Shown piece by piece: positions 1 to 43,829 of a stretch of 43,829 bases of DNA; positions within the stretch are counted from its first letter, which is position 1; the number at the start of each line of letters is the position of its first letter. Position numbers and translations under genes: made by a program. Below the pieces are notes generated by a model. The model ran no database searches. It had not been told where the DNA came from and saw only the letters and a program-made list of their open reading frames with translations. This stretch comes from Candidatus Magasanikbacteria bacterium CG1_02_41_34. Its GTDB lineage: Bacteria; Patescibacteriota; Patescibacteriia; Magasanikbacterales; UBA922. The stretch lies in contig MNVD01000020.1 of NCBI GenBank assembly GCA_001871445.1, positions 1 through 43,829 of the forward strand, in the 5' to 3' direction.

Positions 1-5
1 CATAT

Positions 6-76
6 TCGGGGATCGTCTAATGGTAGGACTTCAGGTTCTGGTCCTGACTATCGGGGTTCGAATCCCTGTCCCCGAG
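6..76 (+). tRNA. tRNA-Gln (CUG anticodon)
   Basis: A full cloverleaf can be folded by eye. The acceptor stem TCGGGGA pairs with TCCCCGA, the D arm is GTC/GAC, the anticodon stem TCAGG/CCTGA encloses loop TTCTGGT with anticodon CTG at 38-40, and the T arm carries TTCGAAT. The first pair is U-A, as usual for tRNA-Gln. The discriminator is G at 76. The 3' CCA is not encoded, because CAA follows. Confidence 0.96.
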
Positions 77-117
77 CAAAAAATTTAGTGACCCTTTGGG
101 TCTGATTCGTCAAAAAT

Positions 118-573
118 ATGGAAATGGAAAATCTTCAGTACAGAATTGATAGCAAAATTCGTTATGCAAAAGTACACCTTGATGAATTAAAAGAAAAAGG
201 AGTACACACCAGAGATAATTTTGACAGAGCACATCAGGAATCATTTTCTCCTCCCCCTATGAACACAACACCACTCAATATAAAAATCCTCGGCACAGGA
301 TGCCCAAACTGTATCACCCTCGAACACAATACCAGACAAGCCGTCGCAGAACTCCAGCTCGACGCTGTAATCGACAAAATCACAGATATAGAATCCATCA
401 TGGGCTACGGCGTGATGAGTACGCCAGCACTCGTCGTGAATGAAGAAGTACAAAGCGCAGGGCGTGTATCAGACGTAGAAGAAATAAAAATAATGCTCAC
501 CGCAAAAAAACAAACAGAACAACCAGCAGACACGTCATCAGGAGATGCGTGCGGATGTTCCCATGCGTGCTAA
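118..573 (+). CDS. thioredoxin-like redox-active disulfide protein with an extra N-terminal segment
   Basis: 151 aa. Residues about 53-130 are a small thioredoxin fold of the redox-active disulfide protein 2 / Thioredoxin_3 type: a beta strand, then GTGCPNC with the CxxC pair, and the cis-proline loop STPALVV. The C-terminus carries another CGC...C cluster. Proteins of this family are usually about 80 aa and start near the ATG at 259. Here 47 extra in-frame codons precede it and read like a separate short protein (DSKIRYAKVHLDEL, FDRAHQESF) of a type I associate with Patescibacteria. Either this is a genuine fusion or translation starts at 259, which lacks a clear ribosome binding site. The 3' end overlaps the permease gene by 25 bases. 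Thioredoxin plus permease is a known gene pair. Confidence 0.8.
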   Translation: MEMENLQYRIDSKIRYAKVHLDELKEKGVHTRDNFDRAHQESFSPPPMNTTPLNIKILGTGCPNCITLEHNTRQAVAELQLDAVIDKITDIESIMGYGVMSTPALVVNEEVQSAGRVSDVEEIKIMLTAKKQTEQPADTSSGDACGCSHAC

Positions 574-1547
574 CTGTGGATATTTTTTATCCATTTGCCG
601 TTATCGCCACATGGCTCGTGGATGATGTCTTTCGTATTAGCAATGCCACACTTGCTGGGAGTGTCGATTTTTTTGTCTACGACACCCTCAAGATTTTTTT
701 CTTGATTCTCGTGATCACCCATATCATGAGTCTCCTCAGATATTATCTGCCAATAGAAAAACTGCGTGACTTTCTCACATCTCATCAACTCTACGGATTG
801 GATTATGTGTTGGCAACGATCTTTGGAGCTATCACACCATTTTGTTCCTGCTCCTCTATTCCCCTCTTCATCGGATTTGTGCAGGCACGCATTCCCCTTG
901 GCGTGACTTTTGCATTTCTCATTACGTCCCCACTCATAAACGAAGTCGCAATTGGATTGTTCATCGGATTGTTTGGATTGAAAATAACACTCCTCTACAT
1001 CACAGCTGGCATGGCGATCGGTGTCGTCGGTGGCTGGATCCTCGGAAAATTGCGCATGGAAAAATACGTCGCCGACTTTGTCTGGAAACTTCCCGAACAA
1101 AAAGAAAATATCATTGCACAGCAATCACGATCAAAAAAACAAATCGCACAAATCGTCTCAAAAGAAGCAATGAATATTACAAAAAAAATTGCACTATACA
1201 TTTTTGTCGGTGTTGGTATTGGCGCAGTGATTCACGGCTACGTCCCACAAGGATTTTTTGAAACGTATTTGCAAAAAGCGGGCATCTGGAGCGTGCCACT
1301 CGCCGTCATTCTCGCAGTTCCCCTGTACTCAAATGCCAGCGGTGTCATTCCTATCATCCAATCCCTAATTGCAAAAGGTGTACCCATCGGCACCGGCCTC
1401 GCCTTTATGATGGCCGTCGTCGTCCTCTCCCTCCCAGAAGCACTTATTTTGAAAAAAGTATTGAAGTGGCAACTCCTCGCGAGTTTTTTTGGTATTGTCA
1501 CGGTGGGGATTATTATTATTGGGTACCTTTTCAATGGAATTTTGTAG
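549..1547 (+). CDS. ArsP/UPF0718-family permease
   Basis: 332 aa polytopic membrane protein with about eight hydrophobic helices. The family signature is clear: TPFCSCSSIPLFIGFVQ followed by PLGVTFAFLITSPLINEVA, and a second half with PLYSNASGVIPI. Relatives (PF03773) include the organoarsenical efflux permease ArsP. Many others have no proven substrate, so the cargo here is unknown. The cysteine cluster CSCS may take part in metal or metalloid handling or exchange electrons with the thioredoxin-like protein encoded just upstream (inference). The GTG at 549 is the first start in frame. ATG 555 or GTG 567 are equally possible, since all lie inside the end of the preceding gene and translation is probably coupled. 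Confidence 0.88.
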   Translation: MRMFPCVLTVDIFYPFAVIATWLVDDVFRISNATLAGSVDFFVYDTLKIFFLILVITHIMSLLRYYLPIEKLRDFLTSHQLYGLDYVLATIFGAITPFCSCSSIPLFIGFVQARIPLGVTFAFLITSPLINEVAIGLFIGLFGLKITLLYITAGMAIGVVGGWILGKLRMEKYVADFVWKLPEQKENIIAQQSRSKKQIAQIVSKEAMNITKKIALYIFVGVGIGAVIHGYVPQGFFETYLQKAGIWSVPLAVILAVPLYSNASGVIPIIQSLIAKGVPIGTGLAFMMAVVVLSLPEALILKKVLKWQLLASFFGIVTVGIIIIGYLFNGIL

Positions 1548-1614
1548 TAAGGGCAATATTGGCTATGATTGATTTCAATTGCAATAGCCGTTTCTCCTTA
1601 TCAAAGGGGTTTTA

Positions 1615-1690
1615 AGGGGAAAGCTGTCTGAGCCTCACCGCTTGTCAATGAGTACTTTCTTAGTGACAACACAGGCGAGTTCTTTCCCCT
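1615..1690. repeat. long imperfect hairpin in the permease-folD gap
   Basis: Nested complementary segments form one long stem: AGGGGAAAG (1615-1623) with CTTTCCCCT (1682-1690), CTCACC with GGCGAG with one mismatch, and TTGTCA with TGACAA around a 16-base loop. A smaller hairpin, GGCTAT/ATAGCC, lies at 1561-1589. The AT-rich inverted repeat ACTTTTT/AAAAAGT follows around 1705-1725. I see no coding potential here. It could be a structured RNA or a palindromic repeat element. Confidence 0.5.
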
Positions 1691-1783
1691 AACACTTTTT
1701 GTTACTTTTTGGTGACAAAAAGTCAGGGAAGAAATACTATACGTTCTTTCATTAAAAATAACCCAAGGTATAGTAAATAAAAC

Positions 1784-1806
1784 ACCGCTACACCAAGCGG
1801 TTTTTT
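1784..1806 (+). terminator. rho-independent terminator before folD
   Basis: Stem ACCGCT (1784-1789) and AGCGGT (1796-1801), loop ACACCA, followed by six T. The A-rich left flank means it could also work on the minus strand. It separates the permease transcript from folD. Confidence 0.75.
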
Positions 1807-1807
1807 G

Positions 1808-1836
1808 TTTACTTTTAGAATATATTGTGATAGAAT
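1808..1836 (+). promoter_or_regulatory. folD promoter, nearly leaderless
   Basis: -35 TTTACT (1808-1813), 17-base spacer, -10 TAGAAT (1831-1836). The expected start of transcription, about 1843, is only three bases before the folD ATG at 1846, so the mRNA is probably leaderless. No Shine-Dalgarno is present. Confidence 0.65.
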
Positions 1837-1845
1837 GTCTGCATT

Positions 1846-2688
1846 ATGGCATTGATAGACGGAAAACAAATCGCAGCACATATCGCAGAAAAGACAAAAC
1901 AACGTGCTGAAAAACTTGCAAAAAACGGCCTCCAGCCAAAACTGGCCGTCCTTATTGTTGGCGATGACAAACCATCCCACATGTACGTAAAAACAAAAGG
2001 ACTCGCTGCAAAAAAGGCGGGTATTGCATTTTCTCTTACAGAACTCCCTGCGGATGCTACGAAAGAAGAGATCATCAATACAATCAATAAAATTCAGTCA
2101 GACAACACAGTTACCGGCCTCATCATCCAGCTTCCACTCCCAAACCGCGAATGGGAAAATGATGTGGTGAATAGTATCCGCCCAGACATCGATGTCGACT
2201 GTCTGACAGATACCAATCTCGGCAAACTTGTCGCAGAAACAAACACCATCGTGCCTCCAACTCCCGGCGCCGTCATGGATATTCTCGAATCGCTTGGCGT
2301 CGATCCTGCCGGCAAACGCGTGGTCATTGTCGGCACTGGCACACTCGTCGGCAAACCACTCGCGATCATGATGATGAATCAACTGGCGACAGTCGTCACG
2401 TGCAATATCAAAACAAAAAACACAAAAGATTTGTGCAAAGAAGCAGACATTCTGATTTCTGCCGTTGGAAAAAAACATCTCATCACAAAAGACATGGTAA
2501 AAAAAGGCGCGATCGTGATTGACGCTGGTGTTGATTTTGACAATGGTGAAATGTTTGGCGATGTCGATGTTGTGCGTGTGTCAAAACGCGCCTCATACGT
2601 CACTCCAACTCCTGGAGGTGTGGGGCCTCTGACGGTTGCGAGACTGCTTTCGAATACGATTATTCTGACTGAAAATAAAACTGATTAG
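1846..2688 (+). CDS. folD: FolD, bifunctional methylenetetrahydrofolate dehydrogenase/cyclohydrolase
   Basis: 280 aa, the usual length. It interconverts 5,10-methylene-, methenyl- and 10-formyl-tetrahydrofolate in the cytosol with NADP(H). Visible motifs: SHMYVKTK with the catalytic Tyr47 and Lys51, QLPLP at 95-99, VPPTPG around 137-141, the nucleotide-binding loop GTGTLVGKP at 163-171 (the more common GRS is replaced by GTG), and PTPGGVGPLT at 254-263. The usual DG dipeptide after the active-site aspartate is DC here (D118-C119), a modest deviation. Transcribed alone from the promoter directly upstream. Confidence 0.97.
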   Translation: MALIDGKQIAAHIAEKTKQRAEKLAKNGLQPKLAVLIVGDDKPSHMYVKTKGLAAKKAGIAFSLTELPADATKEEIINTINKIQSDNTVTGLIIQLPLPNREWENDVVNSIRPDIDVDCLTDTNLGKLVAETNTIVPPTPGAVMDILESLGVDPAGKRVVIVGTGTLVGKPLAIMMMNQLATVVTCNIKTKNTKDLCKEADILISAVGKKHLITKDMVKKGAIVIDAGVDFDNGEMFGDVDVVRVSKRASYVTPTPGGVGPLTVARLLSNTIILTENKTD

Positions 2689-2800
2689 CACGTTCCCTTC
2701 CTTACTAAGGAGGGGTCAGGGGAGGTTATCGCAAGGCGAAGTTCATTGCTAACACGCTACCCCTCCCTGTCCCTCCCCTTATAAAGGGGAGGGGACGTGC
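2688..2800. repeat. G/C-run inverted repeat between folD and the EamA transporter
   Basis: GCACGT at 2688-2693 pairs with ACGTGC at 2795-2800, and both arms contain a smaller palindrome (CCTT..AAGG type with runs of G or C). The whole can fold into a two-lobed hairpin ending just before a T-rich tract. It resembles REP-like intergenic palindromes. It may also end the folD transcript. Confidence 0.55.
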
Positions 2801-2813
2801 TTCAACTTTTTTT

Positions 2814-3692
2814 ATGCACAAAGAACGCACCAGCGAGCTTTTCATCTTTTCTGAAGCATTTTTGTGGGCATTTTATCCGATTGTTTCAAGTATTTTGGTA
2901 CTCGCATTTTCTCCTGTGTTTGCACTTGCCGTGAGCACACTCGCCGCAGCAGTATTCTTTGGTACGGTCGTCGCTCTACAAAAAAGGTGGCATGAGCTCT
3001 TTATCAAACAGGCCTGGAAATATCTGATTCCGATGATACTCCTCATGGGCATCCTTTTGTACGGACTATTGTTTTTTTCATTGCAATATACCACGCCTGG
3101 CAATGTGAGTATTATCTCCCTGATGGAAGTATTTTTTACCATGGTGTTGCTCGGGGCAGTGACCAAGCATGAAACACTGTCGCGCGTGACCATCATTGGT
3201 GGCGCGCTGATGGTCATCGGAGCATTTTTTGTTATTTTCCAAGGATCACTCAAACCAAATCCTGGTGACATGCTGGTACTCTTGGCCATGGCAGTGCCAC
3301 CATTTGGCAATTTGATGACAAAAAAAGTGCGAAGCTATATGTCTGCAGCCACGCTCATGTTTGCTAGAAGTACGATTGCAGGAATATTTTTACTTTTTCT
3401 TGCCTGGGTACTGGGAGATATACCAAACACAATGCCATCGTGGGGAATGATCGGGCTTATCGCTCTGAATGGATTTGTGCTTCTTGGTTTTTCAAAAATA
3501 CTGTGGATTGAAGGCATCCACCGCATCCAAATTTCTAAAGCAATTTCTCTTTCATCGATAAACCCCGCTATCACACTTTTCTTTGCGTTTGTTATTTTGC
3601 ATCAAAGACCAACACTGTTTCAGGTTCTCGGTCTCGTGCCAATCATGGCAGGTGTCTGGCTTTTGACAAGACGAAATCTCGTAACTGAATAG
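2814..3692 (+). CDS. EamA/DMT-superfamily transporter
   Basis: 292 aa with ten predicted transmembrane helices in two five-helix repeats, typical of drug/metabolite transporters of the EamA family. Characteristic elements are GNVSIISLMEVFFTMVLLGAV in the third to fourth helix, GGALMVIGAFFV, and the second-repeat counterpart SSINPAITLFFAFVILHQRPT. The substrate cannot be told from sequence, and the family covers amino acids, nucleotide sugars and metabolites. The ATG at 2814 has no Shine-Dalgarno. The gene is monocistronic between an inverted repeat and a strong terminator. Confidence 0.88.
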   Translation: MHKERTSELFIFSEAFLWAFYPIVSSILVLAFSPVFALAVSTLAAAVFFGTVVALQKRWHELFIKQAWKYLIPMILLMGILLYGLLFFSLQYTTPGNVSIISLMEVFFTMVLLGAVTKHETLSRVTIIGGALMVIGAFFVIFQGSLKPNPGDMLVLLAMAVPPFGNLMTKKVRSYMSAATLMFARSTIAGIFLLFLAWVLGDIPNTMPSWGMIGLIALNGFVLLGFSKILWIEGIHRIQISKAISLSSINPAITLFFAFVILHQRPTLFQVLGLVPIMAGVWLLTRRNLVTE

Positions 3693-3713
3693 AAGAATGA
3701 TGTTGACCAAAAC

Positions 3714-3746
3714 AAAAACGTTCTTCATCACGAAGAACGTTTTTTT
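3714..3746. terminator. bidirectional rho-independent terminator
   Basis: A 13-base stem, AAAAACGTTCTTC with GAAGAACGTTTTT, closes loop ATCAC and ends in a T-run. The A-rich left side makes it symmetric. It ends the EamA gene on the plus strand and backs up the minus-strand lipoprotein gene. Confidence 0.88.
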
Positions 3747-3800
3747 ATTCCTGAACAATGTTCCTTTATTTTTTTGAAGAAAAGAAACACTCTTTGGAAA

Positions 3801-3833
3801 GCGGCGCGAGGTCTTGGTGAGATCTCGCGCCGC
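3801..3833 (-). terminator. GC-rich hairpin after the lipoprotein gene
   Basis: GCGGCGCGAGGTC pairs with GATCTCGCGCCGC (one G-T pair) around a 7-base loop, 20 bases past the minus-strand stop codon at 3853. Only a short T-run follows on the minus strand. Termination is probably shared with the hairpin at 3714-3746. Confidence 0.65.
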
Positions 3834-3852
3834 GGGTTGGGGTTGCTTGTTG

Positions 3853-4731
3853 CTACGGCGATAGACACTGCGCAGTGTCCAACGGCTCGCTGACGCAGCC
3901 ACCGCTCGCCGGGTCACAATAGTCGTTGGTGCAGTCCTTGCCGTCGTCGCAGTTCACCCACAAGGCGGTGTTGCATCCGCCGTTAAAGCAGACGCTGTTG
4001 AGCGTGCAGACGTTGTCGTCCTCGCACGGCGTGCCGTCCTCGACATCGACCTCGTCGCACCAGTGGTCGACGATCTCCGCCGAGACAACGCACTGCTGGT
4101 CATGCCCATGACGCGGGCAAACCACGAGGGAACAGATCGTTCCCTCCCAGCAATAGTCGTAGTTATGGCAGTCATCGTCGCTCTTACAGAAGTGCGGATG
4201 ACATTCACGTGTCTCGAGGTCGCATAGGGCTCCCTCACCACACTCCTCGTGCGACTGGCACGGGTTTGCGCAGATCGGGTAGCCGAGGTCAACCCCAGTC
4301 GCTGGGTCGGCACCAAACTGGTTGCAGTACTGCCCTGTGCCACACTCGCCAGCGTCGTTGCAACACTGCACACCCAGATCGAAGTCATCGACGACCGGAT
4401 GCGCGCACTTGTTGTGCTCGACGTCGCAGACGTCGAAAGTACACGCGTTGTTGTCGTTGCAATCCTCGCTCTGCGTCTCCTTGCTGCAGACGAAGGGCGC
4501 GACGACCACCGCGGTGTCAGTCTGCACAGCAGTATCGGTGGACGAGATGTCCTCCTCCACCACGGCGGTGTCGATGCCGACGGTCGGCGTGGTGTCGTGC
4601 TCGACGACCACGTCGGGCTGTGACTCGACGGTGTCCTGCTGCGTGAAGCCGGTCGGCGGCTCGAAGCTGCCGAGGCAGCCGGCGAAAACGAAAAAAACAG
4701 TCAGGGCGGTGGTGGTGATCCGGTACTTCAT
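3853..4731 (-). CDS. cysteine-rich surface lipoprotein
   Basis: 292 aa. It has an N-terminal signal with lipobox FAGC (Cys19), so it is predicted to be a lipid-anchored surface protein. An Asp/Thr/Val-rich spacer (about 25-80) is followed by a region dense in cysteines, with repeats such as CNDNNACTFDVCD, CEDDNVCTLNSVC and CDDGKDCTNDYCD. These resemble disulfide-rich repeats common in Myxococcota secreted proteins (family knowledge, not a search result). Function unknown. The gene is GC-rich with G/C-ending codons, unlike its AT-rich neighbours, and has a strong Shine-Dalgarno (GGGAGGAG) before the ATG. Base composition and repeat type suggest horizontal origin. Confidence 0.8.
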   Translation of the reverse strand: MKYRITTTALTVFFVFAGCLGSFEPPTGFTQQDTVESQPDVVVEHDTTPTVGIDTAVVEEDISSTDTAVQTDTAVVVAPFVCSKETQSEDCNDNNACTFDVCDVEHNKCAHPVVDDFDLGVQCCNDAGECGTGQYCNQFGADPATGVDLGYPICANPCQSHEECGEGALCDLETRECHPHFCKSDDDCHNYDYCWEGTICSLVVCPRHGHDQQCVVSAEIVDHWCDEVDVEDGTPCEDDNVCTLNSVCFNGGCNTALWVNCDDGKDCTNDYCDPASGGCVSEPLDTAQCLSP

Positions 4732-4743
4732 GGTGCTTCTCCT

Positions 4744-4758
4744 CCCGATTCAATCGGG
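4744..4758 (-). promoter_or_regulatory. palindrome abutting the lipoprotein Shine-Dalgarno
   Basis: On the minus strand CCCGATTGAATCGGG is a perfect 7-base inverted repeat around one G. Its last GGG is the start of the GGGAGGAG ribosome binding site. Folding would partly hide the site, so a translational control hairpin is possible. Confidence 0.45.
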
Positions 4759-4822
4759 AAAAAGTTCTCGTAGACGCTGACCAACATGGTCTGCGTCTCA
4801 ATGTCTCACCCGCACCCGTAGC

Positions 4823-4887
4823 TTCTAGCTATGGGAACAAATATGTCCTTATATTGGCTAAGAACACATCAATTCCCAAAGCTAGAA
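4823..4887 (-). promoter_or_regulatory. structured 5' leader of the lipoprotein gene
   Basis: Two 15-base arms, TTCTAGCTATGGGAA and TTCCCAAAGCTAGAA, are complementary except at one position and are 35 bases apart. They lie in the roughly 180-base leader between the predicted promoter (4919-4947) and the start codon (4731). A regulatory RNA element is possible. Confidence 0.4.
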
Positions 4888-4918
4888 CACAAGCAAATTG
4901 TCAAAGAACGAACACGTA

Positions 4919-4947
4919 TCCATATCATATTCCCATAATTTTGTCAA
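4919..4947 (-). promoter_or_regulatory. predicted promoter of the lipoprotein gene
   Basis: On the minus strand: TTGACA (4942-4947), 17-base spacer, TATGGA (4919-4924). The spacing is ideal and the -35 perfect. The -10 is close to consensus and similar to the promoter of the GC-rich gene at 35129-35566. Confidence 0.5.
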
Positions 4948-5052
4948 GTTTCTCCTAGATATAGCATACTACGTATTTATTATACCTTCAAGGCATGATT
5001 TTGGTGGTTTGTCAAGGGGAAGTCCTCTTCGCGTGGAAAGACTAAAGATTGG

Positions 5053-5257
5053 CGTCCACCTTACGGTGGACGAAGATTGAAGATTGAATTGAAACAAGTC
5101 TTTCTACATTACCGCGGCATTAATTGCTCAACGAAAATTAGAAGAACTCGCAGATACTGATGCGCAAGAAGATATCGGCTATAAAAAAGCATCCTAAAAT
5201 TTCCTAGTCTTCAATCTTTTTTTTTGCGTAGCAAAAAAAGTAATCTTCAATCTTTCA
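5053..5257. repeat. hairpin and inverted 7-mer (GAAGATT) repeats
   Basis: CGTCCACC/GGTGGACG (5053-5072) forms a perfect 8-base hairpin. Tandem GAAGATT units follow at 5072-5085, and their inverted counterparts AATCTTC and AATCTTT lie at 5242-5255. A T-rich/A-rich hairpin (TTTTTTTTGC/GCAAAAAAA) is near 5217-5239. The two arms bracket a short remnant of coding sequence. Confidence 0.55.
5096..5197 (+). pseudogene. orphan coding fragment
   Basis: A 33-codon stretch ending in TAA reads as a plausible protein C-terminus (FYITAALIAQRKLEELAD, then a Lys/Ala tail). There is no start codon, and an in-frame TGA lies two codons upstream at 5090-5092. I do not recognise the parent protein. It lies between inverted GAAGATT repeats, so it may be a gene tail left by a rearrangement. 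Confidence 0.3.
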
Positions 5258-5278
5258 TAGTAAAAAAGAACAACGTCT

Positions 5279-6355
5279 TTACACGCTATTCTTTTTTACA
5301 TGCTCCTCCAGCCGCTTCAAAATATCTTCCAACTCTTCCACCGAATGAATCCTCACCAATTCACTACGAAATTCTTTTATCCTGGGAATCTCCATTCCTA
5401 ATTTATTGCTCTTGAAATACCATGACAAATGTTTTCGGAATGTCACGATAGATTTTTTTTTCAATTCTTCCTCTGTCACACCAACTACGGCATGTTTCTT
5501 CGCCATCGCCTTCAATTTGGCACTATTCTCAACGTGTAATGTTGCGTGTTCGAGAATTACTTGTATCTTTTCATGCAAAGGAATCTGTACTGAAACGAGA
5601 TCCTTCGACTGTCGCTCAGGATGACGCAGTCGAAGCGCTGCGTCAAAAAACCACGGATTCCCAAGTGCCCCGCGCGCAATCAAGACACCGTCAGCTCCAG
5701 TTTGTTCTATAGCATCCCACACTTGATGCGGCTCGTGGATATCACCATTTGCAAGAAGCGGAACTGTGGCGATTTCTTTTGCCTGACGAATGCGTTCCCA
5801 ATCTGACACGCCGCTGTACCCTTGCGCCTTTGTACGACCATGAATGGTGATAAGATCAGCTCCTGCTTCTTCAAGCACAGGAATGAAGGTTTTGAATCCA
5901 TCAGGATCATCCCACCCAAGCCGAATTTTCACAGACAGAGGTGTCTCCCCTATTGCCTTTTTCATCTCACGAATAATCTTCGCTGCAAGCGGTGGCTCTT
6001 TCATGAGTGCGGCGCCATTAAAATTGCTGGTAATCTTATACACAGGGCATCCCATGTTGATATCTATTCCTTCTGGTCCTGCATGCTGCATGACAATCTC
6101 AGCAGCTCTCGCCATAGTGGCAGGATCTGCCCCAAAAATCTGTTGCACAATAGGTCGCTCGGCATCGACAAAATCTATCATGCCAAGTGTTTTTTCATTA
6201 TCACGAACCAAGGCCTCCGCAGAAACCATTTCTCGAAATACAATATCCGCCCCACCAATTTTTCTGACAATCTGACAAAATGCAGAGTCTGTCATGTCAG
6301 CCATTGGTGAGAGAGCAAGGATTTTCCCTTTTTTCAATGTATCTTGTACCCACAT
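5279..6355 (-). CDS. dus: tRNA-dihydrouridine synthase
   Basis: 358 aa FMN-dependent TIM-barrel enzyme that reduces specific uridines of tRNA. Seen in order: SPMADMTD at 16-23, INMGCPV with the catalytic Cys103, KIRLGWDD with Lys143, the IHGRTK box with His172, NGDI around 203-206, and the phosphate-binding RGALGNPWFF at 228-237. The helical tRNA-binding domain follows. The linker between the domains (about 241-255) is encoded by a palindromic repeat inserted in-frame. Length is in the DusB range; the exact subfamily is uncertain. The ATG at 6355 gives a standard N-terminus. A degenerate second copy of the first 20 codons lies just upstream. Confidence 0.95.
   Translation of the reverse strand: MWVQDTLKKGKILALSPMADMTDSAFCQIVRKIGGADIVFREMVSAEALVRDNEKTLGMIDFVDAERPIVQQIFGADPATMARAAEIVMQHAGPEGIDINMGCPVYKITSNFNGAALMKEPPLAAKIIREMKKAIGETPLSVKIRLGWDDPDGFKTFIPVLEEAGADLITIHGRTKAQGYSGVSDWERIRQAKEIATVPLLANGDIHEPHQVWDAIEQTGADGVLIARGALGNPWFFDAALRLRHPERQSKDLVSVQIPLHEKIQVILEHATLHVENSAKLKAMAKKHAVVGVTEEELKKKSIVTFRKHLSWYFKSNKLGMEIPRIKEFRSELVRIHSVEELEDILKRLEEHVKKNSV
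5603..5635. repeat. palindromic repeat inside dus
   Basis: CTTCGACTG (5603-5611) and CAGTCGAAG (5627-5635) form a perfect 9-base stem with a 15-base loop containing CTCAGGATGA. This matches the widespread intergenic palindrome type TCATCCTGAGCG...TCGAAGGA. Here it is read in-frame as LRHPERQSKDL in the linker of Dus. Confidence 0.75.
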
Positions 6356-6530
6356 ATGATTTATTGAGTCTCGCCCCGCATTGACCGAGCCAAAGCGAGG
6401 TCTAGTGCGGGGTCAGCCATGGGTGATAATGCCAATATCTTATTTTTTTTCAATGTATCGTGTATCCACATAAAGGTAATCTTGACTTGCCCTGCACTGA
6501 CCGACTGAAAGGAGGTCTAGTGCGGGGCCC
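6298..6530. repeat. tandem duplication covering the dus 5' end
   Basis: Two diverged copies of about 115 bases (6298-6414 and 6413-6530). Each holds, read on the minus strand, a hairpin of type CCCCGCACTAGACC...GGTCA.TGCGGGG and the first 20 codons of dus. The outer copy would begin MWIHDTLKKNKILALSPMAD, then runs into the hairpin. It is a decayed duplicate of the start of dus. Confidence 0.75.
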
Positions 6531-6551
6531 AGATAGTTCGCAGACTATAGC

Positions 6552-6679
6552 AAAAAAAGAAGAACATTTCAATCCCGACTGAGTCGAGATACGTAAATGT
6601 TCTACTACAGAGTTGAAATTGGTAGACATTGTAGTACAAAAAAGGTTACCGAAACCTAGCATGTAGATACAACATGTTC
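6552..6679 (-). ncRNA. candidate small RNA
   Basis: On the minus strand a TATAAT box (rc at 6686-6691) is followed by about 128 bases with no convincing ORF. This segment holds a 7-base stem TACTACA/TGTAGTA (6603-6609, 6630-6636) and a terminator-like hairpin AGAACATTT/AAATGTTCT with a T-run (6552-6603). No good -35 is visible. The terminator closely resembles the one at 8043-8094. Confidence 0.35.
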
Positions 6680-6783
6680 TTGCTTATTATATGCCCGTAT
6701 GCTAGTGTTCTTTTAGTCATGCAGGGTATTCCAAAAATATTTGGATCCCCAATTGACACCAACATCCGCATATTGAGGGCACA

Positions 6784-6840
6784 ATGAGTAAGGAAGGAAG
6801 CGGCAACAGCGGCGGCCCCAAGACCGGACAGCGGCGCTAG
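6784..6840 (+). CDS. 18-residue basic peptide ORF
   Basis: ATG to TAG, 18 codons, product MSKEGSGNSGGPKTGQRR. The codons are GC-rich (GGC, AAC, CGG) in an AT-rich surrounding, and GAGGG five bases upstream could be a Shine-Dalgarno. A strong hairpin follows at 6865-6896, then the M16-like protease gene. It may be a small exported or signalling peptide, a leader peptide for attenuation, or a chance ORF. The codon bias, ribosome binding site and terminator favour a real gene. Confidence 0.45.
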   Translation: MSKEGSGNSGGPKTGQRR

Positions 6841-6864
6841 CGAGCATCCCACTCGCACAACAAC

Positions 6865-6896
6865 AGAAGGAGCGGTGTTTCGACATCGCTCCTTCT
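6865..6896 (+). terminator. hairpin between the peptide ORF and the M16-like gene
   Basis: GAAGGAGCG pairs with CGCTCCTTC, extended by GTG/CAT, around a TTTCGA loop. Only TTC follows, so it is a strong stem with a poor T-run. It may act as a terminator, an attenuator or an mRNA end-stabiliser. The next start codon is 13 bases away. Confidence 0.6.
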
Positions 6897-6908
6897 TCAA
6901 CTTACTAT

Positions 6909-8018
6909 ATGAGGTATCATCATACAACACCATGGAACAATACAATTGCTTTTTGCATACTATTCGACGTACGCAATCTTGAACTAAAAAAAACACAATT
7001 TCCATTACTGCATTTTGCGGAACATCTTATGTTTGTTGAAACACAACATCTTGATGGGAATTCATTGAGAGTACAAAAAAATTTGTTGTTTGAAGCATTA
7101 GAAGCCTATACATCATTTGATTTTTTGGATATCACCGTCGTCTGTTCACGAGGAGATCTAGCTCAAGTATGCTCAACATTGAAGGAAATGATATTCACCT
7201 GGCAGTGTAATGAAATACAATTTCAAAAAGTAAAGGAAGACATTATTACCGAAATAAAAGATGCAAAAGAACTCCTTGTACATAAATCAATGGCATCGTT
7301 AAAAGATCTAGCTCTTGAAGAAATCGACCTTATCGTTAATGTAACTGGAGACGAAAAAACTATTCACGCGCTGACTTTCTCAGAACTTCAAGAAATAACA
7401 CATGTCTGGCAGACTATGCTTAAGTATGCTCCACGCAGTCTTCTGGTTGCAGGACCAACATTAGCAGAGGCAGAAATAAACATGCTTGATGAGGTTCTTG
7501 AAATGAAACATCATACACAATCAATTCCATTACGTTCTCCAATACCTTTCGGGTCGAGGTATTTCAGGCGGACTGAAACACACGCTGTTGTCATCAATAC
7601 AGCATTCAGCTCACTCTTCTTTTTATTATTTCAACGATTGTATAGTATCCGTCATATGAATCTCAATACCGATTGGGAATTTTCATTTGCACGTGATACA
7701 AACCATTTGTTTTATCTCGCATCGGCAACGGATGATAAACCATTAGACGATTCTGCAGTGGAAAAATTTTTCTTACGTAAGCCAACAAACGAAGAATTCT
7801 TACTTATACAAAGATTGCTTGTCCAAGAATTGGATACTCTGAATGATGGTATATATCCAAAAGAAATAATAGGATGGATGGACATATTTCAAGTACGGAA
7901 TATACCTGAAACACAAAAAAAAACTTTTTCCGAAATTCAAGACATGTTTCGTGTAATTCCGTATCTAGATTTTTTACATCAATGGAAAAAAGTATTTGGA
8001 CATTTTAAAAAAAAATAA
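6909..8018 (+). CDS. M16-like (insulinase/pitrilysin family) zinc protease
   Basis: 369 aa. HFAEH at 35-39 is the inverted zinc motif HxxEH (zinc ligands His35 and His39, catalytic Glu38). The third ligand is probably Glu115 in DIITEIKDAKE, 76 residues after His39, the spacing usual in the family. Most M16 half-enzymes are 400-430 aa. This one is shorter and its C-terminal half (from about 200) is strongly diverged. No signal peptide is seen, so it is probably cytosolic. M16 enzymes degrade or process peptides. The adjacent 18-residue ORF is a conceivable substrate (inference). AT-rich codons suggest native origin. Confidence 0.7.
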   Translation: MRYHHTTPWNNTIAFCILFDVRNLELKKTQFPLLHFAEHLMFVETQHLDGNSLRVQKNLLFEALEAYTSFDFLDITVVCSRGDLAQVCSTLKEMIFTWQCNEIQFQKVKEDIITEIKDAKELLVHKSMASLKDLALEEIDLIVNVTGDEKTIHALTFSELQEITHVWQTMLKYAPRSLLVAGPTLAEAEINMLDEVLEMKHHTQSIPLRSPIPFGSRYFRRTETHAVVINTAFSSLFFLLFQRLYSIRHMNLNTDWEFSFARDTNHLFYLASATDDKPLDDSAVEKFFLRKPTNEEFLLIQRLLVQELDTLNDGIYPKEIIGWMDIFQVRNIPETQKKTFSEIQDMFRVIPYLDFLHQWKKVFGHFKKK

Positions 8019-8042
8019 TCTCTACTCAATTGAGATACATAC

Positions 8043-8094
8043 AAAAAAAGAAGAACATTCCAATCCCCACTACTTCAGGAATGAGATATGTTCT
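8043..8094 (-). terminator. minus-strand terminator, sister of 6552-6603
   Basis: AGAACAT/ATGTTCT with an inner ATTCC/GGAAT stem; on the minus strand it is followed by TTCTTCTTTTTTT. It shares its outer arm and its AAAAAAAGAAGAACATT flank with the hairpin at 6552-6603. It would end the transcript of the gene at 8172-8447. Confidence 0.7.
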
Positions 8095-8120
8095 CTAATC
8101 TAAGTATATATTCATGGTAA

Positions 8121-8151
8121 GGTCAGCCGCGCGTCGTACGCACGGCTGACC
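8121..8151 (-). terminator. strong hairpin after the 91-aa gene
   Basis: GGTCAGCCG/CGGCTGACC plus an inner GCGT/ACGC stem with a three-base loop, 21 bases past the stop of the minus-strand gene. There is no T-run. It probably works with the terminator at 8043-8094 or protects the 3' end. Confidence 0.6.
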
Positions 8152-8171
8152 CTACGGTGTCCGGTGTAGTC

Positions 8172-8447
8172 CTAGTGCTCTATCTGGAGATCCCAGAACT
8201 CGAGCTCTCCCTCCTTCTTCGTCAGCGTGAACTTGTATCCGACTCCTCGAAGGGAGGCTGTCAGCGCCATGATGATCTCAAGTGCGTCATGATCTACCCG
8301 AAAGTTGAATTTGTCCTTACGGGGAGTCAGTATTGTATCGTGAACCAACGAGACGACCATTGATCCAACGCCCTGACCATCGGGGTGAGGTGCCCAGCGG
8401 AACCCCACAATGTTCAGGAGCATCCCAACGTCATACGACTTCGACAT
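8172..8447 (-). CDS. hypothetical protein, GC-rich single-gene unit
   Basis: 91 aa, not recognised. It is a mixed alpha/beta soluble protein without signal peptide or membrane helix. It begins MSKSYDVGMLLNIVGF and ends in an acidic strand, ELEFWDLQIEH. Codons are GC-rich compared with the flanking genes. The case for a real gene is strong: a TTGACA-17-TATAAA promoter (8488-8516), a GAGGAG Shine-Dalgarno six to seven bases before the ATG, and two hairpins downstream. It is transcribed divergently from the amidinohydrolase-like gene with overlapping promoters. Confidence 0.75.
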   Translation of the reverse strand: MSKSYDVGMLLNIVGFRWAPHPDGQGVGSMVVSLVHDTILTPRKDKFNFRVDHDALEIIMALTASLRGVGYKFTLTKKEGELEFWDLQIEH

Positions 8448-8487
8448 CGATTTTCTCCTCGCTCTTGCTACTGAAAACGGACTTTAC

Positions 8488-8538
8488 TTTATACACCCAA
8501 ATTGTCTTTTTGTCAAGATGTATATCTTATGCTACACT
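8488..8538. promoter_or_regulatory. overlapping divergent promoters
   Basis: Minus strand: TTGACA (8511-8516), 17 bases, TATAAA (8488-8493) for the 91-aa gene. Plus strand: TTGTCA (8510-8515), 17 bases, extended -10 TGCTACACT (hexamer 8533-8538) for the gene at 8551. The same six bases serve as -35 in both directions, so the two genes should compete for polymerase. The plus transcript would start about six bases before its ATG. Confidence 0.7.
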
Positions 8539-8550
8539 AAAAAAAATACT

Positions 8551-9468
8551 ATGAGCGTGCAAACATCTATTCTCATGGTCACACCGCCACCTGGCGGTCT
8601 CTGGCCACATGGCTACACTGTCCATAAAGGACACACACCCGAAAGCCTGAATCATGCGACCGTGGCAGCCGCGACCTCGGGGATTATTCCTTCCCCAGAA
8701 CTTCTTTCTCTCCAATGGAATCAAGCAATCGATCACCTGACCAATGCAAAAATCGAGATAACATTTCTTCCTTATCCACAAGAACTTCTCTCTCAATATC
8801 CGCCGGACTACGACGGTATTTTTATTCGTGATGTTGGGATGTTCGCAAATGGCAAGTGGGTAAAAGCACATTTCGCTGTACCAGAAAGACAACGAGAAGC
8901 AGACACATTCGCACGTCTCATTGAACAAACATATCACGTAGAAATTGTGGATTTGCCACCAGGCGCGGATCTCGAATGTGGCGAAGTATTTTTTGTAAAA
9001 ACACCCGCAGGCTCGTATTATTTTGGTGGACTCGGGAGATCAAACAAAGCAGGACATGATGCCATGCTACATATAATAAAACCTGATCATATATTTTTAT
9101 TAGAAACAACAGGCTTTCATCTGGATACTACCTGTACACCACTCATAGATTCTTCAGGACATCTCGTATCATTCATGTATGCACCAGAGCTATTTTCAGA
9201 AGAAAGTAAAAAGCATCTTTCGATGCTCGAGGTACCACTCATCGCACTTGATCCAAAAGATACCTGTGGCATCGGAGAAAATCTTGGAAACATGGCAGTA
9301 AATGGATTGTCACTCCCAGGAATATTTATCAATGCAGAGGAATTCAACACACCAGGCGTCGAAGCACATATTGCATCACTCGGCATTGCTCGATATTCTT
9401 CCCCACTTCCCTACTTTCATCATGCAGGAGGATCGTATCATTGTCTGACGAATGAAGTACGGTTGTAA
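8551..9468 (+). CDS. DDAH/arginine-deiminase superfamily amidinohydrolase
   Basis: 305 aa from ATG 8551, chosen because the promoter lies just upstream and the conserved fold starts at once. Guanidino-modifying enzyme signatures: FIRDVG (Arg93, Asp94), DLPPGADLECGEVFF with an acidic pair near 140-142, FGGLGRSN at 158-165, FHLDTTCTPL with catalytic His190, and GGSYHCLTNEV with nucleophile Cys298 near the C-terminus. Such enzymes hydrolyse arginine or methylarginine through a covalent Cys intermediate. The closest type seems dimethylargininase-like, but the substrate cannot be fixed. It might supply ammonia or citrulline, or detoxify methylarginine. Confidence 0.85.
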   Translation: MSVQTSILMVTPPPGGLWPHGYTVHKGHTPESLNHATVAAATSGIIPSPELLSLQWNQAIDHLTNAKIEITFLPYPQELLSQYPPDYDGIFIRDVGMFANGKWVKAHFAVPERQREADTFARLIEQTYHVEIVDLPPGADLECGEVFFVKTPAGSYYFGGLGRSNKAGHDAMLHIIKPDHIFLLETTGFHLDTTCTPLIDSSGHLVSFMYAPELFSEESKKHLSMLEVPLIALDPKDTCGIGENLGNMAVNGLSLPGIFINAEEFNTPGVEAHIASLGIARYSSPLPYFHHAGGSYHCLTNEVRL

Positions 9469-9484
9469 ATATTGAAATTGAAAG

Positions 9485-9514
9485 GCCTCGGCAGAGCAAA
9501 TGCTCCACCGAGGC
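9485..9514 (-). terminator. long hairpin terminator of the 56-aa gene
   Basis: GCCTCGG/CCGAGGC and GAGCA/TGCTC are stacked with a symmetric CA/CA internal loop and an AA apex. On the minus strand CTTTCAATTTCAATATTT follows. The stem lies 16 bases past the amidinohydrolase stop on the other strand, so it sits between convergent genes. Confidence 0.7.
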
Positions 9515-9536
9515 AGGATGTCGTAGTGCGTCGCGC

Positions 9537-9707
9537 TCAGCGACGACGCCCCTTGTAGCGGTCCCAGCTGCTTCCAAGGATAGCTCCTCCGAGGGCATTC
9601 CCCAGAGCCCGCAAGTCCTGGAGCAATGGTACCACGTACTTCTTGATGAGGATGAAGGTTACGCCTCCGCCTCCAGCAACGATGAGAATCCAAATCCACC
9701 AAGACAT
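9537..9707 (-). CDS. small single-pass membrane protein
   Basis: 56 aa, starts MSWWIWILIVAGGGGVTFIL: one hydrophobic helix (about 3-21), then KKYVVPLLQDL and a basic tail ending in YKGRRR. Function unknown. Support: GGGGAG Shine-Dalgarno seven bases before the ATG, a TTGACA/TATGAT promoter at 9746-9773, and a strong terminator. GC-rich codons contrast with the neighbours. It is divergent from the riboswitch-controlled operon, and I see no evidence of a shared function. Confidence 0.7.
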   Translation of the reverse strand: MSWWIWILIVAGGGGVTFILIKKYVVPLLQDLRALGNALGGAILGSSWDRYKGRRR

Positions 9708-9745
9708 AATCTAACTCCCCTTGTAGTTTGTTGAAATATATTGCT

Positions 9746-9773
9746 ATCATACAGCTATTCTTACTTTTGTCAA
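9746..9773 (-). promoter_or_regulatory. promoter of the 56-aa membrane protein
   Basis: On the minus strand TTGACA (9768-9773), 16-base spacer, TATGAT (9746-9751). Close to full sigma-70 consensus. Confidence 0.7.
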
Positions 9774-9801
9774 TCCATCCACACAATACGCACCTCATTT
9801 C

Positions 9802-9829
9802 TTGACACACGCGCCAAATCTGCCATACT
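9802..9829 (+). promoter_or_regulatory. promoter of the riboswitch-DUF4430 operon
   Basis: TTGACA (9802-9807), 16-base spacer, CATACT (9824-9829). It predicts a transcript starting near 9836, about 20-25 bases before the riboswitch-like fold and 294 bases before the first start codon. Confidence 0.6.
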
Positions 9830-9858
9830 ACAGTCATACAATTTACCAAGTACTATGT

Positions 9859-10003
9859 GGAAGTAAGGTGCGACCTTCGCTATGCGAGGTCAATTCCTTC
9901 ACTGTGCCGCAACGGTAATCAAGCGTGTCATTGGCTCTTCTGGACGAGACTCTCCAACAGTCTTTCAGTAAAGCCAAAAACGCTCGTAGTCCGATCTTCA
10001 TAG
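9859..10003 (+). promoter_or_regulatory. probable cobalamin riboswitch
   Basis: The leader contains AGGTGCGACC and the core string TGCCGCAACGGTAA (9905-9918), close to the conserved GGTGC and CCCGCAACTGTAA boxes of cobalamin riboswitches. Supporting helices: ACCTTCGC/GCGAGGT (9873-9889), AGCGT (9922-9926) with ACGCT (9980-9984), TTGGCT (9931-9936) with AGCCAA (9972-9977), and an inner TGGA/TCCA hairpin. The downstream genes encode transcobalamin-like domains, which independently points to B12. Some canonical segments are shorter than usual, and I could not place the final B12 box with certainty. Confidence 0.65.
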
Positions 10004-10016
10004 TACTGTATATCCC

Positions 10017-10084
10017 GAGCAGGAATAAAAAAAGACTTTCTTTTTTTGACATTCTTATCTTTCTGCTCAGGAAAGATTTTTTTT
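10017..10084 (+). terminator. possible riboswitch expression platform
   Basis: GAGCAG (10017-10022) pairs with CTGCTC (10063-10068), enclosing AAAAAAAGA/TCTTTTTTT (10027-10047). Eight T follow at 10077-10084. This could be the conditional terminator between the riboswitch and the first gene. It is AU-rich and its stability is uncertain. Confidence 0.4.
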
Positions 10085-10129
10085 ATTCATTGATTTCGCT
10101 GATTATAAAAAGATGCAAACAGATTTGTT

Positions 10130-10732
10130 ATGAAACATTTCTTGAAACAAAATAGCATTGTCCTACTTCTTTTCTTCATATCTATTGGAGCAACCGTATA
10201 TTTTTACTCACGAAGTCAGATACCAACAATACAAACAACAGTCACTACCCTGCAGTCAAATGTAATCAATGAAACAGTGACAACGACATTTGATCAGTTA
10301 GAAAAAAAACAAGAAATCAAAAAAACAAGAAATCAAAAAAAAACACCTCCGCAAGTACAAACCCAAGCAACTTCCACAGAGACTGCCACAGAAAAGGATA
10401 CACGCAGCGAAACAGACGAAGCGCAAATAACAGTCGTAGCAACACTCAGCATCCCAAAAATTGGATACGAAAAAACAGTTAATCTGCCACCTGGATCAAA
10501 TGCCTACGATCTGATGGAGACCCTCCGAGAGCAAGGACTACAGTACGACGCAGCAGAACATGGCTCGCTCGGAGCATTCCTCAGCTCTATTGGTGGAATT
10601 GAAAATGATTATAAGAAGCACATGTTCTGGATCTACTATGTCAATGGACAAAAAGCAAACATCGGCATTTCCAATTATATTCTTACTCAAGATGACATAA
10701 TCACATGGCAATATGAAGCAGAAGATATATAG
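10130..10732 (+). CDS. membrane-anchored DUF4430 (transcobalamin-like) protein
   Basis: 200 aa. An N-terminal hydrophobic anchor or signal (about 9-27) is followed by a Lys/Thr/Glu-rich linker to about 100. The C-terminal DUF4430 domain (about 101-198) is recognised by PPGSNAYDLM near its start and the closing FWIYYVNGQKANIGISNYIL ... DDIITWQYE. DUF4430 is the bacterial relative of the beta domain of human transcobalamin and intrinsic factor, which grips the lower face of cobalamin. First gene after the riboswitch. The next ORF starts 20 bases before its end. The likely role is extracytoplasmic binding of cobalamin or a related corrinoid (inference). Confidence 0.8.
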   Translation: MKHFLKQNSIVLLLFFISIGATVYFYSRSQIPTIQTTVTTLQSNVINETVTTTFDQLEKKQEIKKTRNQKKTPPQVQTQATSTETATEKDTRSETDEAQITVVATLSIPKIGYEKTVNLPPGSNAYDLMETLREQGLQYDAAEHGSLGAFLSSIGGIENDYKKHMFWIYYVNGQKANIGISNYILTQDDIITWQYEAEDI

Positions 10733-13469
10733 CACCATTTTTTTCACCGTTTTCCTTTCACTCGTAGGGGTATCGGCAGTACAGGCTGTTGATACGACAA
10801 GCACCTTGAGGAGTGAAGAAATCAGCACGAACAGCATCACAGCAAATACAGCAGAACAAGCATCGCTTACGCTTATTTACAACGATACGGTTGTGTTTCA
10901 GGATGTCGCAACGTTTGAAGCGCAAACATTTTTGTATAGACTACCGGACAGTGTTGCGACAGCAGCCACAGCAGGAGGAGACGCATTGTCACTGCTCCTC
11001 GCACTTGATGCTGCATCAAGTGAATTCAACATTACACATATACAACAATATGATTTTGGATCAGGACCATTGTATTATATTCAATGTATAGAAATCAATG
11101 GAGAGGAAGCCTGCGCAGATTGGCAATACATGATAAACAGTGCATATTCATTTTCTTCGATAGATCAACAACCTCTGGCAGATGGAGACGAACTACTCTT
11201 GTACTTTGGAAGTCAATATGCAATATCAATAGACGAAGCAAATGACGTTGCCGTAGGCAGTGACATAAACTCAATAATCGAAGAATACAATCCGCAAACA
11301 CCAGGATATGAGCCACTTGCAAATGCAACGCTTGCTCTTTTGGAAAATCCCGATGCCACATCTTCACTTTCAACAGCGACAACAGATGAAACAGGCACGG
11401 CAACATTTACAGCGCCAACAATCTCAGGAACATACTACATTGGCTATGATCAAGGAGGGTATTACTGGCCAACACAAGAAATACAAATACTTCCAATTCC
11501 AACTCAAAATATCAATCTTCGTATAGAAACACCCGATTCAACATTATTTGCCGGGACAGTGGCAATGCCAGAATCATGTAGTGTTATCGAAACCACGACC
11601 ACGACTCCCCATGAATTCACTGAATTCAATGCAATCTGTGCGTTGCAAGAAGCAAGTAATCAAGAGTTCATCTCTTCCTATCAAGTAACTGATTGGGGAT
11701 TTGCATTTGCAATTGATCAAATCAATGACGTAACAAATGCAGAAGATTGGAGTGAAACTTGGCTCGTATATCACAATAATGAAGCCCCTGATGGAGGAAT
11801 TAATACATTCTCTCTTGTTACCGAAGATGAATTAGTACTAACCTATGGTCCATGGCCAATGAGCCCACTCGCATTTGATATTTCTACAACGACGCTTTCA
11901 ATCAATGCTACTTCAACTATTACCATTACAACATTTGGAACGTCTATTCCTCTGTCTAGTACAACAACCTTACATATTGGGGACGAATTGCTTACTTCTT
12001 CGGATGGGACATTTTCATGGGTTCCAAAAGTGACCGGAACCATCGACATCTACGCTGAATCGGACGGATTTACACGTACCAAAATATTACCATTCACAAT
12101 AATTAGTGAAAACACCCAAACCATAACAGAAGAAGAACCGACATCATCAGGAGGAAATGGCGGTGGCTGTAGCAGCTGCGGAGCGGATTCAAATAGCGAC
12201 GTAGATACAGTCGTAAAAAACATCATCACTTTCCTCGACGCAAACCAAAATTCAGACGGTTCATTTTCATCCAGTGTATCATTCTCTGACTGGACCGCTC
12301 TTGCGTACAACGCCTACACAGGTACAGCCATAGGAAAAGATGCATTGAAAGCGTATCTGCTCACAAATCCAAGCCCAATAGACGGACCAAACACGACAAC
12401 AGCGTATGCTCGCCGTGCAATGGCACTTATGAGCTATGGCATCAATCCATATTCCGGAACTAATACAAATTATATAGAAAAAATCCTCGAAGGATTTGAT
12501 GGCACGCAGTTTGGTATAGAAGGACTGATCAATGACGATGTCTTTGCTCTCATTCCTCTCTTAAACGCTGGATATATAGCGTCTGATCCAATTGTGGTGA
12601 GCACCACAAAATATATTCTTGAAAAGCAAGATACAACGGGAAAATTTGAAAGTCCAGATATAACAGGAGCAACACTACAAGTACTTTCAAAACTTACAGT
12701 AATAGATGGTGTCAACACAGCGATCGAAAAAGGAACAGCATACATTCTAGATCAACAGAAGAGTGATGGTGGCTTTGGAGATATCTATGGAACATCATGG
12801 ATCATACAAGGACTTTCTGCACAGAATGTTGATATCAAGACTCTCAAAAAAAACAATTTCTCTCCGATTGATTATTTAAAAGCAAATCAAGAAGCAGACG
12901 GAGGAATTGGAAACACAAAAAATAGTCTCCGACTCTGGACGAGTGCATGGGCAGTACCTGCTCTTCTCGAAAAACCATGGCCAACACTTTTGACGTCATT
13001 CAGCATTCCTTCTGATAGCGAAACGCAATCCACTGGTGGAAGCACAACGACAGAAGACACCACAACATCCACTCCAGAAATTGCAGAGCAAGGGACGTCA
13101 ACATCAACAGATGCATTGGCGGACGAAACAACTTCTGAAAATACTTCCGAAGTCACAATTCTTCCTCTTCCGTATGATACACAGGAAGCAGTGGGCTATG
13201 GCATTGGCGGAGGCATAGACGATCAAACAATCGAACAAAACGTTGCCGGAGTAAAAATTACAAATAACACTGTTCCTTTAGAAAAACCTGAAACGCAGGA
13301 AGATGAAAAAACCGAAAAACGTGTAGAAGAGCCACTCTTCGAAGAAGCTACTGCGACAATTCAAGAAAATTCTTCGGGAAATGGCACGAAACCTATCCAC
13401 TATGCCTTTGGCACAACGATTCTCCTCGGACTGCTGCTCGGTTGGCGGTTCCTCCGAACACTGGTATAA
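10713..13469 (+). CDS. large cell-surface protein with DUF4430 repeats and an alpha/alpha-barrel
   Basis: 918 aa. Signal peptide 1-25. Two DUF4430-like units: about 70-167 (ending DGDELLLYFG) and about 280-380 (WLVYHNN ... EDELVLTYG). Ig-like segments lie near 200-262 and 385-465. A Gly/Cys hinge (GGNGGGCSSCG, 480-490) leads to an alpha/alpha-toroid of squalene-cyclase type (about 495-757) with repeats such as DANQNSDGSFS, DQQKSDGGFG and KANQEADGGIG. A Thr/Ser/Glu-rich stalk ends in a C-terminal membrane anchor (about 892-911). Human transcobalamin combines the same two domain types, barrel and DUF4430-like, in the opposite order. It is probably a corrinoid-capturing surface protein (inference). 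Overlaps the upstream gene by 20 bases. Confidence 0.8.
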   Translation: MKQKIYSTIFFTVFLSLVGVSAVQAVDTTSTLRSEEISTNSITANTAEQASLTLIYNDTVVFQDVATFEAQTFLYRLPDSVATAATAGGDALSLLLALDAASSEFNITHIQQYDFGSGPLYYIQCIEINGEEACADWQYMINSAYSFSSIDQQPLADGDELLLYFGSQYAISIDEANDVAVGSDINSIIEEYNPQTPGYEPLANATLALLENPDATSSLSTATTDETGTATFTAPTISGTYYIGYDQGGYYWPTQEIQILPIPTQNINLRIETPDSTLFAGTVAMPESCSVIETTTTTPHEFTEFNAICALQEASNQEFISSYQVTDWGFAFAIDQINDVTNAEDWSETWLVYHNNEAPDGGINTFSLVTEDELVLTYGPWPMSPLAFDISTTTLSINATSTITITTFGTSIPLSSTTTLHIGDELLTSSDGTFSWVPKVTGTIDIYAESDGFTRTKILPFTIISENTQTITEEEPTSSGGNGGGCSSCGADSNSDVDTVVKNIITFLDANQNSDGSFSSSVSFSDWTALAYNAYTGTAIGKDALKAYLLTNPSPIDGPNTTTAYARRAMALMSYGINPYSGTNTNYIEKILEGFDGTQFGIEGLINDDVFALIPLLNAGYIASDPIVVSTTKYILEKQDTTGKFESPDITGATLQVLSKLTVIDGVNTAIEKGTAYILDQQKSDGGFGDIYGTSWIIQGLSAQNVDIKTLKKNNFSPIDYLKANQEADGGIGNTKNSLRLWTSAWAVPALLEKPWPTLLTSFSIPSDSETQSTGGSTTTEDTTTSTPEIAEQGTSTSTDALADETTSENTSEVTILPLPYDTQEAVGYGIGGGIDDQTIEQNVAGVKITNNTVPLEKPETQEDEKTEKRVEEPLFEEATATIQENSSGNGTKPIHYAFGTTILLGLLLGWRFLRTLV

Positions 13470-13470
13470 T
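13442..13470 (+). promoter_or_regulatory. internal promoter for the DUF4430 lipoprotein gene
   Basis: TTGGCG (13442-13447), 17-base spacer, perfect TATAAT (13465-13470) overlapping the stop codon of the preceding gene. It would start transcription about 16 bases before ATG 13494 and allow riboswitch-independent expression of the downstream genes. Confidence 0.5.
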
Positions 13471-13493
13471 AGGAAAAATGATATTTCGTTCGT

Positions 13494-13886
13494 ATGTTTC
13501 ATATGCGCTGTCTCATTCCCCTGCTCATCGCCTTTCCAATCCTTGGTCTAGGCTGTTCGAGTAGCGAGAAAGTAGCAGCAAATGTCTACACCATCAACAT
13601 TGAGACTACAGAAGGTCAACCTGAAACCCGTATTGCATCGTTGTCAGCAGATGAAATAATGATGAACGAACTCCTCGATTCTGTCGGAGTAAAAACAAAC
13701 GAAATTATACAAGGAAACACCGTTATCATTACAAACTTTGACGGTGTGATTGCAACAAAATCAAAAGCATGGCATCTATATCTCAACAATTACCCAGCGA
13801 CATTAACCAACTTGGCGCATATGCCTGTCCGTGCCTCAGATATTATTGAATGGAAATATGAAAACCCAACAACAACGAACAAGTAA
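13494..13886 (+). CDS. DUF4430 lipoprotein
   Basis: 130 aa. The signal sequence ends in lipobox GLGC (Cys21), so this is predicted to be a lipid-anchored extracytoplasmic protein. The mature part is a single DUF4430 domain: ADEIMMNELLDSVG, then WHLYLNN and the closing SDIIEWKYE. It is the third DUF4430 protein in a row and lies four bases before the S-component-like membrane protein. By position it is the best candidate for a substrate-binding lipoprotein that hands cobalamin to the membrane partner (inference). ATG 13503 is an alternative start. Confidence 0.8.
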   Translation: MFHMRCLIPLLIAFPILGLGCSSSEKVAANVYTINIETTEGQPETRIASLSADEIMMNELLDSVGVKTNEIIQGNTVIITNFDGVIATKSKAWHLYLNNYPATLTNLAHMPVRASDIIEWKYENPTTTNK

Positions 13887-13890
13887 ACCA

Positions 13891-14412
13891 ATGAGGAATA
13901 TTACTTGGATTGCAGTCTTACTTATTCTCTTAGGAGTAACGTCTCGCCTATTTCCTCATCCAGCAAACTTTGCACCAATTGCAGCAATTGCCATGTTTGG
14001 TGGATTGTATCTGTCAAAGAGAATGGCTTTTATATTGCCCATGACAGCCATGTTTTTGAGTGATATTGTTGTTGGATTTTATAGCTGGAAAATGATGACT
14101 GCCGTCTATGTGAGTTTTCTTTTGATTGTCGGCATTGGGATACTAGTACAACGAAACAAAACATTTGGAAACATTCTCACTGGAACACTTCTTGGTTCGG
14201 TCCTCTTCTTCCTCGTTACCAATGGCGCAGTCTGGGGCTTTGGCACGATGTACGCACATTCCTTTGGAGGGCTCATGCAAAGTTATCTCATGGGTATTCC
14301 CTTCTTTAAAAATACGCTTCTTGGCGATCTTTTCTATACAGGGGTACTTGTAGGAAGTATGGAAGCAATTGCACTGTATAAAACAAAAATCTTTGCAAAA
14401 CAATCAATGTAA
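13891..14412 (+). CDS. six-helix membrane protein of DUF6580 / ECF S-component type
   Basis: 173 aa with about six hydrophobic helices. Characteristic strings: SRLFPHPANFAPIAAIAMFGG near the N-terminus, the DIVVGFYSW loop, and a C-terminal IPFFKNTLLGDLFYTGVL. These match a family I know as DUF6580, whose size and topology resemble vitamin-binding S components of ECF transporters. No ATPase or EcfT gene is in the window. Solitary S components that import cobalamin are known (BtuM), so a stand-alone role is possible. Start ATG 13891 lies four bases after the preceding stop. A 20-codon upstream extension overlaps that gene and is unlikely. Confidence 0.75.
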   Translation: MRNITWIAVLLILLGVTSRLFPHPANFAPIAAIAMFGGLYLSKRMAFILPMTAMFLSDIVVGFYSWKMMTAVYVSFLLIVGIGILVQRNKTFGNILTGTLLGSVLFFLVTNGAVWGFGTMYAHSFGGLMQSYLMGIPFFKNTLLGDLFYTGVLVGSMEAIALYKTKIFAKQSM

Positions 14413-14413
14413 T

Positions 14414-14722
14414 ATGACAGACCTCAAACAACTCCAAAAGGATGTTTGGAAAAATAAAGTAAAGCAAGGCTTCAATACAACAGATGTCCCGCTTGAATTT
14501 TCTTATACCTACGGTGAGCTCGCAGAAGCATTTCATGCATACAGAAAAAAACTTCCTGACATTGGCGAAGAATTAGCAGATGTGATGATCTATCTTCTTG
14601 GCCTGGCAACGATACTCGACGTAGATATGGAAGACGAGCTGGTCAAAAAGATAGGGGAAAATGCAAAGCGAAAATATAAAACGATTGATGGGATATTAAC
14701 GAGAACAAAAGAAGCTGGATGA
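14414..14722 (+). CDS. MazG-like nucleotide pyrophosphohydrolase
   Basis: 102 aa, all-alpha. The metal-binding pattern of the MazG superfamily is present: ExxE in GELAEAF (Glu35, Glu38) and ExxD in EELADVMIY (Glu53, Asp56). Members hydrolyse (d)NTPs to monophosphates and pyrophosphate, often as house-cleaning enzymes. It starts one base after the S-component-like gene and ends at a strong terminator, so it is the last gene of the operon. A link to corrinoid use is not evident; it may simply be a passenger. Confidence 0.85.
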   Translation: MTDLKQLQKDVWKNKVKQGFNTTDVPLEFSYTYGELAEAFHAYRKKLPDIGEELADVMIYLLGLATILDVDMEDELVKKIGENAKRKYKTIDGILTRTKEAG

Positions 14723-14726
14723 TTCT

Positions 14727-14759
14727 AAAAAACGTCCGTATGAATACGGACGTTTTTTT
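14727..14759. terminator. bidirectional terminator ending the DUF4430 operon
   Basis: AAAAAACGTCCGTAT pairs with ATACGGACGTTTTTT over a two-base GA apex, with A and T runs on both sides. It serves the plus-strand operon and the convergent minus-strand membrane protein gene. Confidence 0.92.
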
Positions 14760-14767
14760 GTTTATTG

Positions 14768-14797
14768 TCCCGCAGAGCGGGATCCCGCTCTGCGGGA
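14768..14797. repeat. perfect 30-base palindrome
   Basis: TCCCGCAGAGCGGGA followed by its exact complement, TCCCGCTCTGCGGGA, with no loop. It lies between convergent genes next to a terminator, is much richer in GC than its surroundings and has no T-run. Probably a mobile palindromic repeat unit. Confidence 0.8.
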
Positions 14798-14835
14798 ATT
14801 ATTGTTCAATGCTTATTGATTATTGATGATAGACC

Positions 14836-16278
14836 TCATCCAAACCGCTGCTGTTGTTCATCAACATAGTGAATCTGCCCAGAATCATCGATATACGTTC
14901 GACCAGCAGATGCTTCTGAAGAAGATTCAACAACAGGCAATGCTCGCTCGATAGGGAGCCCACTTGGTGGCTCTGCTGTTTTGAGTTGTGCTTTTTGGAG
15001 CATTGGTGTTACTACGTAAGACATCGGAAAGTGCCATACGGTAGCAAGTTCTTCTATATTTAGTACAAATGGATTTGCGCCTACATTCATTTTTCTCTTT
15101 TTAAATGCTTTTAGTAGTTCTGTTTTCTTTGCCTCGGTTTGCCGTGTAGTATTCTGACTAGTTGTCACCGCAGGTACCAACGAATTTGCACTAGGACTAT
15201 TAAACTGAGTAATTGCTCCAAGTAATGCATGAACTCCTCTGTCAGGATTAAAAACCGTTTTTTCAGCAACATAAACACCACGCATTTTTGTTTTAAAACC
15301 AATTTTACTTATCTTCAATTCAATGCCCTCAACTAACTTCATTTGACCAGGCGTCATATATCGCATTTTGTTTGGTTCTTCTTTATCATTTCCCTTTGAA
15401 TCATCACCTCCCACAGACGCTTCTGTACCAGTAAGTTGCGCCAAAATTTCATTGAAACTATTTCCCATTTCCTTTGTGAGCGCATTGTCAGTAAGTCCAG
15501 AAAATATACCTTTTCCTCCTCCACTACTTTTTTCACCTATCAATTCTTTCACTTTTTTTATAGCGTCTTCTTTCCATTTATTTCCAATTGGCTGTACTAA
15601 TATTTGGAACCACATTTGTTCTCCAATCCCAATACGACTAAAACTTTCCAAAAATGTTCCCATTGGATCTTTGAGCACAGTGTCTTTTGAAATATTGTGC
15701 TCGAATTCACGGTAACTTCTGAGAGGAAAAGAATCATCCTCTGCAGTAGCAATATCGGCAATCCAGATATCATGTGTGACATTGGGATAAGCATCGGGAA
15801 CTGATGACACATAATCCTGTACTTCTGTAATTTCTGCTTGTGGATATTGTGCATAGATAGACGCCTCCACCAAATCTCGAAGACCTTTTTCTGTACGGAC
15901 CACAAACTGAATATATCCTTCGATACTAATAATTTCAAAACTAAACCATCGTTGTTTATGTCCACGATAAAATACATCTCTGATACCAGGTGGATCGTAG
16001 GCTCCAGCAAGATGAGAAAAAAGTTGCTCAACGGCCATCGGTGTCTGTATGTTGAGTTGAGGGATATCAATAGCCAACACAATCCACTCCCATTTGGCAG
16101 TAAATTTATCTTCTCGATAATCTTTATAAAAAGAAAGACCTGCATAGAGAAGTAAATATACAAGTGGAATCCATCCAACAATTGCAAATCCAATAAGAAC
16201 CAATGCCGTAGGGCTAGTCAATTGAAAAAAAGATATAATTCCTACAAAATTTATCGTAAATAAACCAAAAACATCCAT
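14836..16278 (-). CDS. conserved membrane-anchored protein (DUF8128-like)
   Basis: 480 aa. Two hydrophobic helices at about 8-50, then a large cytoplasmic alpha/beta region. Conserved-looking strings include FEIISIEGYIQF, RTEKGLRDLVEASIYAQYPQAE and PMGTFLESFSRIGIGEQMW, then a flexible Ser/Gly linker and a second domain (about 310-430). The C-terminus is polar. I associate this arrangement with Patescibacteria proteins encoded near VirB4/TraG-type ATPases, possibly part of a type IV secretion or pilus-like machine. No such ATPase is in this window, so the role is open. Confidence 0.6.
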   Translation of the reverse strand: MDVFGLFTINFVGIISFFQLTSPTALVLIGFAIVGWIPLVYLLLYAGLSFYKDYREDKFTAKWEWIVLAIDIPQLNIQTPMAVEQLFSHLAGAYDPPGIRDVFYRGHKQRWFSFEIISIEGYIQFVVRTEKGLRDLVEASIYAQYPQAEITEVQDYVSSVPDAYPNVTHDIWIADIATAEDDSFPLRSYREFEHNISKDTVLKDPMGTFLESFSRIGIGEQMWFQILVQPIGNKWKEDAIKKVKELIGEKSSGGGKGIFSGLTDNALTKEMGNSFNEILAQLTGTEASVGGDDSKGNDKEEPNKMRYMTPGQMKLVEGIELKISKIGFKTKMRGVYVAEKTVFNPDRGVHALLGAITQFNSPSANSLVPAVTTSQNTTRQTEAKKTELLKAFKKRKMNVGANPFVLNIEELATVWHFPMSYVVTPMLQKAQLKTAEPPSGLPIERALPVVESSSEASAGRTYIDDSGQIHYVDEQQQRFG

Positions 16279-16293
16279 ATAGAAGATGTACGA

Positions 16294-16455
16294 TTAAGCT
16301 TCTACGAGATTATAGATAACTGCGTATGTCAAAAAAGAAAGAATGCCAACAAACCACCACCCTTGTGTTCCTGTGATATATCCTGCCCAGTAGGTAATCA
16401 CAAACGCAAGCATTCCCAAAAAAGATATGACATGACGAAGCATGTTGTCAGACAT
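16294..16455 (-). CDS. small two-helix membrane protein
   Basis: 53 aa with two hydrophobic helices (about 9-25 and 32-48) and a WAGYITGTQGWW turn. It starts MSDNMLRHVISF. Function unknown. It lies 15 bases before the DUF8128-like gene in the same direction, just after a TATAAT box (rc at 16478-16483), so it is probably the first gene of a two-gene operon. Too short for most gene finders. Confidence 0.65.
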   Translation of the reverse strand: MSDNMLRHVISFLGMLAFVITYWAGYITGTQGWWFVGILSFLTYAVIYNLVEA

Positions 16456-16477
16456 ATACTATGTTATTAGATATAAT

Positions 16478-16483
16478 ATTATA
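16478..16483 (-). promoter_or_regulatory. -10 box of the two-gene membrane operon
   Basis: TATAAT on the minus strand, inside the self-complementary ATATAATATTATAT. A second candidate (TATACT-like) lies ten bases upstream. No clear -35. The start codon is 23 bases downstream. Confidence 0.4.
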
Positions 16484-16498
16484 TCATAGTATATCATG

Positions 16499-16540
16499 AA
16501 AAAACAAAAAAGCCCACAGATGTGGACTTTTTTGTTTTAT
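16499..16540. terminator. bidirectional terminator after secF
   Basis: AAAACAAAAAAG-C-CCAC pairs with GTGG-A-CTTTTTTGTTTT over AGAT, with A/T runs on both sides. It lies 12 bases past the secF stop on the minus strand. Confidence 0.85.
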
Positions 16541-16551
16541 TTACATGAAAA

Positions 16552-17598
16552 TTATCGATGTGTCCAACGTTCCCAAACGATTAATATTGGACTTGCCAAA
16601 AAGATAGAAGAATACGTACCAACGATGATTCCTGCAATCAACGCAAGTGCAAAATACTTGATAGTTTCTCCACCAAAGAAGAATAATGTACTCAATACCA
16701 AAAGCGTAGTAAATGACGTATTGAACGAACGCATCAACGTATCATTTACTCCTTTATTCACGACTTCCTCAAACTTTTGGTACCCCATTCGAATCAGATT
16801 TTCTCGAATACGGTCAAATACCACAATAGTATCATTGACAGAATATCCAAGAATGGTAAGCAATGCCACTATAAACGGAATATTCACTTCAACATTCAAA
16901 TAATACCCAAGGAGCACAAACATTCCAACAACAATCATAACATCATGAACCAAGGCAATAACAGCCGTTACGCCAAATTTCCATGATGATATTGGTTTTG
17001 ATACTCTTCGAAATGCGTATGCGATAAAGACAACAATCGCAATGACCACACTCAGACCGATCTGCAAAGCACGTTCCTTCAAATGTGCACTAACAGTTGG
17101 TCCAATAGTCTCAAGACGTTCTTCTATAACAGCCGGTGCATCTTGTGCTATAGACGTATCATTGAGCATGATAGTAGCTCCTTCTACGGTTTCGATCGCT
17201 ACCTTACCACCTTGTTCAGATCCACCATTGATCGTGACTTCTGGAAGAACTTCAGCAGGATGTTCAACAGGAAACGTATCACGCAATGTTGCAAGAATGT
17301 CTTGGTGTTCAACTTCGGAAATAAACTTGAGACGCAATATCATTCCATGATCTCCTGATGGCTGTACCTGTACCTCACCAAGATCAAGTGACGCTAACGC
17401 ATCGCTAACTTCGGTAATAGTTGGACGTTGTTCAGTAAATGTTACTTCGAGAAGTGATCCTCCAGTGAAATCAATACCCGCTTTCAATCCTATCGTAAAC
17501 AAGAGAACAACACTCGTCAAAAAAAGCGCACCTGAGATGAAAAATGGAATCTTTCTATACTTGATAATATTCATATGCAGGAAATTAAGCTTCTTCAT
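16552..17598 (-). CDS. secF: SecF, protein translocase accessory subunit
   Basis: 348 aa RND-fold membrane protein; with SecD it uses the proton motive force to pull secreted proteins through SecYEG. Seen: first helix about 18-37, the GIDFTGG motif at 41-47, a periplasmic-side domain to about 165, and five further helices with LTILGYSVNDTIVVFDRIREN in the middle. The ATG at 17598 overlaps the end of secD by 14 bases. ATG 17574 is a plausible shorter start, giving the usual MNIIKYRK N-terminus. Co-transcribed with secD. Confidence 0.96.
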   Translation of the reverse strand: MKKLNFLHMNIIKYRKIPFFISGALFLTSVVLLFTIGLKAGIDFTGGSLLEVTFTEQRPTITEVSDALASLDLGEVQVQPSGDHGMILRLKFISEVEHQDILATLRDTFPVEHPAEVLPEVTINGGSEQGGKVAIETVEGATIMLNDTSIAQDAPAVIEERLETIGPTVSAHLKERALQIGLSVVIAIVVFIAYAFRRVSKPISSWKFGVTAVIALVHDVMIVVGMFVLLGYYLNVEVNIPFIVALLTILGYSVNDTIVVFDRIRENLIRMGYQKFEEVVNKGVNDTLMRSFNTSFTTLLVLSTLFFFGGETIKYFALALIAGIIVGTYSSIFLASPILIVWERWTHR

Positions 17599-19630
17599 TT
17601 TTTATTGCTCCTAAAAAGAGCACATTGCCACGTTCTTTGAACCATGGCACTACAAAACGAAGCATGATACGAGTAACTGTGATTGCAGAGAATAAACTAA
17701 CCAAAATACCGAGTGACAATGTTATCGCAAATCCTTTTACAAAACTAGATCCAAAGAACATAAGGAATCCGCAGGTAATCAATGTAGAAATATTCCCATC
17801 ACGAATAGATGTCCATGCACGAAGGAATCCTTCTTCGACAGCCCCCTTCAAACTTTTTCCATCTCTGAGCTCTTCTTTCATACGCTCAAAGATGAGCACA
17901 TTTGCATCTACGGCCATACCAATAGAAAGGATAAATCCAGCAATACCAGCGAGGGTCAACGTAACACCAATGAGCTTCATGAGCGCAAGGGACACTGCGA
18001 TATACACCATCAAGGCAGCAATAGAAATAATACCTGGCAATCGGTAAAAGAACATCATGAACATCATGATAAAAATAATACCAGCAATGCCAGCTTTTAC
18101 ACTAGATGTAAAGGATGCTGCACCAAGCGATGCCCCAACAGTCTGCTGACTTACAAGGTCTACAGGCACTGGCAGAGCCCCTGCATTGAGACGTTGTGCG
18201 AGGATTCGTGCTTCAGTCAAATCAAATCCACCAGTGATAACAGCGCGTCCATCCGTAATAATTGTCTGAACAACAGGTGCACTAATAATACTGCCATCAA
18301 GAAAAATCGCGACTTGTTTGTTGATATTTCTTTCCGTAATATCGCGAAAGAGTGCCGTTCCTTCACTATCAAACAAAAGTGATACTTGAATTTGTCCAGT
18401 CTGTGAATCAGTGACTACTTCTGCTCTATCCAAATTTTTTCCAGAAAGCTGTGTTGGCATCCAAGGATCTTGGAACGGCAACACATCGGTCGCAGTCAAT
18501 TTTCGAATGTGCACAAGAGAAATTTCGTATTCTGTTGATGGGGTTTCAGATTCTTTGTAGATAATATGATATCCATATTCTGTTTCAACTGGACCAATAA
18601 TTTCACCCGCTTTTGCAGTATTGAGGGCTTCTTCAAAAGCTGGCACCATAGCACCAGGACCAAATGTTCCAAGACTACCACCTGTCACTTCTGCACCAGG
18701 CTCTGTCGAGTTTTCTTTTGCAAGGTCTGCAAAATTTCCTGCATTTGCTTCACCGTAAATGCGCTCTGCTTCAGCAAGTGCTTCTTGCTTTGTCAGGGTA
18801 GCAGAACAATCTTTTGCACCAAGATAACAAATAAGAATGTGACTTGCAGTGGTTTGCATATCACCACCTTTTGATCCGCCACGCTTTACAATCTCATATC
18901 CACCATCAGTCTCAACAACTTTTTTTGTGATATCTCCTTCTGTAGCTTTTTCAGACCAAGAAAAAATTTCAGGATAAATACTCTTTTCACTAACAAAACC
19001 AATATACCCGCCATTCACTTTACTTTTTTCATCTTCAGAGACATCTTTTGCTACATCCTCAAATGATTCACCACCAGAAATGCGTGCAAGCGTAGCACCA
19101 GCTCTCTTTGATGCATCAACATTGTAGGTATCAATTTGCTTTTGTTCTTCTTCTGTCAAATCTCGTGGTTGTACATTATTTTCTTCTCGAAATTCAAGAA
19201 TTGGTGTCTCACCAATCATCGCTATCGCTGCATTCACATCGGTGACGCCAGGAAGTTCAACGAGGACACGATACGTCTCCCCTACTTTTGATGTTTGTAC
19301 ATTTGGTTCACCAACACCAATACCATTAACGCGACGTTCTATAACGTCTCGTACGCCTTCTACCGCTTCTGGTCTATCTGCGGGATCGATTTCTTTGGTA
19401 TTTGCTTCGTAGATAAGATGCGCTCCACCTTGCAAATCAAGGCCAAGGGCAAAGGGTTCTTCTGGAAGCCGTGGGATTCCAAGGGCAACAGTATTATTCA
19501 CTTTATCAATTGCACGATTTGCATACATTGGCCCATCGTAGGCAAGCGCAATCAAAAGAAGCACAAAAATGCCAAAAATCCCCCATCGAATTTTTGCTCG
19601 TACTTGCTGTTTTGTGTGTTGTTTTGCCAT
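17585..19630 (-). CDS. secD: SecD with inserted parvulin-type prolyl isomerase domains
   Basis: 681 aa. The SecD frame is complete: first helix about 15-31, LDLQGG at 64-69, P1 beta-domain to about 155, the SecD/F GG region near 425-475, and five helices from about 512 with GMAVDANVLIFERMKEE at 571-587. Between about 175 and 360 it carries rotamase sequence: a partial parvulin unit (FEDVAKDVSEDE to GGYEIVKRG) and a full PpiC/parvulin unit (ASHILI, GNFADLAKENSTEPGA, GGSLGTFGPGAMVPAFEEAL, EYGYHIIYKES). This should place a foldase on the outer face of the translocon exit. It explains the length, well above many stand-alone SecD proteins. Confidence 0.95.
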   Translation of the reverse strand: MAKQHTKQQVRAKIRWGIFGIFVLLLIALAYDGPMYANRAIDKVNNTVALGIPRLPEEPFALGLDLQGGAHLIYEANTKEIDPADRPEAVEGVRDVIERRVNGIGVGEPNVQTSKVGETYRVLVELPGVTDVNAAIAMIGETPILEFREENNVQPRDLTEEEQKQIDTYNVDASKRAGATLARISGGESFEDVAKDVSEDEKSKVNGGYIGFVSEKSIYPEIFSWSEKATEGDITKKVVETDGGYEIVKRGGSKGGDMQTTASHILICYLGAKDCSATLTKQEALAEAERIYGEANAGNFADLAKENSTEPGAEVTGGSLGTFGPGAMVPAFEEALNTAKAGEIIGPVETEYGYHIIYKESETPSTEYEISLVHIRKLTATDVLPFQDPWMPTQLSGKNLDRAEVVTDSQTGQIQVSLLFDSEGTALFRDITERNINKQVAIFLDGSIISAPVVQTIITDGRAVITGGFDLTEARILAQRLNAGALPVPVDLVSQQTVGASLGAASFTSSVKAGIAGIIFIMMFMMFFYRLPGIISIAALMVYIAVSLALMKLIGVTLTLAGIAGFILSIGMAVDANVLIFERMKEELRDGKSLKGAVEEGFLRAWTSIRDGNISTLITCGFLMFFGSSFVKGFAITLSLGILVSLFSAITVTRIMLRFVVPWFKERGNVLFLGAIKNEEA

Positions 19631-19677
19631 AGTCAGATAATATTCGAAAGTGCCTAGTAAGTAGGCATGTGGAGCAT

Positions 19678-19706
19678 ATGATAGCCTAATTGACTACGTA
19701 CGTCAA
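19678..19706 (-). promoter_or_regulatory. secDF promoter with palindromic -35 region
   Basis: On the minus strand TTGACG (19701-19706), 17-base spacer, TATCAT (19678-19683). The -35 lies within TTGACGTACGTAGTCAA, almost a perfect palindrome, which could be an operator. A hairpin, TGCCTA/TAGGCA (19651-19667), lies in the 40-base leader. Confidence 0.55.
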
Positions 19707-19738
19707 GGAAATTTGGTGGATGAAATGATATGATATTA

Positions 19739-19765
19739 TTGACAACATACACTGCTTCGTATAAC
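19739..19765 (+). promoter_or_regulatory. promoter of the 80-aa GC-rich gene
   Basis: TTGACA (19739-19744) and TATAAC (19760-19765), both near consensus, but with a short 15-base spacer. Confidence 0.5.
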
Positions 19766-19797
19766 GTAACTATAACTTGTCGCAAAGGAGAACCGGC

Positions 19798-20040
19798 GTG
19801 AACGAAGAGAACCCTTACCGCCCATTCGTGATCAAGGCGATGACGATCATCTCCGTTGCCTCGACCAAGAAATGGGCATGGCTGCTTGCCGTACCTATGG
19901 TACTGGTTGGGATGGTTGGCCTCAAGTGTCTGCCCCCCACCATCAAGGAGAGAGTCCTGTTTCCGAAGGAAAAGAGAAACGACTGGACCCGACAGTTCTG
20001 CCGCAACGTCAGCAACTACATCCACGTCGGGCGACCATGA
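19798..20040 (+). CDS. small membrane protein, GC-rich single-gene unit
   Basis: 80 aa from GTG 19798, chosen because AAGGAG stands seven bases upstream. One hydrophobic helix (about 28-44, WAWLLAVPMVLVGMVGL) is followed by a basic C-terminal part with two cysteines. Function unknown. It has its own promoter, a strong Shine-Dalgarno and two downstream hairpins, and GC-rich codons in an AT-rich region. Resembles in design the units at 8172, 9537 and 23238. Confidence 0.7.
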   Translation: MNEENPYRPFVIKAMTIISVASTKKWAWLLAVPMVLVGMVGLKCLPPTIKERVLFPKEKRNDWTRQFCRNVSNYIHVGRP

Positions 20041-20047
20041 CAACAAC

Positions 20048-20086
20048 GCATAGCACCTCCCCAGTTGAACTGGGGAGGGGCTATGC
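20048..20086 (+). terminator. long hairpin after the 80-aa gene
   Basis: GCATAGCACCTCCCCAGTT pairs with AACTGGGGAGGGGCTATGC with one mismatch and a one-base apex. There is no T-run directly after it. Confidence 0.65.
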
Positions 20087-20093
20087 GAAATAG

Positions 20094-20161
20094 AATCACC
20101 CGCTTCATTATGTGTGCCTCATACGTGAGACATACGTCAAAGGAGATACGGGTGATTTTTT
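20094..20161 (+). terminator. second terminator-like structure
   Basis: AATCACCCG (20094-20102) pairs with CGGGTGATT (20149-20157), followed by T residues. The enclosed 46 bases hold a smaller CTCA/TGAG hairpin. This long-loop structure could also be a short stand-alone RNA. Confidence 0.55.
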
Positions 20162-20236
20162 GTTTATTGATTATTCTCTATCACGCTCCATGACACTTTC
20201 CAGATACGTTAATACTTCGATGGACAAACTTATTAC

Positions 20237-23044
20237 TTATTTACCGTGACACTTCTTATATTTTTTTCCACTACCGCACGTACACGGATCATTACGTCCT
20301 ACTTTTCCTCCTGTTTCATTACGTTCTTTCTTTTCAATATGTTCACCCTGTTCACTCATATCTTTTTTTGCTCCTTCGAGAGTCATCTTGTCAGACGACA
20401 TGATACTTGGTGCAAGGTCAAGACCAATATTCACTTTGAAAAATGAATAGACGACTTCTTTTTGAATGTTGGCGAGCATGTCATTAAAAAGGAAAAAGGT
20501 CTCTTTTTTGTATTCTACCAATGGATCTCGCTGTCCGTAGCCCTGCAATCCAATACCCTGTCGTACATGTGCGACAGATTCGAGATGTTCTACCCAGAGT
20601 GTATCAATAGCACGCAAGAGCAATGCTTTTTCCATTGTTCGTAGAACCTTGTGACTCCCTTCTGTTTCTCCAATAGTCTGTACTATTTTTTGTTCGAGAG
20701 CTATATATGTTTGTCGTGCTTTTTCAAGCAAAAATTCTACAATAGCATCACGCAGTTCAACATCTTCGAGTTTACCATTGCCATTTCCCTCTCCTAGCGT
20801 AAACATTGTTTCTTTTTCTTCTGGAGAAAATGGAAAAATCGTTCGCATGGTTTCATAAATCTCAGTGAGTTCCCATTCTTTTGTATCCTTTTCAAGATTT
20901 GTATGGTATGACACAACGTGTTCAATCTCAGCTTCTATCAGATCCACGATCATGTCTTTCAGTGACATGAAGTTTTCATCTTCATCAGGCTCTTCTTCGC
21001 TGTTGCTTATTTTTCTATGTGCATATTGAATTTCTCCCCCTGCCAATTCAAGAATCTTCTTTCGTCGTCCGTAAATGACTGATCGATGTCTGTTCAACAC
21101 ATCATCATATTGCAAGACATGTTTTCGTGTATCAAAGTGATGTCCTTCTACTTTCTTTTGAGCGCTCTCGAGCATCTTGGTAATCATCTTTTGCTCAATA
21201 GGCATATCTTCAGGAACTTTCAGTCGCTCCATGACATTTTTCATGCGGTCGCCAGCAAAAATACGCATAAGATCGTCTTCGGTAGAAACAAAAAATTGTG
21301 TCATACCAGGATCTCCCTGACGCGCAGAACGACCACGAAGCTGATTGTCGATACGTCGTGATTCATGTCGCTCGGTACCGAGAACAAAGAGTCCGCCAGC
21401 ATCGATGACTTTTTTTTCTTCATCGGTATCAATAGGATTGCCACCCAGCTTGATGTCGACACCACGACCAGCCATGTTTGTTGCCAGTGTCACTGCTCCT
21501 GGGCGTCCTGCTTGTGCAACTATTTCACCTTCACGTTCATGATTTTTTGCATTCAAAGCTTCGTGCTGAATACCATGCACAGAGAGGTACATACTGAGTT
21601 CTTCATTTTTTTCTACAGAAGCTGTTCCAATCAAAATAGGCTGTCCGGTTTCACGACATTCTTTGATCTTTTCAGCAATGGCTTTGTATTTCCCTTTATT
21701 ATTTTTGTAAATTCGATCAGGCAAATCGATACGTGCATCCGGTTTGTTTGTTGGGAGGACTATGACTTCGAGTTTGTAAATCTTAAACAATTCTTCTTCC
21801 TCTGTTTTTGCGGTACCGGTCATTCCAGACACCTTCTCATACATGCGGAACAAATTTTGAAACGTAATCGTTGCAAGTGTCTGACTTTCTCGCTGAATTT
21901 CCACGTTTTCTTTTGCTTCAATAGCTTGATGAAGTCCTTCTGAATATCGTCGACCTGGCATTTTTCTTCCAGTAAATTCGTCAATAATAATAATTTCACC
22001 ATTATCGACAATGTAATCTTTATCACGTTTAAAAAGCATTTCAGCTTTCAGCGCTTGCTCGATATGATGCACTGTCCGAACACCAGCTTCGACATAAATA
22101 TTTTCTACCCCAAGTATTTTTTCAAATTTTACGATTCCTTCTTCAGTCAATGTTGCACTACGCATTTTTTCGTCAACATTATAGTCAGTTTCTTCTGAAA
22201 GAGTTCTGACATGTGTTGCAAATTGATAATATTGATCTGCTGCTTTTTCTGCTGGCGCTGAAATGATAAGCGGTGTACGCGCTTCATCAATCAAAATAGA
22301 ATCAACTTCATCGATAATCGCATACGGCATTTCACGCCCCGGACGCATGACCATGTCATCCAACGACTGAACCATGTTGTCACGCAAGTAGTCAAATCCA
22401 AATTCATTATTTGTTCCATAGACAATGTCACAATGGTACGCTTCCTTTCTACTCGAAGGTCGGAGAAATGCTTCTTCAACGTGAAAACTTCCCGTCTCAT
22501 CACGTTCTTCATCGAGTAAAGCACCTTCCTCGGTACCCTTTACTGAGGCATCATATAGATAGGTAACACGCTGATTTTGAATAATTCCCAAACTCAAACC
22601 AAGAAAATCGTAAATCTGTCCCATCCAAACAGCATCACGTTTTGCCAAGTAATCATTGACAGTAACAACATGGACACCTCGTCCAGCGATCGCATTCAAA
22701 TAGACTGGCAATGTTGCTGTAAGCGTCTTTCCTTCACCAGTACGCATTTCTGCAATGTTGCCCTGATGCAAGACCATTCCACCGATGAGCTGCACATCAT
22801 AGTGACGCATGCCCATAAGACGCTTTCCAGCTTCACGAACAGTGGCAAACGCTTCTGGCAAGATATCATCCAGTGTTTCTCCTTTTTCAAAACGAGACTT
22901 AAATTCAGTCGTTTTTCCTTTCAACTCGTCATCGCTCAGTGCCTCAAAAGTAGCCTCAAGATCATTGATTTTCTCAACATTTGACTGCATCTTTGCAATC
23001 GCCTTTTTATTCGAATCTCCAAAAACTTTTGTATATATACTCAT
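20237..23044 (-). CDS. secA: SecA, preprotein translocase ATPase
   Basis: 935 aa, full length. The motor drives proteins through SecYEG. Walker A is GEGKT at 103-107 and the DEAD-like DEVD at 245-248. The conserved NNEFGFDYLRDNM is at 212-224 and the second helicase half has TNMAGRGVDIKLGG. A short charged insertion is visible near 168-200. The C-terminus carries the zinc-binding SEC-C motif NDPCTCGSGKKYKKCH. The gene is transcribed alone from a TAGACA-17-TATACT promoter (23134-23162). Its leader contains a 7-mer repeat array. Confidence 0.98.
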   Translation of the reverse strand: MSIYTKVFGDSNKKAIAKMQSNVEKINDLEATFEALSDDELKGKTTEFKSRFEKGETLDDILPEAFATVREAGKRLMGMRHYDVQLIGGMVLHQGNIAEMRTGEGKTLTATLPVYLNAIAGRGVHVVTVNDYLAKRDAVWMGQIYDFLGLSLGIIQNQRVTYLYDASVKGTEEGALLDEERDETGSFHVEEAFLRPSSRKEAYHCDIVYGTNNEFGFDYLRDNMVQSLDDMVMRPGREMPYAIIDEVDSILIDEARTPLIISAPAEKAADQYYQFATHVRTLSEETDYNVDEKMRSATLTEEGIVKFEKILGVENIYVEAGVRTVHHIEQALKAEMLFKRDKDYIVDNGEIIIIDEFTGRKMPGRRYSEGLHQAIEAKENVEIQRESQTLATITFQNLFRMYEKVSGMTGTAKTEEEELFKIYKLEVIVLPTNKPDARIDLPDRIYKNNKGKYKAIAEKIKECRETGQPILIGTASVEKNEELSMYLSVHGIQHEALNAKNHEREGEIVAQAGRPGAVTLATNMAGRGVDIKLGGNPIDTDEEKKVIDAGGLFVLGTERHESRRIDNQLRGRSARQGDPGMTQFFVSTEDDLMRIFAGDRMKNVMERLKVPEDMPIEQKMITKMLESAQKKVEGHHFDTRKHVLQYDDVLNRHRSVIYGRRKKILELAGGEIQYAHRKISNSEEEPDEDENFMSLKDMIVDLIEAEIEHVVSYHTNLEKDTKEWELTEIYETMRTIFPFSPEEKETMFTLGEGNGNGKLEDVELRDAIVEFLLEKARQTYIALEQKIVQTIGETEGSHKVLRTMEKALLLRAIDTLWVEHLESVAHVRQGIGLQGYGQRDPLVEYKKETFFLFNDMLANIQKEVVYSFFKVNIGLDLAPSIMSSDKMTLEGAKKDMSEQGEHIEKKERNETGGKVGRNDPCTCGSGKKYKKCHGK

Positions 23045-23050
23045 ATTTTC

Positions 23051-23122
23051 AGCTTAGAAGCAGAATAAGCAATAAGCACATAAGCATTTTTGCTTACGAG
23101 CTTATGAGCTGAACTGCTGAAC
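23051..23122. repeat. inverted array of AATAAGC-type units in the secA leader
   Basis: Tandem AATAAGC, AATAAGC and ACATAAGC lie on one side of a TTTT apex. The inverse units TGCTTACGAGCTTATGAGC and TGAACTGCTGAACG lie on the other. It sits between the secA promoter and start codon, so it becomes a hairpin in the mRNA leader. Confidence 0.6.
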
Positions 23123-23133
23123 GAAACGGGCGT

Positions 23134-23162
23134 AGTATAGCAGAAGAAAACGGATATGTCTA
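23134..23162 (-). promoter_or_regulatory. secA promoter
   Basis: On the minus strand TAGACA (23157-23162), 17-base spacer, TATACT (23134-23139) with an extended TG before it. It is back-to-back with the plus-strand promoter at 23165. Confidence 0.65.
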
Positions 23163-23164
23163 GG

Positions 23165-23193
23165 TTGACAAAAGATACAAAATATGAGAATAT
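23165..23193 (+). promoter_or_regulatory. promoter of the zinc-ribbon gene
   Basis: TTGACA (23165-23170), 17-base spacer, GAATAT (23188-23193). Perfect -35, weak -10. A GGCC-GAGAA-GGCC hairpin lies directly before the Shine-Dalgarno AAAGGAG. Confidence 0.5.
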
Positions 23194-23237
23194 GTTCCGC
23201 AACGACGGCCGAGAAGGCCAAAGGAGTAAGAGAACTC

Positions 23238-23450
23238 ATGACACTCAAGATCGACGGTGTCGAGCGATGTGAGCAATGCCTCTCTGAAATCCGGCTGAAC
23301 AGCCGTGGTCGGTGTTCCGGCTGTGGCCATAAGGAAGCCCACGCCAACAACTGCACCTGTGGTGCTTGCTCGAGCGAGCGCCGACAACGAGCCACGTTCA
23401 CAAGTGGGACAATCTCGCCCCACCACGACGGCAGGTACCTCGCTGGCTGA
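23238..23450 (+). CDS. small zinc-ribbon protein, GC-rich single-gene unit
   Basis: 70 aa from ATG 23238, preceded by AAAGGAG. It contains paired cysteines, CEQC at 11-14 and CSGC at 26-29, then CTCGAC around 39-44, arranged like one or two treble-clef or zinc-ribbon knuckles. The C-terminus is basic and polar. It probably binds zinc and perhaps nucleic acid; the partner is unknown. Codons are GC-rich. Two hairpins and a T-run follow at 23547-23635. Confidence 0.7.
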   Translation: MTLKIDGVERCEQCLSEIRLNSRGRCSGCGHKEAHANNCTCGACSSERRQRATFTSGTISPHHDGRYLAG

Positions 23451-23546
23451 TCGATCACCGTTCCTCGCTTGAGGTCTCAAAGCGGGGAAGACCCTCGCGA
23501 GGACACGCCGACGAAAGGCCACATCCCCCGGCCAACCGTCGGTTCA

Positions 23547-23585
23547 GGGCACACAGAGAGAGCTCACCGCTCTCTCTGTGTGCCC
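23547..23585 (+). terminator. 16-base hairpin after the zinc-ribbon gene
   Basis: GGGCACACAGAGAGAG pairs perfectly with CTCTCTCTGTGTGCCC around a 7-base loop. The 100 bases between the stop codon and this hairpin hold a further stem, CCGACG/CGTCGG with inner GGCC/GGCC (about 23509-23542). The 3' region is therefore heavily structured. Confidence 0.7.
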
Positions 23586-23602
23586 CTCTTCATATATACA
23601 AC

Positions 23603-23635
23603 ACTCGCCCAGCAAATTGCTGAGCGAGTTTTTTT
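23603..23635 (+). terminator. rho-independent terminator
   Basis: ACTCGC/GCGAGT and CAGC/GCTG with a C/A mismatch and AAATT loop, followed by seven T. It ends the zinc-ribbon transcript and faces the convergent hpf gene. Confidence 0.85.
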
Positions 23636-23650
23636 ATATAACATTATTTC

Positions 23651-24001
23651 TTATTCTCCGTCGTATCCTTTTACATCTCTCAATTCTTCTCTATCAAGCT
23701 GATGCATTTTTCCTTTTACTTTTTCAATTTCAACTTTCATGTGATCTTTTACTTTATCAATTGCTTTATAGAGATCTTCTGCTTCTTTGGATATATACAA
23801 ACTCGGTCGACCTGGAATTTGCAACTTGAACTCTGCGTAATAAACGCTTCCCTTTTGATGGTGATGACTTTTCATCCCGACATCTATATCAGCAGATTCA
23901 ATCCCTTCAAAAAATGTTGTTAACGATTCTACTTTTTCTGTCACATACTCCTTGATTGCCTCCGTTGGTTCAATCCCCGTGAAATTGATGTTGATGTTCA
24001 T
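23651..24001 (-). CDS. hpf: ribosome hibernation promoting factor (HPF/RaiA family)
   Basis: 116 aa, the short form. Beta-alpha-beta-beta-beta-alpha fold: NININFTGIEPTEAIKEYV, a central EFKLQIPG strand, and helix EAEDLYKAIDKVKDHM. Such proteins bind the 30S decoding centre and silence ribosomes in stationary phase. The start is ATG 24001. The 16-codon upstream extension is repeat sequence. Last gene of the rsmI-DUF4145-metG-murB-hpf cluster on the minus strand. Confidence 0.92.
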   Translation of the reverse strand: MNININFTGIEPTEAIKEYVTEKVESLTTFFEGIESADIDVGMKSHHHQKGSVYYAEFKLQIPGRPSLYISKEAEDLYKAIDKVKDHMKVEIEKVKGKMHQLDREELRDVKGYDGE

Positions 24002-24002
24002 A

Positions 24003-24125
24003 ATAGAAAGCTTAGGATGCTTAGAAAGCTTGGAAGGCTTAGAAAGCAACTATTTCAAAATAATATGTGGATTGATATAAACAGCATTCTAGGCTTTCCA
24101 AGCCTTCTCGGCCTTCTGAGCCTTA
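24003..24125. repeat. inverted 9-mer arrays flanking the hpf-murB gap
   Basis: On the plus strand GCTTAGGAT, GCTTAGAAA, GCTTGGAAG and GCTTAGAAA stand in tandem from about 24010. The inverse AGGCTTTCC, AAGCCTTCT, CGGCCTTCT and GAGCCTTAA units lie at about 24090-24126. About 45 AT-rich bases separate the arms. The right arm just enters the murB 3' end. Confidence 0.65.
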
Positions 24126-25124
24126 AAGAATGGACACTTCCTCCTCCAGCTCAATCCCTAACTTAGTATACACTTCTTGCTTCACTTCATCAATCAATGA
24201 TAGGACATCATCTGCCGTAGCGCCGCCAGTATTGAGCATAAAATTTCCATGTTTGTCACTTATCTCTACCTTGCCTCTTTTTTTCCCTTTCAGCCCTGCC
24301 TGCTCAATCAGCCACCCCGCAGAAATTTTCCCTACTTCCAAAAAATTCTTCACTTTCTCATCATCTTTATCGAAGTGTTCAAGCAATGCAGTTCTATTCT
24401 TCTGAGCAAGTTGCTGTTGTCTGTTGTCTGTTGGCTGTTGGCTAATATCTACATTCTTAAATATACATCCACTCGACGCAAACCCCTTCGGCTGTGTACT
24501 ATTGCGATACTGCAGATGTTCGAGTGCTTTTTTCATGAGGTGCGCATCTGGCTCTGCCTTTTTCAATTGCAGATACGCTCGTAGTATCACGCCACCGTTG
24601 TTTTTGAATGCACTATCACGATACCCAAATTCGCATTCTTCATTTGTCACGGTGATGACTTCCCCATCTTTATATACGTCTACTTTCAATATATCTTTTT
24701 TCATGTCACCACCCATGGCACCGGCATTTCCCCTCACAGCGCCACCAATAGTCCCGGGTACACCAACACCCCACTCAAAGCCGGTAAGCCCCGCAGACAT
24801 CGATTTTTGGGCTACGACGACGGTTTGGCAGCCTGCTTCAGCCATAAACACATCACCATCTACCTCGGTATTTCTCGTTTTAATATCAATCACCACACCA
24901 ACATAGCCAGCATCACTCGCGAGCGTATTACTTCCGCCACCGTGAATGAAATATTCAATCCCTTTGCCATCGAGCAACTTCAAAAGTTCGACAAGCTTTT
25001 CAGTTTCCGTAACAGTCACAAAAAAAGACGCCGGTCCACCAATTTTGAATGTCGTATGTTTGGCAAGTGGTTCATTGAGTTTCACTTTGCCGTAGTCTTT
25101 GAATTTTTTATATAAATCTTGCAT
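24123..25124 (-). CDS. murB: MurB, UDP-N-acetylenolpyruvoylglucosamine reductase
   Basis: 333 aa FAD enzyme that makes UDP-MurNAc for peptidoglycan. Seen: KIGGPA at 27-32, HGGGSN at 61-66, GVPGTIGGAVRGNAGAMGG around 121-139, active-site Tyr168-Arg169 in GYRDSAF, and SSGCIFKN with Cys220 in place of the Ser of type I enzymes. The C-terminal substrate loop SDKHGNFMLN is present. ATG 25124 is preferred; an upstream ATG at 25160 lies in an inverted repeat. Residues about 228-241 (SQQPTDNRQQQLAQ) are encoded by a 7-mer tandem repeat and look like an insertion. Confidence 0.94.
   Translation of the reverse strand: MQDLYKKFKDYGKVKLNEPLAKHTTFKIGGPASFFVTVTETEKLVELLKLLDGKGIEYFIHGGGSNTLASDAGYVGVVIDIKTRNTEVDGDVFMAEAGCQTVVVAQKSMSAGLTGFEWGVGVPGTIGGAVRGNAGAMGGDMKKDILKVDVYKDGEVITVTNEECEFGYRDSAFKNNGGVILRAYLQLKKAEPDAHLMKKALEHLQYRNSTQPKGFASSGCIFKNVDISQQPTDNRQQQLAQKNRTALLEHFDKDDEKVKNFLEVGKISAGWLIEQAGLKGKKRGKVEISDKHGNFMLNTGGATADDVLSLIDEVKQEVYTKLGIELEEEVSIL
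24415..24442. repeat. 7-mer tandem repeat inside murB
   Basis: TGTTGTC, TGTTGTC, TGTTGGC, TGTTGGC: four consecutive heptamers on the plus strand, read in the minus-strand gene as a Gln/Asn-rich insertion. Confidence 0.8.
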
Positions 25125-25132
25125 AGATATAT

Positions 25133-25225
25133 ATGGAACACAGATTTCCAGGATTACCATGATTCACCATGATTTTTATTGACAAGATCCTGGATTATCC
25201 TGGTAATCCAGGTAATCTGCGTTCT
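25133..25225. repeat. inverted array upstream of murB
   Basis: The arm around 25136-25168 (AGATTTCCAGGATTACCATG type, with repeated CCATGATT) is the imperfect inverse of 25188-25222 (ATCCTGG, TATCCTGG, AATCCAGG, AATCTGCG). The units are about nine bases. The element lies between metG and murB; the far arm runs up to the metG stop codon. Confidence 0.65.
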
Positions 25226-26771
25226 ATTTCTCAAGCCGTGGAAACAACATATCACCTTTCACAACTTTCGTACCAGGTTTCAATCTGGCCCATGCTGATT
25301 CTATTTCCAATGATTCAAGTGACGCGACATCAATTCCCAGCGACGTCAATATTTTTTCTGCACTTGCTGGGATGATTGGGAGTAATGCGAGTGCAATATG
25401 ACGAAGTCCTTCTGCAAGCTGATATAACAATCCTGAAATATCCTCCCCTACTTTTGCTTTTTCCCAAGGTTTTTGCTGAGTTATATAATAATCCAACTCA
25501 TTTACTAAACGTTTAGATAAACTATGAAGAGCTCCTTCAAAATTGAAATTGTTAAGTTCCATTCCAAATAAATCCCAAAAAGATTCTATTTGTTCAGGAA
25601 ACCAACATTTTTCTTTTTCTGGAATAACACCATCTGCATACTTCTCCACCATCGTCAGTACGCGAGAAGTCAAATTCCCCACCCCATTCGCAAGATGCGC
25701 AGTGTAAAAATCTTCAAAACGTGTTTCTGACCAATCTCCATCATCGTAGCTAGGCAATCCACCGAGGAGAAAGTAGCGAACAGCATCAGTACCGTATTTT
25801 TCAACAACGTCGTATGGCGCGACAACATTCCCAACACTTTTACTCATCTTTTTCCCTTCTGCAGTAATGAATCCGTGAATAAAAATTTGCTTGCTTGGTG
25901 GCAACTGTGCAGACAAAAGCATGGCCTGCCACATCGCTGTCTGCTGTCTCAGATTATCTTTCCCCGCGACTTGTACGCCATTCGGATGTTCAACAGTCCC
26001 CCACAATGTTTCAAACGTCGCGGGCCTGCCCGGCGCAGCTGTAGCGGAGCCGGGCCAGCCGAGTGTTGAAATATAATTCACCAGCGCGTCGAACCATACA
26101 TACATGACTTGTGCTCCGTCCCCAGGCACTGGCACACCCCATGGCATTTTTTCTTTGAGTCGAGAAATAGAAAAATCTTGCAATCCACGCTCGACAAATG
26201 CTTTGATTTCATGTTGCCTGTGCTGTGGCACAATAAACCCTTCTTGTTCATAAAGTTTCAACAATTTTTCTTGATATGCAGAAAATTTGAAAAAATAATT
26301 TTCTTCACTGATCATTTCTATCTCGTATGTTGGATGAATCGGACACTTATCATCTACAAGTTCTGAATCTGTTTTTTCGAGTTCACAGCCGACACAATAT
26401 TTTACCTGATATTCTTTTTTATAAATGTCACCATTTGCTTCACAACGCTTCCAAAATTCTTGTGCAGCAACTTTGTGATGTGGATCGGTCGTACGAGTAA
26501 AATTTGTATAGCTCAAATTGAGTGAATCTTTCAACTTTCCAAATGTTGCAGCATAGCCATCGACATATTCCTGTGTAGGAATACCCTGTTCTTCTGCTTT
26601 TCTGTGAATTTTCAGTCCATGTTCGTCTGTGCCTGTATTGAAAATTACATCATTACCAAGCATACGCTGATACCGAGCAATCGCGTCTGCCTGTACAATC
26701 TCAAGCGCAAAGCCGATGTGTGGGTCGGCATTGACGTATGGGAGGGTGGTTGTGATATAGAAATTTTTCAT
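25224..26771 (-). CDS. metG: methionyl-tRNA synthetase
   Basis: 515 aa class I synthetase. HIGF at 18-21 replaces the usual HIGH, KMSKS is at 308-312, and a single zinc knuckle uses Cys126, Cys129, Cys143 and His146. The anticodon-binding helical domain follows; there is no C-terminal tRNA-binding EMAP domain. An extra [10 protein letters not shown] at 241-250 is encoded by a GC-rich palindrome and lies where relatives have a short loop after GWP. Located between murB and a DUF4145 gene on the same strand. Confidence 0.97.
26023..26058. repeat. GC-rich palindrome inside metG
   Basis: GGCCTGCCCGGC and GCCGGGCCAGCC form a 12-base stem (two mismatches) around 14 bases. It stands out against the AT-rich gene and encodes Pro/Gly/Ala-rich residues 241-250 in-frame. 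Confidence 0.75.
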
Positions 26772-26783
26772 AACAAGATTGAT

Positions 26784-27467
26784 TTATATTGCGGTATCTT
26801 CCGTTTTATCTCTTTGAACAATAGCTTCTTTTGATGAATCAGGAAGTTGCCCATAAAAACTACTAATCTCTTTTGGTTCAGTAATCATTTTTTCCGCTAT
26901 AAAATTTATCAGGTCAAACAATTTTAAAACCAATTCACGATTCTCCTCAAGATTTATCTGACCAGGATGTACAGCATTATTTCCTGTAATTCTTAAAATA
27001 TCTAAAGATTGCTGAATTTGAGAATTCAATCCTTTTTTAACCAAACTTTTAATGTCATCATTGATATCTTTTCCTTTTTCACCTAATTGCTTACAAAGCT
27101 TTTGAAGCGCCAATCGTAAAAGTGCTGCGGATGATCTTACTGATTCCTCCAAAACGGCAGCAGCTTCAAAATAGTCACTCTGTATATCATCAGACAAATC
27201 TTCATTTGGCAAGGGAACATTCATCTTTTTAGGATAAATAATTGATTTACTTAACCAAATTACTTTTTCAGAGCAATGTTCACATTTTGATATAGTCCAT
27301 TCTGGACGCAAATTCTCACTAAAGGAAACGGTAGGATCTATTGAACTATTGCCCCAAATCTCTCGAGCCTGTATATGTGACCAAAATTGTTTAGCGAAAA
27401 CACCACAATGAGGACAATGATATTTTTTTTCTGCATGTTTAGGTGGGTAAAATATTTCTTTTCTCAT
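26784..27467 (-). CDS. DUF4145 (HEPN-like) protein with zinc knuckles
   Basis: 227 aa. N-terminal CxxC pairs, CPHC at 18-21 and CEHC at 62-65, suggest a zinc ribbon. The C-terminal half is the DUF4145 helical domain: VRSSAALLRLALQKLCKQLG, then DILRITGNNAVHPG and NRELVLKLFDLINFIAE. DUF4145 belongs to the HEPN superfamily and is often attached to restriction or RNA-targeting proteins. Here it stands alone inside a housekeeping cluster, between rsmI and metG. Role unknown. Confidence 0.85.
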   Translation of the reverse strand: MRKEIFYPPKHAEKKYHCPHCGVFAKQFWSHIQAREIWGNSSIDPTVSFSENLRPEWTISKCEHCSEKVIWLSKSIIYPKKMNVPLPNEDLSDDIQSDYFEAAAVLEESVRSSAALLRLALQKLCKQLGEKGKDINDDIKSLVKKGLNSQIQQSLDILRITGNNAVHPGQINLEENRELVLKLFDLINFIAEKMITEPKEISSFYGQLPDSSKEAIVQRDKTEDTAI

Positions 27468-27485
27468 ATAAAAAATATAGTTCTG

Positions 27486-28151
27486 TTATCTACTTCCACG
27501 AACAACGACCACGAACTCACCTTTCTCCGACATCTCCATCTTCGAAACCTCCTCAATACTTCCACGATACACAGTTTCAAACTTCTTCGTCAACTCTCGG
27601 CAAATCACCACTTCCTTATCCCCTTCTAACACTTTGCCCAATTGCCCAATGGCTTTCAAAATTCGATGATTGGATTCATACAATGCCACAGTATACTTTG
27701 CCTCTGCAACTTCCCGAAAAAATGTCTCTCGCCCTTTCTTGTGTGGAGGAAAGCCCATGAAAATGAACTTGTCAGTTGGAAATCCTGAGATAGAAAGTGC
27801 TGCGATAACGGCTGAAGGACCTGGAATAGGAACAGTAGAGACGTCAGGCATCTGTGTGTGAATGTCTGCAATGAGTTTATTCCCAGGATCTGAAATACCC
27901 GGCGTCCCTGCATCTGTAACAAGCGCCAGATGTTTTCCGTCTGCTAATAATGAGAGTATCTCACTGATTTTTTTTTCATCACTGTGCTGATGATAACTCA
28001 TCGTCGGCGTCGTGATCTCGTAATATGAAAGCAATTTCTTTGTCACTCGTGTATCTTCGCACAAAATAATATCCGCAGATTTGAGTATCTCAAGAGCGCG
28101 GAGGGTGATATCCCCGAGATTTCCAATGGGTGTTGCAACGATTGATAGCAT
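27486..28151 (-). CDS. rsmI: RsmI, 16S rRNA C1402 2'-O-ribose methyltransferase
   Basis: 221 aa, tetrapyrrole-methylase fold. Seen: ATPIGNLGDITLRALEIL at the N-terminus, CEDTRVTKKLL, ALVTDAGTPGISDPG, PIPGPSA, and GFPPHKKGR. It methylates cytidine 1402 in the ribosomal P site with S-adenosylmethionine. ATG 28151 is the proper start, because the family begins just before IVATPIGNL. The in-frame extension to 28238 is a palindromic repeat. First gene of its cluster. Confidence 0.95.
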   Translation of the reverse strand: MLSIVATPIGNLGDITLRALEILKSADIILCEDTRVTKKLLSYYEITTPTMSYHQHSDEKKISEILSLLADGKHLALVTDAGTPGISDPGNKLIADIHTQMPDVSTVPIPGPSAVIAALSISGFPTDKFIFMGFPPHKKGRETFFREVAEAKYTVALYESNHRILKAIGQLGKVLEGDKEVVICRELTKKFETVYRGSIEEVSKMEMSEKGEFVVVVRGSR

Positions 28152-28173
28152 AATATAAAGCCTGTCATTTCGA

Positions 28174-28226
28174 CCGAAGGGAGAAATCTTTCCTATATCT
28201 AGCCTTCGAAGAATTGCTCCCTTCGG
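28174..28226. repeat. palindromic repeat upstream of rsmI
   Basis: CCGAAGGGAGAAAT (28174-28187) and ATTGCTCCCTTCGG (28213-28226) form a stem with one mismatch around 25 bases. This is the widespread GTCATTTCGACCGAAGGGAG type of intergenic repeat. Confidence 0.7.
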
Positions 28227-28318
28227 TTCACATAACAAAATAGCAAATCAAAAGTAACCTTATTCTAGCGAAAAACTATTGTTTTGGCAAACTGTTCCTT
28301 TCCTCATATTATCTATGC

Positions 28319-28324
28319 TATACT
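28319..28324 (+). promoter_or_regulatory. extended -10 promoter of the modular cell-wall enzyme
   Basis: TGC-TATACT. The start of transcription would be about 28331 and the ATG is at 28333, so the mRNA is probably leaderless. I see no -35 at proper spacing. Confidence 0.5.
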
Positions 28325-28332
28325 CACTATCT

Positions 28333-30633
28333 ATGAATCATATATCAAAACGTATTTTCTCTTTTGTGATCGTCCTTGGCATGGTACTCCCGCAACCAGC
28401 CTTTTTGGCGACCACAGCAGATTTCAACCCAAACTTTCTCCTTTCTGACGAAGAATTGCAAGCATGGAATATCATGTCTCGCACAGATATCCAGGCATTT
28501 CTCGACGAACGAGGGAGTTTTCTCTCGACACTTCGTACAGAAGATAAAAATGGCATCAATAAACTCGCTGCAGATATTATTTATGGCGCAGCCGTAGACA
28601 ATAAAATAAATCCAAAATATATACTCGTCAAACTTCAGAAAGAACAAAGTTTGATCACAGAAAAAAGCCCAACGCAAAAACAACTCGATGGCGCAACAGG
28701 CTATGGTATCAGCGATGGTTGTGGTTGGGATTGCCAGACATACAAAGACAATCAAGGATTTGGGAAACAAGTCGATGCAGCTGCCGGCATCATGCGCTGG
28801 TATTATGACAATGTTTCATCTCAAAGTTGGATCAAACGTCCACCTCTCAGCTATACCATAGATGGTGAATTTATTACCCCATCAACACTTGCAACAGGAT
28901 TTCTCTATACATATACACCACATCTGCAAGGAAACAAAAATTTCTGGACGCTCTGGCAATCTTGGTTTGATCAAGTTTATCCAGATGGCACTCTTTTGAA
29001 ATCTGCAAATGATGCGACAGTTTACCTCCTTCAAAACGGAAAAAGACGTCCATTTGCAAGCATGACTGCATTGGCAACGAGATATGATTTGAGACGTATC
29101 GTCACCGTACCCAGCTCTGAGCTTACTCGATACGACATCGGCTCGAGTATTAGCTTGCCAAACTATTCTATTGTAAAAACAACAGGTGGTGGCTATTACC
29201 TCCTTGATTATGATGCAAAACGCCCATTTGCATCCAGCGATACAGTAGGGAAACTTGGATACAATCCTGACGAAATTCTTGACGTAAGTGAGCAAGATCT
29301 TAGTGTATATATTCTCGGCTCAACGATTACAGCCAACACTACGAATCCACTCGGAGAACTTGTTCAAATAAAAGAAAATAGCGCGCTGTACTATCTAAAA
29401 GATAATGAATATCATCTCATCTACGACAAAGCAATTATAAAAGAAAACTTTCCCAATTTGACATTGCAAACCGTATCAATTGACAAACTGAAATCATACG
29501 TCCCAGGTCAACCGGTCAAAATAAAAGATGGAGCACTCGTACTTGTTGAGGGAGATAATAGAGTATATGCCATAGAAAATGGCAAAAAGCGACATATAGC
29601 TTCTGAAGATGTTTTCAATGGCCTTGGCTATGACTGGAAAAATATTGTCACCATCAATGAATTTACTGGGATTCTTCATGAAACGGCTGAGCCTATTTAC
29701 CTACGAAGTGATATCATCACACAGCCAGTTACCGCAACCCCTTCCACAAATAAGCCCACTGTACCCCCTACAACAGCAAGTCAAGAAAGCACGACCACAC
29801 AAACGACAGACATTGCAGATCTCATGATCACAACCCCAAAAGACCATTGGACTTTTGTCGGTAAAACAATGGACTCTCCTGTCGATGCATATCTTATTGC
29901 AGATTATGCTAGTGGAGAAATTTTCGCTGGTAAAAATATTGATACAGTGAGACCCACAGCATCACTCGCAAAAGTTATGACGACCTATATGTTGATAAAA
30001 GAAGGACTCAATCTAAACGGATCCGTGACATTCAACAGTGCCACACAAAAAACACCACCAGAATTCCATAGATACAGAATCATTGATGGTGAACGTGTCA
30101 AAAACAGCGACCTTCTGAGTGCTGTCCTCATCTCATCAATGAACACGCCCGTCCGGATGCTCGTCTCCAGTGTGACAAATGACGAAGCAGGATTTGTATC
30201 AAAAATGAATGCACAATTGCGAGACTGGGGACTAACAAAAACATCTCTCAAAGATGTCTACGGCGGCGCAGTAGAGAATGACACCACAGCACGAGAATAT
30301 CTGACGATCTTTACGAAAGCCACAGCAAATGGTACGGTAAAGCAGTACATGGGGACAGCGACATATGCCTACGATGAGCTCCTTGACCTCGATGGACTCC
30401 CCCACCATTTTGATGATCATACGAATGATCTCATGAAGGACAAAACACTGTCATTCACTATCGTCGCCAGCAAAACAGGATATATTTATGAATCTGGCGA
30501 TAACCTCGCTATGTTGGTCTCACGAAAATCTGATGGAAAGCAATTTGTTATCATTAGCCTAGGAAATCCAGAAAGCGCAAATAAATTTGCCGCCCCAAAA
30601 GTTCTTACTGAATGGGCGATGAAAACCTTCTAA
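28333..30633 (+). CDS. modular cell-wall enzyme: transglycosylase-like domain, repeats, D,D-carboxypeptidase
   Basis: 766 aa. Signal peptide about 1-27. Residues about 30-210 resemble lysozyme-like proteins (IQAFLDERGSFL, KINPKYILVKLQKEQSLIT, GATGYGISDGCGWDC). Residues about 215-460 hold three or four repeats of type GKRRPFAS...L.GY....I. A Thr/Pro-rich linker (about 464-495) precedes a penicillin-binding peptidase S11 domain: SLAK at 544-547, SMN at 602-604 and KTG at 714-716, all three active-site motifs. It probably trims peptidoglycan peptides and perhaps glycan, outside the membrane. The start at 28333 is chosen from the adjacent -10 and the signal peptide. Confidence 0.85.
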   Translation: MNHISKRIFSFVIVLGMVLPQPAFLATTADFNPNFLLSDEELQAWNIMSRTDIQAFLDERGSFLSTLRTEDKNGINKLAADIIYGAAVDNKINPKYILVKLQKEQSLITEKSPTQKQLDGATGYGISDGCGWDCQTYKDNQGFGKQVDAAAGIMRWYYDNVSSQSWIKRPPLSYTIDGEFITPSTLATGFLYTYTPHLQGNKNFWTLWQSWFDQVYPDGTLLKSANDATVYLLQNGKRRPFASMTALATRYDLRRIVTVPSSELTRYDIGSSISLPNYSIVKTTGGGYYLLDYDAKRPFASSDTVGKLGYNPDEILDVSEQDLSVYILGSTITANTTNPLGELVQIKENSALYYLKDNEYHLIYDKAIIKENFPNLTLQTVSIDKLKSYVPGQPVKIKDGALVLVEGDNRVYAIENGKKRHIASEDVFNGLGYDWKNIVTINEFTGILHETAEPIYLRSDIITQPVTATPSTNKPTVPPTTASQESTTTQTTDIADLMITTPKDHWTFVGKTMDSPVDAYLIADYASGEIFAGKNIDTVRPTASLAKVMTTYMLIKEGLNLNGSVTFNSATQKTPPEFHRYRIIDGERVKNSDLLSAVLISSMNTPVRMLVSSVTNDEAGFVSKMNAQLRDWGLTKTSLKDVYGGAVENDTTAREYLTIFTKATANGTVKQYMGTATYAYDELLDLDGLPHHFDDHTNDLMKDKTLSFTIVASKTGYIYESGDNLAMLVSRKSDGKQFVIISLGNPESANKFAAPKVLTEWAMKTF

Positions 30634-30637
30634 CACT

Positions 30638-31432
30638 ATGTCTCTCGTATTTGCCGGAATTGTACCCCATCCAGTCATCCTCCTTCCTACTGTTGGAAAA
30701 GATGCTATTTTTAAACTTGATGCAACAAGAATTGCACTCGAAAAACTGGAACAAGAGCTTTATCTTGCAAAACCACATCGCATCATTATAATTACCCCTC
30801 ATGAAGGTGTATTTGAAGATGCCTTTGTGGTAAATGCGCATACAGAGCTTGAGTCTCGATTTGAAAAGTTTGGTGACATGACAACGGAACACATCTGGAA
30901 AGGTACACCAGATCTTGCTGCAAAAATCCAACACAAAGCAAACGAACAAAAGCTGCCCACAAGACTTGTCAGTAATGAATACCTCGGTCATGGCGCATCT
31001 ATTCCACTGGTCTATCTGACCAACCATATGAAAGATGTCACTATTTTGCCAATTGGCTACAGCAAACTTGATTCAAAGACACATGTCGCCTTTGGCGAAC
31101 TTATCAAAGAAGTCATCATGGAATCCGACAAACGCATTGCAGTCATAGCATCAGGAGACATGGCACATACACTGACAAAAAATTCTCCAGCAGGATTTCA
31201 TAAAGATGGCGAATGGTTTGATACAGAAATAAGAAAGTTTCTTTCAATCGAAGACAGATACGGCATAGAAACGCTCGATCCTAAAAAAGTTTCTCATGCC
31301 GATGAATGCCTGTACCGTTCCCTCCTTATCATGTGTGGCGTACTTTCAAATATGCATTGTTCTTTTGAAGAATATGTCTATGAAGCACCTTTTGGTGTTG
31401 GCTATCTCACTGGACAGTTTCATGTAAGTTAG
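30638..31432 (+). CDS. LigB/Memo-like class III extradiol dioxygenase family protein
   Basis: 264 aa. Family features: the N-terminal FAGIVPHPVILLPTVGK with a His pair, IIITPHEGVF around 47-56, YLGHGASIPLVYL around 115-127, and a later SGDMAHTL. Relatives are LigB dioxygenase subunits and the AmmeMemoRadiSam system protein B. The metal ligands of true dioxygenases seem partly present, but the substrate is unknown. It starts four bases after the cell-wall enzyme gene and is followed by priA at 16 bases, so it lies in one operon. Confidence 0.8.
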   Translation: MSLVFAGIVPHPVILLPTVGKDAIFKLDATRIALEKLEQELYLAKPHRIIIITPHEGVFEDAFVVNAHTELESRFEKFGDMTTEHIWKGTPDLAAKIQHKANEQKLPTRLVSNEYLGHGASIPLVYLTNHMKDVTILPIGYSKLDSKTHVAFGELIKEVIMESDKRIAVIASGDMAHTLTKNSPAGFHKDGEWFDTEIRKFLSIEDRYGIETLDPKKVSHADECLYRSLLIMCGVLSNMHCSFEEYVYEAPFGVGYLTGQFHVS

Positions 31433-31448
31433 TAACTATGATTAGCCC

Positions 31449-33326
31449 ATGATCGCCGAAATCATTCCAATCAAACGCCTGCCACGCCGATTCTCACATT
31501 TTGATTATACTGTTCCAGAAGATATCAAAGAAAGAATTACACCCGGGCAGCTGGTAAAGATACCGCTTAAATCGTCCGAAATATTCGGGCTTGTTTTATC
31601 ATTGAGAGAAAAACGTGCGTCTGATACGAGCGCACTCAAAGAAGTAATTGACATTATCCATGAAACACGAATAGTATCAACCGCACATCTCGAACAATTG
31701 AAAGTACTCTCCGAATGGTACGGGGTCTCATATGGAACACTGACAAAAATGATGCTGTTGCCACTGCAAAAAAGAAAATTAAAAACAATTACGTTGGGAG
31801 GCATACTCACACCAGTAAGTAATCTGGTACACAAGCCGACATTCTCCCACTATGTAAATGAAAAAGAGCACAAAGACATGCTTACTAGCCAACTTGAGTA
31901 CTTGAATACAAAAGAACAAATTGCCATAATTGTTCCCGAAATACAATACATCGACACTATTCTTTCGTATCTCAACGAATACGAAGAAAATATCGTTGTC
32001 TGGCATAGCGGACTGTCTACCAAAGAACAATTTGAACGGTGGCTACAGATACGCAATGGAGAAAAACATATTATCCTAGGTACACGTGGAGCACTTTTGC
32101 TACCATATTTCAATCTGAAAAAAATTGTCATCGATTACGAACACAAAGACAATCATAAACACTGGGATCAAGCTCCAAGATTTCATGTAAAAGATGTTGC
32201 TGAATTACTTCGAACGAGGCACGGTGTAGACATACATATGATGAGTTTCTCTCCGAGTTTGGAATCATATTTTCATATACACAAACATCAATATGCATCC
32301 GAAACAGTAGACATCACTCCTTTCTTAGATTGCCACATTGTCAATATAAGCGACGAACGAAGGGGAAGAAATTTTTCCCCTATTTCTGAAAAACTCGAAC
32401 AGCAATTACTCGCCCTGCAGGGAGATGCATTTCTCTATCTCAATCGCCTTGGCCTTGCCACGTATATTGGCTGCAATAGCTGTGGCTGGCGTGCGACATG
32501 CCCAAGCTGCAAACTTCCACAAATCCTGCATGAAAAAAATAAGCAACTCACCTGCCATTATTGCAAAACAGCAGCGTCACTTCCTACGATATGTCCGAAG
32601 TGTAAAGAAACCATTGTCACAATATCAGGTGTAGGTACAGAAACGGTAGAAAAATTACTGATCGATTTCGTAAAAGAACACAATCTTCCGCATCAAGTGA
32701 TTCGCGTAGATAGCGAAACAAATTCCCAAACTGCCCAGGTACTTAATTTCCCTATTATCCTCATTGGAACTGACACAGCATTTCCATACATAAATTGGCA
32801 AAAGACTGATCTCGTCGCCTTCCTTGACATAGACATGCAACTTTCGCTGCCAGAATTTCGAGCTCAAGAATCGCTTTGGCATTTGTTGCGAGAAGTACAC
32901 TATCACAAAAGAGCAGACGCACAGTTTTTCATCCAAACACGTGAACCAACACATATATTATTCAAATCACTTGAAGAACCAGATCGATTCTACCGTACAG
33001 ATCTCAATCATAGGATGAAACTCGGCTACCCACCATACAAATATTTGGTAAAATATTTTTATGGCCATGCGAATTTTCTCGAAGCAAAAAAAGTAATGGA
33101 AACAAGTGTCGTCGTACTCAAAAAACGATTGAGAGAACAACACAAAGATATAGAGCTTACCGATAGCTTTGATATGCACCCACGATATTATCGCGGACGA
33201 CATTGGTTTGCGGTCATGGCACGTCTCTCTCCTGAATTGTGGGAGGAAGATCTCGTCTGGCTCAATGCCCACATTCCAGACACCTGGAAAATTGACCCAA
33301 ATCCCATTTCTATTTTGTCACCATAA
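31449..33326 (+). CDS. priA: PriA-like primosomal protein without a Walker A motif
   Basis: 625 aa. N-terminal 3'-end-binding domain (FDYTVPEDI..ITPGQLVKIPL), then a helicase-like core. The place of the HGVTGSGKT Walker A loop has only SHYVNEKEHKDM (133-144), and the DEEH box is IDYEH (228-232). The ATPase is therefore probably dead. GTRGALLLPYFNL and the zinc region are intact: pairs CNSC, CPSC, CHYC and CPKC. PriA reloads the replicative helicase at stalled forks. ATPase-deficient versions are known in mycobacteria, so a structural role at forks is plausible. Upstream of umuDC, which fits a DNA-damage cluster. Confidence 0.88.
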   Translation: MIAEIIPIKRLPRRFSHFDYTVPEDIKERITPGQLVKIPLKSSEIFGLVLSLREKRASDTSALKEVIDIIHETRIVSTAHLEQLKVLSEWYGVSYGTLTKMMLLPLQKRKLKTITLGGILTPVSNLVHKPTFSHYVNEKEHKDMLTSQLEYLNTKEQIAIIVPEIQYIDTILSYLNEYEENIVVWHSGLSTKEQFERWLQIRNGEKHIILGTRGALLLPYFNLKKIVIDYEHKDNHKHWDQAPRFHVKDVAELLRTRHGVDIHMMSFSPSLESYFHIHKHQYASETVDITPFLDCHIVNISDERRGRNFSPISEKLEQQLLALQGDAFLYLNRLGLATYIGCNSCGWRATCPSCKLPQILHEKNKQLTCHYCKTAASLPTICPKCKETIVTISGVGTETVEKLLIDFVKEHNLPHQVIRVDSETNSQTAQVLNFPIILIGTDTAFPYINWQKTDLVAFLDIDMQLSLPEFRAQESLWHLLREVHYHKRADAQFFIQTREPTHILFKSLEEPDRFYRTDLNHRMKLGYPPYKYLVKYFYGHANFLEAKKVMETSVVVLKKRLREQHKDIELTDSFDMHPRYYRGRHWFAVMARLSPELWEEDLVWLNAHIPDTWKIDPNPISILSP

Positions 33327-33339
33327 GAGGATGATGCAT

Positions 33340-33768
33340 ATGAAAGTAACGCATGTATATACCACAAGCCACACAACAAACGCTCCATATCCGATGTTTG
33401 ATTCTCCCGTCTCTGCGGGATTTCCTTCGCCTGCTGATGATTATATCGAGCAAGATATAGATCTTCATGACTATCTAGTAAAGAATCCGCCAGCGACGTT
33501 TCTAGTGCGTGCAGAGGGAGACTCTATGGAAGGAGCAGGTATTTTTTCAGGAGACATATTAATTGTAGACAAATCTCTGTCACCGCTGCATGGCAATGTG
33601 GTGATTGCCGTAGTTGATGGAGATCTCACAGTAAAACGATTGCACAAAACAACAAAAGGCATTATCCTCGTCCCAGAAAATGACAGATACTCCCCTCTCC
33701 ATATTTCCAATGAAGAAGAACTCACTATCTGGGGGGTTGTAACGAATGTCATTCATTCATTGAAGTAA
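33340..33768 (+). CDS. umuD: UmuD, self-cleaving SOS mutagenesis protein
   Basis: 142 aa from ATG 33340. The start was chosen for the AGAGG at about nine bases and because the residues then match E. coli UmuD with a shift of two. Predicted cleavage site Ala26-Gly27 in SAGFPSPADDYIEQDIDL, nucleophile Ser62 in EGDSMEGAG, and general base Lys99 in TVKRLHK. ATG 33331 and 33334 are alternatives. The RecA filament promotes self-cleavage to UmuD', which joins UmuC to form DNA polymerase V. Next to umuC. Confidence 0.93.
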   Translation: MKVTHVYTTSHTTNAPYPMFDSPVSAGFPSPADDYIEQDIDLHDYLVKNPPATFLVRAEGDSMEGAGIFSGDILIVDKSLSPLHGNVVIAVVDGDLTVKRLHKTTKGIILVPENDRYSPLHISNEEELTIWGVVTNVIHSLK

Positions 33769-33774
33769 AAATTT

Positions 33775-33823
33775 GTTAATTGTTAATTGTTAATTGTTAA
33801 TTGTTAGTTGTTAGTTGTTAATT
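33775..33823. repeat. 7-mer tandem repeat before umuC
   Basis: Seven perfect heptamers in a row: GTTAATT four times, GTTAGTT twice, GTTAATT once. They fill the gap between umuD and umuC up to three bases before the umuC ATG. The array replaces any Shine-Dalgarno. Copy-number change could alter umuC translation. Confidence 0.92.
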
Positions 33824-33826
33824 GCC

Positions 33827-35077
33827 ATGTACGCTCTTGTCGACTGTAACAATTTCTTTGTATCCTGCGAGCGCGTGGTCAATCCAAAGCTTGAAGGAAA
33901 ACCAGTCGTTATATTGTCAAACAATGATGGCTGTATTGTGGCACGATCAAATGAAGTAAAAAAACTGAGTGTTCCGATGGGAGCACCGTATTTCAAATGG
34001 AAAGAATATTTACAACGCCACAACGTCCGTGTATTTTCTTCCAACTATCTTCTCTACGGCGATATGTCTGGTCGCGTGATGGAAACACTAGAAACATGTC
34101 TCCCAAATATTTCTATCTATTCCATAGATGAAGCCTTTGCCGATGTGTCAGGCGTAAAAGATATCCAATCACTCGTAGAAGAAACAAAACAAATAGTCAC
34201 ACAGTGGACTGGTATTCCCGTCTCAATCGGTGTCGGCCCAACAAAAACTCTTGCAAAGGCAGCAAACGAACTCGCAAAAAAACATGCAGAACATAATGGC
34301 ATCTTAATTTTTGAAACAGCCGAAGCAGCAGTCCCCTATTTTTCAAACATTCCCGTGCAAGATCTCTGGGGTGTAGGGAGAGCCTTTGGAGAAAAGCTCC
34401 CACGCCTTGGCATTCATACTACAGAGGATCTCTTGAAAAAAAATGATGTATGGATAAAAAAAGAGCTTGGCACACCAGGGCTCTCACTCGTGCATGAATT
34501 GCGTGGAATTGAAAGCACATCCCTAGATCATCATAGTGATATGAGAAAATCTGTCATTCGCAGTCGTTCCTTTGGGACACGAATAACAGAAAAAAAAGAT
34601 ATTATCGATGCGCTCACCTACTTTGCCGACCGCGCAGCAAAAATGCTTCGTGACGAAGACCTCCGTACACATGTCATCCGTCCATTTTTCATGACATCTC
34701 AATTTTCTCCAGAGAGATATTATGCATCAAAAACAATTGCACTTGATGAAGCCACAAATGATAGCCGGATGTTGATACAACATGCAATTGATGTCGTAGA
34801 AAAAACATTCAAACCAGGATTTCACTATGCAAAAGCAGGTATTGTCTGCACCGATATCGTTGACGATGCACATTATCAAAAAAGTTTATTTTCAAGTGAA
34901 CGAATTGAAGATACCGCCGTTATGAACGCATACGACGCTATCAAACAAAAATATGGGCCATACAGTATCAATATCGGCAGAACGAGTGAAGATAAAAACT
35001 GGCACATGAAACGAAACCTTCTCAGTACTCCCGAACGAAAAAATATATCGAGTGTGCCGACGGCGTTGTGCAAATAA
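33827..35077 (+). CDS. umuC: UmuC, Y-family translesion DNA polymerase
   Basis: 416 aa, near the usual 420. Y-family signatures: MYALVDCNNFFVSCERV at the start, LSNNDGCIVARS, SSNYLLYGDMSGRV, and the catalytic YSIDEAFADVSG. The thumb helix-hairpin-helix (LWGVGRAFGEKLPRLGI) and little-finger regions follow. With UmuD' it copies past damaged bases at the price of mutations. ATG 33827 is used; an upstream ATG at 33815 lies inside the 7-mer array. The gene ends ten bases before a GC-rich terminator of the convergent gene. Confidence 0.95.
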   Translation: MYALVDCNNFFVSCERVVNPKLEGKPVVILSNNDGCIVARSNEVKKLSVPMGAPYFKWKEYLQRHNVRVFSSNYLLYGDMSGRVMETLETCLPNISIYSIDEAFADVSGVKDIQSLVEETKQIVTQWTGIPVSIGVGPTKTLAKAANELAKKHAEHNGILIFETAEAAVPYFSNIPVQDLWGVGRAFGEKLPRLGIHTTEDLLKKNDVWIKKELGTPGLSLVHELRGIESTSLDHHSDMRKSVIRSRSFGTRITEKKDIIDALTYFADRAAKMLRDEDLRTHVIRPFFMTSQFSPERYYASKTIALDEATNDSRMLIQHAIDVVEKTFKPGFHYAKAGIVCTDIVDDAHYQKSLFSSERIEDTAVMNAYDAIKQKYGPYSINIGRTSEDKNWHMKRNLLSTPERKNISSVPTALCK

Positions 35078-35086
35078 AAAAGAAAG

Positions 35087-35117
35087 ACCCCGGGACGCGC
35101 GAACGCGTACCCGGGGT
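35087..35117 (-). terminator. terminator of the 145-aa GC-rich gene
   Basis: ACCCCGGG/CCCGGGGT with inner GCG/CGC pairs. On the minus strand CTTTCTTTTTTATTTG follows. It lies 12 bases past the stop codon. Confidence 0.85.
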
Positions 35118-35128
35118 GGTGTCAGTTC

Positions 35129-35566
35129 CTACCGACGATTGGCATCATGACCAGCACGCAAGATGTCCTGATCGGTGGTCACCTTGCTATGGGGTTGTAG
35201 ACGACGGAGAAGAGAGGTGTAGAGACCACTTCGCACGGAAGAAGTCTTTAGCAACTCACCAATGCTGACATGCCACTCCATATCGATGCCGAGAAACGCA
35301 CGGTGGTCAGCCCCACGAATCCAGACTCGAATCGGAACGCGCTGAATACCCGTGTAGGATCCCTCACCCTGAAACTCGTGTGTGTTGCCACCCACATTTC
35401 TCAGCAGATTGAAGAATCGACACGGGATGCAATCGTAGCCGAGATCAATCGTCAAATGGACTTCCAGTCCACAGTCGATGGAACCCTGACAAGCTTCGAT
35501 CACATACACACTCGGGGTTCTCCAGATGCCGGAGACTGCCCAAGGGCTACCTGGTTTCTGACGCAT
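35129..35566 (-). CDS. hypothetical protein, GC-rich single-gene unit
   Basis: 145 aa from ATG 35566, chosen because GGAGG stands five bases upstream. No recognised domain. Seems soluble, with beta-rich sequence (SIDCGLEVHLTIDLGYDCIPCRFF, VPIRVWIRGADH) and four cysteines. Its codons are richer in GC than the flanking umuC and ribosomal genes. It has a TTGACA-17-TATGGT promoter (35743-35771), a long leader with GCCGGC-ACA-GCCGGC and GGCC-GCAA-GGCC hairpins, and a strong terminator. Confidence 0.65.
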   Translation of the reverse strand: MRQKPGSPWAVSGIWRTPSVYVIEACQGSIDCGLEVHLTIDLGYDCIPCRFFNLLRNVGGNTHEFQGEGSYTGIQRVPIRVWIRGADHRAFLGIDMEWHVSIGELLKTSSVRSGLYTSLLRRLQPHSKVTTDQDILRAGHDANRR

Positions 35567-35742
35567 GGATTCCTCCACGGTTTGGGTTGCGGTGTGGCCT
35601 TGCGGCCGGCTGTGCCGGCGTTGGTTGGATCGCCGACGACTCCCAAAACTGTACAAAGATTGTTCTCAAATGAACACCTTTTGTACACATCATATGTATT
35701 CTTTGCTTACCATGTTATTCATGACATCCCAAAGAATAAAAG

Positions 35743-35771
35743 ACCATATCATAAAGTAAATATATTGTCAA
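35743..35771 (-). promoter_or_regulatory. promoter of the 145-aa GC-rich gene
   Basis: On the minus strand TTGACA (35766-35771), 17-base spacer, TATGGT (35743-35748). The leader of about 170 bases ends with two GC hairpins just before the Shine-Dalgarno; one has a GNRA-type GCAA loop. Confidence 0.6.
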
Positions 35772-35774
35772 TAC

Positions 35775-35800
35775 AAAAAAACCGGCATAAGCCGGTTTTT
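35775..35800. terminator. terminator of the ribosomal protein operon
   Basis: ACCGGC/GCCGGT with loop ATAA, flanked by six A and five T, so active in both directions. It lies 37 bases past the rpsI stop. Confidence 0.88.
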
Positions 35801-35836
35801 GAATATTTGTAAATCAGAATAATCAGTAATCCGTAA

Positions 35837-36247
35837 TTATCGCTTCTTCCACTGTCGTCCACGTCGCGCTTTGAGCAACCCTGGTTTCTTTCGTTCTTTT
35901 GTTCGTGCATCTCGTGTCATGAATCCTTCTACCTTGAGTGCTGGCTTGAGATCAGCATTCCAGTCTACAAGAGCGCGAGAAATACCATGTCGGACAGCTT
36001 CTGCTTGTCCTCGTGATCCACCACCTGCTACCTTTACAGATACATCAAAATCTTTCAATTTTCCCGTTACTTCGAGTGGTGAAGAAACGATATTTTGCAA
36101 AATCAATGTGGTAAAATATGCTTTGAATTCTTTTCCATTCACAACAATTTCTCCTTTTCCTGGAGTAAGGCGAACACGTGCGGCAGCTTCTTTTCGTCTG
36201 CCTACAGCTCGAGTTATATCTTGTGTATTGTTCGTAGCCATACTCAT
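35837..36247 (-). CDS. rpsI: 30S ribosomal protein S9
   Basis: 136 aa. Seen: AVGRRKEAAARVRLTPGKGEIVVNG, GGGSRGQAEAVRHGISRAL and the basic tail ending GRQWKKR. The final arginine-bearing tail reaches the P-site tRNA. Last gene of the operon, starting two bases after the rplM stop. ATG 36241 is an alternative start. Confidence 0.98.
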   Translation of the reverse strand: MSMATNNTQDITRAVGRRKEAAARVRLTPGKGEIVVNGKEFKAYFTTLILQNIVSSPLEVTGKLKDFDVSVKVAGGGSRGQAEAVRHGISRALVDWNADLKPALKVEGFMTRDARTKERKKPGLLKARRGRQWKKR

Positions 36248-36249
36248 AA

Positions 36250-36612
36250 TTAGTTCTTAATGGTGAGACGCTTCATCATCTCGTCTCGCTGCTTATTTTT
36301 TGGAAGCATACCATACACTGCTTTACGAATAACTTCACCTGGATTTTCATCAAAAACATACTTCATTGCTTTTGTTCTAAGTCCACCAGGATGCATGGTA
36401 TGGTGATAATAATCTTTTTGTACAAGCTTATCACCTGTAAACAGTACCTTGCTTGCATTGACAACAGTGACAAAATCACCAGCATCAATATGAGGTTCAA
36501 ACGTTGGTTTGTTTTTTCCACGAAGAATCATAGCTATTTGAGTAGCTACGCGACCTGGCGCTCTGCCAGTTGCGTCTATTTCGTGTTGTGCTCGTGTTAT
36601 AGTCTGTGTCAT
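36250..36612 (-). CDS. rplM: 50S ribosomal protein L13
   Basis: 120 aa from ATG 36612, one base after the rplQ stop. Seen: DATGRAPGRVATQIAMILRGK, VVNASKVLFTG, YYHHTMHPGGL and the VIRKAVYGMLPKN motif. It lacks about 20 C-terminal residues found in E. coli. The longer in-frame reading to 36651 overlaps rplQ and is not needed. Confidence 0.96.
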   Translation of the reverse strand: MTQTITRAQHEIDATGRAPGRVATQIAMILRGKNKPTFEPHIDAGDFVTVVNASKVLFTGDKLVQKDYYHHTMHPGGLRTKAMKYVFDENPGEVIRKAVYGMLPKNKQRDEMMKRLTIKN

Positions 36613-36613
36613 A

Positions 36614-36967
36614 TTATACAAGTTCGATGCGTACTTTTTCAGCACCATCATTTGGACGAAAACCTATTTTAAGAACACGGGTGTATCCACCTTTACGTTC
36701 CTTATATCGTGGTCCGAGGTCATCCATCAATTTTCTTACAGCAATATCAGTGTAGAGAGCTTGGATGAGTCTACGTCGGTCAGTAAGTGTACCACCTTTT
36801 GCTGTAGTAATCAAAGGTTCAACAAACTTACGCAATTCTTTTGCTTTGATTTTTGTCGTTACGATCGCTTCGTGAAGAATCAAACTTTCAGCAAGATTTC
36901 GCATGAGCGCTTCTCGCTGAGCCTTTGGTCTTCCGAGTGTTCGTGGTTTTTTCTTTAAATGTCTCAT
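36614..36967 (-). CDS. rplQ: 50S ribosomal protein L17
   Basis: 117 aa. Seen: LGRPKAQREALMRNLAESLI near the N-terminus, TTKIKAKELRKFVEPLI, and the closing YTRVLKIGFRPNDGAEKVRIEL. It starts 21 bases after rpoA, the standard order. Confidence 0.98.
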   Translation of the reverse strand: MRHLKKKPRTLGRPKAQREALMRNLAESLILHEAIVTTKIKAKELRKFVEPLITTAKGGTLTDRRRLIQALYTDIAVRKLMDDLGPRYKERKGGYTRVLKIGFRPNDGAEKVRIELV

Positions 36968-36988
36968 ATCTTTCTAATTCGATGATGC

Positions 36989-37696
36989 TTATGCGCTTAC
37001 CTCATCTGTTTCATTCAAAAGCAATGAAAAGTGATCCATCAATATTTTTGTTGCTCCTGATATAGCATCCTTTGGAGTAATCGTTCCATCAGTTTCTACG
37101 GTCATAACCAATTTTTCGTAGTTTGTTACGTCTCCCACACGAGTCATTTCAACATTGTATCCAACATCTCGAATAGGCGTGTAGAGTGAATCGATTGCAA
37201 TCGTACCAAGATCAAGATGCTTTGTTTCTTTTTGTGCAACTGGGACATATCCTTGTCCTTTTGCCACAGTAATCTCCATGGTAAAAGCTTTTTTATCATC
37301 AGTCACGTTTGCGATGACCATGTCTGGATTTGCAATTTCTACGTCAGCATTTTTATCAAAATCTTTTCCAGTGATAGGACCTTTCCCTTTTTTTGTAAGT
37401 GTCAATGTTATTGGTTCATCACTATGCACTTGTACAGCGAGTTGCTTGAGATTCAAAATGATTTCAATCATGTCTTCTTGCACACCTTCGACGGCAGAGA
37501 ATTCATGCTGCACACCCTCAATTTTCACAGATTCTACAGCGGCACCAGGGAGTGAAGACAAAAGCACACGTCTCAGTGCATTGCCAAAAGTAGTCCCATA
37601 CCCCTTACTACATGGGGTTATCACAACCTGGCCGACGTGTTCACGGTCGGTATCGTTGAATTCGATAGTGGTTGGGAGTGGGATGTTGTATTCCAT
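36989..37696 (-). CDS. rpoA: RNA polymerase alpha subunit lacking the C-terminal domain
   Basis: 235 aa. The N-terminal assembly domain is complete: TFGNALRRVLLSSLPGAAV at about 36-54, EGVQEDMIEIILNLK, and the dimerisation region near the end. The usual linker and alpha-CTD (about 80-90 more residues) are absent. rplQ begins 21 bases later, so there is no room for a frameshifted remainder. Without alpha-CTD the polymerase cannot read UP elements or contact many activators in the known way. Located between rpsD and rplQ as usual. Confidence 0.96.
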   Translation of the reverse strand: MEYNIPLPTTIEFNDTDREHVGQVVITPCSKGYGTTFGNALRRVLLSSLPGAAVESVKIEGVQHEFSAVEGVQEDMIEIILNLKQLAVQVHSDEPITLTLTKKGKGPITGKDFDKNADVEIANPDMVIANVTDDKKAFTMEITVAKGQGYVPVAQKETKHLDLGTIAIDSLYTPIRDVGYNVEMTRVGDVTNYEKLVMTVETDGTITPKDAISGATKILMDHFSLLLNETDEVSA

Positions 37697-37726
37697 AGGT
37701 GAATATGGTTATAAAGTGACAGGTTT

Positions 37727-38347
37727 TTAACGTGTTGAGTAGTACTCGATAATAAGCTTTACATCAAATACATTTTCTACTTCTTCTTGCAATGGCGCTG
37801 AAAGTACAGACCCTTTTTTTGCTGAAGGATCTACTTTGAGCCATGATGGTGCTTTTGCATTTGATAGCTGATCAGTAATAGGTTCAAAAATTTTCTTTCC
37901 TTGTTTGTTGTCTCGAAGGGCGATCTCATCTCCCACTTTTGTCAGATATGAAGGAATATTGAGTTTTTTACCGTTGACAGTAAACATGGCGTGGTTTACA
38001 AATTGACGTGCCTGTGCACGTGTCACTGCAAATCCCATTCTATAGATGACATTGTCAAGACGTGATTCAAGGATTTTATTCAAATTGACACCTGAGTCGC
38101 CTTCTCGTCGGTTTGCTTCTTCTACATACCCACGAAATTGACGCTCACGAAGACCATAAATAAATTTTGCTTTTTGCTTTTCTTCAAGCTGTTTTCCAAA
38201 ACTAGACGTTGAAGAACGGCGACGAGCACCATGCTGCCCCGGTTTTTGATTAAGACGCTTTGCAACTTTTGCTGCATTAGTCTTCAGCCCGAGGTTTACA
38301 CCAAATCGGCGAGCTATTTTATTTTTTGGACCTGTATATCTTCCCAT
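37727..38347 (-). CDS. rpsD: 30S ribosomal protein S4
   Basis: 206 aa. Starts MGRYTGPKNKIARRFG. The GQHGARRRSS motif and the S4 RNA-binding domain (LDNVIYRMGFAVTRAQARQFVNHA...VNGKKLNIPSY) are clear. No zinc cysteines. It nucleates 30S assembly. Confidence 0.98.
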   Translation of the reverse strand: MGRYTGPKNKIARRFGVNLGLKTNAAKVAKRLNQKPGQHGARRRSSTSSFGKQLEEKQKAKFIYGLRERQFRGYVEEANRREGDSGVNLNKILESRLDNVIYRMGFAVTRAQARQFVNHAMFTVNGKKLNIPSYLTKVGDEIALRDNKQGKKIFEPITDQLSNAKAPSWLKVDPSAKKGSVLSAPLQEEVENVFDVKLIIEYYSTR

Positions 38348-38378
38348 ATCGAAATAAAAATCGTAAATGCGCTATATA

Positions 38379-38783
38379 TTAAACTCGTCTTCGTTTTGGT
38401 GGTCGGCAACCATTGTGTGGAATTGGTGTCACATCTTTGATAGATGTTACATTAAGTCCCTGGTTGTTGAGGCCACGAATTGCTGATTCGCGTCCACCAC
38501 CAATACCTTTGACAAAGACACTTACTTCTTTGAGACCGTATGATTGCACCATTTCCATTGCTTTTTCTACCACTTTTGATGCTGCGTAGGGCGTTGCTTT
38601 TTTTGGTCCTTTGAACCCGACCATACCAGCACTTGCCCAAGCAAGTACATTTCCATTTGCGTCGGTCAGTGTCACGATCGTGTTATTGAAGGTTGCCTGT
38701 ACATAGGCACGACCAGTTCCCACATTTCGTGATTGGACTTTTTTCTTTTTTGCTTTTGTTGGTTTTGTTGGTTTCGTTGCCAT
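38379..38783 (-). CDS. rpsK: 30S ribosomal protein S11
   Basis: 134 aa with a Lys/Thr-rich start. Seen: [36 protein letters not shown], and the C-terminal [18 protein letters not shown]. Confidence 0.98.
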
Positions 38784-38802
38784 AAAACATTACTAGCGGA
38801 GG

Positions 38803-39189
38803 TTATGTCTTTTGTGCACCTGGTTTCTTCCCACTTGCCGCTTTATTTCGGACATTTCCTCGCACGGTACGAGAATTTGTTTTTGTGCGCTGTCCTCGTG
38901 AAGGAAGACGCTTCATGTGTCGTATACCTCGGTATGATTTGATATCCTTCAACCGCTTGATATTTGCAGCGACGTCACGACGAAGATCACCTTCTGTCTT
39001 ATATTCTCCTTCAAGAATTGAACGAATTTTATCTTCTTGCTCTTGTGTAAGATCTTTTACTCGGATACTTTCATCAATACCAGCAGTACTCAAAATCTTT
39101 TCTGAGCTCGTTTGACCAATACCTTTCACATAAGTGAGGGCAATGACAACACGTTTTTGTTTTGGGATTGTAACTCCTGCTACACGCAT
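38803..39189 (-). CDS. rpsM: 30S ribosomal protein S13
   Basis: 128 aa. Seen: [31 protein letters not shown], and the C-terminal [24 protein letters not shown]. Second to third gene of the operon. Confidence 0.98.
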
Positions 39190-39198
39190 ACAAAACTA

Positions 39199-39339
39199 TT
39201 AATTACCAGCGCTGGTGCGCTTTTTTTGTCCTTGTCGCTGTTTATGACGAGGGTTTTCACAAATAACGTGAACCACGCCTTTTCGGCGAACGACTTTACA
39301 TTTTGCACATCGTGGCTTCACGCCGCTGTGAACTTTCAT
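39199..39339 (-). CDS. rpmJ: 50S ribosomal protein L36
   Basis: 46 aa, starts [20 protein letters not shown]. Zinc ligands Cys11, Cys14, Cys27 and His32 match the C+ form. A tail of nine residues after KQRQG is an extension of the usual 37-residue protein. Ten bases upstream of rpsM. Confidence 0.96.
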
Positions 39340-39374
39340 ACGAAATCGATAATGTCATTTAGGAAACAAAAACC

Positions 39375-39457
39375 ATCAACCACTGCCGTGATATCGTTGC
39401 TTCTCTCAATGACAGATCTGCCTATTCGCGAGAGAATGCTCCACCACACTGGTTGAT
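39375..39457. repeat. inverted repeat between infA and rpmJ
   Basis: ATCAACCACTG (39375-39385) and CACTGGTTGAT (39447-39457) pair with one mismatch. Inside, TCTCTC and GAGAGA form a second stem. The 83-base element fills most of the 147-base gap and would fold in the operon mRNA, possibly uncoupling infA from the ribosomal protein genes. Confidence 0.55.
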
Positions 39458-39486
39458 TTCTTTTTATTGTAAAAACAAGCTATATC

Positions 39487-39705
39487 TTAGTATCGATATG
39501 TGATGCGTCCTTTCGTGAGATCATAGGTACTGATCTCTACTTTGACTTCATCACCAACACCAAGTCGAATACGAAATTTCCGCATTTTTCCGGCAATCGT
39601 GGAAATAACCTCATGGTCATTTTCGAGCCGAACGCGAAATTTTGTCCCGGGAAGTGCTTCTTCTATCACGCCCCGCGCTTCGATCATGTCATCATTTTTA
39701 GCCAT
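39487..39705 (-). CDS. infA: translation initiation factor IF-1
   Basis: 72 aa OB-fold protein: [22 protein letters not shown], then [20 protein letters not shown] and the closing [13 protein letters not shown] 39705 gives the standard MAKND start. A 19-codon extension to 39762 covers the promoter and is rejected. First gene of the operon. Confidence 0.98.
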
Positions 39706-39733
39706 TTTCTTCAGTTCAATTAGTCTAGGCACA

Positions 39734-39762
39734 AGTCTACAGGAAAGCATTTCCCCTGTCAA
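39734..39762 (-). promoter_or_regulatory. promoter of the infA-rpsI operon
   Basis: On the minus strand TTGACA (39757-39762), 17-base spacer, TAGACT (39734-39739). The leader would be about 20 bases. Confidence 0.65.
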
Positions 39763-39813
39763 GTCGATACTGTGCCGAGATATGTGAATAAGTTGGAATA
39801 TGTATCAGTATAG

Positions 39814-40302
39814 TCAATTTTGTCTATTATAGCAAGGGGGACACCCTCGGTCATACAATTGAAGGACTCTTTTTTTTGTATCAGTTGGGGACACGGCATC
39901 AATATGAAACACCCAATGTCGATACAGCACAAAATTCCAAGACAGGGAGAGAACGATCGTCCCAATACGAACCTGCCGATAGTCTATGCCAATATGTTCA
40001 TTAAAAATATACATAAAGAAAATCGCCAGTGCATAATTGAATGCAAAGAGCATCATATACCTTACAAACTGTTTGTGAGGAAGCGTCTTATTATTGAATG
40101 ACCAAATTTTATTCGCAGTAAAATTGAACGAAATAATAATAATTTGATTCAACATGACTGCGATATACGGAGTAACACCAAGCCTTTCTCGAAACAACGT
40201 TAATGTAACAAGATCCAAGCCGACACCAACAATCCCAACAATGAAATACTTCATGAATGAATGTCTCGCATCGATGGCATAACGGATAATTTTTCTTACC
40301 AT
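39814..40302 (-). CDS. GtrA-family membrane protein
   Basis: 162 aa with four predicted helices. The GtrA/DPMS pattern is visible: FIVGIVGVGLDLVTLTLF, then SFNFTANKIWSFNN after the second helix, and SLSWNFVLYRHWVF near the end. Such proteins are thought to flip or help transfer lipid-linked sugars for surface polysaccharides. ATG 40302 overlaps the alaS stop region. The longer ORF to 40377 overlaps alaS and is not needed. Confidence 0.85.
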   Translation of the reverse strand: MVRKIIRYAIDARHSFMKYFIVGIVGVGLDLVTLTLFRERLGVTPYIAVMLNQIIIISFNFTANKIWSFNNKTLPHKQFVRYMMLFAFNYALAIFFMYIFNEHIGIDYRQVRIGTIVLSLSWNFVLYRHWVFHIDAVSPTDTKKRVLQLYDRGCPPCYNRQN

Positions 40303-40303
40303 G

Positions 40304-42253
40304 TTATTCGAGTATTGCGCGGATTCGACGTACACCAGCAGAGACCGCTTCCTCCTTTGTAATTTTGAACACACCAAGCACGCCGGTATGTTCTACATGT
40401 GGCCCACCACAAAATTCCTGACTAAACGTTGGGTGAGAAACATCAGCTTTCATAGAGACATCAGGATCACCAACGGTATAGACTTTTACTTTTTCTTCGT
40501 ATGAATTATCAAACAAGCCAATAGCTCCTTTTGCTCGCGCTTCATCCACAGACAACATCTGCCAGCTCACAGGATAATCTTTTTTAATAGCAGCATTGAC
40601 CAAGTCTTCAATTGCCTTTATTTCTTCATCAGTGACCTTCTTATCATACGCAAAATCAAATCGAAGTCGCTCTGGCGTAATATTGCTACCTTTCTGGAAG
40701 GCCTCAGAACCAAGCAATCCGAGCACAACAGCATGGAGCAAATGCGTAGCTGTATGGTACTGAATACTCATGTCAGAATGATCGGCAAGTCCACCTTTAA
40801 ACTTCTTATCCATCCCTTGTCGTGATACGTTTTGGTGTTCTTCAAAGATCTTGTCGTAGGAATACGTCAATTCGTTTTCATCAAATGCTGATTCTGGAAA
40901 TGTTTTTTGGAGCAAATCTGTAAAAATTTCAAATGGCAGACCAAATGTCTGATATAAATCAAAAGACATCTTGGCGATATGATCAATCATAAACTCTCCA
41001 CATTTCTCAATTTCAGTCTTGATATTCTTCTCAATCTTTCCAAATTCTTTTTCTCCTCTCACGAGCGCACTTCGAAATTTCTTTTCTTCGCCATCCAGGA
41101 TATCTTCAATTTTTTCTTTCATGTTTGCTACCTGGGGATATGCCTCACTATAGGTAGAAATAAAAGCGGCCGCAATAGGCGCAGTGACTTGTGTTTCAAT
41201 ACCAAGTTTATATCCAGCACGAACTGCTCGGCGTACCAATCGTCTTGCAAAATACCCCTGATCTTTGTTTGACGGATACACACCGTCAGCAATAAGAAAC
41301 ACAGCTGCGCGTAAATGATCGAGCATAATACGATAATTGTGTGTAATTTCAACACTGTCATCGTATGTTTTCCCTGACTGTGTTTCAACAATCTTTCGTG
41401 GTTCATCGAACAAATCAATAAGAAACACATCTGGATTTTTTTGTTGTGCAGCCGCAATACGCTCGAGTCCACCACCAAAATCTACATTTTGTTTTTCAAG
41501 TTTTTCAAATCCACTTTCAGTACGTTTGTACGCCATGAACACACTGTTTGCAATTTCCATAAAACGTCCACAGTCGCAGTTTGGATGACAATGTTCTCCC
41601 CAGGCAACATCGTGTTCTCCTCCGAAATCATAAAACACTTCAGTATCAGGACCACACGGATCACCTATAGGTGTCGTTGCTTCAGATCCACCACGGCTCC
41701 ACCAATTTTTCTTGCCATCAAAAAAGAAAATACGTTCACCATCCTTCATTCCTCGCACATATCCTTCTGCTTCAGATCCCATTTCTGCAGTTGCATGTGT
41801 GATGCCTTTTTCTTGAAATAAACCCTGCCACAACTCCGCAGCTTCGGTATCTTTTGGAATATCAAACTTCTCACTTCCTGCATAACACGTCACATAGAGT
41901 TTTGAAGGATCAAGACCTATATCGTCTACAAGAAACTGAAATAACCAAGGAATTTGTTCTTTTTTGAAATAATCACCAAACGACCAGTTTCCAAGCATTT
42001 CAAAAAATGTCGTATGACGATTGTCCCCTACTTCTTCGATATCTTGTGAACGAAAACACTTTTGCGAGTCAGTCAAACGCGTTCCAGAGGGATGCGGTTG
42101 TCCGAGCAAATATGGCAAAATAGGCTGCATTCCAGAACCGGTAAACAAAGTTGTAGGATCATTATCAGGGACCAGAGAAGACGATGGAATAATCGTATGC
42201 CCTTGTTTCTCAAAAAATGAGAGATACGTACTTCGAATTTCGTTTGCTTTCAT
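40304..42253 (-). CDS. alaS: alanyl-tRNA synthetase without C-Ala domain
   Basis: 649 aa, against about 870 for E. coli. The class II catalytic domain is complete (MQPILPYLLGQPHPSGTRL, RHTTFFEMLGNWSFGDYFK). The editing domain is present too, with zinc-type ligands in HTATHLLH (around 530) and CGGPHVEHT (Cys615, His619). The protein stops right after the SAD domain; the C-Ala part that normally aids tRNA binding and dimerisation is missing. Downstream of mnmA and a tiny membrane protein. Confidence 0.96.
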   Translation of the reverse strand: MKANEIRSTYLSFFEKQGHTIIPSSSLVPDNDPTTLFTGSGMQPILPYLLGQPHPSGTRLTDSQKCFRSQDIEEVGDNRHTTFFEMLGNWSFGDYFKKEQIPWLFQFLVDDIGLDPSKLYVTCYAGSEKFDIPKDTEAAELWQGLFQEKGITHATAEMGSEAEGYVRGMKDGERIFFFDGKKNWWSRGGSEATTPIGDPCGPDTEVFYDFGGEHDVAWGEHCHPNCDCGRFMEIANSVFMAYKRTESGFEKLEKQNVDFGGGLERIAAAQQKNPDVFLIDLFDEPRKIVETQSGKTYDDSVEITHNYRIMLDHLRAAVFLIADGVYPSNKDQGYFARRLVRRAVRAGYKLGIETQVTAPIAAAFISTYSEAYPQVANMKEKIEDILDGEEKKFRSALVRGEKEFGKIEKNIKTEIEKCGEFMIDHIAKMSFDLYQTFGLPFEIFTDLLQKTFPESAFDENELTYSYDKIFEEHQNVSRQGMDKKFKGGLADHSDMSIQYHTATHLLHAVVLGLLGSEAFQKGSNITPERLRFDFAYDKKVTDEEIKAIEDLVNAAIKKDYPVSWQMLSVDEARAKGAIGLFDNSYEEKVKVYTVGDPDVSMKADVSHPTFSQEFCGGPHVEHTGVLGVFKITKEEAVSAGVRRIRAILE

Positions 42254-42258
42254 ACAAG

Positions 42259-42372
42259 TTATTCTTTGAAAAATTTATATGCCACAAAAATCAGCATTCC
42301 AACACCTATAATAAGCATAATCTGCCCAAAACCAAAACTGTATGCATTCTCATTTCCTGTCAGTCCAAACAT
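42259..42372 (-). CDS. tiny single-pass membrane protein
   Basis: 37 aa, starts MFGLTGNENAYSFGFGQ, then one hydrophobic helix (about 18-31) and a KFFKE end. It fills the 150-base gap between mnmA and alaS, 30 bases after the mnmA stop and five bases before alaS. No clear Shine-Dalgarno. Function unknown. Confidence 0.5.
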   Translation of the reverse strand: MFGLTGNENAYSFGFGQIMLIIGVGMLIFVAYKFFKE

Positions 42373-42402
42373 ATGTTTGAAAATAAAATAAAGAATATTG
42401 AA

Positions 42403-43527
42403 CTACGCAATCACTCCACCACCGAGACACACTCCTTCTTTATATAACACTGCAAATTGCCCTGGAGTCACAGCCCGTTGTTTGATTTCAAAATCAAGTT
42501 GCAATTTTCCATTCTGCATTCTACATTCTGCATTCTGCAATGATTGTCTATGGCGTAGCCTTACTTGACAGTGTAGTGGAAATTCTGGGGCTTGTCCACT
42601 CACAAAGTGAACATTTGTTACACGTATTTCTTTCTTATAGAGCAAAGCACTTTCTTCATTTCCAACAACCAACTCATTATTCTCAAAACGTTTTTCCAAC
42701 ACATACATCGCAGAACGATTTGTATCTTGTGTCTTACTATTTGTGAGTTGCCCAACGTGTCGCTGCCCTATCGTATAAAAAGAAAGCCCCTCATGTTCAC
42801 CAACAACAGTACCATCTTCTGTAACAATATTTCCAGGCTTTTTACTAATTTTTTGCTGCAAAAAATCTTTCATCGGCATTTCACCGACAAAACAGATGCC
42901 CATACTCTCTGCTCGCTCTGCGGTAGGCAAACCAAACTTTCGAGCCAACTCACGAACTTCTGTTTTTGTATATTCGCCAAGCGGAAACATTGTTCTGGAT
43001 AATTGCTCTTGTGTGAGCTGGTGTAAAAAGTATGTCTGATCTTTGTCTTCATCCTTTGCAGCACGTAACACATAACACATATCACGTATCACTTCTTCCT
43101 GCGACGTGTTACGTGTTACGTGATTCGTGCTACGTGAAATACGTGCGTAATGTCCAGTCGCCATTGCATCAAACCCCATTTCCAAAATTTTCTTGAGCCA
43201 TGCATCAAATTTAATAAACTTGTTGCACATCACATCTGGATTTGGTGTTCGTCCAGCTTCGTATTCTGCAAACATATACCCCATCACCCACTCTTTATAT
43301 TCTTTTTCAAAATCAAGCGTCAAGAGTGGAATTCCCAGATGCGCTGCCACACGCATGGCATCCCGACGATCTTTTTTCCACTCACAAAGACCTGATATAT
43401 CTTTTGTATCAGACCATTGTTTCATATAGGCGCCAGTAACATCATATCCCTGATGAACAAGCAGCGCGGCAACAACAGAAGAATCAACACCGCCACTCAT
43501 AGCAACGAGGACTTTTCCTTTTTTCAT
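42403..43527 (-). CDS. mnmA: MnmA, tRNA-specific 2-thiouridylase
   Basis: 374 aa. It thiolates U34 of tRNAs for Lys, Glu and Gln. PP-loop SGGVDSS at 11-17, catalytic Cys101 in DVMCNKFIKF, second Cys212 in GICFVG, TGHYAR near 124-129, and the C-terminal beta barrel ending VCLGGGVI. Two segments look inserted: residues about 131-153, encoded by inverted 7-mer arrays, and residues about 330-344 (QNAECRMQNGK), encoded by CATTCTG repeats. Both keep the frame. Its substrate tRNA-Gln is also encoded in the window. Confidence 0.96.
   Translation of the reverse strand: MKKGKVLVAMSGGVDSSVVAALLVHQGYDVTGAYMKQWSDTKDISGLCEWKKDRRDAMRVAAHLGIPLLTLDFEKEYKEWVMGYMFAEYEAGRTPNPDVMCNKFIKFDAWLKKILEMGFDAMATGHYARISRSTNHVTRNTSQEEVIRDMCYVLRAAKDEDKDQTYFLHQLTQEQLSRTMFPLGEYTKTEVRELARKFGLPTAERAESMGICFVGEMPMKDFLQQKISKKPGNIVTEDGTVVGEHEGLSFYTIGQRHVGQLTNSKTQDTNRSAMYVLEKRFENNELVVGNEESALLYKKEIRVTNVHFVSGQAPEFPLHCQVRLRHRQSLQNAECRMQNGKLQLDFEIKQRAVTPGQFAVLYKEGVCLGGGVIA
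42510..42537. repeat. 7-mer tandem repeat inside mnmA (3' part)
   Basis: CATTCTG, CATTCTA, CATTCTG, CATTCTG in tandem on the plus strand, read in the minus-strand gene as an Asn/Gln/Cys-containing insertion in the beta-barrel domain. Confidence 0.85.
43062..43138. repeat. inverted 7-mer arrays inside mnmA
   Basis: Left arm CACGTAA, CACATAA, CACATAT, CACGTAT (43062-43089). Right arm ACGTGTT, ACGTGTT, ACGTGAT, TCGTGCT, ACGTGAA (43104-43138). The arms are inverse to each other with a 14-base centre. They encode the extra 23 or so residues after HYARI. Confidence 0.85.
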
Positions 43528-43528
43528 A

Positions 43529-43829
43529 TTATAGTTCTACGGATGTTATGTTATCCTTCAACAGTCGTGTTCGTTCTGCTTCAAACGGTGCAATCAAATC
43601 ACGTTCTTCATTGAGACGTTTGGCAGTATCTGTTTTGAAGTGACACAACCATTCATATCGCAGTCGCAATCCCATGTGTGCTTTTTTCAAATTTCCTTTT
43701 GTATGCTCATGATGTCGTTGCAATCCAATTTCACCTAGGCCATCTATTTTATCCGCATCACGCAAGATATATGCACTCGCATAGTCATCAGCCTCATCAT
43801 TCCAGTGATATCGCACAGCATAGAGCAAT
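43529..43829 (-). CDS. HD-domain phosphohydrolase, C-terminal part (cut by window end)
   Basis: About 100 codons are visible; the 5' end lies beyond the right edge. YILRDADKIDGLGEIGLQRH is the second half of an HD-type metal-dependent phosphohydrolase site (the Asp of the HD superfamily). A helical tail ends in ERTRLLKDNITSVEL. The first histidines are outside the window, so activity cannot be judged. It ends one base before the mnmA start codon, so the two are probably co-transcribed. Confidence 0.7.
   Translation of the reverse strand, partial: LLYAVRYHWNDEADDYASAYILRDADKIDGLGEIGLQRHHEHTKGNLKKAHMGLRLRYEWLCHFKTDTAKRLNEERDLIAPFEAERTRLLKDNITSVEL

Follow-up and report, generated by a model that had tools for sequence, protein, structure and literature searches.

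Small Palindromes and Heptamer Repeats in Bacterial Genomes

REP/BIME elements, which occur with RAYT, are palindromic, intergenic, and present in high copy number, and the STRR sequences of cyanobacteria are heptamer direct repeats. Palindromes that form part of protein-coding sequence are, to our knowledge, known mainly from Rickettsia and Wolbachia. The Rickettsia palindromic elements (RPEs) are small, mostly intergenic palindromes of 105–146 bp with terminal inverted repeats (Ogata et al., 2000; reviewed in PMC2229807). They are also found in frame inside conserved protein genes, with 19 reading frames reported, and the gmk product is made and active (PMC2229807). BrickBuilt, a MITE of Porphyromonas gingivalis, carries 23-nt repeats inside terminal inverted repeats that resemble those of an insertion sequence (PMC4596501). 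The heptamer TAACTGA forms direct repeats in Beggiatoaceae and cyanobacteria, and among long simple repeats, heptanucleotides are reported to be the most frequent in many bacteria, for which slippage has been proposed (PMC4679880). No prior description of such elements in Magasanikbacteria was found in the open-licence literature.

The mnmA Gene and Its Period-7 Arrays

The window, the whole stretch of DNA that was analyzed, is 43,829 nt in length and constitutes contig C28 of the 1.04-Mb genome of Candidatus Magasanikbacteria bacterium CG1_02_41_34 (G000). It contains an intact mnmA gene (42403..43527, minus strand) for a tRNA 2-thiouridine(34) synthase of 374 amino acids, which matches NCBIfam NF001138 over its full length (419 bits) and also gives full-length matches to solved MnmA structures. 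Its AlphaFold model (m034e8545da51) has a pLDDT of 91.5 and fits 2hma/2det at TM scores of 0.87–0.88. The claim that the protein keeps its motifs despite the presence of repeat DNA was borne out: SGGVDSS, the conserved C101 and C212, GHY, and KDQTYF are all intact, and on this basis the enzyme of G000 probably retains activity.

TRF identified a period-7 array of CATTCTG (4.3 copies, 91% matches) at 42510–42539 and two further period-7 arrays at 43062–43085 (3.4 copies) and 43104–43136 (4.7 copies). The first of these, referred to here as site B, encodes residues 330–345, and the other two belong to site A, which encodes residues 131–156. The window contains five period-7 segments scoring at least 14, compared with none in Markov shuffles. 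An earlier note on this DNA had described exact 7-mer arrays at residues of about 131–153 and 330–344; arrays with this period are present at close positions, but their copies are imperfect. Because the period is seven, arrays inside genes cannot result from the multiple-of-three slippage that is expected in coding DNA. The arrays at both sites are real and have a period of 7, yet they differ in kind.

A Palindromic Element at Site A

Site A is a palindromic heptad element of 75 nt, located in frame at 43062..43136 on the minus strand and recognized from its repeats, fold, and alignment. The earlier note took it for a plain 7-mer array and overlooked that its heptamer arrays run in opposite orientation (inverted repeats I2/I3), so that two opposed arms of period 7 form one palindrome. 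Arm 1, which is 5′ on the coding strand (43104..43136, minus strand), reads CACGTAGCACGAATCACGTAACACGTAACACGT, encodes approximately SRSTNHVTRNT, and has ACGAATCACGTAACACGTAACAC in common with an arm on contig C32 of the same genome. Arm 2, which is 3′ on the coding strand (43062..43094, minus strand), reads AAGTGATACGTGATATGTGTTATGTGTTACGTG, encodes approximately VIRDMCYVLR, and shares AGCACGTAACACATAACACATA with an arm at C5:14389. The core that separates them (CGCAGGAAG on the coding strand; 43095..43103, minus strand) is equal in length to that of an intergenic element of G000 at C5:14340–14414, and the two elements align without gaps over 75 nt, core included, with a score of 75 against a shuffle maximum of 27. 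The insert includes SRSTNHVTRNTSQEEVIRDMCYVLR. Among the complete copies that were translated, only those in mnmA and at C5:14340 have a stop-free frame. The RNA of the transcribed strand folds with a free energy of −40.3 kcal/mol (z = −4.35). No Rfam family matched above its gathering score, the best matches reaching 30 and 22 bits against cut-offs of 55 and 100, and assignment to a known RNA family was rejected.

In the protein model, site A is an extended β-hairpin with strands at residues 129–137 and 147–155 and a tip with a block pLDDT of 62–72. The arms encode most of both strands, with arm 2 providing the Y-x-L motif found in the second. The position of the hairpin, its confidence profile, and its variability in relatives suggest that it is surface-exposed. 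The spacing between GHY and KDQ is 34 residues in G000 MnmA, compared with 23–25 in congeners and 17–24 in most array-free relatives, so that the net gain relative to congeners is 9–11 codons. Since the loop without these 75 nt would be shorter than that of any relative, the element probably replaced part of the native hairpin rather than adding cleanly to it, as judged from these sequence lengths. At this site, the congeners carry other arrays or AT-rich sequence; no clean empty mnmA allele was found among them, and insertion at site A was not seen directly.

A Heptamer Array Without Insertion at Site B

Site B (42510..42539, minus strand; TRF and codon alignment) is a separate CATTCTG/GCAGAAT heptamer array that probably arose in place and is not an insertion. 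It has the same length in the congeners G001, G002, and G003, and the codons align without an indel: TTG CAG AAT GCA GAA TGT AGA ATG CAG AAT pairs with ATG CAA AAT GTT GAG GTA CAC ATT GAA AAT in G001, and an alignment with the same region of G003 is likewise free of indels. Native codons such as ATG CAG AAT GCA (CA)A, which occur in relatives and already contain roughly two units, may have seeded the array. CATTCTG has 2–8 matches per genome in all four genomes of the genus, and in G023 its matches are confined to that genome’s own mnmA (C3:42989–43016), at the same site.

The idea of two in-frame insertions, each at a short loop of MnmA relatives, is thus supported for site A, with its longer coding sequence and its low-confidence hairpin tip of predicted surface location, but not for site B, which gains no length, starts within the conserved RHRQ-x-LQ stretch, and is part of a β-strand with a block pLDDT of ~97. 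Conservation of the array-encoded residues in array-free relatives, proposed as the observation that would speak against insertion, was found in part at site B and was not found at site A.

A Dispersed Family of Elements

The element census of G000 was carried out by pattern searches and inspection of the stretches surrounding the matches. Allowing two or fewer mismatches, ACGTGNTACGTGNTACGTG has 57 matches in G000, while the reversed control has none; allowing at most one mismatch, a search of 36 genomes gave 26 matches in G000, 15 in its sister species G003, and 24 in G018, which belongs to another genus, with 0–4 elsewhere. Approximately 20 sites in G000 carry arms, and there are more in G003 and G018. 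Most arms are intergenic and lie immediately after stop codons or before start codons. The layout TTCACG...GTAACA – core – TGTTAC...CGTGAA is almost always kept in order, and the aligned arms have a common outer edge, (T)TCACG, and a common inner edge, GTAACA. Adjacent arm pairs in G000 are in the order −,+ in eight of nine cases (CACGTAA strand on the left, TTACGTG strand on the right); G003 and G018 together have 12 pairs in this order, three that are ++, and one that is +−, which spans two elements. Some arms occur singly or directly repeated, which counts against an origin as dispersed units, as does the fact that tracts of period 7 could also lengthen by slippage. Element length is 75 nt in mnmA and ~60–450 nt elsewhere, with variable cores. 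This near-fixed arm polarity and edge structure indicate an element with inverted ends rather than random tandem arrays.

Empty and filled sites among the four congeners make movement of the element testable. Three gene junctions of G000, the PrgI junction (C36:80340–80498), C36:81676–81756, and C5:17232–17376, contain elements in both G000 and its sister G003, while the corresponding spacers of G001 are short (~10–40 nt), as is that of G002 at the PrgI junction. G000 and G003 have similar arms around different cores at two of the filled junctions. At the remaining one, their cores are almost identical, and the right arm of G003 exceeds that of G000 by exactly one heptamer. These filled and short sites, the differing cores, and the one-heptamer change indicate that elements come and go as units, that cores are swapped, and that arms shift by heptamers; the copies thus appear to have moved as units. 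The flanks of the filled sites are too diverged between congeners for a target-site duplication to be read.

In-frame copies in G000 comprise the whole element in mnmA and one arm in a GT4 glycosyltransferase gene, and the rest of the ~20 sites are intergenic. The peptide SRxTxHVxRNT recurs in the glycosyltransferase, as SRNTKHVPRNT, compared with SRSTNHVTRNT in MnmA. At this locus (L095, G000:C1:900–2300), the single ACGTG-element arm lies in frame near residue 220 of a 408-aa open reading frame, between the two domains of the glycosyltransferase. A single arm of ATCACGT units also lies within a 498-aa open reading frame of G018 (L173, 920–952).

Recurrent Arrays in MnmA of Relatives

A set of 41 distinct mnmA genes from the same family and order contains 22 period-7 segments scoring at least 11 and five of period 8, with 0–2 for each of the periods 4–6 and 9–13. 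With two exceptions, the arrays that were mapped lie at G000 residues 130–156, 259–272, or 329–345, to within a few residues, a recurrence that the earlier note had also overlooked. Their units vary by genome and include ACGTGTT, GAAAGTC, TTTCCAA, GGGGAAT, ACCAATT, and GGAGACT, among others. Five mnmA genes (L071, L073, L084, L052, and L067) contain REP-like palindromes in frame in MnmA loops. Such palindromes occupy these segments in relatives in place of heptamer arrays, and the peptides that they encode are SFPRRRESS, CHCEERSDEAIS, GTDPEGICPRSTCPR, GLRLASSGLDEERLQGEAPS, and IRRSFSEGG.

The density of period-7 segments is ~12-fold higher in mnmA (0.456/kb) than in neighboring coding sequence (0.036/kb), a ratio that is if anything underestimated because the five background matches include low-complexity tracts or split mnmA. 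The Fisher p value of 3e-9 is nominal, because arrays from related genomes cannot all be counted as independent. The mnmA gene of G000 was selected for its arrays and those of the relatives were not; without G000, p is 2e-8. A heptamer richness general to mnmA was rejected, since eight mnmA genes outside Patescibacteria contained no arrays, as was an assembly artefact, given that similar arrays recur at orthologous sites and across many independent genomes. A tentative reading, which we hold with less than even confidence, is that Magasanikbacteria, and perhaps other Patescibacteria, host mobile palindromes with 7-bp-periodic arms, and that unrelated elements swap at three landing segments of MnmA within a genus. 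If so, mobile palindromes would continually rewrite surface loops in this conserved tRNA enzyme.

The window holds other repeat arrays. In murB (24126–25160, minus strand), a CTGTTGT heptamer array lies in frame at 24414–24443 (residues 240–249), and the MurB_C domain around it has 135 residues compared with a 99-position profile; with an array inside this enlarged domain, a second conserved enzyme of G000 carries repeat DNA. An intergenic TTGTTAA array of 7.4 copies occupies 33773–33824. Opposed period-9 arrays at 24004–24047 and 24083–24124 form a hairpin with the architecture of site A and another period.

Origin of the Site A Element

Site A is probably a copy of a dispersed palindromic element in a permissive hairpin of MnmA, with site B a separate array that arose in place. 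The source would be a non-coding, MITE-like palindrome with terminal inverted arms of 7-bp units, resident mostly between stop and start codons. One copy may have lodged in the β-hairpin between GHY and KDQ, in a frame avoiding the TAA and TAG of its units, and would have displaced part of the native hairpin, which would leave the net gain at only 9–11 codons. Tolerance of the element would follow from the distance of this surface hairpin from the catalytic motifs. Its arms may later have drifted through base substitutions and through heptamers gained or lost, and its effect is probably neutral, as that of a selfish or neutral palindrome.

Local slippage with template switching, by which heptamer-like native codons would expand wherever loops tolerate it, with a genome-wide heptamer bias alone making them look like the intergenic copies, is an unlikely origin for the site A element. 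Possible seeds do exist: GCACGTA at the left and GTGCT at the right of site A, and ATGCAGAATGCA at site B. The border GCACGTA is native sequence common to G000 and G001, and GTGCTGCAAAG is common to G000 and G002. Sister species differ in heptamer copy number, the array without length gain at site B lies on seed-like codons, and heptanucleotides are reportedly the most common type of long simple repeat in many bacteria (PMC4679880). However, an ungapped 75-nt match that extends through the core, an almost fixed arm polarity, and the presence and absence of whole intergenic elements between congeners speak against slippage, and a one-unit change within the gene would shift the frame. Selection for a hairpin in the mRNA or for the extra peptide, through regulation or alteration of MnmA, is very improbable. 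The strong RNA hairpin and the recurrence of arrays at the same MnmA segments are consistent with it, but unit sequence, peptide, and structure vary between species and even inside the genus, and many relatives have a plain loop of 17–21 residues.

Single-stranded mobilization of the palindromes by a Y1 tyrosine transposase of the REP-associated type is a refinement of the dispersed-element origin rather than an exclusive alternative to it, and is itself improbable. RAYT-like Y1 genes (PF01797) are found in G000, G002, G003, G004, and G018, and each of the three arm-richest genomes has one, but none of the 18 Y1 loci inspected is flanked by arms, Y1 genes are also found in the arm-free genomes G017 and G037–G039, and the ends of the abundant IS200-like element are unrelated to the arms. 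Neither this element nor the 18 loci thus provided a transposase linked to the arms, and RAYT or IS200 mobilization was rejected as a candidate.

The IS200-like Y1 element is itself present in at least 10 near-identical copies and breaks the G000 assembly at contig ends (L114–L132). All 10 of its 5′ junctions that were read directly follow the T-run of a hairpin resembling an intrinsic terminator (TTTTTATTC), which suggests terminators as its target. In G018, a RAYT-like gene is preceded at a distance of ~1 kb by a 16-copy TATCATC-like heptamer array (L138, 369–482).

Comparison with Known Systems

The family of site A resembles REP/BIME elements in being palindromic, intergenic, and high in copy number, and differs from them in its period-7 arms and in the lack of an arm-flanked RAYT at the 18 Y1 loci. 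It shares with TAACTGA repeats its 7-bp tandem units, its many intergenic copies, which are often near-upstream of start codons, and the stop codons encoded in one orientation. The TAACTGA repeats, in contrast, are almost all direct, consist of one fixed heptamer, and are mostly intergenic, whereas the arms of the site A family are paired and inverted, and some lie in frame within genes. Within the class of heptamer simple repeats, defined by tandem 7-bp units in direct orientation only, the paired −,+ arms depart from the second property, and site B alone fits.

As in MITEs, the elements have terminal inverted repeats but lack a transposase gene, and they are present or absent at orthologous sites. 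The likeness to BrickBuilt extends to a non-autonomous, intergenic element with inverted ends, tandem repeats of variable copy number, and a long stem-loop, which is missing at some sites of relatives. The difference is that in the site A family the heptamers themselves are the inverted arms, and no parent insertion sequence was found, the ends of the IS200-like element being different.

On the best reading, which is by analogy, the site A element would work like the RPEs, as a protein-coding palindrome in a permissive loop. RPEs and their Wolbachia counterparts are likewise palindromes with terminal inverted repeats that have both intergenic copies and in-frame copies in conserved genes. They differ in their length of 105–146 bp, compared with 75 nt in mnmA and ~60–450 nt with variable cores elsewhere in Magasanikbacteria, and the strict 7-bp arm period and the different phylum set the present elements apart. 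A Rickettsia-like mode would thereby occur in a streamlined Patescibacteria genome of ~1 Mb, with an unusual heptad-periodic arm, and recurrence at the same MnmA segments across many genera offers a natural experiment in how repeat DNA becomes protein.
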